Below, one piece after another: positions 1-64,000 of a stretch of 64,000 bases of DNA (positions within the stretch are counted from its first letter, which is position 1; each line of letters starts with the position of its first letter). Source of the DNA: Glaciozyma antarctica PI12 (taxonomy: Eukaryota > Basidiomycota > Microbotryomycetes > Kriegeriales > Camptobasidiaceae); contig KZ627149.1 of assembly GCA_002917775.1 (NCBI GenBank), forward strand, positions 289,689 through 353,688, written 5' to 3'. The notes beneath the pieces were generated by a model, which did no database searches, had not been told where the DNA came from, and saw only the letters and a program-made list of their open reading frames with translations. The position numbers and the translations under genes were made by a program.

Positions 1-1557
1 AGATGGCGGTCGTCAGCTCGTACTGCTGGGAGGAAGGCTGGCTCGTCCAGCACTTTCCCGCCGGAACGCCGCTCTTGCTCATGAGGCAGGGCCCCGAAGG
101 CTGCGTCGCGGGACGGCTCGAACGCTTCGAGACGGGCGCGTTCAAGCAGGACCAGGAGACGTACCAGGCGTTTGTGCCGAACAGGCTGAACGAGGTCGGT
201 GGCTTTGATGCGCGCGGAGCGATGCATGTCAAGTTCCTCATCGTTCGTCTCGCATTTCAGCCTCGCTCGAACCAGGACTGACAGCTGTGTGTGCGCAGCT
301 CTACTACAAGACCTTCTGCCGAATCGTCATTCCATCCGCCAACATGATGTCAATTGACTGGGACCAAGTCGAGAACGTGAGCCTGCATCCCTTCGTTCGC
401 GCGAAATCGCAGCTCAACTTTCCTCTCCAGGCCTTCTTCATCCAAGACTTCCCCTCCCACACTCCCGAACCTTCCCTCGTCGACAAGCCTCGCGAGAACC
501 CCACTCACACCGACTTCTCTCGGCCCCTCCTCAGCTTCCTCTCCAAGCTCAAGTGCCCGAAGAAGTTCGCCGGACCGTTTGCGAATTACGACTTCTCGGC
601 CTCGAAGGACAGTGCGAAGCTCGTCTTTACTGCGCAGGGGAAGTACGTCGACGAAGACGAGATGGCGAGGGGTGGAGGGATCGACTCGTTGGCGAAGGCG
701 GTGCAGCAGCTCGAGCTGGAGGTCTCGCCGAGGGGTATGTGGGAAATTGAACTGGCGGTGAGTTCTCCTCGCGGGCTTGCGGCGTCGTGAGTTCCTACGA
801 AGCTGATTCCTGATCGCAGGGCTCGTCTATCACGACCCTGAGCGAAAACTGGCTCGCTCAGCTCTACGCCGCGTGCTCTGGGATCGAGCCTTCCAGCTAC
901 TTCACCCGCAAGCCTCTCATCCCCGCCTCGACACCATCCCCCTCTCCCGATCAAGATCGTCTACCCCACCCTCGGCGAAGTGGATGCCTCGCACGGCGGA
1001 CAGCCAGTGCGTCTCCCTCTCTCGCTCTCCCGGCATCGCTGAACTCGACACGCAGGGCGGCGGTACCCTCTTCTGCAACCAAAAGACTTGGGACAACAAC
1101 AAGAACTTTCAGAAGATGTTCTGCAAAGGCGTTTCGAAGCGCGCAGGCATTATCGCTCACACCAAGATCATCGTCGCGATTCACAAGCCAAAAAGCCTCT
1201 TCTCTCCCACCAAGGGACCCTGTTCAGGATTCCTCTACGTCGGCTCGCACAACGCGTTCGTCGTCCCCGCTCCTCTATTTTATCCCGCTGACGGTCTCGC
1301 AGGACTCCTTCCGCTTGGGGGAAACTTCAGATCGGCCAGCAGGGTCCGCAGGTCGTTAATGCCAACTGGGAGATGGGAGTCATTCTGGCGATTCGAGGCA
1401 AGACCGTGGTGGAGGTCGAGGCGAAGGCGACGGCGTTGGCGAGTTATCGGAGACCTTTGGTTCCTGTGAGCGCGTTTCACTTCGCTTCGCTTGAGGATAG
1501 TATGCTGATGCTGCTTGGCAGTACGACCTGACGACGGACATTCCTTGGATGCAGTGA
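1..1557 (+). CDS. TDP1: Tyrosyl-DNA phosphodiesterase 1 (3' part)
   Basis: Enzyme of the phospholipase D superfamily that hydrolyses the bond between a DNA 3' end and a trapped topoisomerase I tyrosine; acts in nuclear DNA repair. Both HxK motifs are visible: MHVKFLI in the first exon and AHTKIIV near 1159. The family motif following the second one reads GSHNATPSAWGKLQIG when the intron at about 1256-1303 is removed. Introns also fit at 243-298, 758-819, about 1009-1056 and about 1467-1520. The last exon gives YDLTTDIPWMQ and TGA at 1555-1557. The reading frame is open at base 1, so the N-terminus lies outside the window; the ATG at base 3 is internal to the family alignment and is probably not the start. 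Motif identification is firm; exact splice sites are inferred. Confidence 0.9.
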
Positions 1558-1933
1558 GGAGGGGACTAAGGGACAGGCGATGTTTGCTTGCATTTTACTT
1601 CAGTTTTCGTTTGTTCGCTTCGAGGCTTGCTCGTCACTCTTCTCCTCTAGCTCTGCTCAGAACGACTTCACTGCTCCTCTGCTCCTCTGCTCATTTTCGT
1701 CGGCGCCATCATCGCCGTCGCCGTCGCCTCCAAGTCAAAAGTCCTCCGCAATCTCCGCCCCCGGCCGAGTGAAAATGCCCGCGCGGTGTCGCGTTCTTTT
1801 CTCTCGAGCCACGACGCTCTTCCCAGCAGCAACAGCCCTCGCACCTCCCGCCACGCCTCGTTGAGCCCTCCATACCCTCTCGCTCCCGCCGCTCCTCCAA
1901 CCCCAGCTGCCGCCGCTTTCCCCACACCTGACG
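1558..1933. other. Intergenic, TDP1 to MFS transporter
   Basis: About 375 bases, pyrimidine-rich on the + strand, presumably holding the TDP1 3' end and the promoter of the transporter. No TATA box, RNA gene or repeat is recognised. Confidence 0.5.
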
Positions 1934-4445
1934 ATGGCGTCCTTCCTCATCCTCGATCCGAAAGCCCCACCATCGCCCGTCCTCTCCTACCCTCCAGCCA
2001 AGGACGCCGAGCTCGGGGAGTACGTTGAAGGAGAGGGCGCGGGAGCCGAGAAGGAGAAGGAGGGAGATGAGGAGATGAGCGAGCTGCCGGCGGGGAAGAA
2101 GGTGGAGGAGCAGCTGATCCCGAAGAATAACCTTGTGAGTGTTGGACGTCTTGCCGTAGGCGAGGTGCAGGACGTCTTGACGCAGGGGCAGAGTTGGACG
2201 TCTTGCCGTCGGCGAAGAGCAGCTCCCGTACGTGCGAAGGAAGGCCCAGCGAGCTGATGCTGTTGTTTAGTTCTTGGTGTTTTCCGGGTTGATCCTCTGC
2301 ACCTTCCTCGCTGCTTTGGACCAGACTATCGTCGCAGTGGCCTTGCCTACGATCGTTCGCGAGCTGAAGGGTGACGACGGGTCATATTCCTGGGTTGGAG
2401 TGTACGTCCTCGCTGAGCCTGCGGACGACGACAAGGCTAACGCTTTTGTTCGTAGCGCCTACTTTCTTATGGCATCGTGCTTATCTCCGCTGTACGGAAA
2501 GCTGAGCGTTATCCTCGGGAGGAAGCCAGTTTTGTACACTTCGATCGTCATCTTCCTCCTGTTCGTCCCTCTCCCTCCGCCCCTCGCTCCGCCACTAACG
2601 ACGACTTTTTCAGCGGATCAGCGATGTGCGGCGCCGCCAAGTCGATGCTGTGGCTTTGCGTTTCTCGAGGAGTTCAAGGAATTGGCGGAGGTGAGCTCGA
2701 GCGACTGCCGCCAGTGAGCCTGTGATCCTGGCGAAGACTGACTCCAGCTCCTTAGGCGGAATAATGATGCTCTCTCAAATCACGATCAGCGATATCGTGC
2801 CTCTGCACAGTCGAGGAAAGTACAGCGGTGCGATAGGAGCAACGTGGGGGGTCGCCTCCGTCCTCGGTCCCTTGATCGGCGGAGTACTTACCGACAAGGT
2901 GTCGTGGAGATGGTGCTTCTACGCAAGTCCCTCCGTATCCCACCTCCGCGTTGAACTGACTCCCTCGCTGCAGATCAACCTCCCCACCGGAGGTCTTGCT
3001 CTCGTCCTCCTCATCTTCTCGCTCAACCTCAACCCCCACACCCGCATGACTTTCGCCGAATTCCTTCGCACCTTTGATTTCTTCGGCTTGGGTCTAATCA
3101 TGGGAGGCGTCGTCCTTCTCCTCGTCGGATTCAACTTTGGCGAAACGGACTGGAATCGCAAGGAGACGATTATTCTCCTCGTGCTCGGGGTCGTTATGCT
3201 CGTCGCTGCGGTTTTCGTAGAGATTAAGACGACGAGGAGTCCTATTATTCCGCCGCGGTTGTTCAAGGTGAGCTCTTCGTTGAATTTGACGTTGAGACTG
3301 AGCTGATTTGCGAGGAACAGACACGAACGACTGTGTGCCTTCTCCTCGGGGTCTACTGCCACGCGAACGCCTTTATCACCGCTTCGTACTACCTTCCCCT
3401 CTACGTACGTCCTTTCATTCCTCGCAGACGTCGAAACTGACGACCTCTCAGTTCCAGATCCTCGGAAGCTCCGCCCTCGTCTCTGGGCTGCTGCTCATTC
3501 CCTTCTCCGTCGGATCCGCGATCGTGTCGGTTGTCAGCGGCTTTCTCCTGGCGAAGGTGAGTTCTCCCCATCTCTTCCTCTCAGATTTCGCAGCTGACGT
3601 CGCCTTTCGACAAGCTCCGACGCTACCGCGCGATCATCAGCGTGTCGTTCGCGCTCTGCACGCTTGGGTTCGCGCTCGTAGCCAGCTTGGACGAGAAATC
3701 GAACCGGTACGTAGGCTCACTACGGATGTGAAGCTGCTTTTTGCTGACGATTCTCGCAGAGCAATGCAGGAACTCTATCTGCTCGTCACCGCTCTCGGGA
3801 TCGGTGCTCTCTTCCAGGTACCTCTCGTCGCTCTCCAGGTACGTCCCCACTGTTCCTTGATCTAAGCAAGCTCTGGTTGACAGTCGTGGCAGGCGAGCGT
3901 ACCCATCGCGGACATGGCAACGTCGACCGCAACTCTCGGCTTGATTCGCTCGTTAGGCGGGACGACGGGCGTCTCGATTGGCTCCGCGATTTACGGGAGT
4001 GAGCTGAAGAGGCGGTTAGGAGGAATTGCAGGCTACGTCGCGCCTGTGGGGTCCGCTTTGTCGGCGAACGTCGCGGCTCTGACCACTTTGGAGGTGAGCT
4101 CTCGTCTGTCGTCGTTTTTCTGCCTCTAGTAGCTAACACACGCCACCTCAAAGCCCCCAGAGCTGAAGCAGCAGGTCTTGCACGCGTACACTCGCGCCCT
4201 CAACACGATCTGGGTGGTGAGTTCACCCCCCTCGCTCCGCAACCTCGCTGACGTCGTGTACTTCTTCACAGCTATCTGCGCCGCTCCTCTTTGTGGGCTT
4301 CATCCTCTCACTTTTTCTCAAACACTACTCGCTTGGACGGACGATTATTCGCGCTGGGGATCCGAAGAAGGACAGCGACGAGGGGGAGGTGTCGAGTCTT
4401 GATTCCGACGCGACGCGGGGGGTTGCGGCTGGCAAGGAGGCCTGA
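1934..4445 (+). CDS. MFS drug/H+ antiporter-like transporter (14-TM type)
   Basis: Multi-pass plasma- or vacuolar-membrane exporter of the DHA2 branch of the major facilitator superfamily. An acidic, Lys/Glu-rich N-terminal tail of about 65 residues precedes the first membrane segment. The first helix carries LDQTIVAVALPTIV, typical of 14-helix drug antiporters, and the loop after helix 2 carries GKLSVILGRK (MFS motif A). The next loop region holds SRGVQGIGGGGIMMLSQ, and VLGPLIGGVLTD matches motif C. The tail ends SSLDSDATRGVAAGKEA before TGA at 4443. About ten short introns interrupt it; the first (2135-2270) is long and contains a direct repeat. The ATG at 1934 is the first one in frame with the acidic tail. 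The substrate cannot be read from sequence; multidrug, basic amino acid or siderophore export are all possible. Confidence 0.88.
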
Positions 4446-4750
4446 AACTAGAAGCGTTTACGGTCTCCACAGCAGAGAAGGAGAGGAGAGCTCGAGAAAA
4501 GGTCCCTCGATTGAACTTCGCAGCGCTCGCAGCACCTTTTGGCTCTGAGTGGGCGCCGTTCTCCTTTGGACGAAGAGCTAGCGTTCGAGTCTTCCCGAGC
4601 TGCAGGTTGGCTCTTTGAGCTTGTTCTTGCACAGCTTCAGGTCTCTGCCGGTACAGAGCTCTCCATTCGCCATCGTCCGTGAGCGTAAGGTCCCTTTTCC
4701 TCTCCTCGTCGCGCCGTTGACTCAACTCGTCTCCAGAGCAGGTACTCGCC
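4446..4750. other. Intergenic upstream of glycosyltransferase-like gene
   Basis: About 305 bases between two + strand genes; it should carry the transporter 3' end and the promoter of the next gene. Nothing specific is recognised. Confidence 0.5.
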
Positions 4751-6982
4751 ATGTCCAACCGTCTTTCCACACCACCAGCACACGGCCTACGAGACGGCTC
4801 TTCCTCCTCCCTCAACCCCTCCTCTCCAACGAACGCCAGCCGCAACCGCCATTCATCCATCTCCCTCGACCCCCTCCCCTCCTCTGGCTCCTCCTTCTTT
4901 CCCAGCCCAGGATACTTTGACTCCACGGCTACCGAGGACCGTAGGCCGTTATCGAAGAAGGGCACGCTGCCGTTGTATGGCCAGCGACGCGGCGGCCCCA
5001 GCACCTGGGGAACCTTTGCGCGGATCAAGCTGAGGAGTGGGAAGCTGCGCTGGGTCCTGCTGGGAGCGGGAATAGTGCTGCTCTTACTGGGGTACCTGCG
5101 TGCAGGCGATGTGGACACCAGCGCAGCTCCTTCGCCGACTCCGCGACCAGACGCAGCCCGACCTCCTCCCCCAGCTCGACCTCCTCCTCCGCCCGCGCTA
5201 GACCAGCTGGACTCCCCTCCCCATCACCAGATCCCTCTCGCCTTCCACGCCGTCGACGTCAACGTCAACCCCTCCGCCTCCGCCACCGTCGTTCCCCCCT
5301 CTCCGACCGAGCGCTTCCTCGCCTACACTCCTCACTCAGGCTACCACAACCAGCGCATCTCGCTCGAAAACGCCCTCACCCTCGCCTTCATCCTCGGCCG
5401 AACCCTCCTCCTCCCTCCCGTCTGGCTCGGGCACGCGATTCCGTATGTCACGTTCGACAAGCTCCAGCGGAGGCTGCAGATGGCGAGCAAGGCGGGTCTC
5501 GATCGGTGCAAGGAGCTCGGGGAGGGTGGGAGCGAGGATCCTATTCCGAGGGAGTGCGAGGGGTATTTCGACTGGACGCACGTCCATTGGGACTTTCTTG
5601 TCGATTTGAAGGAGGTCGGAGAGCTGGTGCCGTTGCGGGATAGGTGGAACCAGACGCAGGTGTGGTTGGAGGAGGAGCTATCGCTGGAACGCAAGATGAA
5701 GGGGGCGGGAGGACCGGATACGTTCTACCTCAAGGACGACACGATGTACCAGTACCGGTTCTACGACTCGCTCGACGACGAGGAGCCGCTGGCCAAGTTC
5801 GAGAACCGACTGGACGTTAACAAGCTTGCGGTGGACAGCGAGAGCTTCAAGCTCTTGCACCTCGGATCGCTCTTTGGGACCTCGAGGCTTCGCACGACGA
5901 CCGAGAAGAACTTTGACGCGCGCTCGACGTTCCGCAAGGCTATGGTTTTCAAGAACCCGCTGCTCGACGAGATTACGGAGGCGATTCGGGATCGACTAGG
6001 TGGAGCAGGAGCGTACTACGGCCTGCATTTGCGCGTCGGAGATGGGATCTTTCAGAAGAACGCGGGGGAGAACATGGCGGGCGTTTGGACGCAGTTGTGC
6101 GAGGGGAAGATGAAGCTCTCGGAGAAACTCTGTCGATCCGTCGCAGAGTCCAGCTTGGCGAACGACTACAACGCGCTCGAGCGCCGACGGGACGACGCGA
6201 CGATATTCCTTCCTCCCTCCGCCCCCTCCTCCACGACTCTCGCCAAGCGTGCCAACTCCCGCCCACAACGCGAAGGCGCCTTCCACCACGCTCCTCTCCC
6301 CCCTCCTACTCTCGTCACCTCCCCCTCCAACTCGCCTCTCGATTCCTCCCTCTCCTGCCGCCGTCCTCTCCATACCGCCCCCCACCTCCTGCCCTTCAAC
6401 ACCCCCGTCTTCATCGCCACCGATTCGCGCGTCCCCACCGCCGATACCCACCTCGCCATCTTCTTCGACGCGTTCCCCTGCACCTTCATCCTCTCCGATT
6501 TCGCCTCTCCCTCCGCCATCAACACAAACGTCGTCGAGGGACTCAACAAGCTTACGAGGTTACGGAACGCCGAGGATCGGGTCCCGTTGGCGCAGTTCTT
6601 GTACCCGCAATTGGACGCGCAGATCGCGGCGTATGGGAGGGATCTGCTGGGGACGCCGCAGAGCACGTATAGTCGGTTCGCCGCGGACGTTTTGCATCAG
6701 GTTTATCAGTGGGTTTGTTTCACCATCTTTGGGAGCGTTGCTGACGAGGCTCGTTCGTTTTCGCAGTGGATGGGAGATCATAGAGAGGGGGTAGAGAGGG
6801 CAGCACGTTCGCATTTCCAGTACAAGCCGCATGCAAATACCCAGCTCCGTTCGCATCGTTCGCACGGTGGAGATGTCTGCGGAGTCGGCTGCTTTGACGG
6901 CGCGCAGGGCTTGGAAGGAACACCTGAGGCTCGCTCTTCTCGCGACTACTTCTCGCGCTCGCACAGCCAGGCTCTGAAGTAG
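4751..6982 (+). CDS. CigA/O-fucosyltransferase-like type II membrane protein
   Basis: About 725-743 residues. A Ser/Pro-rich cytosolic tail (1-90) is followed by one membrane anchor near residues 99-117 (WVLLGAGIVLLLLGYL), then a Pro-rich stem and a luminal domain. The luminal domain begins FLAYTPHSGYHNQRISLENA and contains LGRTLLLPPVWLG and YYGLHLRVGDGIFQKNAGEN. These resemble the fungal CigA family and the GDP-fucose protein O-fucosyltransferase fold, in which an HxRxGD-like segment lies in the donor site. The sequence suggests a Golgi glycosyltransferase; donor and acceptor are inferred only. The coding region is open throughout. One intron-like segment (6713-6766, GTTTGT..GCAG) is 54 bases and in frame, so both spliced and unspliced forms keep the frame. 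The C-terminus after it is poorly conserved in appearance. Start chosen at the first ATG of the open frame. Confidence 0.72.
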   Translation: MSNRLSTPPAHGLRDGSSSSLNPSSPTNASRNRHSSISLDPLPSSGSSFFPSPGYFDSTATEDRRPLSKKGTLPLYGQRRGGPSTWGTFARIKLRSGKLRWVLLGAGIVLLLLGYLRAGDVDTSAAPSPTPRPDAARPPPPARPPPPPALDQLDSPPHHQIPLAFHAVDVNVNPSASATVVPPSPTERFLAYTPHSGYHNQRISLENALTLAFILGRTLLLPPVWLGHAIPYVTFDKLQRRLQMASKAGLDRCKELGEGGSEDPIPRECEGYFDWTHVHWDFLVDLKEVGELVPLRDRWNQTQVWLEEELSLERKMKGAGGPDTFYLKDDTMYQYRFYDSLDDEEPLAKFENRLDVNKLAVDSESFKLLHLGSLFGTSRLRTTTEKNFDARSTFRKAMVFKNPLLDEITEAIRDRLGGAGAYYGLHLRVGDGIFQKNAGENMAGVWTQLCEGKMKLSEKLCRSVAESSLANDYNALERRRDDATIFLPPSAPSSTTLAKRANSRPQREGAFHHAPLPPPTLVTSPSNSPLDSSLSCRRPLHTAPHLLPFNTPVFIATDSRVPTADTHLAIFFDAFPCTFILSDFASPSAINTNVVEGLNKLTRLRNAEDRVPLAQFLYPQLDAQIAAYGRDLLGTPQSTYSRFAADVLHQVYQWVCFTIFGSVADEARSFSQWMGDHREGVERAARSHFQYKPHANTQLRSHRSHGGDVCGVGCFDGAQGLEGTPEARSSRDYFSRSHSQALK

Positions 6983-7047
6983 ATAAACGAGATTCATTTG
7001 TAGAGCGAGCAACAGTTCCGTCTATCTTTTATGAGATCTATAGCTTT

Positions 7048-8836
<1,789 letters not shown>

Positions 8837-9255
8837 TGAGGAGAGAAGGCGGGGGGATGTGGGGTAGTTGGAGCGGGAGATGGAGAGGCGGGGAGCACGG
8901 AGAAAGGCTGGGAGGCGGCGGAGGAGGCTGGGAATTGCGGAGTAGCTGTTTGCTCGTCGACAGGGAGAGGAGAGAGAGAGAGAACTGCTGACGAACGAGC
9001 GAAGTCCCAGTCGGCACGCATTCGGCCGCACCTCGAGACGGCGTATCTCTTCCTCAAGATACCAGCGTTGCACTCTCCTAAGCAAGCCTCCATAAACACA
9101 GGAATCCCAAGAGCAGCCCCCGAGCGAGTTGTGATCCGGCAAAAATCGCCTACATTGCTACCCTCGCGAGCTTCCAATTTATCTTCCTTCGTCCATCTAC
9201 TTCTCCTTTTTCTCCCCATCCTTCCCTGCGAAATGGAGGTGGCGTCAACCTTCCA
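8837..9255. other. Intergenic or 5' extension of oxidoreductase
   Basis: Between the oxidoreductase start and the MDJ1 stop, both on the - strand. It includes a short GA/CT microsatellite near 8962-8978. On the - strand the oxidoreductase frame remains open for about 300 bases with Arg-rich content that could encode a targeting peptide. Confidence 0.4.
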
Positions 9256-11351
9256 TCACTTCTTGGGCAGCCAACCACGCAGACCTTTCCATAGATCACC
9301 AAGCGTCGAATGCTCCTTGTCCTCCTTCGGCGCTTCCTCCTTCGGCGCTTCCTTCGGTGCAGGCTCAGCAGCGGGAGTCGGCTCAGCAGCGGGAGTGGGC
9401 TCAGTAACGGGAGCGGGCTCTGAAGGGAGAGGCGAGGAGGTGGGAGGGGGCGTCGGGGGAGGAGTAGGGGGAGGAGTCGGCTTCGAAGAGGTCGGCTTCG
9501 TCGCTGCAGGCCTGAAAGCCTTGGTCGACGTGAGGTCGTCCTCGGCGAGAGACTGCCACCACTTGCGGGACCCTGCGAGATGAGGGAGGTTAGCGAGCGC
9601 GAGGGAGGAGGGAGGAGGACGTACCTGCTACGGGCTCGCTGGGCGGGGGAGGCGACTGCGAAGTGAATCCTGGCGAGTTGTCGAGGGGCGAAGGAGCTGG
9701 TGCCGACTCGGGTGGCGGAGGAGGTTGGCGAGGCGTTTGAGGTGCGTATGCTGCTGAGCCGGGGAACTCGGTCTCAGAGACGAACTGCTGGAGAATGCGG
9801 CGTTGCGAGGGCGTGAGGTTCCTGTGATTGCGAGGAGTCAGCGAGAATTCAAAGGGAGGAAGGGGAGAACGAACCTAGGCATCGTAACGTTGAACTTGAC
9901 GGTCAAGTCGCCAAACTCGTCCTTGTAAAGCTTCTTGACTCCGCGACCCTTGAGGACCATCTCCTCGCCCGGCTGCGTCCCATTCGGCACCTTGACCTCG
10001 ACCTCCTTGTCGAGCGTCTGAATCCTCGCGCGTCCACCGAGGATCGCAGTGTAGAACGGCACCGACACCGACTCGTAGAGGTTCGATCCCTGGCGCGTAA
10101 AGATCTTGCTGGGCAGGACGTTGACGCGAACGAAGAGGTCTCCCGTACGTCCCTTGCCCCCGATCGGTGCGTCGCCCTTGCCGTCTATCCGGATCTTCAT
10201 TCCGTCGTCGACGCCCGCAGGAACCTTGACCTCGACCTGCTTCCGCTCGCGCACCTTTCCGACTCCCGCACAGCTCCCACAGTTGCTCCCCTCGGGCGCT
10301 ACGCTCCCACTTCCTCCGCACGCGTTACAGGTCGACGCCATCTGGAACCCGCTCTGAATCGTGAACGTGCGCGTTCCCGACCCGCCGCACGTCCTACAAC
10401 TCGTCTTCTTGATGCCCTCCTTCATCCCGCTGCCGTGGCAAGTGTGGCAATCGACAACGGGAGAGATGTTGACCGTCCTCGTCGTTCCCTTCGCTGCGTC
10501 CTCGAACGCGAGCGTGATCGGCACCTCGATATCCTCCCCGACGACCTGTCCCTGCCCAGGCCGCGCTTGTCCTCCTCGACCGAAGGCGCCAAAGAGCGAC
10601 TCGAACAGGTCCGAGTTGCCTCCTCCTCCGCCGCCGAAGCCTCCGAAACCGCCAAAGTCGGCGCCGCCGAACGAGGAGGAGGCGCGGGTGTAGGCGTCCG
10701 AGTCGAAGCCTTGCTGCGTCGATGCTGAGCCGAAGCGATCGAAGTCGGCGCGCTTCTTGTCGTCCGAGAGGATCTGCGTGAGCAGGGAGGGTTAGCGCAA
10801 GCCTTTCATGGCGAGAGACGGAGGAACGCACGTCATAAGCTTCTTGGATCTCAACAAACTTGGCTTTGGCCGACTTGTCCTTGTTGGAATCGGGATGGAA
10901 CTTCTTTGCGAGCTGCGAAGGGAGAGGGTGGGTGAGCTCCCGTGCTCCCCGAAAGACCGACCGCCACCGTCTACTCACGCCGTAGTACGACTTTTTGATA
11001 TCAGAGCTCGAAGCGTCCTTGCCCACTCCCAGGACGCTATACGGATCCGCCGCCACCGCCCTCGAAGAATGGAAGCTCCTCTGCACAACCCGCAACCCGC
11101 ATCAGCTCCCTCCTCCCAGCTCCTCTTCCTCACCCACTCACCTCTCCAACACGCTTCATCCCCCGGGGAACCCATCCCGCAGTCCATAAACTCGTTCGAA
11201 CGCGCTCGGAAGTGGCGCAAGGAGGTCGAGAGGTCGGGAGAGCTGGTGCGAGGAAAGCTCGAGAGCTGGAGGGAACGCGGCCGATCGCGCGGGGTTGGGC
11301 ACGGCAAGAGCACGAGCTCGCTAAGCTGGTGAAGGTGGACTTTGGTGCCAT
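9256..11351 (-). CDS. MDJ1: Mitochondrial DnaJ/Hsp40 co-chaperone
   Basis: J-domain partner of mitochondrial Hsp70 in protein folding. Exon 1 (start ATG 11349-11351) encodes an Arg/Ser/Ala-rich presequence ending GMKRVGE; it splices to [20 protein letters not shown], joining a targeting peptide to the J domain. The J domain continues [21 protein letters not shown], so HPD is present. Next come a Gly/Phe-rich linker and four CxxCxGxG zinc modules ([32 protein letters not shown]), then the substrate-binding C-terminal domain ([15 protein letters not shown]). The tail is Pro/Thr/Glu-rich with TPPPTPPP-type repeats and ends [10 protein letters not shown]. Most introns carry GTGCGT donors and GCTGAC branch sites on the - strand. 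Type I DnaJ organisation plus a presequence makes MDJ1 the best call. Confidence 0.93.
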
Positions 11352-12109
11352 CCGTTAGGTCGTTCCGTTCGGGCGAGCTGCTGCTTCGAGAGGGCGACGA
11401 GGAGGTCGGAGAGAACCGAATCGAACGGAGAGACTTAATTCGGTAGATTTCCTCGCCCAACCACTTACCTTCGTTCCCCTGGAAGCGGTTCTGTACTAGA
11501 AGCATCCCTTTTGTGATTTCTCCTCCGTTTCTTACTCGTTTCTCTTCGTCCAAAAATAAAAGTTGTAGATGTGTTTATGGCCGAGATATTTCTAGGCACC
11601 AGAACCTGGAGACGAGGAAGTGAGGGCCTGACGCGGACTTCCGGACTACTTTTTTTTATACCGCCGCCTCAGCGTGAGGTGAAGAGCCGGGATGGCTCAC
11701 ATTTCAGTCTTGAATGCGCTCTGCGCTCTGTCACCAGTCGGCGCGGCTTACAGCTGCTGTTGAAAGGAGATTTCGCTCAGCGAAACGCTCGCATTCACAG
11801 ATGTACAGAGAGGGTCCTCTTCAGGACAGTTTGAGCAGCCCAGCAGTCTCCCAGTCACGACTTCTGCTTGCGAGTAGCTCAAGGAGTGAATTCGCTGCTG
11901 TAGATTCCGTCCCTCCCCAGCGGATGTCGGTAGCGAGCAGAAGGAAGCGAGGTTGACCGACGTCGTGACTGATAAATAGACTGACATTGCTGGTCTGAGA
12001 TACAGTGTATACGTAAAACGTTACTGCTGAACCCAATCGTCAGTCGCGTAGCAGAAAAGAGAACGAGCGAGCGGAGCTTACGACGACCCCCTTCTACTTC
12101 CTCCCGAAT
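11352..12109. other. Intergenic between MDJ1 and glycosyltransferase-like gene
   Basis: About 760 bases lying upstream of MDJ1 and downstream of the next - strand gene. AT content is higher than in coding DNA. No RNA gene, repeat or credible coding frame is recognised. Confidence 0.5.
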
Positions 12110-14363
12110 CTACCCCAGCGACCACCCCGCCGAGAGGTCGGAAAACAGGTCGATCCTAGCGCACAAAAGCAATCAGCAAAGCCCTCAGCGAAGAACGCGG
12201 AAGACGCACGCGCTATCGACCCCACAATCGAGAGGCGGTTCCGGGCCACCGGCGTAGGGTAGGAACGGGTTCTGCAGCTGGATCGTCGAGCCTGGTTTAC
12301 CTCGAAGCCATGTCGCTAGTCGATGAGAAAGAGTTAGCGAGCGAAGGAGGGGAGACGAGCGAGCTTTCGCACCAATCTTGCCGAACCCGCTGTACTTGGT
12401 AAGGATCTGCGAAGCCGTCAGCGACGAACGAAGCGCTGCCAGGAGCGAGAGGGCGTACCTGAAAGTCCGTCCCCGAAAGCACGTACTGCTCCGCTACCGC
12501 ATCGTTCAACCCCGTCGCCTCGTCCGCAACTCGTGAATCTGTGAATCTCCAAATGCTTGCTCTCCAATCCCGAGATGACGACCTGGCCGGGGAAAGCTCT
12601 TAGGGCGTCCTGCTTGAGGTGGTTCGAGTCGGAGATGAGGTAGAAGATCGTGCGTTGGTCTTGACGGCTGTAGGCGCGGGAAACTTGGGAGGCGCAGCGG
12701 AAGTAGGCGGCGTGCCGCTCGACGGTGTTCTTCTGATCGAGCTCGGGGGAGAACTGTCGAGGAGTTGGTGATCAGGCTAGGAGCTGAGAGGGGAAAGAGG
12801 CGTACCATCGCGTCGTCGCCCGTCCTGATTTGAATCCCGATGACGAAGAAGGAGGGGAGGGAGAAGGCGGAGGTGTATTGGGTGATGAAGTCGAGGACTG
12901 GAGCTTTGGGGCGAATGAGGTAGTTCATGAGGCAGGTGTAGGAGGACGAGTAGGCCAACCCGAGCTCGTCGAGGCGTAGACGTGCTTGAGGATAGTAGAA
13001 GCTTCGCAAGACCAAGCCTCGGTTGACGAGCAGCTGCGAAGGTCGCGCAAAGTTAGCTTTAGCCTCCTGCACCTATGAGAAAAGTACGCACGCTGATCCA
13101 AGGCTTCACAGCAGAGCTCCACTCAGCAAGGAAGCCAGGGAAAGCACCGTCAATCACGGGTGGGGACCAGTTGAAGGCGGAGATGGTCTTGTCGCGAGTG
13201 TCGACGAACGTCGCGTTGGAGAAGATTCCTGTGCTGGGGAGCGTCGAAGCGCCGGGGTAGCTACGAGACCAGTTGATGTGGGGAGAGTCGAAGAGGAGGT
13301 CGAAAGGGATAGGGTGCTCCCATAAAACGGTGACGGCGCGTCCAGTCATGATAGCGTAGAGGAAGGTCGCCATGACTCCCAGCATCCTGCACGAAGCACT
13401 CAGAACGAAGAATCAGCCGAAACAGCTGAAAAGCGCACCGATCAGCTGCGAAGATCCCAGAATCAGCTTCGCTGCACGAATTTCAGAAAGAGAGACTCAC
13501 CCAAGCCGCCGCAGATTGCTCCCGCAAAGCAGTTGTACTCGAGGATCCTCGCAGGGCGCTCGCCACTGATGGTCTACGCACCCAGCGAATCAGCAAAGGT
13601 CGTGCAGCTTCAATGGAATGAACGCACCTCCCGATGAAGCTTCGTGTAATCGTCCTCCCACATGGCCTTCTCGCACGAAGTTGCCTGCGCGCCAGTTCTC
13701 CACTCGAGCAGCAAGTCGCCGTACCTGCCAAGTCCAGTCAGCGTCCCTCCCTCGTAATTCACACCAAACTCACTTGCTCGTAGATCCTCCCTCGTATGCT
13801 CCTGGTCCCTCCCGACTCGAGGGTATCCCGTCATGGCGAGCAGCTCGAGGAGCAGGTCGAATATCCTCGGGCGGAGATGAGCTTCCGAGACCTATTCCGA
13901 CACCAGCTTGGCTCAGAGGGCGCGTCTTGAGGAGCCAGGCCCGGACGCGTTGCTGCGACTGGGTGTTGAGGAAGCGTCAACAACGAGTCAGCTTACCGCG
14001 CCTCGAGAGGCTTACTTTGCTGAGCTCATCCACCAGCGTCTGGAGACTCTCGTGAGGCGGTACGGGACCCCACGAGTACTCCCGCATCCTTTGCTCCTCC
14101 TCACTCCACTCCATCACCTCCTGCGGCGTACCTCCCACCTCCATTCCCTCCGCCAGCTCCCCACCAAAAGAGAGCCACTCGGGCGTCCGGAAGCTGTAGA
14201 GCGCCAGCCCAGCGAAGAAGAGAACGACGAAGGCGGCCGTCGCTCTGAACCGCCTCTCCCGGAGTGCGCGCTGGAACGTGAGCCCTAGTCGAGGAAAGGT
14301 ACGAGTGTCGAGCTTCTCGTACGCTCCTCCTTCTGGTAAGAGCGCGTTCGAGTCGTTGCGCAT
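12110..14363 (-). CDS. Type II membrane glycosyltransferase-like protein (fucosyltransferase-like)
   Basis: ATG at 14361-14363 begins MRNDSNALLPEGGAYEKLD; a cytosolic tail of about 45 residues precedes a single membrane anchor (ATAAFVVLFFAGLALYSF), then a luminal domain spread over about nine exons. Recognisable blocks are a Gly-rich CGG(L)GDRMLGVMATFLYAIM region made by joining two exons near 13380-13540, VLWEHPIPFDLLFDSPHINW, and FVIGIQIRTGDDAM. The order (Gly-rich GD, hydrophobic helix, LF..P..NW, then IxIRxGD) resembles the GDP-fucose-using GT-B folds of plant FUT1 (GT37) and NodZ. The last exon encodes IDLFSDLSAGWSLG and the stop at 12110-12112. A Golgi fucosyltransferase is the best guess; the exact CAZy family is uncertain. 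Confidence 0.62.
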
Positions 14364-14856
14364 CGTTGGCGGAGTTGGATGAAGGGAAGGTTCGAAAATG
14401 AGCGGGAGCGCGTCCGGACGCGCCTGATTGTCTTGGAGCTGGCCGGAGCAAACCGCCACAGGGTCAGTCGCTTCTGTGTAGCTTGAAGTACTTCCTAGAA
14501 AGCTTTTAACCGTACGAGAGGAGGAGCGAGGAGTCCTCCGACCAGCTCGAGAGGCCGCACGCCCTCTGCCGTCTTGAGACGTCGCTTGGTGATTCAGCGC
14601 GTTGAATCTGGTACGCCCTTCCTGCCAAACCTCAATAAATTATGTAGACTCTGCACAACAGCGAGACGCTCTCGGCACGAAGTTGAGCTGAGGGAGACCC
14701 GGGTCAGTTCCGAGTTTACCCCGGCTACTTGTCCTCGAGCCGAAGTCTACCAGCTTGCTCTCTCCCACCTCGACAAGGACGACTCAGCAGCACCAGCACA
14801 ACCTCCACGAATCTCCACCAGCAACCTCCCACCTCTACCCCCCCACAGCTCTTAAG
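14364..14856. other. Divergent promoter region
   Basis: About 490 bases between two divergently transcribed genes (glycosyltransferase-like gene to the left, carrier to the right). The right half is CA/CT-rich on the + strand. No specific motif is recognised. Confidence 0.5.
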
Positions 14857-16579
14857 ATGGTCTCCGACTCAGCAATCCACGCCTGTGCAGGCGCCGCAGG
14901 AGGATGCGTAGCGATGTAGGTCCTCCCCGAGCCGTTCACGCTGCAGGAACAAGAGTGATAGGAGCACAGAGCTGGATGGGCGTGAGCTGGAGGGCGACTG
15001 AATGAGGGGATCTGCCAGAGACGGTGTGGGGTCAGGACGGGGAGGACGCGCTCCTGTCGTGCTTGGAGACGCGATGCCACTGCGAGCTTTGGGTAAACTG
15101 GGAAGCTGACTGTTTGCCTAATCTTTGCCTCACGCAGGGCTATCACCTGTGAGCTGCACCGAGGCTACGAAACCGCGACTTGCTGCTGATACCGCTCCCG
15201 CCGCCGCAGACCCTCTCGTCAACCTCTCCACCCGATCCCAGGTCGCCGCGAAGCAGGACAAGCAGGTGCGTGGTGCAGTCTATGAGGGAGAGAGGACGCA
15301 GCTGATCTAGGAAGGAGCAGACGACGCTTGCCGCGGCGCTCAAGGTTGTCAAGGAGGATGGAGTTGCGGCGCTCTACGATGGGCTCACGTCGAGTCTGCT
15401 TGGGATTGCTGTCACGAACGGGTGCGTTTAAGCGCTTCCCCACCGAGGAGAAAGCTAACTCTACGCGCACTTGCAGCATCTACTACCTCTTGTCCGCTCC
15501 TTCCCCGCAAACAAGTCGCGCCAGGCTGACTGATACCGTCTCTCGCACAGCTTCGAAGAGAGCCGCGCGTTTTTGCTCCGCACCAAGAAGGACAGCAAGG
15601 TCGCGCTCTCGACGCTTGAATCCATCGCAGCGTCCGCATTCGCAGGTGCGTCCCCCTGCTCTCCTTCGGCCTTCTGCCGACTCTCGCTCAAACCTTCATT
15701 CCTCCCGACAGGCGCAGCGACCTCGATCCTATCTAACCCCATCTGGGTCGTGAACGTACGCTTGCTCCTCCAGCTCCTTTAACGGGACTGACCCCCCGCC
15801 TTCGCAGACCCGCCAAACGGTTCGCACGACCGTCGCGACGGGACTCCCCGGCTCTTCCAAGGACGCGATCGTCAAGAAGCTCAACGTGATTCAGACGATC
15901 CTCCAGATTCTCAAGGCCGAAGGACCCGCAGGCTTCTTCCACGGCCTCGGTCCCGCTCTCATCCTCGTCTCCAACCCCATCCTCCAATTCACCGTGCGTT
16001 CCTCCTCCCATCTCGCCAGGGTGATTGAGCTGAAGTATTTTTGCGAACAGCTCTTTGAACAACTGAAGAACTTCATCTCCGCCCGCCGAGCCCTCCGCAA
16101 CAAGGGTATCGTCTCCCCCCTCTCCGACCTCGATTTCTTCCTCCTAGGCGCCATCAGCAAGCTCTTCGCCACCGGCATCACTTACCCCTGTCTGTCCCCC
16201 TCTCTCCCCCTCCTCCCTCCCCTCGCGCCTCACTAACGCAGCAAACAGATCTCACCGTCAAAGCCCGCATGCAAGCCGGCCAAGTCGAGGGACGCTCCTA
16301 CTCGTCCTCCCTCGACGGCGTACAGAAGATCATCAAGACTGACGGAATGGCGGGGTTGTACCGCGGGGTAGGGCCTAAGCTCACTCAGTCTGTCGCGACG
16401 GTTCGTCTCTTTCGCTTTTTCGCTTTTTTGAGGAGCTGATGAGGCGTAGGCGGCGATATTGTTTTTGGCGAAGGAGAAGATTTATCAGGCTACCGTTAAG
16501 GTGAGTCGTTCGAGCGGAGTGCGGGAAGAGGGACTGATGAGAGCGGCAGGCGTTGGCGACGGTGGCGAAGGTTCCTTAG
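14857..16579 (+). CDS. ANT1: Peroxisomal-type adenine nucleotide carrier (mitochondrial carrier family)
   Basis: Six-helix carrier resembling the Ant1/PMP47 group, which brings ATP into peroxisomes for fatty-acid activation. Exon 1 (14857-14915) encodes MVSDSAIHACAGAAGGCVA. An 11-nt exon (15138-15148) and the next exon (from 15210) rebuild MAITYPLVNLSTR, the first carrier signature. The repeats continue with LKVVKEDGVAALYDGLTSSL, ILSNPIWVVNTRQ, FFHGLGPALILVSNPILQFT and ITYPYLTVKARMQAG, then GLYRGVGPKLTQSVAT. The protein ends TVKALATVAKVP before TAG at 16577. About ten introns are needed, all with GT..AG ends. YPxVNxxTR and NPxWVVNTRQ fit the PMP47/Ant1 group better than the ADP/ATP or phosphate carriers; the substrate is inferred from that. 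Intron 1 (14916-15137) is 222 bases, much longer than usual here. Confidence 0.85.
15138..15148 (+). other. ANT1: 11-nt micro-exon of the carrier gene
   Basis: Sequence GGCTATCACCT, preceded by CTCACGCAG and followed by the donor GTGAGC. It supplies the bases that turn ..AT into ATG GCT ATC ACC T and then TAC CCT CTC GTC, giving the carrier signature YPLVNLSTR. Skipping it puts the rest of the gene out of frame. Confidence 0.85.
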
Positions 16580-17526
16580 AGTGGGGTTAGAATGGGAAAG
16601 AAAGACACGGTTGAGCACTGCGCTGCTGGAGATCCTCGCTGCGCTGTCGTGGGCGTTTGCTGCTCAACTCTGCTTGTACTCGACGTGGCGGAAGAGCCTT
16701 CGGAACTCCGACCACGACGCATCTTCCGTCCTCGCTGCGAAGCGTGCGTTCTCTCACACTTTTTAGCAGCAGAGTCTCATAATCCATACGAGCCGCAAAC
16801 TCACAGGAAAGCGTGCTTGCTCCGGAGAGTAGGAAGAGTCCCCCGTCTGGCGTACTCGGGATCAACCAGCGACGACCTCACCGCTCCTGCCTCTTCGCAG
16901 TCTCCCGATGTCACCACTCTCTGCTAAATCTAACCCCTCTCCCTCTCTCTCCGTCTTCGGGACCGCCTCCATGAAATTAGCCAGGAGCTCGCTTTGGAGC
17001 AGGGCAGCGTCCTGCAGCGTCGTCGTTGCAAATGGACGACTGCGTTTGCTTGCGAGTGGTGAGGCGTGCTTGTTTGGTGCAAGCCCCAGATCCTGCGTTG
17101 ATCCGCTGGAGCTCGCGCTGGACGCAAGACAAAGTACTGCGTGCGATGCTGCGAAGGTCGGATTCGAACGCAGTTTTCGACAGATTTCGCCGGTTTTTCT
17201 GCCTGGTCGATGGCTGGGTGGCTCCTGTGGTACAGCTGCTGTCTTGCTCGACGATGGGAGCAAGTCAACGGCAGCGAGTCGACCAGGAAGAGCAGAGGAA
17301 CCGCGTCGAAACGCGTCTATTTCGGCTGACCATCTTTAAATGACGCGCGTGCTTTCCTAGCTCCCTGCCTCTCCTGCGAAACGGGACTCCTAGTCCAACG
17401 TGCGAAGCTCCAACGCTCCCCTAGTGTGACTGGAGCCCATACTACCCTCGTTCCTCTGCTCCACCACTCTCTTCCTCCTCCATTCACCTCGGTCGCGCCT
17501 CCTTCGTATCCACACTCTTTCCCGCC
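16580..17526. other. Intergenic, possible unrecognised - strand gene
   Basis: About 950 bases between two + strand genes. The - strand holds two adjacent open stretches (16587-16865 and 16862-17263) with an intron-like segment between them: donor GTGAGT at about 16818 and acceptor CTTCGCAG near 16738. The predicted peptides match nothing I know. I do not call a gene here. Confidence 0.3.
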
Positions 17527-18183
17527 ATGCTCTCCACCTCCCTAATCACCTTCGTCGCCTTCTTCGCCCTCACTGCCGTAGCCAAGTCCGACAAGGCGGC
17601 ACCAGCTACCGCGACAGCGGTCTACGACCCCAGTTCGGCCGTCTCGCTCATCGACTACCAGCCTGCGTTCCTCACTCCCACTGGGGCTGAAACCTGGGTC
17701 GCTGGTCAGGAATACTCGACGTCTTGGGTGAGTTCGCTCGTCGTTTTGCGAGGGCGATGAGCTGATCCGACGTTTGGTAGACCCAAACTCTCCCTGCTGG
17801 AATCAACCAGTCCGAGGTCGCTCAGACGGCCGATATCATGATGGGATGGAAGAGCCTCGACCCATCCGTGATCTCTCTCAACATCAGTAAGCTCCGCCTC
17901 ACTCAGAGTGAAACGAAGCTAACCATCGCAGACTGGACCCTCGCAACCAACGTCTCCCTCTACGCCCCAGCCCCCAACTCCGTCTCCTTCACCCTCCCCG
18001 AAGACCTCCCCTTCCACAGCACCTAGTACGTCTCCTCCTTCTCGCCCCGCGCGCCCCGCTGACCATGGTCGAAGCATCCTCATCTTGCTCGGCTCGACGC
18101 GCGCGCAGACCGAGGAGTTCACGATCGTTCCCGCTGTTCCTACGACGACGAAGAAGGCGACTTTGATGGCTAGTCTTCGTTGA
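17527..18183 (+). CDS. Small secreted/cell-wall protein, Kre9/Knh1 N-domain-like
   Basis: About 160 residues. MLSTSLITFVAFFALTAVAK is a clear signal peptide with an AVA-K cleavage region. The mature part has the layout of the Kre9/Knh1-type beta-sandwich found in fungal wall proteins: LTPTGAETWVAGQEYSTSW, then ADIMMGWKS, WTLATNVSLYAP, YILILLGSTRAQTEEFTIVP. There is no Ser/Thr-rich stalk or GPI signal, unlike many relatives, so the protein may be freely secreted. Exons join through introns at about 17728-17780, 17885-17931 and 18029-18075; the last intron ends in AAG rather than CAG. The stop is at 18181-18183. The start is the only ATG before the signal peptide. A role in wall beta-glucan is known for Kre9 itself but not shown for this branch. 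Confidence 0.7.
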
Positions 18184-19052
18184 GAGCATTTTGAGAAGTG
18201 TAGGAACCCCGTCGATAGCACATAGACCCTCAGTCGATATTCTGGAATGTCGCATTTGCAAGCTCCCGCATTATTGAGCCTTTGCGTTTGGCTGTGCCAA
18301 GCGATGGTGGTTCGGAGTTGCTGAAACTTTGACTTTGCAAAGGAAGATTGCGAGCGGAACTGAGCAGGGAAGGGCGACGTGCGCGCTCGGACGAGCTGGA
18401 AGAACTCGACGCCTCGATTCCGCGCTTCTGCTCCTCTTCGGCTCCAACAGTTTGCGAAGCATGCCAACCATCGCAAGGACGGTTTCATAGAGGGAGCGCG
18501 AGTGCAGAGAAGCCCGCGAGCAGTAGCCGCGGTCGAGTGTGGAGGCAAGGTGATTGGAGAGAACGAGGCGGCAAGGGCGCCCAGGAGCAGGATTACAGGA
18601 AGCGCCTGTGTGTAGGTCCCTGCCCAGCCCAGCCTAGGGATTCGCGGGCGGTTCCTGACGACGTGGCAGCTGAAGAGAGGGAGAGAGGAGGCCGATGGCC
18701 GGCGGTTCTTCCTCCTGGAACGGCGGGGCAGCGCAGAGGTTCCTGGGGTAGTCCCAGATAGCAGTAGTCGTCCAAGGTAGTCTTCTACGGCTGTTCTAGA
18801 GAGAAATCAGAGTGTTGGACGTGGTTGAGGCAAAAGCTCCCCCAATCAGGCTCAGCTCAAAAAAAGCGCTGGAGACGGCAACGTTGCTCTCCCTCCTCCC
18901 TTGCACTTCCCCCAACTCAGCACCTCTTCCACCTTCTCCTCTCCTCTCTCAACCTTCCCTCTCCGTACGCTCCTCCAGATCTTCCAGCCGGCACCGCGCA
19001 CTAACCCAGCGTGATCTTGTGCAGCTTCCCGCTTCAGCTCACTCTACGGACA
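18184..19052. other. Intergenic upstream of cytochrome b5
   Basis: About 870 bases. Open stretches exist on both strands (for example + 18348-18761) but they lack recognisable domains and have no matching splice structure. The last 150 bases before the next ATG are CT-rich, as in other promoters of this window. Confidence 0.4.
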
Positions 19053-19943
19053 ATGGCCTCCACCGACCGCGTCTTCACCTTCGAGGAGCTCGCCCAGCTC
19101 AAGAACAAGAACGATATCCACCTTCTCATCCTCGGAAAGGGTACGCTCCTCCTTCCCCTCCACCCTCCCAGCGGCGCTATCGCCTCCCCCTCCTGTCGGC
19201 TAACTCTTTTCCCTTACCCCAGTTTACGCCATCAGCAAGTTCCTCGACGAGGTGCGCCCGCTCCCCCTCTCTCACCAGTAGATCGCGCTGACGAGGGACG
19301 CAGCACCCCGGAGGAGACGAAGTCCTTTTCGGCGAAGTCGGGCGCGACGCAACAGAGGCGTTCGAGGACGTCGGACACTCTGACGAGGCGCGCGAGCTGC
19401 TGGCCAAGTACTACGTTGGCATTGGACCCGAGGTGAGCTCCTTCTCTTTACTCGTGCCAGTCTCGCGAGCGTGTGGTACTCGGGGCGCGCGCCCGTTTGG
19501 GGCAGATCTTAATCCCGGAGTTGGGAGCGGGAGGAGGAAAGCTTGGAAGGCTTCTCGGGGGACTGGACGGAGGTGCCGAGTGAAACAGACGCCTGTGGAG
19601 CTGCCGACGTTTGGAGAAGGGGGAAGGCGGGGCTACTGACTAGATCTCCGTGCGCGCCAGGAAACGCTTGCTGATGCTGCTCTCGTGTTCGCAGGGCAAG
19701 CCTCCCAAGGTTGAGAAGGTCCGCGCAGCAGGACAGGAGAAGTCGTCGTACGTGCTACTCCCTCCGCTCGTTGGAAAGCGTCTGACGCTCCTCTCCACAT
19801 AGCGGCAGCTTCACCTACCTCCTTCCTCTCGCCGGACTCGTGGGCTACATTGCGTACAGGTGCGTTCGGACGATCTGGGAGGAGAGGGGTAGAGCTGATG
19901 AGGTGGTGTGTGCAGGTACTACGAGACCAAGACGGCGGCTTAG
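19053..19943 (+). CDS. CYB5: Cytochrome b5
   Basis: Small tail-anchored haem protein of the ER that passes electrons to desaturases, sterol enzymes and P450s. Spliced exons give [50 protein letters not shown] and [19 protein letters not shown]. Both haem-ligand histidines are present (HPGG and GHS). A short linker rich in Lys precedes a C-terminal anchor ([16 protein letters not shown]) and the tail RYYETKTAA. Introns follow K29, the FLDE segment, GIGPE and KS; the third (about 19435-19694) is 260 bases. An open frame inside that intron is not a gene. The length, about 125 residues, is normal for the family. The stop is at 19941-19943. Confidence 0.93.
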
Positions 19944-20150
19944 AGGACTTAGAGGACTGTCGTGCAGTGGGGGCTGAGTGCGGAGGACTTTATACTCCGG
20001 GCGCAGAGGTGTTTATGCAAGGAGCGGGAGCGGGCTTTCTTTCTTTCTCCTGCCGTCGACTGCTCTTTGACTCTGCTCGCGCGCACTGCTCTCCATCGAC
20101 GACTCGAGGACGGAAAGGTGATAATCTCAACAATGTTTCGCAGCTCCTCC

Positions 20151-22523
20151 TCAATACGGCGCCAGGTTGTTCTTGAACGCGCTAAGCACCGCATTCGCCG
20201 TCATCTGCAGCGTCCAGAGACTAACGGTCTGAATCCGCTGATTGTTGGCGCTCTGCACATGATGCGCGAGCGCAGCGTACGTCTGTTCGAATCTCATCAG
20301 TACTGCTCAAACGCCAGACGTGGGAGGACGTACCTGCTCGGAAATACGATCGAGGAGCCCGACGTCGTAGGTCGTCCAGCTGCCGTCAAACTCGCTGAGG
20401 GAGAGGTCGAGGTGGCAGCGGATGGGGATGAGGGTGCGATTGCTGTTGATGAAGGCGACGATTGGGCGGATAAGGGCGTTGTTGACGTAGGATAGGTCCG
20501 AGGTGAAGAACTGCTCGGCGCGTCAGTCATTGTCGCGAGAGGAGAGGAGGAGAGGACGTACGGGCACCGAGGCTTTGAGGTCCTTGAATCGAATATCCAG
20601 ATCGATAGAAACCTTGACCTCCTCCTCTCTCTCCCCCTCCTCATCGCCCTCCGCCTTCGGCACGACTTTCGTCACTACCCTCTCCCCACTTCCCACCCTT
20701 TCGGCACCTCCAACGCCTCCCTACTCATAGGCCTCTGCCCGGGGATCCTCTTCCCCTTATCATGCAAATGCGCCCCAATCTCCTTGTCTAATTTCTCGAC
20801 GATATCAGCGACGATGGCGGAGAGGTCTAGCTCCGACTCGTCGCGAGGGAATCGGATGTCGGCGACGAGGTCGGCTCGCCCGGAGGTTACCCAGGAGAGG
20901 ACTCCGGTGTCGTGTGCGGATTGCATGTGGTCGATGGGGACGCCGTCGACGCGGAAACGGGACTGTGGAGCGGTGTTAGCGAGGCGAGGGAGGTGTTAGC
21001 GAGGCGACGCACCATGCGGGCCCAGGCGGCGTCTTTGAGATCTTCTTCCGAGGTGCGGCCGATGGACTGAGGCTTGTGAAGACTGAAGAGACAGTTGTCG
21101 ACTTGACCGGTGATGGATTCGGCGGAGAGGAGGTCGTAGAACAGCCATTGTTTGCGGAACTTGCGAATGTCGGCGTTGAAGATGGAGAAGGCGTACTGCG
21201 TTCGCTCGGCGCGTCAGCTCGTGTTGACGAAGGAGGGAGAGACGAACGCACGGGTCGGAAGTGGTCAGGCTGGTAGACCGTCACGAGAAAGTCCTCGATC
21301 TGCAGGTTTTCGAGCCAGAAGTCGCCAGGATGAGCGACGTGGCGGTACGCGAAGCGATCTCGAGGTGCGTTCGGGTCGTAGCGGATGTGAGATCGGTCTG
21401 CGAGCGGTCCAAATATCAGCACCAACCATGCGAAGCGAGACTGGAGAGACTCACCGACGACACCTCGCACTCCCGTCACCGTCGCCTCCTTGACGAGTCC
21501 CTTCCCGTCCAACCACCTCCTCAAGCTCAAGCTCACTTCAACCGAGTCGACACTGAGGTGGAAATGCGTCCACTTGGCCATCTTCTCCCTCTCCTCCATC
21601 TCCTCCTCCGTCTCGTCCTCTTCCTCCTCCATCAACAGCGGCAACACGCCTAGCTCCGGCTTGGTCGGACCTCGCGAGAGGTAAACGTTCTTGAACAAGA
21701 TCTTGCTCCCTCCTCCCGCGATCCCCCACTTGGGCACGATCGCATTCTCAAAGACGACCGTGACGCCCGTATGCCCCGTCAGATAGTCTCCCAACTTCCT
21801 CGCGAGCCACTCTTGCAAGCTCAGCGAATTGACGATCGCGAACGCGAAAGCAAAGAACGACGTCGTGCCGATCAGGAACCACCCGAGCGTGCCTACGACG
21901 CCTACGCTGAAGAACGCCGAGTAGTCGTCGATCCTGAACCGGCGGTACGACCTGATCGTAGCCCATTTGAATCTGATCTTGAGGCGCTCGAAAAAGGAGG
22001 TCGTGAGGGCCAGGAGTTCGTCGCGAGAGGGTGGGTGGCCGGCTTGGGAGGGGAGAGCGGCGGCGAGGCGGCGGAGAGTGAGGGGGAGGGAGTTGAGGTA
22101 GGATGGGTGAGGGGTCTTGGAGAGGGCGGTGGAGGTGGGGTGGGCGTCCAAAGCGGTGGAAGGGGTACAGGTGGGTTCGTGAGGGCAGGCTGGGTCGGGG
22201 CATTTGGGAGGAGGAGGGGAGGAGGAGGTCGAGTAGAGTCGGAGATGACGGCTGAGTGGCTGAATCCCTGCTGGCCGACCATCGAGCGTCTCGAGTCCTA
22301 CACTGCTGTACCCTCCCTTAGCGAACGTCCTGAGCTCCGCGCTAGCTCCAGCTCCAGCTCCAGCGCGACGTCCAGCTGCCGCGCCGATGGCTCCTCGTGA
22401 GCTCCCCGCTTGAACTCCCCCTCCTAATCGCACGGGCGCAGAGGCAGCGCGAGTAGTAAAGAACCGGTAGATGACATCGTAGGCTGGAGCTGGTCGTCGT
22501 GAGAGGGTCGTAAAGGGCGGCAT
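20151..22523 (-). CDS. MDM31: Mitochondrial inner-membrane protein Mdm31/Mdm32 family
   Basis: Inner-membrane protein needed for mitochondrial shape, inheritance and phospholipid handling. The N-terminal 130 residues are rich in Arg, Ser and Ala and look like a long presequence. The family core begins [20 protein letters not shown] and the first membrane segment follows ([23 protein letters not shown]). Later conserved blocks are [19 protein letters not shown] with [31 protein letters not shown] with [38 protein letters not shown], and [19 protein letters not shown]. The end reads [17 protein letters not shown] with the stop at 20151-20153. The start ATG at 22521-22523 ([10 protein letters not shown]) is the only ATG in the upstream open frame. 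It is convergent with cytochrome b5 about 200 bases away. Confidence 0.92.
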
Positions 22524-22836
22524 CGAGGCGGCCAAACCGAGAGAGGATCGAAGGCGGATAAAGTAGGTGAGAGGGAGTCGGAGGAGAGGGGAGGAAGGAG
22601 GGGAGGGCACTGGGGGTAGCTCTGTTGAAGAGGGCCGAGTTCGTTTTGGTCGGAGGAGCTGAGTTGAAGTGGCGAGAATCAAGCTCAGAGCTGATCAGCA
22701 ACTCGGGCAGATTTTGGGTCGAGGATCTCGCTCAGAGGCCGAACTCGTTCTTTCTCCTTCAGTATTGCAGGCCTGGACAAGATATAGTACATTCAGATAC
22801 ATCTACTCTAATCACCGCGCCAAACCCGGCGCGACT
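22524..22836. other. Intergenic upstream of MDM31
   Basis: About 310 bases holding the MDM31 promoter and the 3' end of the amine oxidase gene; both genes run leftward. Nothing specific is recognised. Confidence 0.5.
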
Positions 22837-24486
22837 CTACTTCTTCAGTCTCTCCAACATCCCCGCCACCCTCTCCCCCTCCCTCTCCCCACTAACCACC
22901 GCTCCCACGACGCTCCCCCTCCCATCCAAATCCGTATGCTCTCCCGCAAACCCCAATCTCCCACCCCACTGACTCCGTCCCAGCATCACGAAATCCAACG
23001 GCGTCGCCTCCTCTCCATCACTCGACTTCGCAAGTGTTACAGGACTGCTCGTCGCTCCCCGAGCATAAGCGTCCTCCAACCAGCGTGAGACAACGATATT
23101 TCTTGGTGCGGGGGCACTAGGGACGGAGAGGCGGGTGGAGAGGTAGGTGTGGAGAGCTTCGCCGACGTCGGATTCCGAGTGTGAGGCAATGAACGTCCCT
23201 GCGTTCGCGCCGAGGTAGACGAGGAGAGAGGCGTGAGGGACGTGGGCGGTGCGGTAGAAATTGGTGACGCTGAGAGTGGTTTGAGCGAATAGCTCGGCGA
23301 GGGAGGACGGGGGTGAGGTGGAGGAGGAGGAGGGGAGGATGAGGAAGGTCCCGATGGTCGAGGGAGATACCCACCAGGGAGTCGAGTAGGATAGGACGAC
23401 CTTCTCCAGGACTCCGACGGCGGTGCGCTGGATAGCAGCGAGAAACGCGGCGGGGAGCTCGGGGGAGAACGTCGGTGGAGAGACCTTTAGGACTCCGAGG
23501 GGGATTGTCGAGATGGCCGCTTTGGCAACAAACTCCTTCCCCGACTCAGTGGTTACCTTGACGCCTCGTTCTCCGAGATCCTCGATCCCCACGACCTCCT
23601 CATCGAGGTGAAGCGTCGCCCCAGCGGACTCGGCCTCCTCCCACAGCTTGTGCACGAGCGACGTGTACCCTCCGACGGGCGCACCGTCCGTCCCACCGAA
23701 TCCTCGTCCGAATCCCCAGTACTTGGCCGAAAGCTCCTCGAGAGGAACTCCAGCGCCAATCTCGGTCGTGCGGGCTAGGGCGAGGAGGTCGGGAGAGGAG
23801 AGATTGGGGAGGAGGAGGGACGCGAGGGAGGCGGTGGAGGGAGGTGCGGGATGGGATACGGTGTATGAAGAGGAACGGGAGGCGGAGAGGAGGGCGGTGG
23901 CGGCTTCGGAGGCGAGAGGACCTGTTGATGCAGGCAGTCAGCTCCCCACTCTCCGTTGAGCACCTCGACAACGCACCTTCAGCCCCAATCACCGCCAGCT
24001 CAGCTCCTTGCACGACATGCGCACTCTGCAATCCCACATCAGCTCTTCCTCTCAGCACAGCAAGCGAAACAACGCACCACCCCCGCCCTCTCCGCCAACC
24101 TCCTCACCGGATTCCCCTCCTCCCACCCATGTACCTGCGCACACCCCAAATCCACCGGCTGCTCCAGCCCCTCCGTATGCGTATACGCCCTCCCACCAAT
24201 TCTGCTCCGTGCCTCGAGGAGAACCACGGCGTGCCCTCGAGCGGTTAGAGTCCGCGCGGCTTCGAGGGCCGAGAGGCCGGAACCGATGATGAGGACGTCT
24301 GGCTCGCCCGCTGGAGGGTTGGGGCGAGACTGGGAGAGGCGCTTGAGTGTTCGGAGAATGGTGGAAGAGGAGTGGTGGGTGAAGGGAGGAATGCGAGAGG
24401 AGATGCGGAGCTGCGTCGTCGTCTCCTGTCCTCTCTCAGCCTACCACCTCCAACTCGACTAGGATAGCAGGATGGCAGCAGCTCAT
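22837..24486 (-). CDS. FAD-dependent amine oxidase (polyamine oxidase-like), start uncertain
   Basis: Flavin amine oxidase of the MAO/polyamine oxidase/LSD1 superfamily. The dinucleotide fold reads DVLIIGSGLSALEAARTL, followed by VVLLEARSRIGGRAYTH and QPVDLGCAQVHGWEEGNPV. Later blocks are GGYTSLVHKLWEEAE, TIPLGVLK, PWWVSPSTIGTF, and the C-terminal FAD motif GRLGFAGEHTDLDGRGSVVGA. It ends MLERLKK, stop at 22837-22839. Introns lie near 23920-23965 and 24015-24065. Upstream of DVLIIGSG the frame runs into a stop with no ATG. The nearest - strand ATG is at 24484-24486, which would need an intron and would overlap the start of VMA7 on the other strand. The 5' boundary is therefore provisional. The substrate cannot be named. 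Confidence 0.78.
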
Positions 24487-25082
24487 GCACTGTACAAGGA
24501 CCGGTCCCTGATCGCCTCCATCTGCGACGAGGTACGCTGGATCCGCCCCCCGCTATCGCCTCCCAAGCTAACGCTCTCGCCAGGACTCCATCACGGGCAT
24601 GCTCCTAGCAGGAACAGGACATATCGACGGCCGAGGCAAGAAGAACTTCTTCGTCGTAGACTCGAGTACGTCGGCATTCACTCGAGCTAGAGATGGTCGG
24701 GCGGGAGTTGCTGGGAGAGGGGCTGATCTCGTTCGTGGCACCGCAGAGACGCCCGTATCAACTATCGAATCCGCCTTTGCCGAGTTCACCGAACGACCAG
24801 ACGTCGCTATCGTTCTCATCAACCAGCACATACAACCAGCACGTACGACGCTGAGGACGTGCACTGAGACGCGGCCTCACAGATCGCAGACCAGATCAGG
24901 GCTACGGTGGACAAGTACGAGCAGGCTTTCCCGGCGTTGTTGGAGATCCCGAGCAAGGATCATCCGTACGGTGCGTGGTGCTCGAGCTGGTGCGGCGAGG
25001 GGAGCTGATGACGAGGTGGGCTGCAGATCCGAGCAAGGATTCGGTGCTCAAGAGGGTTAGGAAGCTGTTGGGAGAGGACTAG
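24472..25082 (+). CDS. VMA7: V-type H+-ATPase subunit F
   Basis: Subunit F of the V1 central stalk of the vacuolar proton pump. Exons give [96 protein letters not shown] and [18 protein letters not shown], in the order of the family and at its normal length (about 125 residues). The stop is at 25080-25082. The intron after the INQHI block is unusual: a 10-base word, CAACCAGCAC, is repeated 13 bases apart just before the donor (24820-24829 and 24833-24842). The frame is kept only if the acceptor at 24889 is used rather than the nearer one at 24882, which inserts a few residues ([12 protein letters not shown]). The gene is head-to-head with the amine oxidase. Confidence 0.92.
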
Positions 25083-25738
25083 GGATTGCATGGACACTCG
25101 GGGCGGTGAGGGGAGAGTAATGTACGAGGGGTTGATGCGACGCGGGGTGGGAGCTTGATGGGAGAGGAGGGAGTGCTTCGCTGGCGGATGGTCTACTCTC
25201 TCTGCGCTCTTCGACGCTCGCCTTCACGTGCAGAGGAGGTATAGGAGGAACTCCTGACGATTACAGGGCAGCACGAACGCCTCCAGGACCATCCAGCAAA
25301 TCCTTCACCCAACGACCCTGCTCAAGCTCCCCATCTCCTCCCTTCCACCCCAACCCCAGTACCGCTGCTCCAGTGCAATCCCCATGGTCGTTAGATCGAA
25401 TGTCGGCACTCAAAATTAGGCGAAGGTCCTTGCATGGGAAGCTCGACGCGCACTCAATAGAGGCATGCTTCGTTCTCGCGAACTGCCGAGCCCTGGGATG
25501 AGCTTCCGAAGAAGGCTTCCCAGGGTGAAGGGATCTCTCCTTCCCACCGTAAAGGAAGGAGAGCTCACGCCGGCTCGCGTAGAAGAAAGAGCAGGATTTG
25601 GCCCAGCAAACTTCGCCGACGTCGCGCAGCAGCAGTTCTTCGCGCTGAGACGGCCTCACCGCCGGTCCTGATTTCTTCCCCTCCGACTCCCGACCTCCAC
25701 ACTTCTTACCCCATCCTTCCCCCCAATCTCCCCTCAAG
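25083..25738. other. Intergenic upstream of LSC2
   Basis: About 655 bases. A - strand open frame (25261-25815) runs through it and into the start of LSC2. Its product has no recognisable domain and it overlaps a certain gene, so it is not called. The final 80 bases before LSC2 are CT-rich. Confidence 0.4.
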
Positions 25739-27846
25739 ATGCTCTCTGCGATCCGCTCAGCTGGCCGTGCTCGTCTCCCCAGGGTGAGCGCCCTCCTCCC
25801 CTCCCCCAGCTCCACCTGCTAATCAATCACGCCCCGGTTCCCCCACAGGCTTCTCCCCTCGCAGCGACTCAGCGCAGGAACCTCAGTATCCATGAGTACC
25901 TCTCGATGAACCTCATGAACGACGTGAGTGGGCGTCCGCGAGCTCGAGTAGAAACGGGGGAGCTGATGTCGTTTTCCATTGTTGCGTTTGCGAAACAGTA
26001 CGGCATCCCCACGCCCAAGTCAAAGGCTGCCCACTCGCCCGAGGAGGCTTACGAGGTTGCCAAGAACTTTGGTGAGCTGCTGTTGCCGTGAGGACTGCTG
26101 GGTGGTTGGAGGAGGAACCTACGGTCCGGTCTGGGGAAGAGGATGGGATATGCGACGGAGCTGCTGGGGGGTGCTGGCTCCGTTGGGGAAGGATCATCGG
26201 GGAAGATGCGGCAGTTGGAGCTGTATCGGGTGCTGACTGCGTTCCCCTTGTGAAGGCGCCGACAAGCTCGTCATCAAGGCACAGGTTCTTGCTGGAGGAC
26301 GTGGAAAGGGACACTTTGATGGAGTGAACGGACTCAAGGGTGGTGTGCAGATGGTCGACTCGTGCGTCCCTTCCTTTTCGCGGGAGCTGGGCGTGTGCTG
26401 ACGGGGCTCTTGGGTGGTGCAGGCCTGAGCAGGCGCGCGACTTCGCAGCCCAGATGATCGGACGCAGCCTCATCACCAAGCAGACCGGAGCCGCTGGACG
26501 GCTTTGCAACGCTGTGAGTTTCCTTGAGCAGGTGGGAAGGATGAGACGGGAGCTGACGCCCGTCGACAGATCATGCTCGCCGAGCGAAGGAACCCTACCC
26601 ACGAGTACTACGTCGCCATCCTCAACGACCGTGGTCTCAACGGACCCGCTCTCGTCGCTTCCCGTCAAGGAGGCATGAAGTGCGTCGCCCTCCTCGTTTC
26701 CTCACCTCGGGGCCCCACTGATGCCTCACCACTCTCAGCATCGAGGACGTCGCTCGTGATGACCCCTCTGCCATCCTCACCGTTCCCATCGATTTCGACA
26801 ACGGACTCTCCATGGAGCTCGCGCTCGAGACTGCTGCTCGCCTCGGCTTCGAGAAGGACAACCAGGCCAAGGCTGCCGACGTCTTCATCAAGCTCTACAA
26901 GCTCTTCAAGGAGAAGGACGCGACCCAGATTGAGATCAACCCCCTTGCTGAGGTTGAGGGAGGAGACGTTCTCTGCATGGACGCCAAGCTCGGATTCGAC
27001 GACAACGCCGACTTCCGTCAGAAGGTTCGTCTCTCCTCTGCGCGCTTGCTCAGCTGCTGATGGCCCCGTCGCGCGCTCGCAGGATATCTTTGCGCTCCGC
27101 GATTTGACGCAGGAGGATCACTCGGAGGTCGAGGCGGCCAAGTTTGGCCTCAACTTCATCAAGCTGGACGGGTCGATCGGATGCCTCGTCAACGGTGCTG
27201 GACTCGCGATGGCGACTATGGACGTGCTCAACCTCAACGGAGGTAGCCCGGCTAACTTCTTGGATGTTGGAGGCGGTGCGTTTGAGTCCGTGTGCGGGTG
27301 AGAGGGGAAGCTGATGAGGAATGGGACGCAGGAGCGACGGCTGAGGCGGTGAAGAAGGCGTTCGAGATCTTGCTCGAGGAGAAGGCAGTGAAGAGTATCT
27401 TTGTGAATGTGAGCTTCTCCCCCTCGCTGGCACTCGAACGAAGCTGATGCCGTTCGACAGATCTTCGGTGGAATGTGCGCAGACTTTCTTTCAGGCCTCT
27501 CCACTCTTTCGCTGACTCGTCTCCCCTCGCAGCATGCGATGTGACGTTATCGCTGAGGGTATCATCATGGCGGCCAAGGAGCTCGAGATGACCATCCCCC
27601 TCATCGTTCGCTTGCAAGGAACCAAGGAGATTGAGGCGAAGAAGCTGATCCAGGAGAGTGGTCTCAAGGTACGTTTACTCTCTCCACCTCCCTTGGACCA
27701 AGCTCATCCTCCTGCGCTCAGATCTTTGCGTTCGACGGACTGGATGAGGGTGCGTTCCTTCGTTCTCGCGAATCGGGCAGGGCGTCGCTGACCTGCTTCT
27801 CGTTTCTGTAGCTGCCACCGCGGCGGTCAAGGCGGCACACGCGTAA
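25739..27846 (+). CDS. LSC2: Succinate-CoA ligase beta subunit, mitochondrial
   Basis: Beta subunit of succinyl-CoA synthetase, the substrate-level phosphorylation step of the TCA cycle in the matrix. [28 protein letters not shown] is a presequence; the mature protein begins with the family hallmark [19 protein letters not shown]. The ATP-grasp region shows [16 protein letters not shown] and [20 protein letters not shown]; the CoA-ligase part shows [19 protein letters not shown] and then [23 protein letters not shown] is rebuilt through a 14-nt exon at 27461-27474. The protein ends [15 protein letters not shown] at 27844-27846. At least ten introns are present, all with normal borders. The start ATG at 25739 is the only one before the presequence. 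Confidence 0.96.
27461..27474 (+). other. LSC2: 14-nt micro-exon of LSC2
   Basis: ATCTTCGGTGGAAT, preceded by TTCGACAG and followed by donor GTGCGC. It encodes IFGG plus two bases of the next Ile codon, which is completed by the C of the following exon to give the invariant IFGGIMRCD. Confidence 0.88.
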
Positions 27847-28112
27847 TAGATTTTTGATTGTGGGTACAGGGATTCTGCAACGCGTCGAGTACGAGTTTCG
27901 TGTCTGCGAGAGAGTAAAATGGGGAGAACGACCTTGGAGTCCGGAGTCCGGACGAGACCAAGTCAACGCGCTTCTTCACCTCTCCCGCTCGTCTTCTCTC
28001 CCTCTTTGTCTTCCCGCTCGAAACATCGTCAAGCTCGTCCCGCACCTGAACAGTCTACTACAGCAAGCAAGCAGTCTCAGCACCGTCTACGAGTCGCGTC
28101 CACCGCGCAACG

Positions 28113-29439
28113 ATGGACCTCGACTTCACCGACGTCGCTCCCAGCGGCCCTCTCACCTCTCGCACTGCCTTCCCTACCATCACCCTCCCCTCACCAAGCC
28201 AAGCACTCTCTCCTCCTCCCGCGAAGCAGACCACCACAGGAGCTCCAAGCGCGACGCCACTCGCCTCCAAGTTCAAGAACCGTGGCGGAGGGAGCTCGAC
28301 CGCCTTCTCGGGCGCTCTGGGAGGGCGCACGAAGAGCGGGGATGTGGGGACGCTTCCGCCAGCGCAGTCGAGGCGTCCTCAGTCGACGACTCAGCAACCT
28401 CCCCAGTCGACGACGCAGCAGCCCGTCCTCAAGCCAGCTACTCTCCTCGGAGGAGGGAAGAAGCTTCTCCACTCTCGTGCGTCTGAGAAGGGGTCGCGTC
28501 CGGTGCGCGATAACCCGCTCAGTCGTGGTCGGTCGGGAGGGAGGGACTCGAGGGAAAGGGATGGGGATGCGATGGTGCAGGATTATGAACGCGAGGAGGA
28601 GGAGGTGAAGGAGGGCGTAGGAGAGGGGAGGAGGGAGATTGTGCGGAAGGGGAGGACGATCTATGATGCTGAGGAGCTCGAGGGGTTCGGAGGGAGCCAG
28701 GAGAGGCAGATCTCNNNNNNNNNNNNNNNNNNNNNNNNNNNNNNNNNNNNNNNNNNNNNNNNNNNNNNNNNNNNNNNNNNNNNNNNNNNNNNNNNNNNNN
28801 NNNNNNNNNNNNNNNNNNNNNNNNNNNNNNNNNNNNNNNNNNNNNNNNNNNNNNNNNNNNNNNNNNNNNNNNNNNNNNNNNNNNNNNNNNNNNNNNNNNN
28901 NNNNNNNNNNNNNNNNNNNNNNNNNNNNNNNNNNNNNNNNNNNNNNNNNNNNNNNNNNNNNNNNNNNNNNNNNNNNNNNNNNNNNNNNNNNNNNNNNNNN
29001 NNNNNNNNNNNNNNNNNNNNNNNNNNNNNNNNNNNNNNNNCCCCCGTCCCCAGACTCTCGGACNCCTTTCCGTCACCGAACGATTCCCCGGTCCCTCGCC
29101 TCACCTCCAGCAGGCCGAAGCGCTTCTCGCGTCGCAGAAGGGGAGCAAGTGGGAGGAATGTGCCGAGGAGGAGTGGAAAGCGGGGGGAGAGGAGCTGAGT
29201 CAGAGGTTCGGAGAGCTGATGGGGAAGGTCATTCAAGTCGTTGCGTACGTTCTTTTGCGGTTCGGCGAGCGAGGAGAGAGCTGATGTAGAACAGTCGGAA
29301 GAATGCGAGAGCGGCGGAGTTGAGGGAGGTGACGAGGGGGTACGAGAAGGAGCTGGGAGAGAGGGAGGCCAAGATGCAGGGGACGTCGAAGAATATGAAG
29401 AACTGGGCGGGGGAGCTTTGGGCTGGGTTGGGCAAGTGA
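28113..29439 (+). CDS. Ecm11-like protein, interrupted by assembly gap
   Basis: The ATG at 28113 opens a Ser/Pro/Gln-rich, probably disordered N-terminal region (MDLDFTDVAPSGPLTSRTAF) of about 200 residues that ends in a charged stretch before the N run. After the gap the frame gives WEECAEEEWKAGGEELSQRF, GELMGKVIQVVA and, across an intron at about 29246-29295, RKNARAAELREVTRGYEKEL..NMKNWAGELWAGLGK, with TGA at 29437-29439. The helical C-terminal pattern (W..G..L..RF..L.......R...L....E.E...R.......MK.W) resembles the Ecm11 domain, found in a yeast meiotic protein of the synaptonemal complex. This match is from memory and weak. Because 326 bases are missing, I infer rather than see that both halves are one gene. 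Confidence 0.5.
28715..29040. other. Assembly gap (326 N)
   Basis: Run of N inside the gene above; a further single N lies at 29064. Any translation across it is meaningless. Confidence 0.99.
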
Positions 29440-30045
29440 GGGAGGAGGAAGCGGGTTCGTGCTTGAGGGTCGTCGCTGTTGCGTAACTTGGTGATTTGCA
29501 TGCTTCGTCGTTCAAGCGAGAGAGTGGAGAATGAATCGGGTCGCAGGCACGCGAAGGGCTACGCGAGCGAGCAGAGGAAGATCAGCTCATGTCGTCGAGC
29601 GAACCGGAACTCCTGGAGAGGATTCAGCCTGAGGCGAATCTCGTTTTTCACAACGTTAATCGCTGAGAGTGTAGCACGGGACGTATCCTAAACCTGCTGC
29701 ATTTCAGCCAGTTGACGAAGGCGGCCTACGAGCTCCCTGCTCGTGTCCTTCGCCACTTTCCGCTGCACCACCGAAGCTCGAATACGACGGCTTCTGTAAG
29801 CAGCAGCGTCGTCTTAGTGGCGAGAATTCGTGTGCGTTGAGTCAGCTGGTGCAACTACTTCTGCAAATAAGGATGAGTGGGGTGTGAGGACGGAGAGGAG
29901 GGAGGCTGCTCACAAGGCTGCCCGGCGGTTGCCTCTTAGGCCACAGACGCCTATTTTTCCACGCGTTCCTAGCTACCCTGTCCAGCAGTCAGCAATCAAT
30001 CAAACAGCTTGGCCTATGCAGCCACAGCCCACCTGCGAACACTCC
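29440..30045. other. Convergent intergenic region
   Basis: About 605 bases between the 3' ends of two convergent genes. Nothing recognisable; the + strand open frame at 29830-30264 is partly the antisense of the Bin3-type gene. Confidence 0.45.
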
Positions 30046-30890
30046 TCAATCCTTCCTCCACACCAGCAACGGCCGGCTAAACCCTCCCTCCTCCCTCTCG
30101 ATCTTCGTCACCAGCATAAACCCAACTCCCTTCAGCTCCTCTTCAAAGTCCGGCCGCATCTCGAGCGAGCGAAAGATTGGTCTCAAGAGCTTGTTCTTTC
30201 CGACGGCCTTCTTGTAGTTCTCCCACTCTTGCGGCTCGACGACAAGTGTTCCCGAGGATGGTAAGAAGTCGAAGAGGGATTGGAAGAGTCGTAGGAGTCC
30301 AGCGTCGCCATGGTGGAGGTGTAACCATTTGGTGATGCTGCATCGCGCGCCGTCAGCTCGACCGGACTTTCTGCGCGCGCAGCTACTCACCTTAATAGGA
30401 AGATCACATCATACTCTTCTCCAGCCTCCTTCCTCCCCTCAAAGTAGCCCTCCTTCATAAAGTCCACCTCCGCAAACTCGCATCCCTCCACCTTCGCCTC
30501 CTCCATTAATCTCTGCGCGTCCGCGATCAAGTACGGGTCCAGATCGATGCCTCGAGCACTCTTTGCTCCCAGGTGGCTCATGCACTCCATCGTGAGCTTG
30601 CCGGCGTTGCAGCCTAGGTCGAGGACGCGCTTGGAGGTGAAGAGGTAGGGAGGGAGGAGGGATAGGCGGGCGTCGGGGATCTGAGGCGTTCGGTGGAAGT
30701 AGTAGTCTGTGGAGGTGCGTGTTAGCGGTGAACGGGCTGGGCAGCAGCTGAACACACTGTGATAGTTGCCGTGCGCAAACAGCTGCGAGTGCTTCTGGCG
30801 ATTCAAGGCGTTGCCAGAGAGAGGTGCTGAGGAGGGTGCCGGCGCAGGGACTTCTACGGTTGGCGCCTGGGTCGGCGTAGAAGTCGGCAT
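30046..30890 (-). CDS. Bin3-type RNA 5'-methylphosphate capping methyltransferase
   Basis: S-adenosylmethionine-dependent enzyme of the MePCE/Bin3 family, which in animals methylates the 5' gamma-phosphate of 7SK or U6 RNA. After a Pro/Ala-rich N-terminus (MPTSTPTQAPTVEVPAPAPS) comes NRQKHSQLFAHGNYHDYYFHR, spanning an intron. The SAM motif is RVLDLGCNAGKLTMECMSHL, followed by ARGIDLDPYLIADAQRLM and DVIFLL. The family-specific segment SITKWLHLHHGDAGLLRLF follows, then GTLVVEPQEWENYKKAV. It ends SRPLLVWRKD with the stop at 30046-30048; start ATG 30888-30890. About 235 residues, close to the catalytic core alone. It shares a 149-base divergent promoter with the acyltransferase gene. The RNA substrate in this fungus is unknown; U6 is a natural candidate. 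Confidence 0.88.
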
Positions 30891-31039
30891 CGTGTGAGCT
30901 GTCAGGCGTCGAGCTTGGGCGGAGGTGCAGAGTCCCCGGGCGAAGTTGTCGAAGACGAGCGCTGAGCAAGGAGGTCCTTCGCTTCACCCCTTGTCCTCCT
31001 TCCTCACGCGATAGAGAACACCATACTCGCTCGGGAACG

Positions 31040-33227
31040 ATGGGAGCTCAGCTAGAACAGCTATCAACCTCGCTGGGAGTCAGCGTGAGTCCTACAGCCA
31101 TACTGTCGAAGCTCCAGCCTGACCGATTCTCCTCCTCCACCAGCTCTCCCAGATCAAGCTCGTCGCCCTCCTCTTCCTCTCAGTACCACTCTCCCTCGTC
31201 TTCCCCTACCTCCCCTCTTCCACCACCTCGTCTCTCCCTCACATCATCGCCGCCGTTCCCTCGTTCTTCTTCCTCTGGACCGTCCTCGAGCTGCGATGGG
31301 GGTTCCTTCAGCTGCTTGCGAGCTCTTTGGCGACGTGGGTGCTGGTCAAGGAGGGTGTGAAGAAGGGGCAGGGCAAGAGCATGCCATGGCGAGTATTTAC
31401 GGTGGTCATGGGGCATCTCACGATCAAGTGAGTTACCTTCTCCTCTCGAGCTGTAGGGAGGCGGAGCAGCTACTGGAGAAAGCTGAGGCAGTGGAACAAT
31501 TCTTGCCGGACACTCAGCTGCTGTCCAGAGCTCCAGGACGCTGCTGACTCGAACTCCACAGCCACATCATCCGCCACTTCTCCCAGGTCCCCGTCACTTC
31601 GATCGAGATCACCGGCTCGCAGATGGTGCTCTGTATGAAGCTCACCTCGTTCGCGTGGAGCGTCTACGACGGGCAGCGCCCTGTTGAGGAGCTGGACGCG
31701 AATCAGCGCGCTTCGAGGATCGACAAGGTCCCAGGGCTGATTCCCTTCCTTGGCTATTGGTGAGCCATCCCCTCTCGCTCGACACACGCAAGATCTGACG
31801 CTTTCTTCACGCAGCTTCTTCTTCCCGTCAATTCTCGCCGGGCCGACGTACACCTACGCGTCTTACGCGAACTTCACCTCGCGCGCTCTCTTCCGCAAGG
31901 AGACCGCACTCGAAGGCGCAAAGGAGATCTCAACGATCCCGCCTGGTCGACGAAGGAAGGCTACGAAGCGCTTCCTGACGGGCGTTGCGTTTCTCGCACT
32001 TTATGCGGTGTATGGAGGAAAGGGCGACTACAAGAATATGGTTGCGAAGGGCTTTAGCGAGCGCACCTTCGGGTACCGGTGAGTCGAGTTCGCGAACTTG
32101 CCTAAAACTTGATGGCTGAATCGCTGCGCAGGTTCGCGTTCATGAATTTTGCTGGCTTCATGGCCCGAGCAAAGTACTACTCGGTGTGGTGCATCGCGTG
32201 CGTACAGGTCTTTCGAGTACGAGCTGCCGCTCACCTCGTTCCCTACTCAGCGAGTCCGCCTTTATTCTATCCGGTATCGGCTACAACCCAATAACGACAA
32301 AGTACGATGCCTCGCGCAACGTCCGAATTCGCTCCATCGAGTTCGCACCTAACTTCAAGGTGCGACACTTCTGCCGCTCGAAGTCGACTGAACTGACGGA
32401 GCGGAGCTTCGCAGATCCTATTCGACTCGTGGAACTGTGGCACGAACGTGTGGCTTCGCGAGAGTATCTACAAGCGCGTGTCGCGGCAAGGGAAGAAGCC
32501 AGGGTTCGTGAATCCTTGTCCTTCTCGTTTCGCGAAGCTGATAATTGCTCGTCTCCGCACAGATTCAAGAGTACTCAAGCCACCTTCATCACTTCTGCTC
32601 TCTGGCACGGCGTCAACCCCTGTTCGTCCTCTCCCTGCCCTATCGCGGAACCTCTCCTCATCGCAACGTAACGCAGGCTACCTCCTCACCTTCATCTGCG
32701 GCGGTTTCGCTCAATCTCTCAACCGCTCCCTCCGCTCCCTCGTCCGCCCCTTCTTCCTCCCACCCGGCTCGACGCACCCTCCCCCTCCCCCTCCCACCTC
32801 CGCCCCTCACACCAAACCTCATCGGCCCTCTCAAACTCCCGCCAAATGGGCCTACGACATCTTGGGCATCATCAGTACTCAACTCGTGCTCAACTTCCTC
32901 GTCGCCCCTTTCCTCCTCCTCGAAATGCGCGCTTCAATCCTCGCGTGGTCCTCGGTCCATTTCTACGGTCTCTGGATGGTCTTTCTCCCCATCGCTCTCT
33001 TCCACCTCGGAGGCGCGAAAGTGCTTAAAGGGCTGTTGAAGAAGCGGGATGCGAAGCATTTGGAGAAGGGGGAGAGGGAGAGGAATGAGAGGGAGGAGAG
33101 GGAGAGGAGGGAGTGGGAGAGGAGTGTCGAGGAGAAGAGGAGGTTGAGGGGGGAGGGAGTGGCGAGTTTGGGGTTGGATGTGGAGGAATTGGTCGAGGAG
33201 GAGATGGAGGAGGTGAAGGAGGAGTGA
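31040..33227 (+). CDS. ALE1: MBOAT lysophospholipid acyltransferase
   Basis: ER multi-pass enzyme that reacylates lysophospholipids with acyl-CoA (Lands cycle), of the Ale1/LPCAT3-4 group. Spliced exons give LVALLFLSVPLSLVFPYLPS, MLGH-type segment VVMGHLTINHIIRHFS, SQMVLCMKLTSFAWSVYDG (typical of this group), FFFPSILAGPTYTYASYANF, FDSWNCGTNVWLRESIYKR with the conserved Asn, and TSALWHGVNPGYLLTF with the catalytic His. The C-terminus after the last helix (FYGLWMVFLPIALFHLGG) is a highly charged Glu/Arg/Lys tail of about 70 residues that is longer than in yeast Ale1. Seven or more introns, several around 50 bases. Start ATG 31040; stop 33225-33227. Confidence 0.93.
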
Positions 33228-33707
33228 GCGAGGTGCGAGGACGGAATAGAGGGGTTTTGAATGCACAGCTTGCGAAAACAGCTTCAGGCACCCGATACGA
33301 CACTTAGTGGGGCTCGCCGTGGTGTTCCTCCGACTGAGAGCGGGCGACGAGCTGGGCTGCGTCATCAGTAGGCGCTGGGGAAGCGCGTAGGAGGGACACG
33401 CTCGCCGCGAATACTGGGGCGGGTGCGTGCTTCGCCGTGGTGCCTCCTTGTGCGAGGAGCAGTGAAGATAAGCGCCCTCGCAACGGGCGCTTCGGAAGAA
33501 GATCGTAAGGCGTGAGCAGGAGGGGTTCCGACTGATGCCCGCGCCCACTCGGAACAAACGAGCAGGATCACGACGCCAGCAAGCTCTCTCTGCACCCAGG
33601 CCAGCGGAGAGGGATGACACGAGACCAGTCGTTTGCAACCCTGCAGCAAACCAGTCCACCCCACCCCCAACAGCCCCGAACAAGATGTGCGCCTCGTTTA
33701 CACCTGA
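33228..33707. other. Convergent intergenic region
   Basis: About 480 bases between the ALE1 stop and the eL18 stop. No recognised element. Open frames here are antisense extensions of the flanking genes. Confidence 0.5.
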
Positions 33708-34840
33708 TCATAAAACCTACGTTAGCTCCTGCGTCCCACAGTTCCCACTCGGCAAGTCGACGCACCTTGAATCCCTTCGACGCGCGACGTCCACGAGCCT
33801 TCTCGAACTTCCGTCCCTTGGAGATAACGTAGGGCTTCTTGTTCTTGTGGGGACCCATGCCTGCGTGAGCAACACCATCAGCAACCGTACGGCGTGCGAA
33901 AAGCAGGGAGACGGCGTACCGAAGTGGCGAACCGACTCGCGAGCGTTCTTGGCACCGCGGAGGAGGAGGGTTCCGGATCCAGTGGGCTTGCGGAGGGCAA
34001 GCTGGTCAAGAGTGAGGCACTCTCCACCGGCAGCCTCAATGCGGGCGCGTGCCGTCTTGGTGAAGCGGAGGGCGGCGATCGAGAGCTTGGGGACCTCGAG
34101 GAGACGGATGTCGTCGGTGATGGTGGCGACGGCGACAATGATGTGGGTGGCGGAGAACTCCTTGTCGGACTTGGAGACCTGGCGGGCGACACGGGAGAGG
34201 GAGAGGGGAGGGCGGTTGACGCGCGACATATACAGGCGGCGGAGGATGACCTTGTTGAACTTGGAGTCGGTTCGGCGGGCGAGGAAGCGGTAAAGCTGTC
34301 GTGGTTGCACAGGTTAGTTCCGCCCTGTCCAGAGTTCTGCCAGGACAAACGCACCTTGACCAAGAGCGCGAGGTAAGGATCCTCCGACTTGGGCGCCGTT
34401 CGGTTTCCCTTCTTGACGTGGTGGTGCTTGATGTCGATTCCCTGAAGAGCAGAACGAGGATGCAAGTCAGCTATAGTCCCTCGTCGTAGGCGTATGTGCT
34501 CCAGTCGTTTGGGCAGGAGTTGGGAAGGGAGGAGAGGTCGTGTCGAGTCGTGAGGGAAGTGGTCGTCGAGTCGTGTCGATGTCGTCCTCCAGCACCTCCA
34601 CCGCCTGCCCCAGTCCCCAGATTTGGCCAGCCATCCCTCCAGCAACCAATGGCTCCATCCAGCTGTCTCCCCTCCTCCCCAGCTCCTCTCTTCCGTCTCC
34701 AGCATCAATGTCGAAATTCTCCTCTACAAATTTGAGGTCGTCCTGGGGTTCAAGTTGGACCGTTCGAAGGGCGCTTTGGGCGAGGTCGCGGGGAGGATTG
34801 GACTGGAGCACACAGCAGAGCAGGGAGGAGCACGCACCAT
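33708..34840 (-). CDS. RPL18: 60S ribosomal protein eL18
   Basis: Structural protein of the large ribosomal subunit. Exon 1 is just the start codon: ATG at 34838-34840 is followed directly by the donor GTGCGT, and a 396-base intron (34442-34837) leads to [20 protein letters not shown]. Then [66 protein letters not shown] and [20 protein letters not shown] follow in family order. The end, [11 protein letters not shown], is completed by a last exon of only 9 bases (33708-33716, GTTTTATGA) giving V-L-stop; without that splice the frame would read on through unrelated sequence. Length, about 187 residues, is normal, with one extra Leu compared with the usual GFKV end. Divergent from the SR protein gene, 174 bases apart. 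Confidence 0.95.
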
Positions 34841-35014
34841 TTTGACGTCGAGAGAAGTTCACGAGGGAGAGTCAGGTCTGTGCTCGGTGCGTTCCCTCCT
34901 GGGTTCGAAACTTGGGAGGAAACTTCATCTCAAAAACTTTGATCACGTCGATCGGCTTCGACTTTAACTTCTTCCTACTCGAGGAGCTCTCCCCCCGCCC
35001 AAAACACCGCCAGA

Positions 35015-36198
35015 ATGCACGCCGACGAAGCACCCGAAGAGCAGCCTCAGCAGGCCACCTCCGCCGAGGAGCCCTCTCTCGTCGCACCCGAAGTCACCGA
35101 CGCCGCTCCCCAGGAGGACAGGATGGACTACCAGGAGGAAGCAGCCCCCGTTGCTCGCGAAGGAAGCAGGGAGAGGGAGCGTAGCAGGAGCGCCAGGGCC
35201 AGCCCCCCGCCCCCGAGGAGGGAGTACGCGCCCTCACCCTCAGGACCGCCCGCCCGTACTGACGCCTCTTGCAGCACTGGATTCACCGAACGCCAGTCTG
35301 GAGGACATCAGCCTCCCGTGAGTTCCTCCCTCCCCCTTCAGCCTGTCCAAGCTGACGTCGTTCGCCGCAGACGCCTACTCCTTCCAACGTTCTCGGAGTC
35401 TTTGGTCTCAGCATCCGCACGCGCGAGAGGGATCTCGAGGAGGAGTTTGGCCGCCACGGGCGTGTCGAGAAGGTCGTGATCGTTTACGACCAGCGTGTAC
35501 GTTCCAGCACCTCCTCTCCTCTTCTCCAGCTGGCTGATTGAGCTTTTGCACCAGTCTGAGCGCTCTCGAGGCTTCGGCTTCGTCACCATGCGCGACGTCG
35601 TAGACGCGCAAGCCTGCATTGACGCTCTCAGCGGAATGGTTCGTCCTTTCCCCCATCATCTCTCCCTGCTCCATGCCAACCCCTCTCTTCGCAGGACCTT
35701 CACGGCCGCCGCCTCCGCGTCGACTTCTCCGCCACCGTCAGGCCTCACAACCCCACTCCTGGAGAATACCGCGGAGTCAAGCGCGACGACGAGTACCCCG
35801 CTCGCGGAGGTGGAGGTGCGCCTGCCTACGGCGATCGCTGGGCCGCTCCCTCCCGCCGCGACGACCGCTACGCTGGAGGTCGCGATGACCGCTACGGCGG
35901 AGGACGCGACGACCGCTACGGTGGAGGACGCGACGATCGTTACGGTGGAGGACGCGACGATCGTTACGGCGGAGGATACCAGCGCTCCGAGTACCGCGGA
36001 CCCGGGAGGGAGAGCTACGGTGGGAGGGACGGAGGAAGGGACGGAGGAAGGGACGGAGGAAGGGAGAGGGAGAGGAGCAGGAGTCCCCCGAGGAGGCGCA
36101 GGAGCCACTCGAGGAGCGTCAGCCCGAAGAGGAGGGATAGCCCTGGGGAGGACCGCGGGGCCGAGAGGTCGGTCCCACCGCCTAGGGAAGGATGGTGA
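35015..36198 (+). CDS. SR-like RNA-binding protein (Tra2-type RRM)
   Basis: Probable splicing or mRNP factor of the nucleus. Acidic N-terminus (MHADEAPEEQPQQATSAEEP), a short RS segment (SRERERSRSARASPPP), then one RRM: NVLGVFGLSIRTRERDLEEE with RNP2 (LGVFGL), FGRHGRVEKVVIVYDQ and RNP1 RGFGFVTM, ending LHGRRLRVDFSATVRPH. The C-terminal region is Arg/Gly/Asp/Tyr-rich with five 8-residue units of the RDDRYGGG type, then GGRD repeats and an RS-rich end (RERERSRSPPRRRRSHSRS), TGA at 36196-36198. The RRM order and flanking RS domains match transformer-2-like proteins. Introns at about 35227-35274, 35320-35371, 35498-35553 and 35640-35693. Confidence 0.88.
35857..35976 (+). repeat. Five tandem 24-bp units (RDDRYGGG)
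   Basis: Five consecutive 24-base units beginning CGCGAYGAYCGYTACG, at 35857, 35881, 35905, 35929 and 35953. They encode an Arg-Asp-Asp-Arg-Tyr-(Ala/Gly)-Gly-Gly repeat in frame. Differences are mostly silent, which points to selection on the peptide or recent unit exchange. Confidence 0.95.
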
Positions 36199-36905
36199 GC
36201 TACGGTGCGCCTGGCTTCAACACCCTCCCCCCCTGCCTCCGCTGTCGTTCTCTCGCAGTGGAAGCTCTCGAGCACGATTACTCATGCGGCCTCCCCTTCC
36301 CTCCCCTCTCCCTTCCCCCAGATCGCGCCTTCTCCCCCCTCAATACGTACAATAAGAAACGTTCTTCGCTGCCGTCAACTTGTCGCTTTCTTTGTCAAGA
36401 ACTCCCCAAGACGCGAAGACGACTTCCCATATTCCTACCCCCTGTCGTATCTTCTTTCTCTTCCCCTCCCTCCCCCTCCCCCCTTCTTTTCGATCTAGGC
36501 CTCCTCAATATCAAAGTAGCGCAGCGTCGCACCCCATCCAAGATCGGTTCGTGTACACGCCCCAAGATTCAAGACGATGAGACGCGCGCAAGGTCTCTCA
36601 ACCTCTCAAGTTCGCAAGCTCGCAAGTCTCAAGGCTTCGAAGCGGGGTCGGTCGTTCTGGTGCAAGCTCGTCTGGCGGTCAAGCTTTTGCGAACGATCAA
36701 GCTCTGCGAACACGCGAGGACCGCGAACAGACGAGGAGCAGCTCGCAATCTTCTCTCCAAGCTCCCGTACCGATTCGGCGCAAGAACTTCGCGACAAGGC
36801 CGCTGTAGTCCAAAATCGTGTGTGTGCTATACTTGGTGCACACGGGGAGGGGGATACTGCTAACGAGACCTAAAACCATGCAACAAGAGACCTTTCGAAC
36901 CAACC
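36199..36905. other. Convergent intergenic region, pyrimidine-rich
   Basis: About 705 bases between two convergent genes. The stretch 36290-36500 is a strongly CT-rich + strand tract. No gene or structured RNA is recognised. Confidence 0.5.
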
Positions 36906-39394
36906 TCAACCCTGCTCCCCGCGCTCGTATTCCATCCCCGTGAGGATCGCGACAATCTTCGCCAACCTCTTCACCTCCGCTTCGAGCGCCTCGTTCCTCT
37001 CCTCCTGCTCTCTCTCCTGCCTCCCCTCCTGTTCCTCCTGCTCCCACCCCTTCTCCCTCCTCCCGTCCTCCCATCCTCGCCCAACCACCAACGGCATCGA
37101 GTCTCCCGTCCTCCTCAACGGAAGTAACGACGCCCGAGTCCTTCCTACGGGAGAAAGGACGGGAATGATGCAAGTCGCTTCGAGGTCGTCGAAATTGGAT
37201 GGAGAGGGGATGAGGTCGTCGGAGGGAGAGGGGAGGAAGGAGGGAGAGGGGATGGAGGAGGGGGAGGGGATGGAGGAGGGAGAGGGGTAGTTGATGTAGG
37301 AGGGAGAGGTGGCGCGGAGAGTGTGGGAGGAAGGGGTGCGAGGGGAGGTTTGAGTCGAGGTGATGTGGTACTGCGGGGTGAGGGAGACTTGAGTCGCGGC
37401 GTCTTTGAGGACTCGAGAGGGCGGGTTCAAGGGTGGCGCTGGCGAGAGATCGTCCGTCGAGTTCTCGGCGACGAGCGAGACGTTCCCTCCTCCCACGACC
37501 GAGACCTCCCTCCCGCTCCCCACAAAGAACGGGTTCTCCTCCTTCCCAGCCCACTCGAGGCCGAGCCCATCGCCTCCAGACGAGCTAAGAGACATCGACC
37601 TATCCCTCGGCAGCGGCGACAACGAAGGCGAAGGGAGTGACTGGGACCTCTCATGCGCCGGAGCGAGGTGTAGCGTCTGAAGGCCCGGTACGCGTGGAAG
37701 TGGGGCGTAAGCGCGAGAAGGGGAGGGGCGGAGGGTGTGAGGATCTCGAGAGCTGCGACGGGCGTGCGAAGGGCTGGCGGGGGCGAGGTATTGGAGGGAG
37801 CGGGTTGAGGAGCTGCTCGTCCCTTCTTCCAAGCGGGATTGGCGAGAGGGGGAGAATGGGTCACCGAAGGTGTTGAGACGGAGGGCGAGAGGGCGGGAAG
37901 GGGGGTTCGGGGGGGATCTCGCTGTCGAGGACGGGCGAGAGGACGCCAAGGGGGGCGAGCTGGCTTGATTGGCCTCGTGGGGTCTGCGGATCGTCTTCGT
38001 ACTCCTCATCGACCTCTTCGCTCGTCCATCTCGAATGCGAGGGAGGAGCCCAGGGAAAGCCGTCGCCCTGCTCCGAGTCGTCCTCGAGCGTCGTGTCGCC
38101 AAAGGGGGAGAGGTTCGAATGACTTGATCCGGGTGTGAAGATTCCACCTTGATACGAGGAGCCGTACGAGATGGAGCGGTGGACTTGACGTCGCTCGTTG
38201 AAGGACGTTCGGGTCGAGGAGACGGTTCGGGGGCGGGATTGGAGGTCGTCGTCTGATGGGGCGTGCGAAGGTTGACGGGCAGGTGCGCTGGCGGGGATCG
38301 AGGGGCGGGAGAGGGGAGTTGAGCGTTCAGTACGACAGGTCGTGTCGTTGACTGGTGGGGCGCAAGGGACGAGGTGGGCAGGTCTTGGAGGAGGCGGAGG
38401 GAAGTCGGCCAGCTGATTTGATGAGGACGGATGAGGCGGAGGCGACAAGATAGCTAAGCGCTGTGGGGCTTTTCTACGTAGTCGGAGAGATTGGTGGGGG
38501 TCGGAGGAGGATTGTGCGCTGGAGGCCTCGACTTGCGAGTCCGAAGAGGCTTCGCTGCGACGCTCGCGATTCACGAGCTGGTAAGGAGGGGCGGAGGTCG
38601 GCGCTCGGCTCTGTCGAGAGGAAGAGGATGCCAATTCGATCGAAGAGGTGGAAGGTATTGGAGGCGGAGGGCGGTGATCTCGCAGGGGCTGTTCGGAAGG
38701 TCCGGCGGAGGAAGGAGGTCGAATGCGAAGCGAATGAGGACTCCACGAACTGCTGGCGGCGTGATAGGAGGTGCTAGCGACTGGTGATATGCTGACTCCC
38801 GAGTCTGCTGGGCGTGCGATCGATGGGTTGGGAGATACGAGGGACGCGAGGGACGAGAGGGAGAGAGGAGGTGGCCGTTTGCGTCCCTTGCCTCCGAAAA
38901 GGCTAGAAAAGCCGAGCGCCCAAGGTCCCTTTCGCTGTCTCCCGCTTCCCCCATTTCCCAACTCAGGCGAGGTCGGCATCGGAGGCTCCTCCCGTGCGAA
39001 CGCGTCGTGAAGGCTAGGAGCTGAGGCGGAGGCGGATCGCGTTCGGAGAGCTCCGAAGGATCGCTTTCGCGGTGCCGGTAGAGGAGAAGTTTCGGAGAAG
39101 CTGAAGGTGGCGACCGTGTCGTAGACTGGAGGCGGGAGTCGATCTGCGCAAGGAGGACGGACGTCAGCTCAGTCCCACGGAACGACAGCTCAAGGGCGTC
39201 TCGAGGCTGCTCGATAAGAAGCAGTAGTCCTATGGAAGCTGTTCCTCACCTCGCTGTGTGCCCGTCTCGCCTAGAACTTCGAGGCTGTCTCCTCGACGTC
39301 GCCAGTCGTTGTTGACGTCGGCGCGTGAGGTGTGAGTGAACAAGGAGTGCGGCCTCCAAGGAGAGAGCTGCTCCTGCTCCTGCTGCTCCGCCAT
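36906..39394 (-). CDS. Ser/Pro-rich protein of unknown function, apparent frame break
   Basis: I do not recognise this protein. The start at 39392-39394 gives MAEQQEQEQLSPWRPHSLFT; after an intron a long disordered region follows (Ser, Pro, Arg), with SPFGDTTLEDDSEQGDGFPW and an acidic patch. The frame from 38979 ends at 37861, while a second frame in the same style covers 38147-36906 and includes SIPSPS repeats and a C-terminal coiled coil (RNEALEAEVKRLAKIVAILT). The two frames overlap by about 285 bases, so one continuous protein needs a one-base shift. A run of seven G on the + strand (37909-37915) is the likeliest place: with six, the frame continues naturally as PLALRLNTFGDPF. Probably an assembly error in a homopolymer; an unseen short intron is the alternative. 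Total length about 800 residues. Confidence 0.55.
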
Positions 39395-39580
39395 CTTCTT
39401 GGCTGTTGCGATCCGCCTGCCGATTCGAGGAGGACGAGGGAGTCTGAGATCTGAGGTGAGGAGGGCGATAGGCCACGTATTAAATATCTTTTAAGTACTT
39501 ACCGGCTAGTCCAAAGAATCAATTCGAATATTTTGGCCCCGAGAGTGGCCTTGACTTTTTCTGCGCTGAGTAGGTTGAAT

Positions 39581-39616
39581 CCCCCCCCCAACACTCCTCC
39601 TACTCCCTCCCCCCCC
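39581..39616 (+). repeat. Poly-C tracts just upstream of EF1-gamma
   Basis: Nine C at 39581-39589 and another eight-C run near 39609-39616, 28-63 bases before the start codon, in a CT-rich leader. Confidence 0.85.
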
Positions 39617-39643
39617 AACCTCCCCTTACAGACCTCCGCTATC

Positions 39644-41671
39644 ATGTCTGCCTTCGCCAAGCTCTACATGGTAAGCACTCGTTGAGCGCAAGAGCGAGGA
39701 GACCGGCGGAAGAAGTTCTACCAGGATCCAACGGTCTCGCTCTGGGGGAGGAGTAAGGTCACTGTGGAGGAGCGCCGCAGTGAAGGGCGGACCGGTAGCG
39801 AACTTGCGGAGGAATTCTGGCTGTCTGGGGACCGGGGAACGTCGTTGAACGACCGCATCGTCACCCACGTCCAAGATTTGAGCTGACCCTTGCCCTTCGC
39901 TTCCACAGTACGAGAAGAACCCTCGCGCGCGCGTCGTGCAGGTCGTTGCCGCCTACGAGGAGCTCGTTCTTGAGCTCGTCCCCACCAACCCCTTCGCTGA
40001 GGGAGGAGCTGGAGCCGAGTACCTCGCCAAGTTCCCTCTCGGACTTGTGAGTCAAGTTCCTGCGATACTGTGGAGGACAAGGAGCTGAGGAAGCGTGGCG
40101 TGCAGGTCCCCGCCCTCGAGAAGGACTCGTTCAAGCTCACCGAGTCGGTCGCCATCGCCACCGTGAGTTCTTCTTGGAGCGAGATAACGGGAACGTGCCG
40201 CTGATTTGACTTTTCTGCAGTACCGTGCGTCTAGTTGACGCGAGCTGTATTCGGCGCGAATCCAACTAACACTGCTGCTTCGCAGTTGCCACCCTCAACA
40301 ACAAGGCTGGCCTTGCCGGAGCCAACAAGGAGGATGCCGCCAGCATCCAGCAGTGGGCTCAGTGTGCGTTCCGCGACTCCTCCTCCCGTACCTCCTACCC
40401 ATCTTGCTTCTGTCTGCAGGGACCAACGCTCACTTCCTCCCCTCCATCGGAGCGTGGTTCGCCCCTCTCCTCGGCCGAGTTCCTTACAACAAGGTCGCCG
40501 TCGAGACCGCTAAGGCCAAGGTCGAGTCGCTCTCCGCGTACCTCGAGAAGACCCTCGCCGACAAGACGTTCCTCGTTGGAGACCGCATCTCGATCGCCGA
40601 CATCTACGTCGCCTCCTCCCTTACCCGTGGTTTCGAGTTCGTGCGTCTCCTTTCTTCCCTCTCCCTCCTTTCAACTAGCACTAACCACTCGCTCCCGCTC
40701 TCAGGTTCTCGACGCCGCCTACCGCACCGCCCACCCCAACCTCTTCCGTCACTTCAACACCGTCGTCCACCAGGCCCAGTTCCTCTCCGTCCTCGGCGGC
40801 GAGCCCACCCTCATCGAGAAGTCGATCGTCTACACTCCCCCCAAGAAGGAGCCCAAGGCTCCCGCCGCCTCCGCTGCCGCTAAGGCCCCCAAGGCTGCTA
40901 AGCCCAAGGACGACAAGGAGGATGAAGCCCCTTGTCGCTGCTGAGCCCCGCGCGAAGCACCCCGCTGAGCTCCTTGGAGCCGCCAAGAGCTTCCCCCTTG
41001 ACGAGTGGAAGCGCCAGTACTCCAACTTGGACACTCCCGTGCGTTCCTTTCTTCGAGTCGGAGAGAGCGAGAGCTGACGCTGATTTTCTTCTGTCTTTCG
41101 CGCGCTCAGGTCGCCATGAAGTGGCTCGAGGAGAACTACGATGCTCAGGACTACTCGCTCTGGAAGATCGTCTACAAGTACCCCGAGGAGCTCACCCACG
41201 GTTCGTCTCGCTTCTCGCCCCAGTCCAGTCGCGGCTGCTGACGAACTCGCTCGCACCCAGTCTTCATGTCCGCCAACCTCATCACTGGACTCCACACCCG
41301 TCTCGAGGCCTCCCGCAAGTACCTCTTCGGATCCGCTGCCGTCTACGGAGAGAAGGACAACTCCAAGATCGCTGGTGCTTACCTCATCCGTGGTTCCGGT
41401 GCGTCCCTTTCTCACTCCTCCTCTACATCACTGACGATTCTACGAACAAAACAGACCCCATGGCCATCTTCGACGTCGCACCCGATTTCGAGTCGTACGA
41501 CTTCACTCCCCTTGACTTCAAGGCCGACCGCGAGTTCATCGAGAGCTCCTGGTCTTGGGAGAACGAGTTCGAGGGACTGAGTGCGTCTTTCTCCTTCTTT
41601 TCGACCCGAGTGCCGTGCTGATGTCGCGTTCGCGTCGCGCAGAGTTCGCCGACGGAAAGGTCTTCAAGTGA
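39644..41671 (+). CDS. TEF4: Elongation factor 1-gamma (eEF1B gamma), apparent frame break
   Basis: Structural subunit of the guanine nucleotide exchange complex for eEF1A. A thioredoxin/GST-like N-terminal half reads MSAFAKLYMYEKNPRARVVQ, LTESVAIATYLATLNNKAGL, IGAWFAPLLGRVPYNK, FLVGDRISIADIYVASSLTR, followed by a Lys/Ala linker. The conserved C-terminal domain reads KHPAELLGAAKSFPLDEWKR, MKWLEENYDAQDYSLWKIVY, VFMSANLITGLHTRLEASRK and WSWENEFEGLKFADGKVFK. YLATLN requires a 4-nt exon (40221-40224). Between linker and C-domain the frame breaks: the N-half runs to a TGA at 40942-40944, while the C-domain frame (LVAAEPRAKHP) is one base off. One C too many in CCCC at 40928-40931 would explain it; an ATG at 40923 lies in frame with the C-domain. 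Intron 1 (39671-39908) is long. Confidence 0.9.
40221..40224 (+). other. TEF4: 4-nt micro-exon of EF1-gamma
   Basis: TACC, preceded by CTGATTTGACTTTTCTGCAG and followed by donor GTGCGT. The flanking introns both have a donor, a branch site (CTGAT/TTGAC upstream, AACTAAC downstream) and a CAG acceptor. The four bases supply Tyr and the first base of Leu between ACC and TTGCCACC, restoring AIATYLATLNN. Confidence 0.85.
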
Positions 41672-41829
41672 TCGGCTCGTTTTGGCTGCAATCACTCGTT
41701 CATCGTTCACCAGGGAATACCGCTGCGAGGCTCCAGATTCGTCCTTCTGCTCTCCCTGCTCGTTATCCTCTCGCTCTTTCCTCTTCGAACCCCTCGCTCC
41801 CGAACTCTTCATTGATCACCACGTCCTCC

Positions 41830-42690
41830 TCAAACCTCCTCCTTCACACCCCGTCTCCTCCTACTACACCCCACACACCCCACCCCCATCGCCCCCAACA
41901 ACAGCCCACACGCCGCGAGCACGCACCACACACCAAATCTATACCTCCCCTCCGCCATCGGCTGACTCTGGACGTGGAACTTGATGATGGTGAAGATGGT
42001 GAGATCGAGGATGAGGAGGGTGAGGGTGAGGGTGCAGGTGAGGATGGTGAGGAGGAGCGTGCTGAGGGGGTGCGGGAGGAGGGAGAGGGTGGCGGTGAGG
42101 AATGTTAGGCCTGCGAGGGTGTTAGTCGGGGAAGTGGCGGGAGAGTTGGGAAGAGGGGGACGAGAGGGATGGAGGGAAAGGAAGGGGGGAGGAAGGGAAG
42201 GGGAGAAAGGAAGAAGGGAGGGAGGGAGGACGGACCGGCTGCGAAGGGGTGGAGGATCAGCGCTTTGGTGAGATGTAGGAAGGTAGAGGAGTAGGAGGAG
42301 TAGGTTTATAGGATGAGGGTGGCGGAATAGCCGATTGTGGGTGGGGAGCAGATGGTGCTGCGAGGATGTGAGTGCTGTGACTTGGGGAGGTGGGAGGGGC
42401 TTACGTGGTGAGGTTGGAGGTGCAGGAGCCGAGAGCGCCGAAAGAGATGCTGGTGCCGTTTGCAAAGGTTACCTGGGGATGGGGGTTGGGTGATGCTGGA
42501 ATTAGGGATTGGGAACGCACCTTGAGGAGCGAGATCTGAGTGGTCACTGGGGAGGAGAGGGAGGAGACGAGCAGGAGGATTCCGCTGACGAAGAGGAGGA
42601 ATGTGCCCTGTTTGCGATGAAGGCTGATTAGCCAGTCGCTCAGTACGATAGCATAGTGCTTACAAGGTGAGAGGATCCAATTCGTCCCAT
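41830..42690 (-). CDS. SUR7/PalI-type membrane protein, copy A (in-frame stop)
   Basis: Four-helix plasma-membrane protein of the SUR7/PalI (Rim9) family, whose known members act in eisosomes or in alkaline-pH sensing through the Rim/Pal pathway. Exons on the - strand: MGRIGSSHL, GTFLLFVSGILLLVSSLSSP, VTTQISLLK, VTFANGTSISFGALGSC, ICSPPTIGYSATLIL. A TAA at 42306-42308 then interrupts, although the same frame continues TYSSYSSTFLHLTKALILHP, collinear with copy B. A later exon encodes AGLTFLTATLSLLPHPLSTL and two more helices, FGVWCVLAACGLLLGAMGVG, and ends RRRRGVKEEV (stop 41830-41832). Either the gene is a recent pseudogene, the base is wrong, or splicing avoids the stop; no suitable donor is evident. 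Start ATG 42688-42690, chosen by matching copy B. Confidence 0.72.
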
Positions 42691-43210
42691 GACGAGGAGA
42701 TAGTTAGGGGTTCGTCGACAACTGAATGAGGGGAGCGACCGAGGGAGCGAGATGGCGAGGGAGCAGTCTGGTTGGTGCTCTTGAGAAATCCGCACGTCTT
42801 CTTGCGCTGAGAGATGAATTGCCTTAGAAGTCTTTCCAGACTCCCAGGGCGGTGGAGGGAGGAAGAAAGGAAGTGAGCGAACCGATCTCGTGGATTGCAC
42901 GGCCCTGTCGTTTCCGCCGGGACCTGTGCCGATCCTCCCATGGTTGCTGCCTCACGCTATATTCTTTACAGGCTTGATATCGAGCTAACACAGGGCAGAG
43001 AAAAGAGAGAGTGAAGCAGTGGCAAAGAGCGAAAGCAGCGCCGCCAGCCCGGACTTCCGGTTCCTCCTTTGTTCGCTCGCTTTTCGCCCGTCCTATTTCG
43101 CGCTCGAAGGACGTGGGCTTTATGACGAGAATGCGTTCAGGTCTTCACGAAAAAGGCGCTGCAAAATACATGAACTTGATTGCGAAGCTGTTTCGAAAAC
43201 GTCCCCTCCC
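42691..43210. other. Spacer between tandem SUR7/PalI copies
   Basis: About 520 bases, presumably promoter of copy A and 3' end of copy B. No conserved element noticed. Confidence 0.4.
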
Positions 43211-44104
43211 TCAATAGTGATGCTTGCGACTGCGTCTGTCCGAGAGGCAACTGAAGCCTGCAGCTCTACATGAGTGATGGCTCCGACGAAGGAGCACTGG
43301 GAACCTACACGTAAAAATCGCTCCCAGAAAGAGGCAAACGAACGCTCCGCACACGCACCAGATCCCCGGACCATACCCTGCCGTCGCGTTCGTCTCCTTC
43401 ACGACGTGATTCTTGACGATATCAAAGATAACGAAGTCGAGTACCAGGAGGACGAGGACGAGGAGCCAGGCGAGGATCGAAAAGAAGACGGCGACGAAGA
43501 AGCCGAAGCGATTGGAAAGGGCGGCGATGAGGAATGCGAGGAAGGCGACGCCTGCAGGAAATCATCAGCTTCGTTCTTCTTGAAGACCGCGCATGGATGT
43601 ACCTGTAGTTACTGGGTGAAGGACGAGTCCTTTCGTGAGGTTCGCCAGCGAGGTGGAGGCGTAGCTCGAGTCAGACGTCGTTGCTGCCACGATTCCAGCG
43701 ACATCGTACCCAAGAGCCGCGGGAGAGCACACGTCTCTGCGAGATAATCATCCCAGTCAGCTCCTCCGACCTCCCTGGTCTCCCTCTCCTTCCCTCAGCA
43801 CCGCACTCACCCTCCAGACCCAGCAACATCCACGACGCAGTACCCCAGAGCTCCCAACGAAACGCTACTCGAGTTCGCAAGCGAAACCTGCGTCTCTCAG
43901 TCAGGGAGATCCTTCAGAATCCGAGAGAGAAAGCTCACCTTGAGAAGGGAGAGTTGGGAAGTCACGGGGGAGGTTATGGTGGAGACGAGGAGGAGGACGA
44001 AGGACGCGAAGAGGAGGAAGGTTCCCTGAGAAGATTGTTAGCTTCGCTCTTTTGCAGGACGCCCGGGGGGGACGCACGAAGTGGTGAAAGCCAAAGCACC
44101 CCAT
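43211..44104 (-). CDS. SUR7/PalI-type membrane protein, copy B
   Basis: Paralogue of the neighbouring copy, same strand and same exon plan. Start ATG 44102-44104: MGCFGFHHF, then GTFLLFASFVLLLVSTITSP, VTSQLSLLK, VSLANSSSVSFGALGYCVV, DVAGSGGDVCSPAALGYDVA, ATTSDSSYASTSLANLTKG, then GVAFLAFLIAALSNRFGFFV, LVLVLLVLDFVIFDIVKNHV and PGIWCVCGAFVCLFLGAIFT. The first helix, a Cys-containing extracellular loop, and three C-terminal helices are as expected for SUR7/PalI. This copy has no internal stop. The tail after the last helix is short and basic (CRFPVLLRRSHHSCRAAG), stop 43211-43213. The family's role in pH sensing or membrane domains is known; which of these applies here is inferred. Confidence 0.78.
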
Positions 44105-44750
44105 GTCGCGAAGGTGGGAGAGCTTGAGGCCCGGGAGGAGAGACTGGAGGAGACGGAGCGGATGGGTGAGGGCTTCTGGTTCGGCTCGCTGTTGAGATCT
44201 GTTGCTGAGAGAGGAAGAGGAAGGAGAGCTGACGAGGAAGAGAGGAGGTCCGCGCCCCGTCCGCAGCACACGCCCCCTTCTCTCGCCTAGCTCTTGTTTT
44301 CCGCTTCGCCAACGCTCCCTCTTTGACGCGATTTACGCGCTGTTTTTACTCAGATGAAAGGTAGTGCAGCTTCGAGAGACGGGAGAAAAGAACGACTCGC
44401 ACTCGGGTGCGAGCGAGGCGGCCGAGCTCAGCCTCGGATCTCGTCGACGAACTCTTCGATCCCCCCCCCCCCCGTTCAGAAAGCTCGAACCTCAGAGCCC
44501 TGTGACCGGACTCTGAGTACTGAGATGTTAGGGCAAAAAACTGAACGGAGTCACGAATGCGAAGAGGTGGTTCGCAGGACCAAGCTCTCCTTCCTGTGCT
44601 CCCTGCTGGCGCACCCTTCCTGCAGCGCCGTCCAGCCGCTCCCAGAAAGAAGTAAAAACGATTCGAGACGATCCAAAGCGACGAACCAGCGCGACACGCG
44701 TGAGATCAAAAGTTGTCCTCCCCTCTATGGACGTCGTGACTCCATCCATC
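44105..44750. other. Intergenic upstream of U6 snRNA gene
   Basis: About 645 bases between copy B (leftward) and U6 (rightward). It contains 13 consecutive C at 44461-44473. A weak TATA-like word (CTCTATGG) lies near 44723-44730, about 25 bases before the proposed U6 start; this spacing suits a pol III promoter but the word is a poor match. Confidence 0.4.
44461..44473 (+). repeat. Poly-C tract (13 C)
   Basis: Thirteen consecutive C, about 280 bases upstream of the U6 gene. Confidence 0.95.
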
Positions 44751-44780
44751 GCCAGCTGGTAACCCCAGCTGCGCAAACAT

Positions 44781-44812
<32 letters not shown>

Positions 44813-44874
44813 GGCCCCTGCACAAGGATGACACATGCAGTCAGACAGGATTCAGCCTCCGGGTTGTGATTTTT
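44751..44874 (+). ncRNA. SNR6: U6 spliceosomal snRNA
   Basis: Catalytic RNA of the spliceosome, transcribed by RNA polymerase III. The conserved core is nearly identical to animal and plant U6: TAAAATTGGAACGATACAGA from 44781, ACAGAGA box at 44796-44802, AGC triad at 44808-44810, and GCATGGCCCCTGCACAAGGA forming the internal stem-loop. Upstream, GCCAGCTGG-TAAC-CCCAGCTG can fold as the 5' stem-loop. The gene ends in a run of ten T (44870-44879), a pol III terminator. The 3' tail after GATGACAC differs from animals, as expected. The 5' end is placed at the base of the hairpin and is uncertain by several bases. No intron interrupts the core, which is worth noting because introns in U6 genes have been reported from some related red yeasts. 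Confidence 0.96.
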
Positions 44875-44879
44875 TTTTT
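44870..44879 (+). terminator. Pol III T-run terminator of U6
   Basis: Ten consecutive T on the + strand directly after the U6 3' tail; four or more T normally stop RNA polymerase III. Confidence 0.85.
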
Positions 44880-44983
44880 GCGAGGTGTGAAGCTGCGAGG
44901 GAGGGACAACAGACGAGAGCACGGCGAGAGCGCATTCGCAGAGAAAGACGCGCACCCAAGGTATCTGCACATCTCCGATACAT

Positions 44984-46871
44984 CTATTGCACGGACTTGA
45001 CGCCCTGACTCCCCGCAAACACCATCTCCAGCGCTCCCCGAATCGCCAGCAACTCCTTCTGGAACTCGACCTCCTCATTCACTCTCCTTCTCAGCTTGGC
45101 GAAAAGTCCATCGACAAGCGGCGAGAGTCCCAACGTCGGCGTGTAGATTTCTGTGCGAAAGGTCAGAACGAGGAATCGAGGAAGGAGGGATGGGGACGAA
45201 CCGATTAGGACGGTGGCGACGTCCGCGGCGGTGATGCAGTACCGAGGACTGGTGATGTGCTTGATGAGGAAGTTGAGGATGGGCTCGAGGGAGAGGTCCT
45301 GGCGGTTTGCGAGGGCGATGGGGAGTCCATCTCGGTGGATCAGCTCCGTGAGAAGAGCGAACGTCGTTGCAGCCGTGATGCCCTATTCCCAAACCTCGAT
45401 TAGCAACGAGCAACAACAATCCGAGAACAAAGGAAACGCACCTTGCGAAGAACTGAGTCGAGTGCATCCCCGTACCGGAAGTCCTTGAGCATGCGATCCC
45501 ACTCCATCAACTTCTTCCGCCTCTCCTTTCCAACCTTCCGCTCTCCCTCGAACGCTGCCAATCCCTCCATCGCCTGCTTCCCCTCATACACGACTCCACC
45601 CGATCCCGCGCCCGCCAGTAGTGCGTCGTAGGAAGGCTGTTGGTCCGCTCCGAGCGCCTTCTTCGCTTGTACGCGCGTGCGGATCGAGAGAGATCCGTCC
45701 GAGAGACCGGCGACGAGGTGGGAAGAGTTGGGCTGCGAGGGTGGATGTTAGTCTCTGTCCGCAGAGGGGAAGAAGGCGAGAAACGCACCGAGACGGCAAG
45801 GCTGAGGACCTGTCCTCCGTAACGCATCGTATGCCGCACGCGCCAGTTCTCCTGCGGGTCGTACACCTTGACGAGCCCGTCCAAACCCGCGCTAAGCACC
45901 CTCTTCTCCCCACCCTCTCCCTCCGCCCAGCACAGACTCGTAATCGTCTTCTGGTGGTTACTGAGCGCCTTCAAGCAGTACTGTGTCCCCGTATCCACCT
46001 CCTCCTCCTCTATCCCACTCCCACTCGTACTCGCTCCCAACAGGTCCCAAACGCGCATGATCGGTCCTCCAGCAGAAATCGCCATCGTCCCACTCTCGCC
46101 CACAATAACATCCTCCACTGGTTTCCCGTGTCGACCCATCCAGACCTGTCCCCCTCCTTCGGTATTAGGTACCCGAGAGTCCCAGAGTCGAACGGTACCG
46201 TCGTACCCGCCGGAGAAGATGAGGGAGGGAGAGGAGGGGACGAAACTGGCGGTGCGGACGTAGTCCGTGTGGAAGGAGAAGGTGCGGAGGGAGGCAGAGG
46301 TCGCTAGGTCGAACAGGCGGACGGTCGTGTCGGAGGAGGTGGTGAGAAGCTGAGTGCCGGCTCCGGGGGAGAACTTGGTCGTGTGGACGGCTCTGCGGAG
46401 GAGGTTCAGCTTTGAGCTCCGTTGGAGAGCTGGGGCGAGGGACGTACTGCTTGTGGGCGCGTATTGTCCGCAAGATAGCTCGACTGTTGATATCAAACAC
46501 CTGTACGAGTCCTCCGTCATCTCCAGCGATGCACAGCTTGCCGTCTCCTCGAATCTCTCCACTCCGCGCAACCTCCTTGAACCGCGAGATGGTCTTGACG
46601 ACTCGGTTCGTTTTGGGCGAGTAGATCTGCAGGCGGGTTCCGGAGGTGACGATGTAGCGGTGGGGAGCGGAGGGGGAGAAGGAGACGTGGGAGATGGGAG
46701 CGTAAGACTTGAGGAAGATGGGAGACTGCTCGTAGCTTGTGATCAGTTGGGTCCTGGGTCTGGTGAGTGATTACGCACCTTGTAGCTCTTCCAGAACGTC
46801 GACTCCTTCCTCTGATGGTTCTCAGTCGTCGTCCGAGGCGGCTTGGGCACGACCAAGCGAGAGAACTCCAT
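44984..46871 (-). CDS. UTP15: U3 snoRNP / t-UTP component Utp15
   Basis: WD40 protein of the small-subunit processome, required for 18S rRNA maturation and linked to rDNA transcription. Start ATG 46869-46871: MEFSRLVVPKPPRTTTENHQ, then FWKSYK. WD repeats follow: SHVSFSPSAPHRYIVTSGTR, GKLCIAGDDGGLVQVFD, GTQLLTTSSDTTVRLFDLAT, LIFSGGYDGTVRLWDSR, GGPIMRVWDLL, KRVLSAGLDGLVKVYDPQ. The C-terminal Utp15 domain reads KKLMEWDRMLKDFRYGDALD, then LIHRDGLPIALANRQDLSLE and ILNFLIKHITSPRYC. It ends MVFAGSQGVKSVQ, stop 44984-44986. Convergent with U6; the two ends are about 105 bases apart. Length about 560 residues, normal for the family. Confidence 0.95.
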
Positions 46872-47474
46872 GGCGAGGCGTAACGAGCTAGCGCGGCGAA
46901 GGAAGGAGCTTGAGAGAAGCTGGGCGAGCTGGATACGGTGGTGCACGAGGTGGAGGAGGGCTGGTAGGTGGGTAGCGTGCGGCGTGAGCTGGTCGTGTCT
47001 TGAGCCAGGGGAGGAGGTCTTCGAAAACTTTGACCTCTGCGCGCGGGCTCCGAGGCGTCTCTCGTCGCCTTTTTCTCAGATCTCGAGCTCGCACGAAGCT
47101 GTAAATATGGAGCTGTGCTGTATATTCGCGTGCGATCAGTGTGGCTGCAAAAAAACGAGGCCCGCCAAAGCTGTTCTGGGGCGCCGCACGCTTTGGCCTA
47201 GTCCTCCTCGTTCGTCTTCGAATCTCTCTTCTTTCTGCTCCATCGTACCTCGTACCTAAATGCTGTAGAAGAAAGGATTGAACGAGAAAGATCCGGCCGG
47301 ATCCGCGGTCGCTGTCGCTGTTTTCTGAGCCGAGGAGCGAGCTGGCCTGATCTCGAGTCTTCCCGCCGAAGTCGAAAGTCGTCCGAAGGCGATTCGCTTC
47401 TCAGACCACAACCACAACCGCTCTCAAGCCAAAGTACCGCCCAACCTCACCCAAACTCACATACCACACACACC
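46872..47474. other. Divergent promoter region UTP15 / RCF2
   Basis: About 600 bases between two divergent genes. The last 60 bases before the RCF2 ATG are rich in CA (ACCACAACC, CACACACACC). Nothing else is recognised. Confidence 0.5.
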
Positions 47475-48585
47475 ATGGTTCATGTAAGTCGACCGCGCCA
47501 ACTCGAGCTCAGCTGGACCTCACTGACATCATCCGCCCCTTCCTCCTCAGGTCAACGTCGATGTCCAGGAGGAGAAGAGGTGTGTACCACCTGTTCCACG
47601 TCCTACCAGAGCTCGTACTGACTCCACTTCCGCTTTGCAGCCACTACAAGTAAGCCTGCAGTCCATGACCAGCCAAGCCGTCTTGCCATCGAGCATCGAA
47701 AGGACCGAGATTCAGCCTTTGTAACCGAGCTCCTGGGACCCCGGCTACGGCAGCTACGGAGCAGCAACAGCCTTGGCCACTCTGAGGAACACGAGCTGAC
47801 CTCACTTTGTCCCCCCTTTAAGCGCCACCGCCGCAGGAGGATTCCGCGCAGGAGCCGTCGGACTCTCCACCGCCCTCCTCGCCTCTGTCGCTGCTCAACG
47901 CGCAGGAGTCCGCGCCTACAAGAACCTTACCCTCCCCCTAAAAGCCTTCGCCGTCACCTCGGCCACCACCGCCGCCTTCATCATCGGTGCCGACGCCGCA
48001 AGTCGCAAGTACGAGCTCGCCAAGTACTCTGTTGGATCGGGAACGCAATTGTCGATGGAGGCGGGAGCAGCGGCGCAGGCGGAGAGGGATGCGGGGATCT
48101 TTACCAAGGAGCGGGCGCCGGTAGACTTCCGGAAGCTCAGCACAAAGGACGCGGTTGTGGAGTGGTCTAAGGAGCACCGCTACGGAGTCGTGTTTGGAGC
48201 GTGAGTTCCGCCTGCACTTTGGAGCTGAGGACGGAGCTGGAGCTGACGCGCTTCCGTCCACAGCTGGGTTACCTCGATGGTTGGATCTTTCGGCTACATC
48301 TCGATGACGCCTCTCTCGTTCGCCCAAAAGCTCGTACAGGTGCGCTCTCTTCCTTCCCCCGCTCTCGTACGTAGCTAACCCCCTTTCTTGCAGGCCCGTA
48401 TGGTCGCACAAGGCCTCACCGTCGCCGTCCTCATCGCCTCCGCCGGACTCTCCTCCATCCCTACCGCCGCCAACGGCCAGAACGACGAGGAGATCAAGCG
48501 GGAACAGCGCGAGCAGGGCATGTTCAAGTGGAAGAAGGGATCCCCTCACGACCTTGCTGCCCACCCCGAAGCGAAGACCGAGTAG
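47475..48585 (+). CDS. RCF2: HIG1-domain respiratory supercomplex factor (Rcf2-like)
   Basis: Mitochondrial inner-membrane protein that associates with complex III-IV supercomplexes. Exons: MVH; VNVDVQEEKS; a 9-nt exon (47641-47649) coding the HY part of SHYN; ATAAGGFRAGAVGLSTALLA; then a region ending EWSKEHRYGVVFGA; WVTSMVGSFGYISMTPLSFA with QKLVQ; ARMVAQGLTVAVLIASAGLS. The C-terminal half (RYGVVFGAW..S...SF.QKLVQARMVAQGLT) is the HIG1 domain with two membrane helices; a further hydrophobic pair lies in the N-terminal half, as in Rcf2 but not Rcf1. It ends LAAHPEAKTE, TAG 48583-48585. Five introns; the third (47650-47822) is 173 bases. Start ATG 47475 lies in a CACCATGG context. Confidence 0.87.
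47641..47649 (+). other. RCF2: 9-nt micro-exon of RCF2
   Basis: CCACTACAA, preceded by CGCTTTGCAG and followed by donor GTAAGC. Being 9 bases and a multiple of three, it could be skipped without a frame change, which makes alternative inclusion possible. Confidence 0.75.
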
Positions 48586-48802
48586 GGAGGAGTGGATGGA
48601 CCGATAGAGAGCCCCCTGATTTTTTTTGTACCACGCAACACGCATAATTGACTCGGCAGTAGTGCTACGGTGGCTTTCAGAGAGAGGACTCGTCCTTCGC
48701 AAGACTCGAGAGAAACACCTAGAAACACTCTGCGGAGAAACGTCGGAGATTGCGAGTTCGGCGTGTTCGACCTCGCGTCGCTCTCCCTCTCCCTCAGCGA
48801 CG

Positions 48803-51050
48803 ATGCCACCTTCCACCGCCTCTCCCAGAGTCTCCACCTCCCGCCTGCCTCCCGCATCTCCTTCCCCTCTCCCATCCACCAAGCCACCGCGTCCAGAAGC
48901 AGGCCGCCCCTATCGCAGCGCCTGCGCTCTCTGCAAGCGGGGGAAGACGCGATGCACCTGGGGCGCCGGTCCAGTGAGCGACGGCTGCGTTCCCTGTCTC
49001 CGCAAGAAGCTATCGTACGTCTCACATCCTCCATTGCTTGTGGCGAGCTGAGCTGGAGCGCGTTCAGCTGCCCTGGAATCCCCGCGCCCGTCTCGAAGCC
49101 CAAGACGCGCCGCGCTGCTCCGATCCAACCAGTTCCGCCTTCGACAGCGCTGGTTCATCTTGGACCTTCCTCTACGACAGCGCGGATTGGGGCGACGCAG
49201 GTCGTGGCGTTACTCGCGATGGACCTCCTTTCCTCGTTCGCGGAGCATCAGAATTACCAGCCGGCGGGGATCACGGTGGATGATATTAGGAGGAGTGTAC
49301 TAGGAGTACACGGTCGACTTGAGGAGCTGCGGGGACCGATGAAGGTGCTCTGCTCGGTGTCAAAGGAGGATCTCCGAGCTGACATGGATTCGCAGGTCAT
49401 GGCCTTCGGAGCTCTCGCATCTGGAGCGCGCTCGTCCTCTCATCCTGCTCTTATCGGACCCGGCCTTTCAACGCCGCTGATCCTCGACCTCCCGGACGCC
49501 GAGGTCCAGGACCTTTCTCGCTACGGAGCACTGCGCGAAGGTCCTTGTCTGGATCTCGTTCGCAGAGCGACGGAGGCGTGCGACTCGGAGCTGCATCCTC
49601 GGAAAGGGATTCATGATCTACAAGCTCTTCTCATGCTGTCCTATCTGCCCATCGGTGCGCCATACACCTCACCAAGCGTGCCTGTTCTGACGCTCTCGCT
49701 CCGCAGGCGACACCATGTCCTTTTCGGACCCGTATATCGAGGCTTCGGTGTCGATATTCCGGCAGCTTGTTGCTGACACTGATCAGACGCCGAGCGAGCG
49801 GCTGATGCTCTTCCAGCTCGGGCAGGACCTCGTCGTGCGCCACTCTCGCTCTGGTTTAGATTTAACGACTGATGCTTTCCCTCTCAGCGTCGCGATACGA
49901 CCCATGCTCTTTATTCTCTCAAGAAACCTCTCTTGTACGCTCCTTTCGCGCTCAGATTCTCGCCTAAGCTTCTGACCCTTCCATCAGCACGAACGTTGAA
50001 GTTCAACGCCTCATTCCGCTACTGCCGATGTCCAGCTCTACCTTCGTGTTCGAGTTCGACTACGTCAGCTTCATCGACGACACAACAGCCGTCTTCCCCG
50101 ACGTTCCCTTTTTCGAATCCCCTTTCGAGCACCTCAAGAACGCTCGGTTGTACATGTCGAGAAATCTTAGCACACTTCTCGCAGGCAAGTCCTCCAAATA
50201 CTCGACCTCTCTTCGCCCGTTACTAATATCAAGGACACCGCAGAGGCCCCCCGAAATCCCGACGAAGAACAGCAAAAGGCCGTCGCCCTGCGTCAATTCT
50301 GGAACACCCTCCATCAAAACCAAGCCGCCAGTCTCGCAGCTCTCTCGATCCCCTCAACACTCTACACGACCGCTCTCGCTACCGGCCTCTCCGAAACTGC
50401 GAAACGACTCGCCTGGCTCATCATCATCATCAACAGCACCTACCTCACCTTCTCCCTCATGCAAATGCTTCCCCAGACCGTCCTCCAGCGATGGTGCGAT
50501 GAGGGCTGGGTTTCCTCGACGCTGTTGGGGGAGAGTACGCGGGAGACGCGTAGTGTTGTTCGAGCGGTCGCTAGGGACAGCCACGTTCGTCCTGCTTCCT
50601 CCTCTCTCCAGTCTCGCTCGCTGATTCGTTCTTCGCAGAGCTACCTGCTCATTGAGCACATGAAGACGACGCTTCATTCTCTCGAATTCATGCGGCTCGA
50701 AGCCTGCCCCGACTGGATCTCAATAGCGCTCGAACGGCTCGAGGATACTCCTGAAGAAGAGGTGACGCTGTCGGAGCTCGAGCGGCTCGCGATAGGGTTG
50801 CGATTGGTGGGATGTACGTCGCTCTCGCTGCTCGGTGGACTGAGGCTGATTCGGAGCGATTGGAAGGGGTGTACGGGAGGGCTGTGGTGCGGTTGCGAGA
50901 GCTTGAGGTGGGGATTGTGGCGATTCGAGAGCAGGAGTTTCGCGAGAGTGCGTCGCTCGCTATTGGACCTGGAGCTTGGCTGACGTTTCCTTCGCAGAGG
51001 CTTCACCCGACTTTGCTATCGAGGATTATCTTGATTTCTCGTCCTTGTAA
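48803..51050 (+). CDS. Zn2Cys6 transcription factor
   Basis: Fungal binuclear zinc-cluster regulator. MPPSTASPRVSTSRLPPASP precedes CALCKRGKTRCTWGAGPVSD and GCVPCLRKKLS; the sixth Cys comes from the next exon (C-PGIPAPV), after an intron with donor GTACGT at about 49015. The spacing is C-x2-C-x6-C-x10-C-x2-C-x6-C. A long middle region has the look of the fungal-specific regulatory domain (HDLQALLMLSYLPIGDTMSF, SRNLSCTNVEVQRLIPLLPM, LAWLIIIINSTYLTFSLMQM). The tail is acidic and ends DFAIEDYLDFSSL, TAA 51048-51050. The last part needs an intron at 50814-50866 (GTACGT..GGAAG), without which a different frame ends at 50983. Targets are unknown; the adjacent FAH hydrolase is convergent, so co-regulation is not implied. 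Confidence 0.85.
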
Positions 51051-51194
51051 CGCGGCTTTTTTGAGGAGCAGAGCGAGGTGAAGGAGAGCAGCGAGGAGAG
51101 TGCCGAGGAGAAAGCATGGCGAACGCCTTCCTCCGACGCCCGAATAAATCGTACGCGTTGATTCTATCTACACAGATTCTGCAAGAATCGTTCC

Positions 51195-52417
51195 TCAAAG
51201 CTTCGCCTGCGCCTTGACACCACCCTCCTCAATAACGTGGTTGATCAACGTACCTGCGACCTTGAATCAGCTCCATTCTCGCACCAAAAGAAGACGTAGC
51301 AACTCACCACACCCCTCCACCCACACCTTAACGTTGTCTCCATGCTTGAGGAACGGCGCCTTGTCCAGATCCCGACGGAGAGGCAGGGGAGAGCCCTGTG
51401 CGGAAAATGCGATCAGTTGACGCGGGGGATGGGCGAGACGGGGTGCCCGCACAGTGAGGATGACAGAGCCCGCTTCGATGGTAACGCCTTTTGACATCCT
51501 GGAGATGAGCTCAGCCTGTTTGAAGTGAGTTAGATGGCGAACCGTTGGCGGTGAGGGAGACGCACGACGGAGAGAACCATGTTGGCTGTGTTGGACTGCT
51601 GCTTGAGTTGACCGTTGACGGTCGTTTTGATGGAAAGCTTTTGGGGGTCGGGAATGAGGGAAGGGTGGACGAGAACGGGTCCGAGGGGGCACCATGCTGT
51701 GAGAGAAGGCGAAACCTCATCAGCGAGGCCTCGCTGCGAAGGTGGAGCTCGAAACTCACTGTCGTAAGACTTGCCGATTCCCCATTGAACTCCCTTTGCG
51801 CAAAGCCCTCGCGAAGACACCTGCGATTCATCCCAGGCGTTAGCTCGCTCCTGCCGAAGCTTCGCAATGAACTCACATCATTCGAGGTACAGTACCCCAG
51901 GACGTACTCCAACGCCTCCTCCGCGCTAACATCCTTCGCATCCCTCCCCATCACCACTCCCAACTCAACCTCATAATCATTATTCTCCCCCCTCGCGCTC
52001 TCAGGGATGACGATCGCGTCCTCAGCTCCCACCACACTGCTCGCAGGTTTGTAGAACAGCACCGCAATCTCAGGCTTCACCCTCTCCCCCATCTCTGCGA
52101 CGTACTGAGCTCCCATTCCCCTGACCGTGCGGATCTCAGCTTGCGAGAGCGGGGAGAGCAATCGTTTGACCGTCCGGAGCGTGGGGGTGAGGTGCGCGGC
52201 GGCGTCGAGAGGGGAGGAGGAGAGGATGTGGGCTGTTATCCTCTCTCGGGCGTTGTAGAGAAGTCCTAGGTCGCCGGTTTGGAGAGGTTGGCCATAGTAT
52301 GTCTGCGGGGGAATCAGTAAGGCTGGCGCCGCGGGGGAGAGGCTGACTCACGCAGTTGTCTTCCGTCGCTATGAAGCGGATGAGTCGGGTCCAGGGAGTG
52401 GAAGGTGCGGGAGACAT
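51195..52417 (-). CDS. Fumarylacetoacetate hydrolase-family protein
   Basis: Metal-dependent hydrolase/decarboxylase of the FAH fold, which cleaves C-C bonds in 1,3-diketo acids. Start ATG 52415-52417: MSPAPSTPWTRLIRFIATED, then TYYGQPLQTGDLGLLYN. The catalytic domain shows KPEIAVLFYKPASSVVG, ENNDYEVELGVVMGRDAKDV with the metal-binding ExE (EVE), EALEYVLGYCTSNDVSSR, KGVQWGIGKSYD and GPVLVHPSLIPDPQKLSIKT, then STANMVLSV-type SNTANMVLSVAELISRMSKG. It ends GGVKAQAKL with the stop at 51195-51197. About 300 residues and eight introns. It resembles fungal homologues of fumarylpyruvate hydrolase or FAHD1/2 more than true tyrosine-pathway FAH, which is longer. The substrate is not determined. Confidence 0.9.
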
Positions 52418-53494
52418 GCTGGGAGGAAGGGACGTAGGTCGAGGGTGGTGGGGAGGGAGGAAAGTGGTGAGGAAGGAAGAAAAGGGGACTTGGACTTCGC
52501 CCGCCGCCCGCCGCGCGCGGCGCCTCGCGTGGACACTGGGTAGCTGACGCCACGAGCTGGCGGATTCAGGAATGGTGGACGGACGATGAACGGGCCTGTG
52601 CTGCTAAGTAACGACGCTCTTGCTCGCTTGAGGCCCTCAGCCTGAACGTCGGAGCGAGGGGCAGCGAGGAACAACTGCTGCAGTTTCCGAATCTCGTTTC
52701 GCGTTCCTTGCGGACCAGTTGTCCTCGCTTCTCCTATGTTCCAGCATACGACGTATGTGCAGTCAGCTACAAGGGGAGAATCTCGGAGACGCGCCTTCCT
52801 GAACCAGTCTGCTCGCCCGCCGGGAGAGCGTGGGGGAGGCGAAGGTGGGGGTCGCCGCCGGGTCGCCTCGTGGCCAGACGAGGAGCGAAGCTGCTGGTAC
52901 AAGCGCTTTCGTTCAAGTGGGAGCACCAGGCAGCTCTCAGCAAGCTCCCAGAGTGTTTCAGCGAAGTGGGAGCCTCGGACGACAACTCTGTCTTTCTTCG
53001 CAACTGCTTCGCACGCAGCCCTCGTCCTACAGAACTGGAGCAGGAAAGCTTACTGCGCGCTTGCATATAAACATCACTGCCCCGAGCTGGCAGGAGGATT
53101 GGAATCACAGCTGCCAACGATAGGATCCGAGAGCGGTGATCGACGATTCGCGTCGCTTTCAAACAGCTGAGGGAAGGCGGCAGAGCGAGCAGCGAGCAGA
53201 TAAGAATGCGAAGGTGGACGTTGAGTCCCTGCGTTCATCAAAGAAGGGGAGAGGCGTTGTGTACGGGGGAGGCGCCGGGAACCTGTAAAGACAAGGCCGC
53301 ATGAGTGAGGCTCACCAGCTCCCTTCTTGAAGCCCTCGACGTATGTTCCACCACCTCGTACTCCACAGCCCTCAGAGCAGCAAGCACGTCCATCCCCAGC
53401 AAAAGCAACAAGCAGTTCCTCAAGGCAGCCATCCACCCCAAATCGACGCTCGTTCGGCCCAACAATCTCATTCCAACCCGCGATCCCCTCTCCT
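52418..53494. other. Largest gene-free stretch
   Basis: About 1,075 bases between FAH-family gene start and NDUFA13 stop, both on the - strand. Open frames exist on both strands (such as - 52767-53162) but carry no recognised motif, and their splice signals do not join into a convincing gene. A lineage-specific gene or noncoding RNA is possible. Confidence 0.35.
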
Positions 53495-54133
53495 CTAAAT
53501 GACCACCACTGTGCTAGGCGTGTACCTCTTCGTGTGGTACGACGACTTGCCCACCTGCGCGCACACAAACCGACATCAGCTGCCACCCCGCGCCCGCGTT
53601 CCAAGATGATCAGAACTTACCTCCCACCCTGGCACATCCTTCATGATCTCCTTCTCTCGCTCCAGTGCGGCGTACTCCCTCCGGTAGACATCGCGATCGC
53701 TCTCTGCTAGAAGGAGAGGGACGAGGTGGATGCGTGACCAGGCCTTCTCGCGTTGAAGTTCCCTGTGTTTCGCCCGTCAGCTCTGCCTGATCCACGTGAA
53801 GCGTACTGCTGCCTTTGCTCCCCCCCAACGAATACCTCAGCCAACGCCCAGCGAGCACGTCGGCGGCCTCCAACCTGCACACCCACCCGCCCGCCCATCT
53901 CATCACTCCAACTCACCTCTTCTCCAAGTTCCCCTTGCCAACCCTCCAGAACCCGAACGCGCAAATAGCTCCGACCCCGAGGAAGACGGCGGCGCCTCCA
54001 GGACCACGAGTCGGGAGGTTTCGCTTGTACTTGATCGCTTCGAAGCCGCCGCTTGGGGGGAGGTCTCTGTGGAGGCGAGTTAGGTCGAGCGAACGGCTGG
54101 GAGGGAGGGGACGTACTGCTTGTAAGGAACCAT
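53495..54133 (-). CDS. NDUFA13: NADH:ubiquinone oxidoreductase subunit NDUFA13 (GRIM-19/B16.6)
   Basis: Accessory subunit of respiratory complex I with one inner-membrane helix. Start ATG 54131-54133: MVPYKQ, intron, DLPPSGGFEAIKYKRNLPTR (the family hallmark), then GPGGAAVFLGVGAICAFGFW as the membrane segment and RVGKGNLEKR. The next exons give ELQREKAWSRIHLVPLLLAE, SDRDVYRREYAALEREKEIM, KDVPGWE and, after an intron, VGKSSYHTKRYTPSTVVVI, with the stop at 53495-53497. The order and length (about 130 residues) fit the family fully. Its presence indicates that this fungus has a proton-pumping complex I. Confidence 0.95.
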
Positions 54134-54540
54134 CTTGGTGATCGTGCGGGGATAGTGTGGGGGGAAGGGGGAGGAGAGAGGAGGGGAGCAGGAGAAGTAG
54201 CACCTCAGCAAGGTAGCAGATCCCTCCGCCCTGGGCTCAAGAAGCCCGGAGAGCTACTCTGACTCCGCCCAACTCACTCTCCCACTCAGAAGCAGCACTC
54301 GAAGCCTTGAACGAACTCCGACAGTCGAAAGTCGATCCAGGAACGAACGCCACAGCAGCCAAACAGCAACCACAGCCTCGACCCCCCCCCCCCNNNNNNN
54401 NNNNNNNNNNNNNNNNNNNNNNNNNNNNNNNNNNNNNNNNNNNNNNNNNNNNNNNNNNNNNNNNNNNNNNNNNNCCCCCCCCCCCCCCCCCCCCCCGAGC
54501 TTCTCCCATCGCCACATCAGCTCCCACCCACCTTTGAACG
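54134..54540. other. Divergent promoter region with poly-C tract and N gap
   Basis: Between NDUFA13 (leftward) and the RBM42-like gene (rightward). It contains the poly-C tract and 81 N described separately. Confidence 0.7.
54382..54496 (+). repeat. Poly-C tract enclosing an assembly gap
   Basis: Twelve C (54382-54393), 81 N (54394-54474) and 22 C (54475-54496), 45 bases before the RBM42-like start codon. The sequence on both sides of the gap being pure C suggests that sequencing failed inside a long C/G homopolymer. Confidence 0.9.
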
Positions 54541-55538
54541 ATGGCGAACCCTTACGCCAACCCCTACATCACAGCACCCACGACGAGCTACTCTGGCTAC
54601 GCTCCCTCCACTTCGACCTACGTCGGCGCCGGTCCCGTCTTCCCTCCCTCCTACGGCACTCCCGTCCAAGCTCCTTGTTCGTCCTTTCCTCCTCGCTTCC
54701 AACCTCCCAGCTGACCCCTCCGTATTCGAAGACACCGGTACCTCGGACTCGTACTCGACCTACGTCAGCCCCGCCGACCCTAACCAGCGGATGGACCTGA
54801 TTGCTCAGGATACGTACCGCGCTTCGTTCGACGCGAGCATGGCGGAGCAGAGCAGTATCTACACGCCTGAGGCGGCGCAGAAGGGGGGTTACAAGAACGC
54901 GCTGGGGCCGGGAGGAGCGAGGAAGACGGTGTTGAGGAAGGGAGGAGGAACGCAGTGGGAGGATCAGAGTCTGATGGAGTGGGATCCTAGTGAGTGCCTC
55001 TCTCTGTGCGTGTGAGGTACGCAGGAACTGACGGGTGATGCAGCGCATTTCCGCCTCTTCATCGGTGATCTCGACCCCGCGCTCTCGGACGACCTCTTCA
55101 CGCAATCCTTCTCCGGCGTCCGCTACCCCTCCTTCGTCAAGGCCAAGATCATTCGCGACAAGTACACGAACAAGGGCAAGGGCTTTGGATTCGTTTCATA
55201 CAAGGACCCCGAGGATTTCCTCAAAGCCTGGAAGGAGATGAACGGTACGTCCTCCCTCTCTCCTCTTCGAGCACTTTCTGACGTTTATTCGCATCGCAGG
55301 CAAGTACGTCGGCACTCGACCAGTCAAGATCTCCAAAGCGACTACCGCCGTCTCAGCAGTCAACATCGGGAACCGCAAGGCCAAGGAGCTCGATGCGAAG
55401 CACAAGAAGAAGAGCGGAACGACGCCGTACGCTCGTGCGAAAGCGGCGGAAGCGGCGAGCGGGGGACCAAACAATGGCAGGAGTGGAGGAGGAGGTTTTG
55501 GGCCCGAGAAGGATCGCAAGAGCTACATTCGGAGGTAA
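54541..55538 (+). CDS. RBM42-like RNA-binding protein
   Basis: One-RRM protein similar to RBM42, which in animals binds mRNA and associates with splicing factors. N-terminal Tyr/Ser/Pro-rich region (MANPYANPYITAPTTSYSGY), then a basic stretch NALGPGGARKTVLRKGGG. The RRM starts THFRLFIGDLDPALSDDLFT and continues SFVKAKIIRDKYTNKGKGFG with RNP1 KGKGFGFVSY, then AWKEMNGKYVGTRPVKISK. The motif DPT-HFRLFxGDL and MNGKYVGxRPxKI are distinctive for RBM42. A basic Gly-rich tail ends DRKSYIRR, TAA 55536-55538. Introns follow VQAP, the DP of MEWDP, and MNG. Start ATG 54541. Confidence 0.88.
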
Positions 55539-56025
55539 AGACGTTTTGGAGGAGGGGGGTCGTTTTGCTATACTAGTTCTGCCGGAGTCGTTGTTTCTCG
55601 TAAGCCACACTTTGCTACTTTGCGCTCGTTGGGCTTGCTCATCATCAGCTTGTCCATTATTCAGAAGCGAACCGACACTGGCTTCCAGCTCTGCGCGAGG
55701 CCGCTCTCACTCGGTTTTGCGCGACTCGTCTCCTGCGTCGCCTCCTCAGGGCCCGTCGTTCGCAGCTTGCTCAAGTCGCTGGAGCTCGTCTCTTCTCTGC
55801 TTCTCGCCCACGTCGTTGCCGCACTTCTGCTCGAGATTTCGAGGACTCGGCAGCGAGGGAATCAGCTTGTGCTCCCCTTTCTGCTCTCAAATCGACCGAC
55901 TTTCGCGCTTCCAACCGCGCTTAACCCTGCGATTCCATTCAATGAACACCGACGGCCGCCGTTCCGCAAAAAGTTCCACCACGAGCGGGGAGGGAGGAGG
56001 CGAGGTACGGACGAGGGTCCCTTTG
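55539..56025. other. Intergenic or 5' region of the next gene
   Basis: About 485 bases between two + strand genes. Open in one frame for a long way, but codon content looks random and no start is convincing. Confidence 0.35.
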
Positions 56026-57138
56026 ATGTATCCGGCTCTGCAACTGCAAAACTCCCTCCTTTGCTGTCAATCCCAGAGAGAGAGTACCACAGCGAGAACC
56101 AGACAGCGTAGACCGAACCGAATTGCACGAATCCAAGTTAAACGACCTCCACAACTAGCTGAATCTCGTCGCTCTCTTTCGGCTGTGTCGCCTTCCAGCT
56201 TCCAGCGGCGCGCTACTCTTCCTCCTCCCTCCACCCCTCGCACCAAGTACGCTCTCACCGCTCCTCCCAGCCGCTCCTGCTCACCCCTTCTCTCAGTGAC
56301 GACCGTACACGCCTCTCCGTCCTCGCACAACCCCCACTTCCTCATCGTGGCCTGGTTCGCGATTAGCACCCTGATCGTCTTCTGGGACGCCGGTACGTCC
56401 TCCTCACCAACGAGGAAGAGCTCAGTTGACGTTAACGCAGGATTCTGTCTCCTCAGGTGAGCGCTCCGGAGCGGAGGGAGCGACGCTAACTCGGGCTGTA
56501 GACCGCGTTCGATGGTAGGAGGCGACCTGCAGTGGCTCTGGGCTCCCTACAAGCTGTACGAGACTATCGACCTCGTCTATGGCCCCGCGGCGTTCTTGCG
56601 AGGAGACGGCTTCACGTCTGCACAAGGTACGTTTGGAGGAAGGTGGGAGGGCGCTCGCTGATGGCGCGTGAAGCGATGCTTAATGTCGTCGAGAACGCTT
56701 GCAACATCTGCTACCTCGTTATGCTGAAGCGGAAGTCGTCGGCGGCGGTGCTGGTCGGGTACACGGCGGTGTTGTTGACGTTTTGGAAGGTGAGTGTGGG
56801 TGGAACTGGCGGTCGAGGCTTCGCTGATGGTGTTTCGTCCTAGACGGTTCTGTACTGGCTTATGGATCAGCAGTGCGGTTGGTGCCAGACGTAGGATTCT
56901 TTAAGCTTGTTGTAGAGCGCGGCTGACGAGCTGCTGCAGTGGTCACAACAGCCGGAGGAACTGGTGGCTGCTCTTCGCGTTCCCCAACTTCCAGGTACAG
57001 GTACGTCGCTATTCCTGCTCGAGTCATCAGGTTGATCGAAGGTCGCAGTGGATCCTCGTGCCGTTCATTATCGCATGCATCTTTGGACGCGAGTTAGTGG
57101 GAGGATTGAGGGCTGGGATGAAGCAGAAGACGCTTTGA
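56026..57138 (+). CDS. Conserved multi-pass membrane protein, function unknown
   Basis: I recognise the style of a fungal family of small integral membrane proteins but cannot name it; a relation to emopamil-binding/EXPERA proteins is possible and unproven. Helix 1 is FLIVAWFAISTLIVFWDAG. A 16-nt exon (56441-56456) adds FCLLR, and the next gives PRSMVGGDLQWLWAPYKLYE, TIDLVYGPAAFLRGDGFTSA and QAMLNVVENACNICYLVML. Two further helices follow (AVLVGYTAVLLTFWKTVLYW and, after TGHNSRRNWWLLFAFPNFQ, WILVPFIIACIFGRELV). It ends LRAGMKQKTL, TGA 57136-57138. The N-terminus is uncertain: ATG 56026 is in frame with helix 1 but leaves a long odd leader, so a different 5' exon may be used. Confidence 0.6.
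56441..56456 (+). other. 16-nt micro-exon of the membrane protein gene
   Basis: GATTCTGTCTCCTCAG, preceded by GACGTTAACGCAG and followed by donor GTGAGC. It joins TGGGACGCCG upstream to ACCGCGTTCG downstream as WDAGFCLLRPRS. Confidence 0.8.
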
Positions 57139-57456
57139 TCGCGATTGAACGCCTCTTAAATTACGCGCTGCAAGTTATCGCATTACACCTCGTACGGCAG
57201 TATGGAACGAAAGATATAGGTGGACGAGAGTCGATGAGAGCGAAGCGAAACAACTCGTTGAAGCGCAAGTCGACGCGCGGCCTTAGAGCTGTCGCGACTC
57301 GCTCTCGCTCTCCTCCCGCTTGCTCGAACGCTCCATCCTCGATTCACCTCCCAGCACTCAGTACCCAGCTCCACCACCGTCTCGCTCAACCCTCTCCCAC
57401 CCTCGTTCCGCCACCTCGATCCCTCTCCCCACTGCCTCAGTTCGAGACCCCGAACG
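57139..57456. other. Intergenic upstream of DDI1
   Basis: About 320 bases; AT-richer at the left, CT-rich before the DDI1 start. No recognised element. Confidence 0.5.
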
Positions 57457-59284
57457 ATGCTGATCACGATTGCAACCGAGGAGGGCGCGACCTTCAACAT
57501 TGATGTGGACCCGAAGATGGAGATGGAGAACGTGTATGCTCTGCTGGAAGCCGAGGTGAGTGCGTGAGGGCGTTGGGCGAGGGCAGGGGAGCGGGGAAGG
57601 TGAGGGAGCAGGAGGGTTCTGTTGCGCCGGAACGCTCTAGCTGTGGAGCAGTGTGACTGGTTTCAAGTACTTGGAAGGAAGGAAGCTGACGAATCTGGCT
57701 GCGCAGACTGGCATCGCGACGGGGGACCAGCTCTTGTTCTACACGGGTCGGCAGCTCACTGGAACGGGGGAGGAGACGCTGGAGGTACGATCGCTGGTTG
57801 ATTGAAGGAGCTGGGCGGAGCTAATGCCTTGATACTACAGTCGTACGGAGTCAAGCAGGACGACATGCTCTTGCTGAGGCAGAAGAGCGCGGCTCCGGCT
57901 CAGCCTGCTTCGGTCGGTGGAAGGTGCGCTTGTTGGAGCTCTGAAGGAGGACAGGCATTGCAGAGCTAACCTCCGCTCAAACGTAGGGACGTCAACGCTG
58001 AATCTGAGGCGATGCGCCAACAACTGCTTCGGGACCCCAACCTCATGGCCTCCCTCCGTCAAGTAAGCGCGCCAGTTCCGCACACACGAGAACCGTCTGA
58101 CCAATGATACACACAGCAACAACCCGAACTCGCCGACGCGGCCGCCAACAACCCCACCCGGTTCCGCGAGCTCATGTCGCAATTCCGCGCGATGCAGGAG
58201 TCCGCTCGTCTGCAACAGGAGCACGAATCCGCGCTGCTCAACTCGGATCCGTACAACATTGATGCGCAGAGGAAGATTGAGGAGGCGATTCGGCAGCAGG
58301 CGGTGTTGGAGAACATGGAGACGGCGATGGAGAACATGCCCGAGGCGTGAGCGGCGCTGAAGGAGTTGCGGTGAGGCGGGCTGATGGATTGGGGCTGCAG
58401 GTTCGGAAGCGTTCATATGCTCTACGTCAATACTCAGGTCAACGGAGTAAACGTCAAGGCGTTCGTCGATTCTGGCGCGCAAGCGACCATCAGTGCGTCT
58501 CGCTCGACTCTTTTTGTGCGAGTTTTAGCTGATCCTGGCTCGCAGTGTCGCCTTCTTGCGCTGAGCGTTGCGGGATTATGCGTCTCATTGATACTCGCTT
58601 CGCTGGCATGGCTCGCGGAGTCGGTGTGGCCAAGATCCTCGGCCGCGTTCACAGCGCGCAACTCAAGATGGGCGAGGACCTCTTCCTCCAGTGCAGCTTT
58701 ACGATCATGGAGGTGAGATCTTTCGATTTCGGCGCAAATTGCGGTGGCTGACGATGCGATGCAGGGCAAGGACGTCGACCTGCTGTTCGGCCTCGACATG
58801 CTCAAGCGCCACCAAGCCTGTATCGATCTCGCAAAGGACGCGCTCGTCATCGGAGGACGAGAGATCCGCTTCCTCTCCGAGCACGAGCTTCCGAAGAACT
58901 TCCAGCCCGACGACGAGGAGATTGACGAGTACGTCGCCTCTCCTTCATCGCGAAGTCACCACTGACCCTTCGCGCTCCGCAGGCAAGGCAACGCCATCCC
59001 CTCCCCCCTCTGCACCGATCGCCTCGACCTCTTCCGCTACCACCTCCAGTTCAGCAGCCACTCCTCCCTTCCCTGGCGCAGGCCATACGCTCGCCTCGAA
59101 TCCCGCCCCCACTCCCGCCACTCCTGCACCCAATCCTGGCTCGCAAGCAGAGCACTCGGAGGAGGCGATCACGAGCATCATCAACCTCGGCGTCGGGAGG
59201 GAGGAGGCGAAGAAGTTGTTGGATGCGACGGGAGGGAATGCGGAGATGGCGGCGAGTTTGTTGTTTAGCGGAGGGATGGACTGA
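57457..59284 (+). CDS. DDI1: Ddi1 ubiquitin-shuttle aspartic protease
   Basis: Cellular protein with a ubiquitin-like domain, a retropepsin-fold protease domain and a UBA domain; it handles polyubiquitinated substrates at the proteasome. [57 protein letters not shown] (residues 1-80). A helical linker ([20 protein letters not shown]) leads to the protease: [20 protein letters not shown], with the active-site [57 protein letters not shown]. After a Pro/Ser/Ala linker the UBA ends the protein: [40 protein letters not shown] 59282-59284. DSGA at the catalytic site is normal for Ddi1. Seven introns. Start ATG 57457. Confidence 0.95.
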
Positions 59285-59423
59285 GGCTGTAAATCACGCT
59301 TGATTTCTGTGACTCGCTTCGTGCTCTTCTTCTCGTTCAGAAGCGAAAGGATATCTGAAACAGTCGCGTTGATTCCCAGCACAAATACAGCTGCCACCCC
59401 CGTCGCAGCGAGCCTCGACCCCG

Positions 59424-61985
59424 TTATTGACCAGCGAGCTCCTTGTCGGTGTACACGGTCTTGTTCTGGCCAGTCGGGAGCTCATTGAGAGTCCGCTCGT
59501 CCTTGTCAAGGTGGCCTGCGGAATTTCGGAGTCGGTGGGGGTGCGAAGGGTTCGGTGAGCGAAATGAACGCACGGAAACTGAAGTAGAAACCGAAGCTCG
59601 CGGCGCAGGCCAGGCATCCCATGGTCTAAAGAGTGAACGAGGAGAGGAGAGAAAGGTCAGTGAGATCCGCGATGAGGCCTGAGGAGCTACTTACGCCGTA
59701 GTTGTAGACGAGCAGGGGGTCCGCGGACAGAGGCAGGAAAGCCTGACCGAGTGCGCTGGCGATGGCGGATTGGAAGAGGAAGACGGACTGGGAGAAGCGA
59801 GGTCAGAACTGAGTCGTCAGAGCGAGCGAACGAGGCTCACCATGACGAGAGATCGCATCGACTTGGGAGCCTTGGTGAAGGCGTACTCGAGTCCGGTGAT
59901 ACTTGCGAGGATCTCGGACACGGCGACGAGGACGAAGGAGGGCGTCTGAACCCACACGCTAAGGTCGACGAAGGGCATCTCGTCGCAGGTGGCAGCGAAG
60001 GTTCCGCAAGCTGATCGCTTGTAGCTGGGAAGAGGAGAGGTCAGTCTTTTGTTTTCCTTTGTTTCTTTTTCTTGCGACGCTGCCTGCGAGGAACGTACAT
60101 CGTGTCCTGAACGATGGCGGCACTGAGCATTGCGAGAGCACCGACAAAGAACCCGGCGGTCACTTTCTTGATGGGCGAGAAGTTAATGCCGGCCTTGCGA
60201 AGGGCGGGGTAGATGAGCAAGTCGGTGATAGGGATGAGGATGATCTGCACTCAAAGTCAGAACACTGTCGTCGCGGAAGAAAGGCGATGAGGACGCACGA
60301 GAGCGAGAGGGTTGAGGTTACTGATGAGATCGTTGGGCAGCCCGCCCGTGTTGAGGACGGCGGCTTGCGAGACGAGATTGCCATTGCACTGATTATAGGT
60401 CAACCAGTAGAGAGGGTACCTGAAAGGCAAAATGAGCGACGAAAGCTCGGCAGCGAGAAATTCGAAAAAACGCACCACATGAAGACCTTGCAAGCCTTGA
60501 GTCCGCGCTTGACCTCTGAGACGTAGTTATCGTCGTATTGCATCCAGCGAGGGCGATCCGCCACAGCAATCTTGCTGGGCTTAGCGTCCTCCCAGAAGTC
60601 GGGCGAGGCGAGAGCTTTGGGGCTGGTCCACTTGCCCTTGCCGGCGTGGCGAACGAGGCGAATCGAGGTGCCGAGGACAGAGCCTGTGGAAACGAGCGTT
60701 AGCGGCTGAAGAGGAAGATGCTGGCGAGGGACTTGCCGGAAGGAGGGCTGCGAACGTATCGGTTCTTGCCGAGCCAGAGGACGAGAGGGCAGGCGAGGAA
60801 GACGACCGTCGGAAGGAGGTACGCGAGGTAGAATCCGACCTCTTTCTCCGCGAAAACCATCGTAATCTGTCCAATCAGTGCGCCAATGTTGATCCTAGAG
60901 TGACAGCCGTCAGTAGGAGGATCGGGGAGGGGGTGGTGGAGAGCGCGAGGAGATGTGTAGACACTGTCGACCACAGCACGCTCTCGTCGCCGAAGAAAGC
61001 AGTGCTCACATGAGGTAGAAGTACATGAAGATCTTGGAGGAGGTAAGAGCGGGGTCTAGAAGGACCTTAGAGCCATCCTTGAGCGTCCTGACCTTGAGCG
61101 AGGTGTGCGTGGTCTGCTCGGCGACGAGAGGAGAGATGTTACTCTTGAATCCACCGGTTCCGACTCCCATGATGATGATCGAGATGAAGAACAGCGCGAG
61201 CGAGCCCTTCTCCTGGGTGATGACGGCGGGGATGGCGGAGATGACGAGCAAGACGCTGCGAGAGCAAAGTCAGGAGCGAGTCGTAAGCTCGCTTTGGGGA
61301 GCACCTACTGGCCAACGGTGGCGATTGCGACGGCCCAGCAGATGGTCTTGTAGCGTCCCCAAAAGGTACTGGCGAACAGCGGGATCAGCTAGGTGAGGGA
61401 GACCGTGCGAAGGAAGACGCACTCTGCGATCCACGCTCCGACGAGAGGCGTGCAGTAAACCCAGAACGAGTTGAACGTAGTCGAGGCCGTAGCAGTCCTC
61501 TGTCCCAGTCCAAGAGCGCCACTGAAGATTCGGAAAAGTCAGGATATGGCGGAGCGAAGATGAAGCCAGGAAACGCCACTCACGAGGTTTGACCAGGACC
61601 CGATGATCCGGTCGTCGAGCCTTCGGGCATGGGTTGCTGGATGAAGTTGGTGAAGACGACGGTGGTTCCATAGTAGGAGAAGCGCTCTGCAAGCTGGGAA
61701 CCGCGAAAGCAGTCAGCTCCCTCCGGCGTCCAGCCCAGCTCTGCCCAAACGTACCTCAACGAACGCGATCAAGAACGCAGCAAACTCGATCCGCTCAGGC
61801 ATCCTTCGAAGAGTGAGCTTCTCCTCCTCCGTAGGGTAGTCGTCCGCCAAATCAAGCGACGCGTTCGAGTTATCGTGCACCGAGATCTCGTCCTCTGACG
61901 AAGATCCTTTCTTAAGCTCGGAGCGATCGTGTTCGCTCTCAGCAAGCGCGGCGAGCGCCTGGTCGCTGGGTTGGAGTCCTGCCAT
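59424..61985 (-). CDS. PTR2: Di/tripeptide:H+ symporter (POT family)
   Basis: Plasma-membrane peptide importer with 12 helices. Start ATG 61983-61985: MAGLQPSDQALAALAESEHD, an acidic cytosolic N-terminus rich in Ser/Asp/Glu (SSSEDEISVHD). LAERFSYYGTTVVFTNFI contains the ERFSYYG family signature; then GIGTGGFK-type MGVGTGGFKSNISPLVAEQ and the second PTR2 signature FMYFYLMINIGALIGQ. VGFYLAYLLPTVVFLACPLV, CKVFMWYPLYWLTYNQCNGN and ACGTFAATC (extracellular loop) follow. The last helices include FVLVAVSEILASITGLEYAF. It ends NKTVYTDKELAGQ, stop 59424-59426. About 600 residues; about ten introns. Convergent with DDI1, with 139 bases between their stops. Confidence 0.94.
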
Positions 61986-62752
61986 TGTTGCAGCGGCGGG
62001 TGGCGAGAGGTTTAGGGCGTGCGGCGCGAGGGCGAAGAGGTTTCGTTCGGTTCGCGGTGTGAGGCAGGAGAGCAAGAGAGGTGGCGACTGGGACGAGCTT
62101 ATCGTCCCATAGCGCAGAGAGACGCATGCCAGCTACACGCGCTCGTTCCAGGGAGATGGAGAAGTGCGGAGGATGATCGAGTTAGGGCCTTGGCGACGAC
62201 GACCTTGCGGTTGGCCAGCACGCCGCGGAGGGAAGGAGCGGCTGACAGATGAGTACGATGAGCTGCCGCTGTCTCTACGAAAGTATACGGAAGCTTGAGA
62301 TGGGACAGAGTAGGGACCCTGACGAGTAGGGGGGCCGACCACAGCTGTCAACAGTAGGCTCACCCCCTTTCTCGTCACCATCCTCCGCCCAGCCTAACAG
62401 CATCGCGCTCGTTCGCGCGCGCGAACAACGAGCTCCCATTGTTGTCCGCCGGTCGGGAAGCCGGAAACCCAGAGAGGGCGGAGAAAGGAAGAGAGGCGCC
62501 GAGGACACGATTGCTATGAACACGAGATCAAGGTCGAGAGAGCGAGACTTGCGAGGCGGGGGATAGGTGCCGACGTTGCTAAGCCTACGCAGGAAGCTCG
62601 GGACGGCCTGAGAAGATTAACCAGATCAACGTCGAGCGAGCGAAGCTTGATCTCACCCCAAGAGCGCGCGAGCAGCGAGGAGCGAAACGGCACTTGGGAA
62701 CAGTATTCCAAGCATTCTATGCCGTTCAACACGATACCAGCACCGACGACGC
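61986..62752. other. Intergenic upstream of PTR2
   Basis: About 765 bases. It presumably contains the PTR2 promoter, which in yeasts responds to amino acids and nitrogen, but no operator is recognised. A short alternating CG stretch (CGCGCTCGTTCGCGCGCGCG) lies near 62404-62423. Confidence 0.5.
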
Positions 62753-64000
62753 CTACGAGCGGTCTGAAAGAAACGGCTCAGTCCAGAACGCGACTTCGAC
62801 GAGCGAGAAAGGACTCACAAAGACTGCGCTTGATGACCTTGACGATGAGAGGAACGTCAGGGAAGGCGAGGTCCTCGAGCGCAGTGGCGTACTGTACGAA
62901 ACGGGTCAGTGAGAGCTAGAATCAGAAGCGAGGAAGGAACGCACAGGAGTGGGAAGGTCAGCACCGGTGATGCGCTCGACGGGAGCATCGAGGTAGTCGA
63001 ATGCCTCGGACTCGACGATCTGAGCGCAGATCTCGGATCCAACACCAAACGCCGGGAACCCTCCCTCCACAGTCACCAATCTGCGCAACAACTCCGCCGT
63101 CAGCTCTCACGCGCGCCAGCTCCATCAACGCGGAACGCACCGGTTCGTCTTCTTGACACTCTCCTTGATCGTCTCGATATCGAGAGGCCTGATACTCCTC
63201 ATGTTGATAACCTCGACCTCGATACCCTCCTCGCGCTTGAGGATCTCTGCGGCCTCCAAACTGAGCCCGACCATCCTCGAGTGCGCGACGACCGTCACGT
63301 CCTTTCCGACGCGCTCGACCTTGGCCTTGCCGATAGGGAGGAGGAAGTTCTCCGATTGGGCCTCCTTGGAGACGGGGAAGGATTGGCCGTAGAGGATCTC
63401 GTTCTCGAGGAAGACGACAGGGTTGGGGTCACGGATGGCGGCCTGCGTCCACGGAGTCAGCAAAATGTATGCGGAGCCCAGGCGGAAGAGCGTACCTTGA
63501 GGAGACCACGGCAGTCCTCTGCGCTGTAAGGCGAGACGACCTTGAGTCCAGGGATCTGTCCGTACCAGGCTGCACGCGCGCGTCGACGATATCAGCGTCC
63601 GCTCTTTCCTTCTGTACGCATTCACGGCTGCTTACCTGCGTAATCCTGCGAGTGCTGAGCGCCAACACCGGCGGCAGCTCCGTTGGGTCCGCGGAAAACA
63701 ATAGGGCAGGGAACGTTGCTGCGAGACAACACCTCGTCAGCTCCCAGCCTCCCGCACACACACGCCGAACGCTACTGACCCCCCAGACATGTAGTACGTC
63801 TTTCCAGCCGAGTTGACGATCTGATCGATGGCCTGAGGAGACGACCGCGTGAGCTGCCTGCGCTAGGCCGACGGAGGAGGAACGGCGCGCACCTGCATCG
63901 CAAAGTTGAAGGTCATGAACTCGCACACTGGCCGCAATCCAGCGAATGCGGCTCCGACGGCGATTCCACAGAATCCAGCCTCGGTGATGGCTGTTGTGTG
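62753..64000 (-). CDS. PDB1: Pyruvate dehydrogenase E1 component beta subunit (3' part)
   Basis: Beta subunit of the thiamine-diphosphate-dependent E1 of mitochondrial pyruvate dehydrogenase. The window contains the part from [20 protein letters not shown] onwards: [50 protein letters not shown] with [87 protein letters not shown] and [20 protein letters not shown], then KRSLYRS. The last few residues come from an 11-base end exon (SLY-R-S, stop 62753-62755). The N-terminus with presequence lies beyond base 64000. All exon borders have normal GT..AG ends. Confidence 0.95.

Follow-up and report, generated by a model that had tools for sequence, protein, structure and literature searches.

Internal exons of only a few nucleotides have been described in human, plant and fungal genes. 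In human, MPC1 and TNNI1 contain 4-bp exons and TMEM237 and KSR1 contain 5-bp exons; the MPC1 exon is constitutive, lies between introns of >12 and 3 kb, and its inclusion is attributed by the authors to exon definition (PMC9929638). In basidiomycetous yeasts, the shortest exons of the beta-glycosidase gene bglA, all defined against cDNA, measure 5 bp in Sirobasidium magnum and 6 bp in Rhodotorula minuta, where the introns are numerous and short, with a mean of 60 nt (PMC9142197), and P450 genes of Phanerochaete contain exons as short as 6 bp (PMC1184071). Exons of a single nucleotide are documented in Fusarium CYP621A, where 20 orthologous genes share the exon and reads from two species contain it (PMC12940212), and in Arabidopsis APC11, where the exon lies within a 422-nt region once annotated as an intron and was tested with constructs (PMC4674806). 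More generally, an RNA-seq based survey describes plant micro-exons of ≤15 nt as evolutionarily conserved and frequently missed by annotation (PMC8831610). Concerning their recognition, micro-exon inclusion has been tied to intron definition and PRP-40, with an unusually short flanking intron lifting the PRP-40 requirement and intron definition being regarded as the default mode where introns are short (PMC8378409). Finally, work on near intron pairs took it as given that two such introns will almost never be present together in a single gene (PMC2891723).

The locus considered here is a gene for the translation factor subunit eEF1B-gamma (EF1-gamma), located in a 64,000-nt stretch of the Glaciozyma antarctica PI12 genome (hereafter the window), whose predicted coding sequence includes an internal exon of four nucleotides, TACC. 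Our model comprises 11 exons (27, 138, 57, 4, 78, 221, 334, 91, 138, 126 and 29 nt) separated by 10 introns (238, 59, 58, 61, 56, 64, 71, 60, 56 and 62 nt). The gene had been named EF1-gamma in a sequence-only reading of the window, an identification upheld by the matches that pieces of the gene give to the Pfam domains GST_N, GST_C and EF1G. When the 19.98-Mb assembly (18 contigs) was searched with the EF1-gamma protein, all four matches among the best candidates, which were the ones scored, fell inside this gene. A scan of genome contigs that include no related eukaryotes returned a single locus, in a bacterial MAG (L003), with 30% identity. Both the identity of the gene and the presence in it of a predicted 4-nt exon are well supported by the sequence analysis. 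The features discussed below are listed in the table.

Features of the EF1-gamma locus and predicted tiny exons elsewhere in the genome (positions refer to the window, or to the locus where one is named).
Feature	Position	Strand	Description
eEF1B-gamma (EF1-gamma) coding region	39644..41671	+	11-exon model; GST_N, GST_C and EF1G domains
Exon 3	40106..40162	+	Phase 0; terminal bases GCCACC
Intron 3	40163..40220	+	58 nt; donor GTGAGT, branch-like CTGAT at 40201-40205, acceptor CTGCAG
Micro-exon 4	40221..40224	+	TACC; supplies a Tyr codon and base 1 of a Leu codon
Intron 4	40225..40285	+	61 nt; donor GTGCGT, branch-like CTAAC at 40266-40270, acceptor TCGCAG
Exon 5	40286..40363	+	Opens with TTGCCACCCTC
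One-base frame break	40926..40944 (approximate)	+	Exon 7, linker between GST and EF1G domains
XG_FTase-like gene	13439-13445	-	Predicted 7-nt exon; weak domain match; weakly similar to xyloglucan fucosyltransferases
Transketolase	L012, 484-496 and 416-428	-	Two consecutive predicted 13-nt exons; conserved residues; domain match
Succinyl-CoA ligase beta subunit			Predicted 14-nt exon; domain match over exon residues
SCAMP			Predicted 11-nt exon; domain match over exon residues
Mitochondrial carrier			Predicted 11- and 15-nt exons; domain match over exon residues
Zn2Cys6 domain gene			Predicted 14-nt exon; domain match over exon residues
DMC1	L030 (like L027 and L032, exon about the middle of a 3-kb locus)		Predicted 4-nt exon GCCA; conserved residues
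DnaJ-type protein	L027		Predicted 5-nt exon ATCGT, at YR of the J domain; conserved residues
Synaptobrevin	L032		Predicted 5-nt exon TGGTG, at WW; conserved residues

The sequence-only reading had placed TACC between two introns that each possess a donor, a branch site and a CAG acceptor, and all these elements are indeed present. Both introns are of the GT-AG type and their sites score in the normal range, as expected around a spliceosomal micro-exon, a class of internal exons of up to about 30 nt: compared with the training introns of our gene finder, the donor and acceptor of intron 3 rank at the 54th and 89th percentiles, and those of intron 4 at the 64th and 73rd. Intron 3 falls between two codons, whereas intron 4 splits the Leu codon after its first base. 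One coordinate had to be changed, namely the start of the downstream exon, given as 40297 and actually at 40286, so that the junction expected upon skipping of TACC is 40162|40286. In a recursive-splicing (RS) exon, a 5' splice site (GT) is re-formed at the exon start once the exon has been joined to the upstream exon; here the acceptor is directly followed by TACC and not by GT, which sets this exon apart from the RS class. As to the origin of the intron pair, duplication was considered and rejected: introns 3 and 4 are dissimilar, 1960 of 2000 random intron pairs scoring at least as high as they do. The window also contains a U6 snRNA gene (44755-44875, plus strand; Rfam RF00026, 72.3 bits), the core of which is intact and which carries about a dozen additional bases near its 3' end relative to the family model.

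With TACC included, exons 3 and 5 are both read in the eEF1B-gamma frame (ESVAIATYLATLNN). The predicted included mRNA would carry exons 3, 4 and 5 in the order GCCACC-TACC-TTGCCACC, the TACC-containing junction being ESVAIATYLATLNNKAG. Removal of both introns with retention of the four bases does give AIATYLATLNN, and omission of TACC does shift the frame, two earlier claims borne out by the joined sequence. Retention of intron 3 or of intron 4 leads to premature stops after 87 and 79 residues, respectively. TACC is thus needed both to keep the frame and to encode conserved residues: the Tyr that it encodes is shared with EF1-gamma proteins of solved structure, and the alignment is ungapped at the site with the EF1-gamma of 5dqs/5jpo (ESNAIAYYVS), presumably human, where gaps start two residues beyond the Tyr, as well as with EF1-gamma 1 of 1nhy (TEAMAINYYLVKL), which we take to be the yeast protein. 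Consistently, the GST_N score is 44.1 bits with the TACC exon and 35.6 bits when it is skipped.

The exon was also recovered by gene prediction. We wrote a small gene finder of our own and trained it, with its own predictions as training set, over 251 kb of DNA, namely the N-free parts of the window and of 20 stretches of 10 kb from the same genome. The first training round was seeded with eight EF1-gamma introns, introns 3 and 4 being left out, and the later rounds relied on 524 predicted introns with the entire EF1-gamma gene excluded. Both versions of the gene finder chose the 4-nt exon unaided. When the exon was forbidden, the score dropped by 18.2 nats to the best splice alternative, a single 119-nt intron with a donor at 40167 (GTTCTT), which would extend exon 3 by four bases and dispense with the micro-exon. 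This arrangement, in which 40166 is joined to 40286 with the predicted junction GCCACCGTGA-TTGCCACC, stays in frame and leaves the protein length unchanged (AIATVIATLNN); nevertheless, besides its cost to the gene-finder score, it loses the shared Tyr, lowers the GST_N match to 37.7 bits and leaves unexplained the presence of a strong acceptor-TACC-donor arrangement in the middle of the intron. We regard it as extremely unlikely.

Site pairs as good as those bordering TACC are rare. In 502,722 nt (the 251 kb, both strands), the arrangement AG-N4-GT occurs eight times with both sites scoring at least 3 nats and once with both sites at least equal to those of TACC, this single occurrence being TACC itself. 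Another reading is that the region from 40163 to 40285 is a single 123-nt intron, that exon 3 or exon 5 contains an assembly indel, and that the micro-exon is spurious. Assembly indels are conceivable in EF1-gamma since the gene contains another one-base break, described below. On the other hand, when we generated 250,000 synthetic 123-nt introns carrying the real outer sites, 477 contained some frame-restoring exon of 1–19 nt whose two sites each scored at least 3 nats, but none contained one that matched the observed sites, whether both sites or their sum were considered; the highest summed site score was 14.66, versus 15.30 for TACC. Likewise, none of 42 real introns of 100–700 nt contained such a site pair, a weak test since these introns had been called by a finder that was free to place tiny exons. 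A 123-nt intron would moreover be atypical: the quartiles of intron length in the genome sample are 53, 56 and 61 nt, 456 of the 524 training introns measure 70 nt or less, and nine lie within 110–140 nt. The protein that an indel would imply, in which a single undetermined residue replaces Tyr-Leu, lacks the shared Tyr and scores 36.7 bits with GST_N, against 44.1, and equally small exons are predicted in the DMC1, DnaJ and synaptobrevin genes. A spurious micro-exon created by an indel thus seems very unlikely, and a genuine TACC exon is the reading that we retain in what follows.

The other one-base frame break, absent from the sequence-only reading, lies in exon 7. The frame carrying GST_C stops at a TGA (40942-40944) and the EF1G domain resumes in the next frame. 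Splicing across the break was examined and discarded: among 58 frame-restoring introns, the best summed site score was 0.6, versus 15.3 for the micro-exon. The break is probably an assembly or strain indel; either way, this gene is flawed in the assembly or in the allele. As assembled, inclusion of TACC leads to a product of 254 residues ending with the stop at 40944, whereas skipping of TACC leaves a 413-codon open frame (stop included) that extends from the ATG to 41671 with a garbled middle. The break matters because the skipped model might readily be preferred in an automatic annotation, and a predictor that skips TACC would yield from this assembly a full-length but half-wrong EF1-gamma.

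One could ask whether skipping produces the genuine mRNA, or whether it is regulated, the 413-codon frame alternating with a 254-residue, GST-only product. As assembled, the two frame anomalies do cancel each other and the skipped frame does run into the conserved C-terminus. Yet GST_C is then lost from the middle of the protein, over 525 coding nt for which the coding log-odds are −62.1 nats in the skipped frame and +60.6 nats in the included one, and in other predicted genes 16 of 183 stretches of this size happen to be open in that shifted frame (22 of 183 with the opposite frame shift). The existence of such a transcript, alone or as a regulated variant, is highly improbable, and we do not find it credible that the main protein is made from the skipped form.

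We therefore consider it likely that TACC is a real internal micro-exon and that the two short introns around it are each recognised across themselves and removed successively, in either order. That TACC is included in the mRNA, that its use is constitutive, that its introns are recognised by intron definition and that they are removed one after the other are points that we infer. Three considerations concern recognition and removal of the introns. (i) Introns of 58 and 61 nt are of the size associated with intron definition; having this usual length and complete signals, each of them can be recognised across itself, even though just four bases separate them. (ii) An exon of 4 nt is unlikely to accommodate two splicing complexes at the same time, which is why removal would be stepwise, intron 3 and intron 4 being excised one after the other without an imposed order. 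(iii) Because the exon has at least three bases, the donor of intron 4 retains its exon context (ACC) both before and after the loss of intron 3. The mature mRNA would then read ATY-L over the junctions and the conserved GST-like domain would stay in frame.

A different route to the same mRNA would be exon definition, the 4-nt exon being real but recognised through strong adjacent signals that form an 'exon island', as in human MPC1. In minigenes, 67 bp of upstream sequence plus 6 bp of the downstream donor were enough for inclusion of the 4-bp MPC1 exon, and both flanking introns were spliced even when the exon was cut to 0 bp (PMC9929638). The acceptor preceding TACC, at the 89th percentile, is indeed strong, but the donor following it is merely average (64th percentile), and both introns have the short length that is usual in this genome and that has been linked to intron definition (PMC8378409). 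Recognition by exon definition hence appears unlikely for TACC, though less so than the three readings that alter or remove the micro-exon. The sequence-only reading had held that recognition of so small an exon must rest on intron definition: this fits the usual lengths of the introns, but 'must' is too strong, given that inclusion of the MPC1 exon is attributed to exon definition (PMC9929638).

Is TACC an isolated case? Among the 435 internal exons predicted in 100 genes of the 251 kb, five measure 10 nt or less, 18 measure 20 nt or less and 29 measure 30 nt or less, TACC being the shortest. The 18 exons of ≤20 nt are spread over 14 genes. Six of the 13 micro-exon genes other than EF1-gamma, chosen because they looked conserved, were submitted to Pfam, and in all six a domain match covers the residues encoded by the micro-exon. 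The residue alignments inspected, those of transketolase and succinyl-CoA ligase, are both ungapped at the micro-exon sites.

We also scanned the complete assembly for four narrowly defined patterns, each consisting of a branch site, YGCAG, 1–6 nt and a donor. The forward patterns gave 28, 11, 15 and 4 matches, versus 11, 1, 1 and 1 for the reversed patterns; two of the 15 matches to the third pattern are one and the same site. Two loci among the 28 matches, L024 on contig C1 and L037 on C11, are near-identical and are probably repeat copies. Twenty of the 28 first-pattern matches were run through the gene finder, which used the tiny exon in five (L025, L027, L029, L030 and L032, L029 being EF1-gamma), preferred a gene without it in nine and found no gene in six. 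Three of these loci were aligned, namely those of DMC1 (predicted exon of 4 nt), a DnaJ-type protein (5 nt) and synaptobrevin (5 nt), and all three alignments are ungapped at the tiny exon. Note that the DMC1 model has weak points, one of the flanking introns measuring 132 nt and about nine residues missing elsewhere. For the fourth pattern, the gene finder used one of four loci (L050, with a weak gene model) and left three unused; second- and third-pattern matches inside the window (C at 20276, GCAA at 55300-55303 and TCTTT at 62819-62823 on the minus strand) were likewise unused.

Multiplying the accepted fraction (5/20) by the 28 matches and dividing by the fraction of introns within reach of the first pattern (138/524 for acceptors, 140/524 for donors) gives a rough figure of about 99 exons of 1–6 nt genome-wide, or about 81 without the EF1-gamma match, provided that micro-exon sites resemble average ones and that the gene finder's acceptances are correct. 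It is somewhat more probable than its opposite, in our opinion, that the spliceosome of this lineage imposes hardly any minimum length on exons, with on the order of 100 exons of 1–6 nt and introns 4–5 nt apart coexisting stably. If this is true, the conserved cases would include EF1-gamma, DMC1, the J-domain chaperone and synaptobrevin. More modestly, the same four genes suggest that conserved genes of a short-intron fungus can maintain introns separated by 4–5 nt. A genome of this kind would lend itself naturally to studies of the minimum exon size under intron definition, in contrast with the exon-definition account given for MPC1. On the practical side, 4-nt exons are readily overlooked by aligners and gene predictors.

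In the open-licence literature, we found no published report of a 4-nt exon in EF1-gamma. Exons this small have been published, however, and the TACC exon is a clear example of an already known kind; what is new is the gene, together with an indication that a single genome has 4–5-nt exons in several conserved genes. With respect to near intron pairs, the assumption mentioned above (PMC2891723) is to be set against introns 3 and 4 of EF1-gamma, which are just 4 nt apart. The bglA genes share with the present locus short introns and tiny exons, but they encode a glycosidase and their exons were established with cDNA, whereas ours is a predicted exon of a translation factor (PMC9142197). Fusarium CYP621A is also fungal and its exon was likewise inferred from the frame, the splice sites and an intron of about double length, and lies in a conserved motif; it differs in measuring 1 nt and in being backed by orthologues and reads, the EF1-gamma exon being known from one sequence (PMC12940212). 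Arabidopsis APC11 resembles EF1-gamma in that an exon of a base or a few is essential for the frame of a conserved gene, but it is a plant gene and was tested with constructs (PMC4674806); the small plant micro-exons, similarly, rest on RNA-seq, unlike our fungal exon (PMC8831610). A counterpart of equal size is the MPC1 exon, which has exactly 4 nt (TACG, versus TACC here), is not a multiple of three and is essential for the frame; it differs in being human, tested with minigenes and flanked by kilobase-long introns, whereas the EF1-gamma introns measure about 60 nt and the exon is known here from its sequence (PMC9929638).
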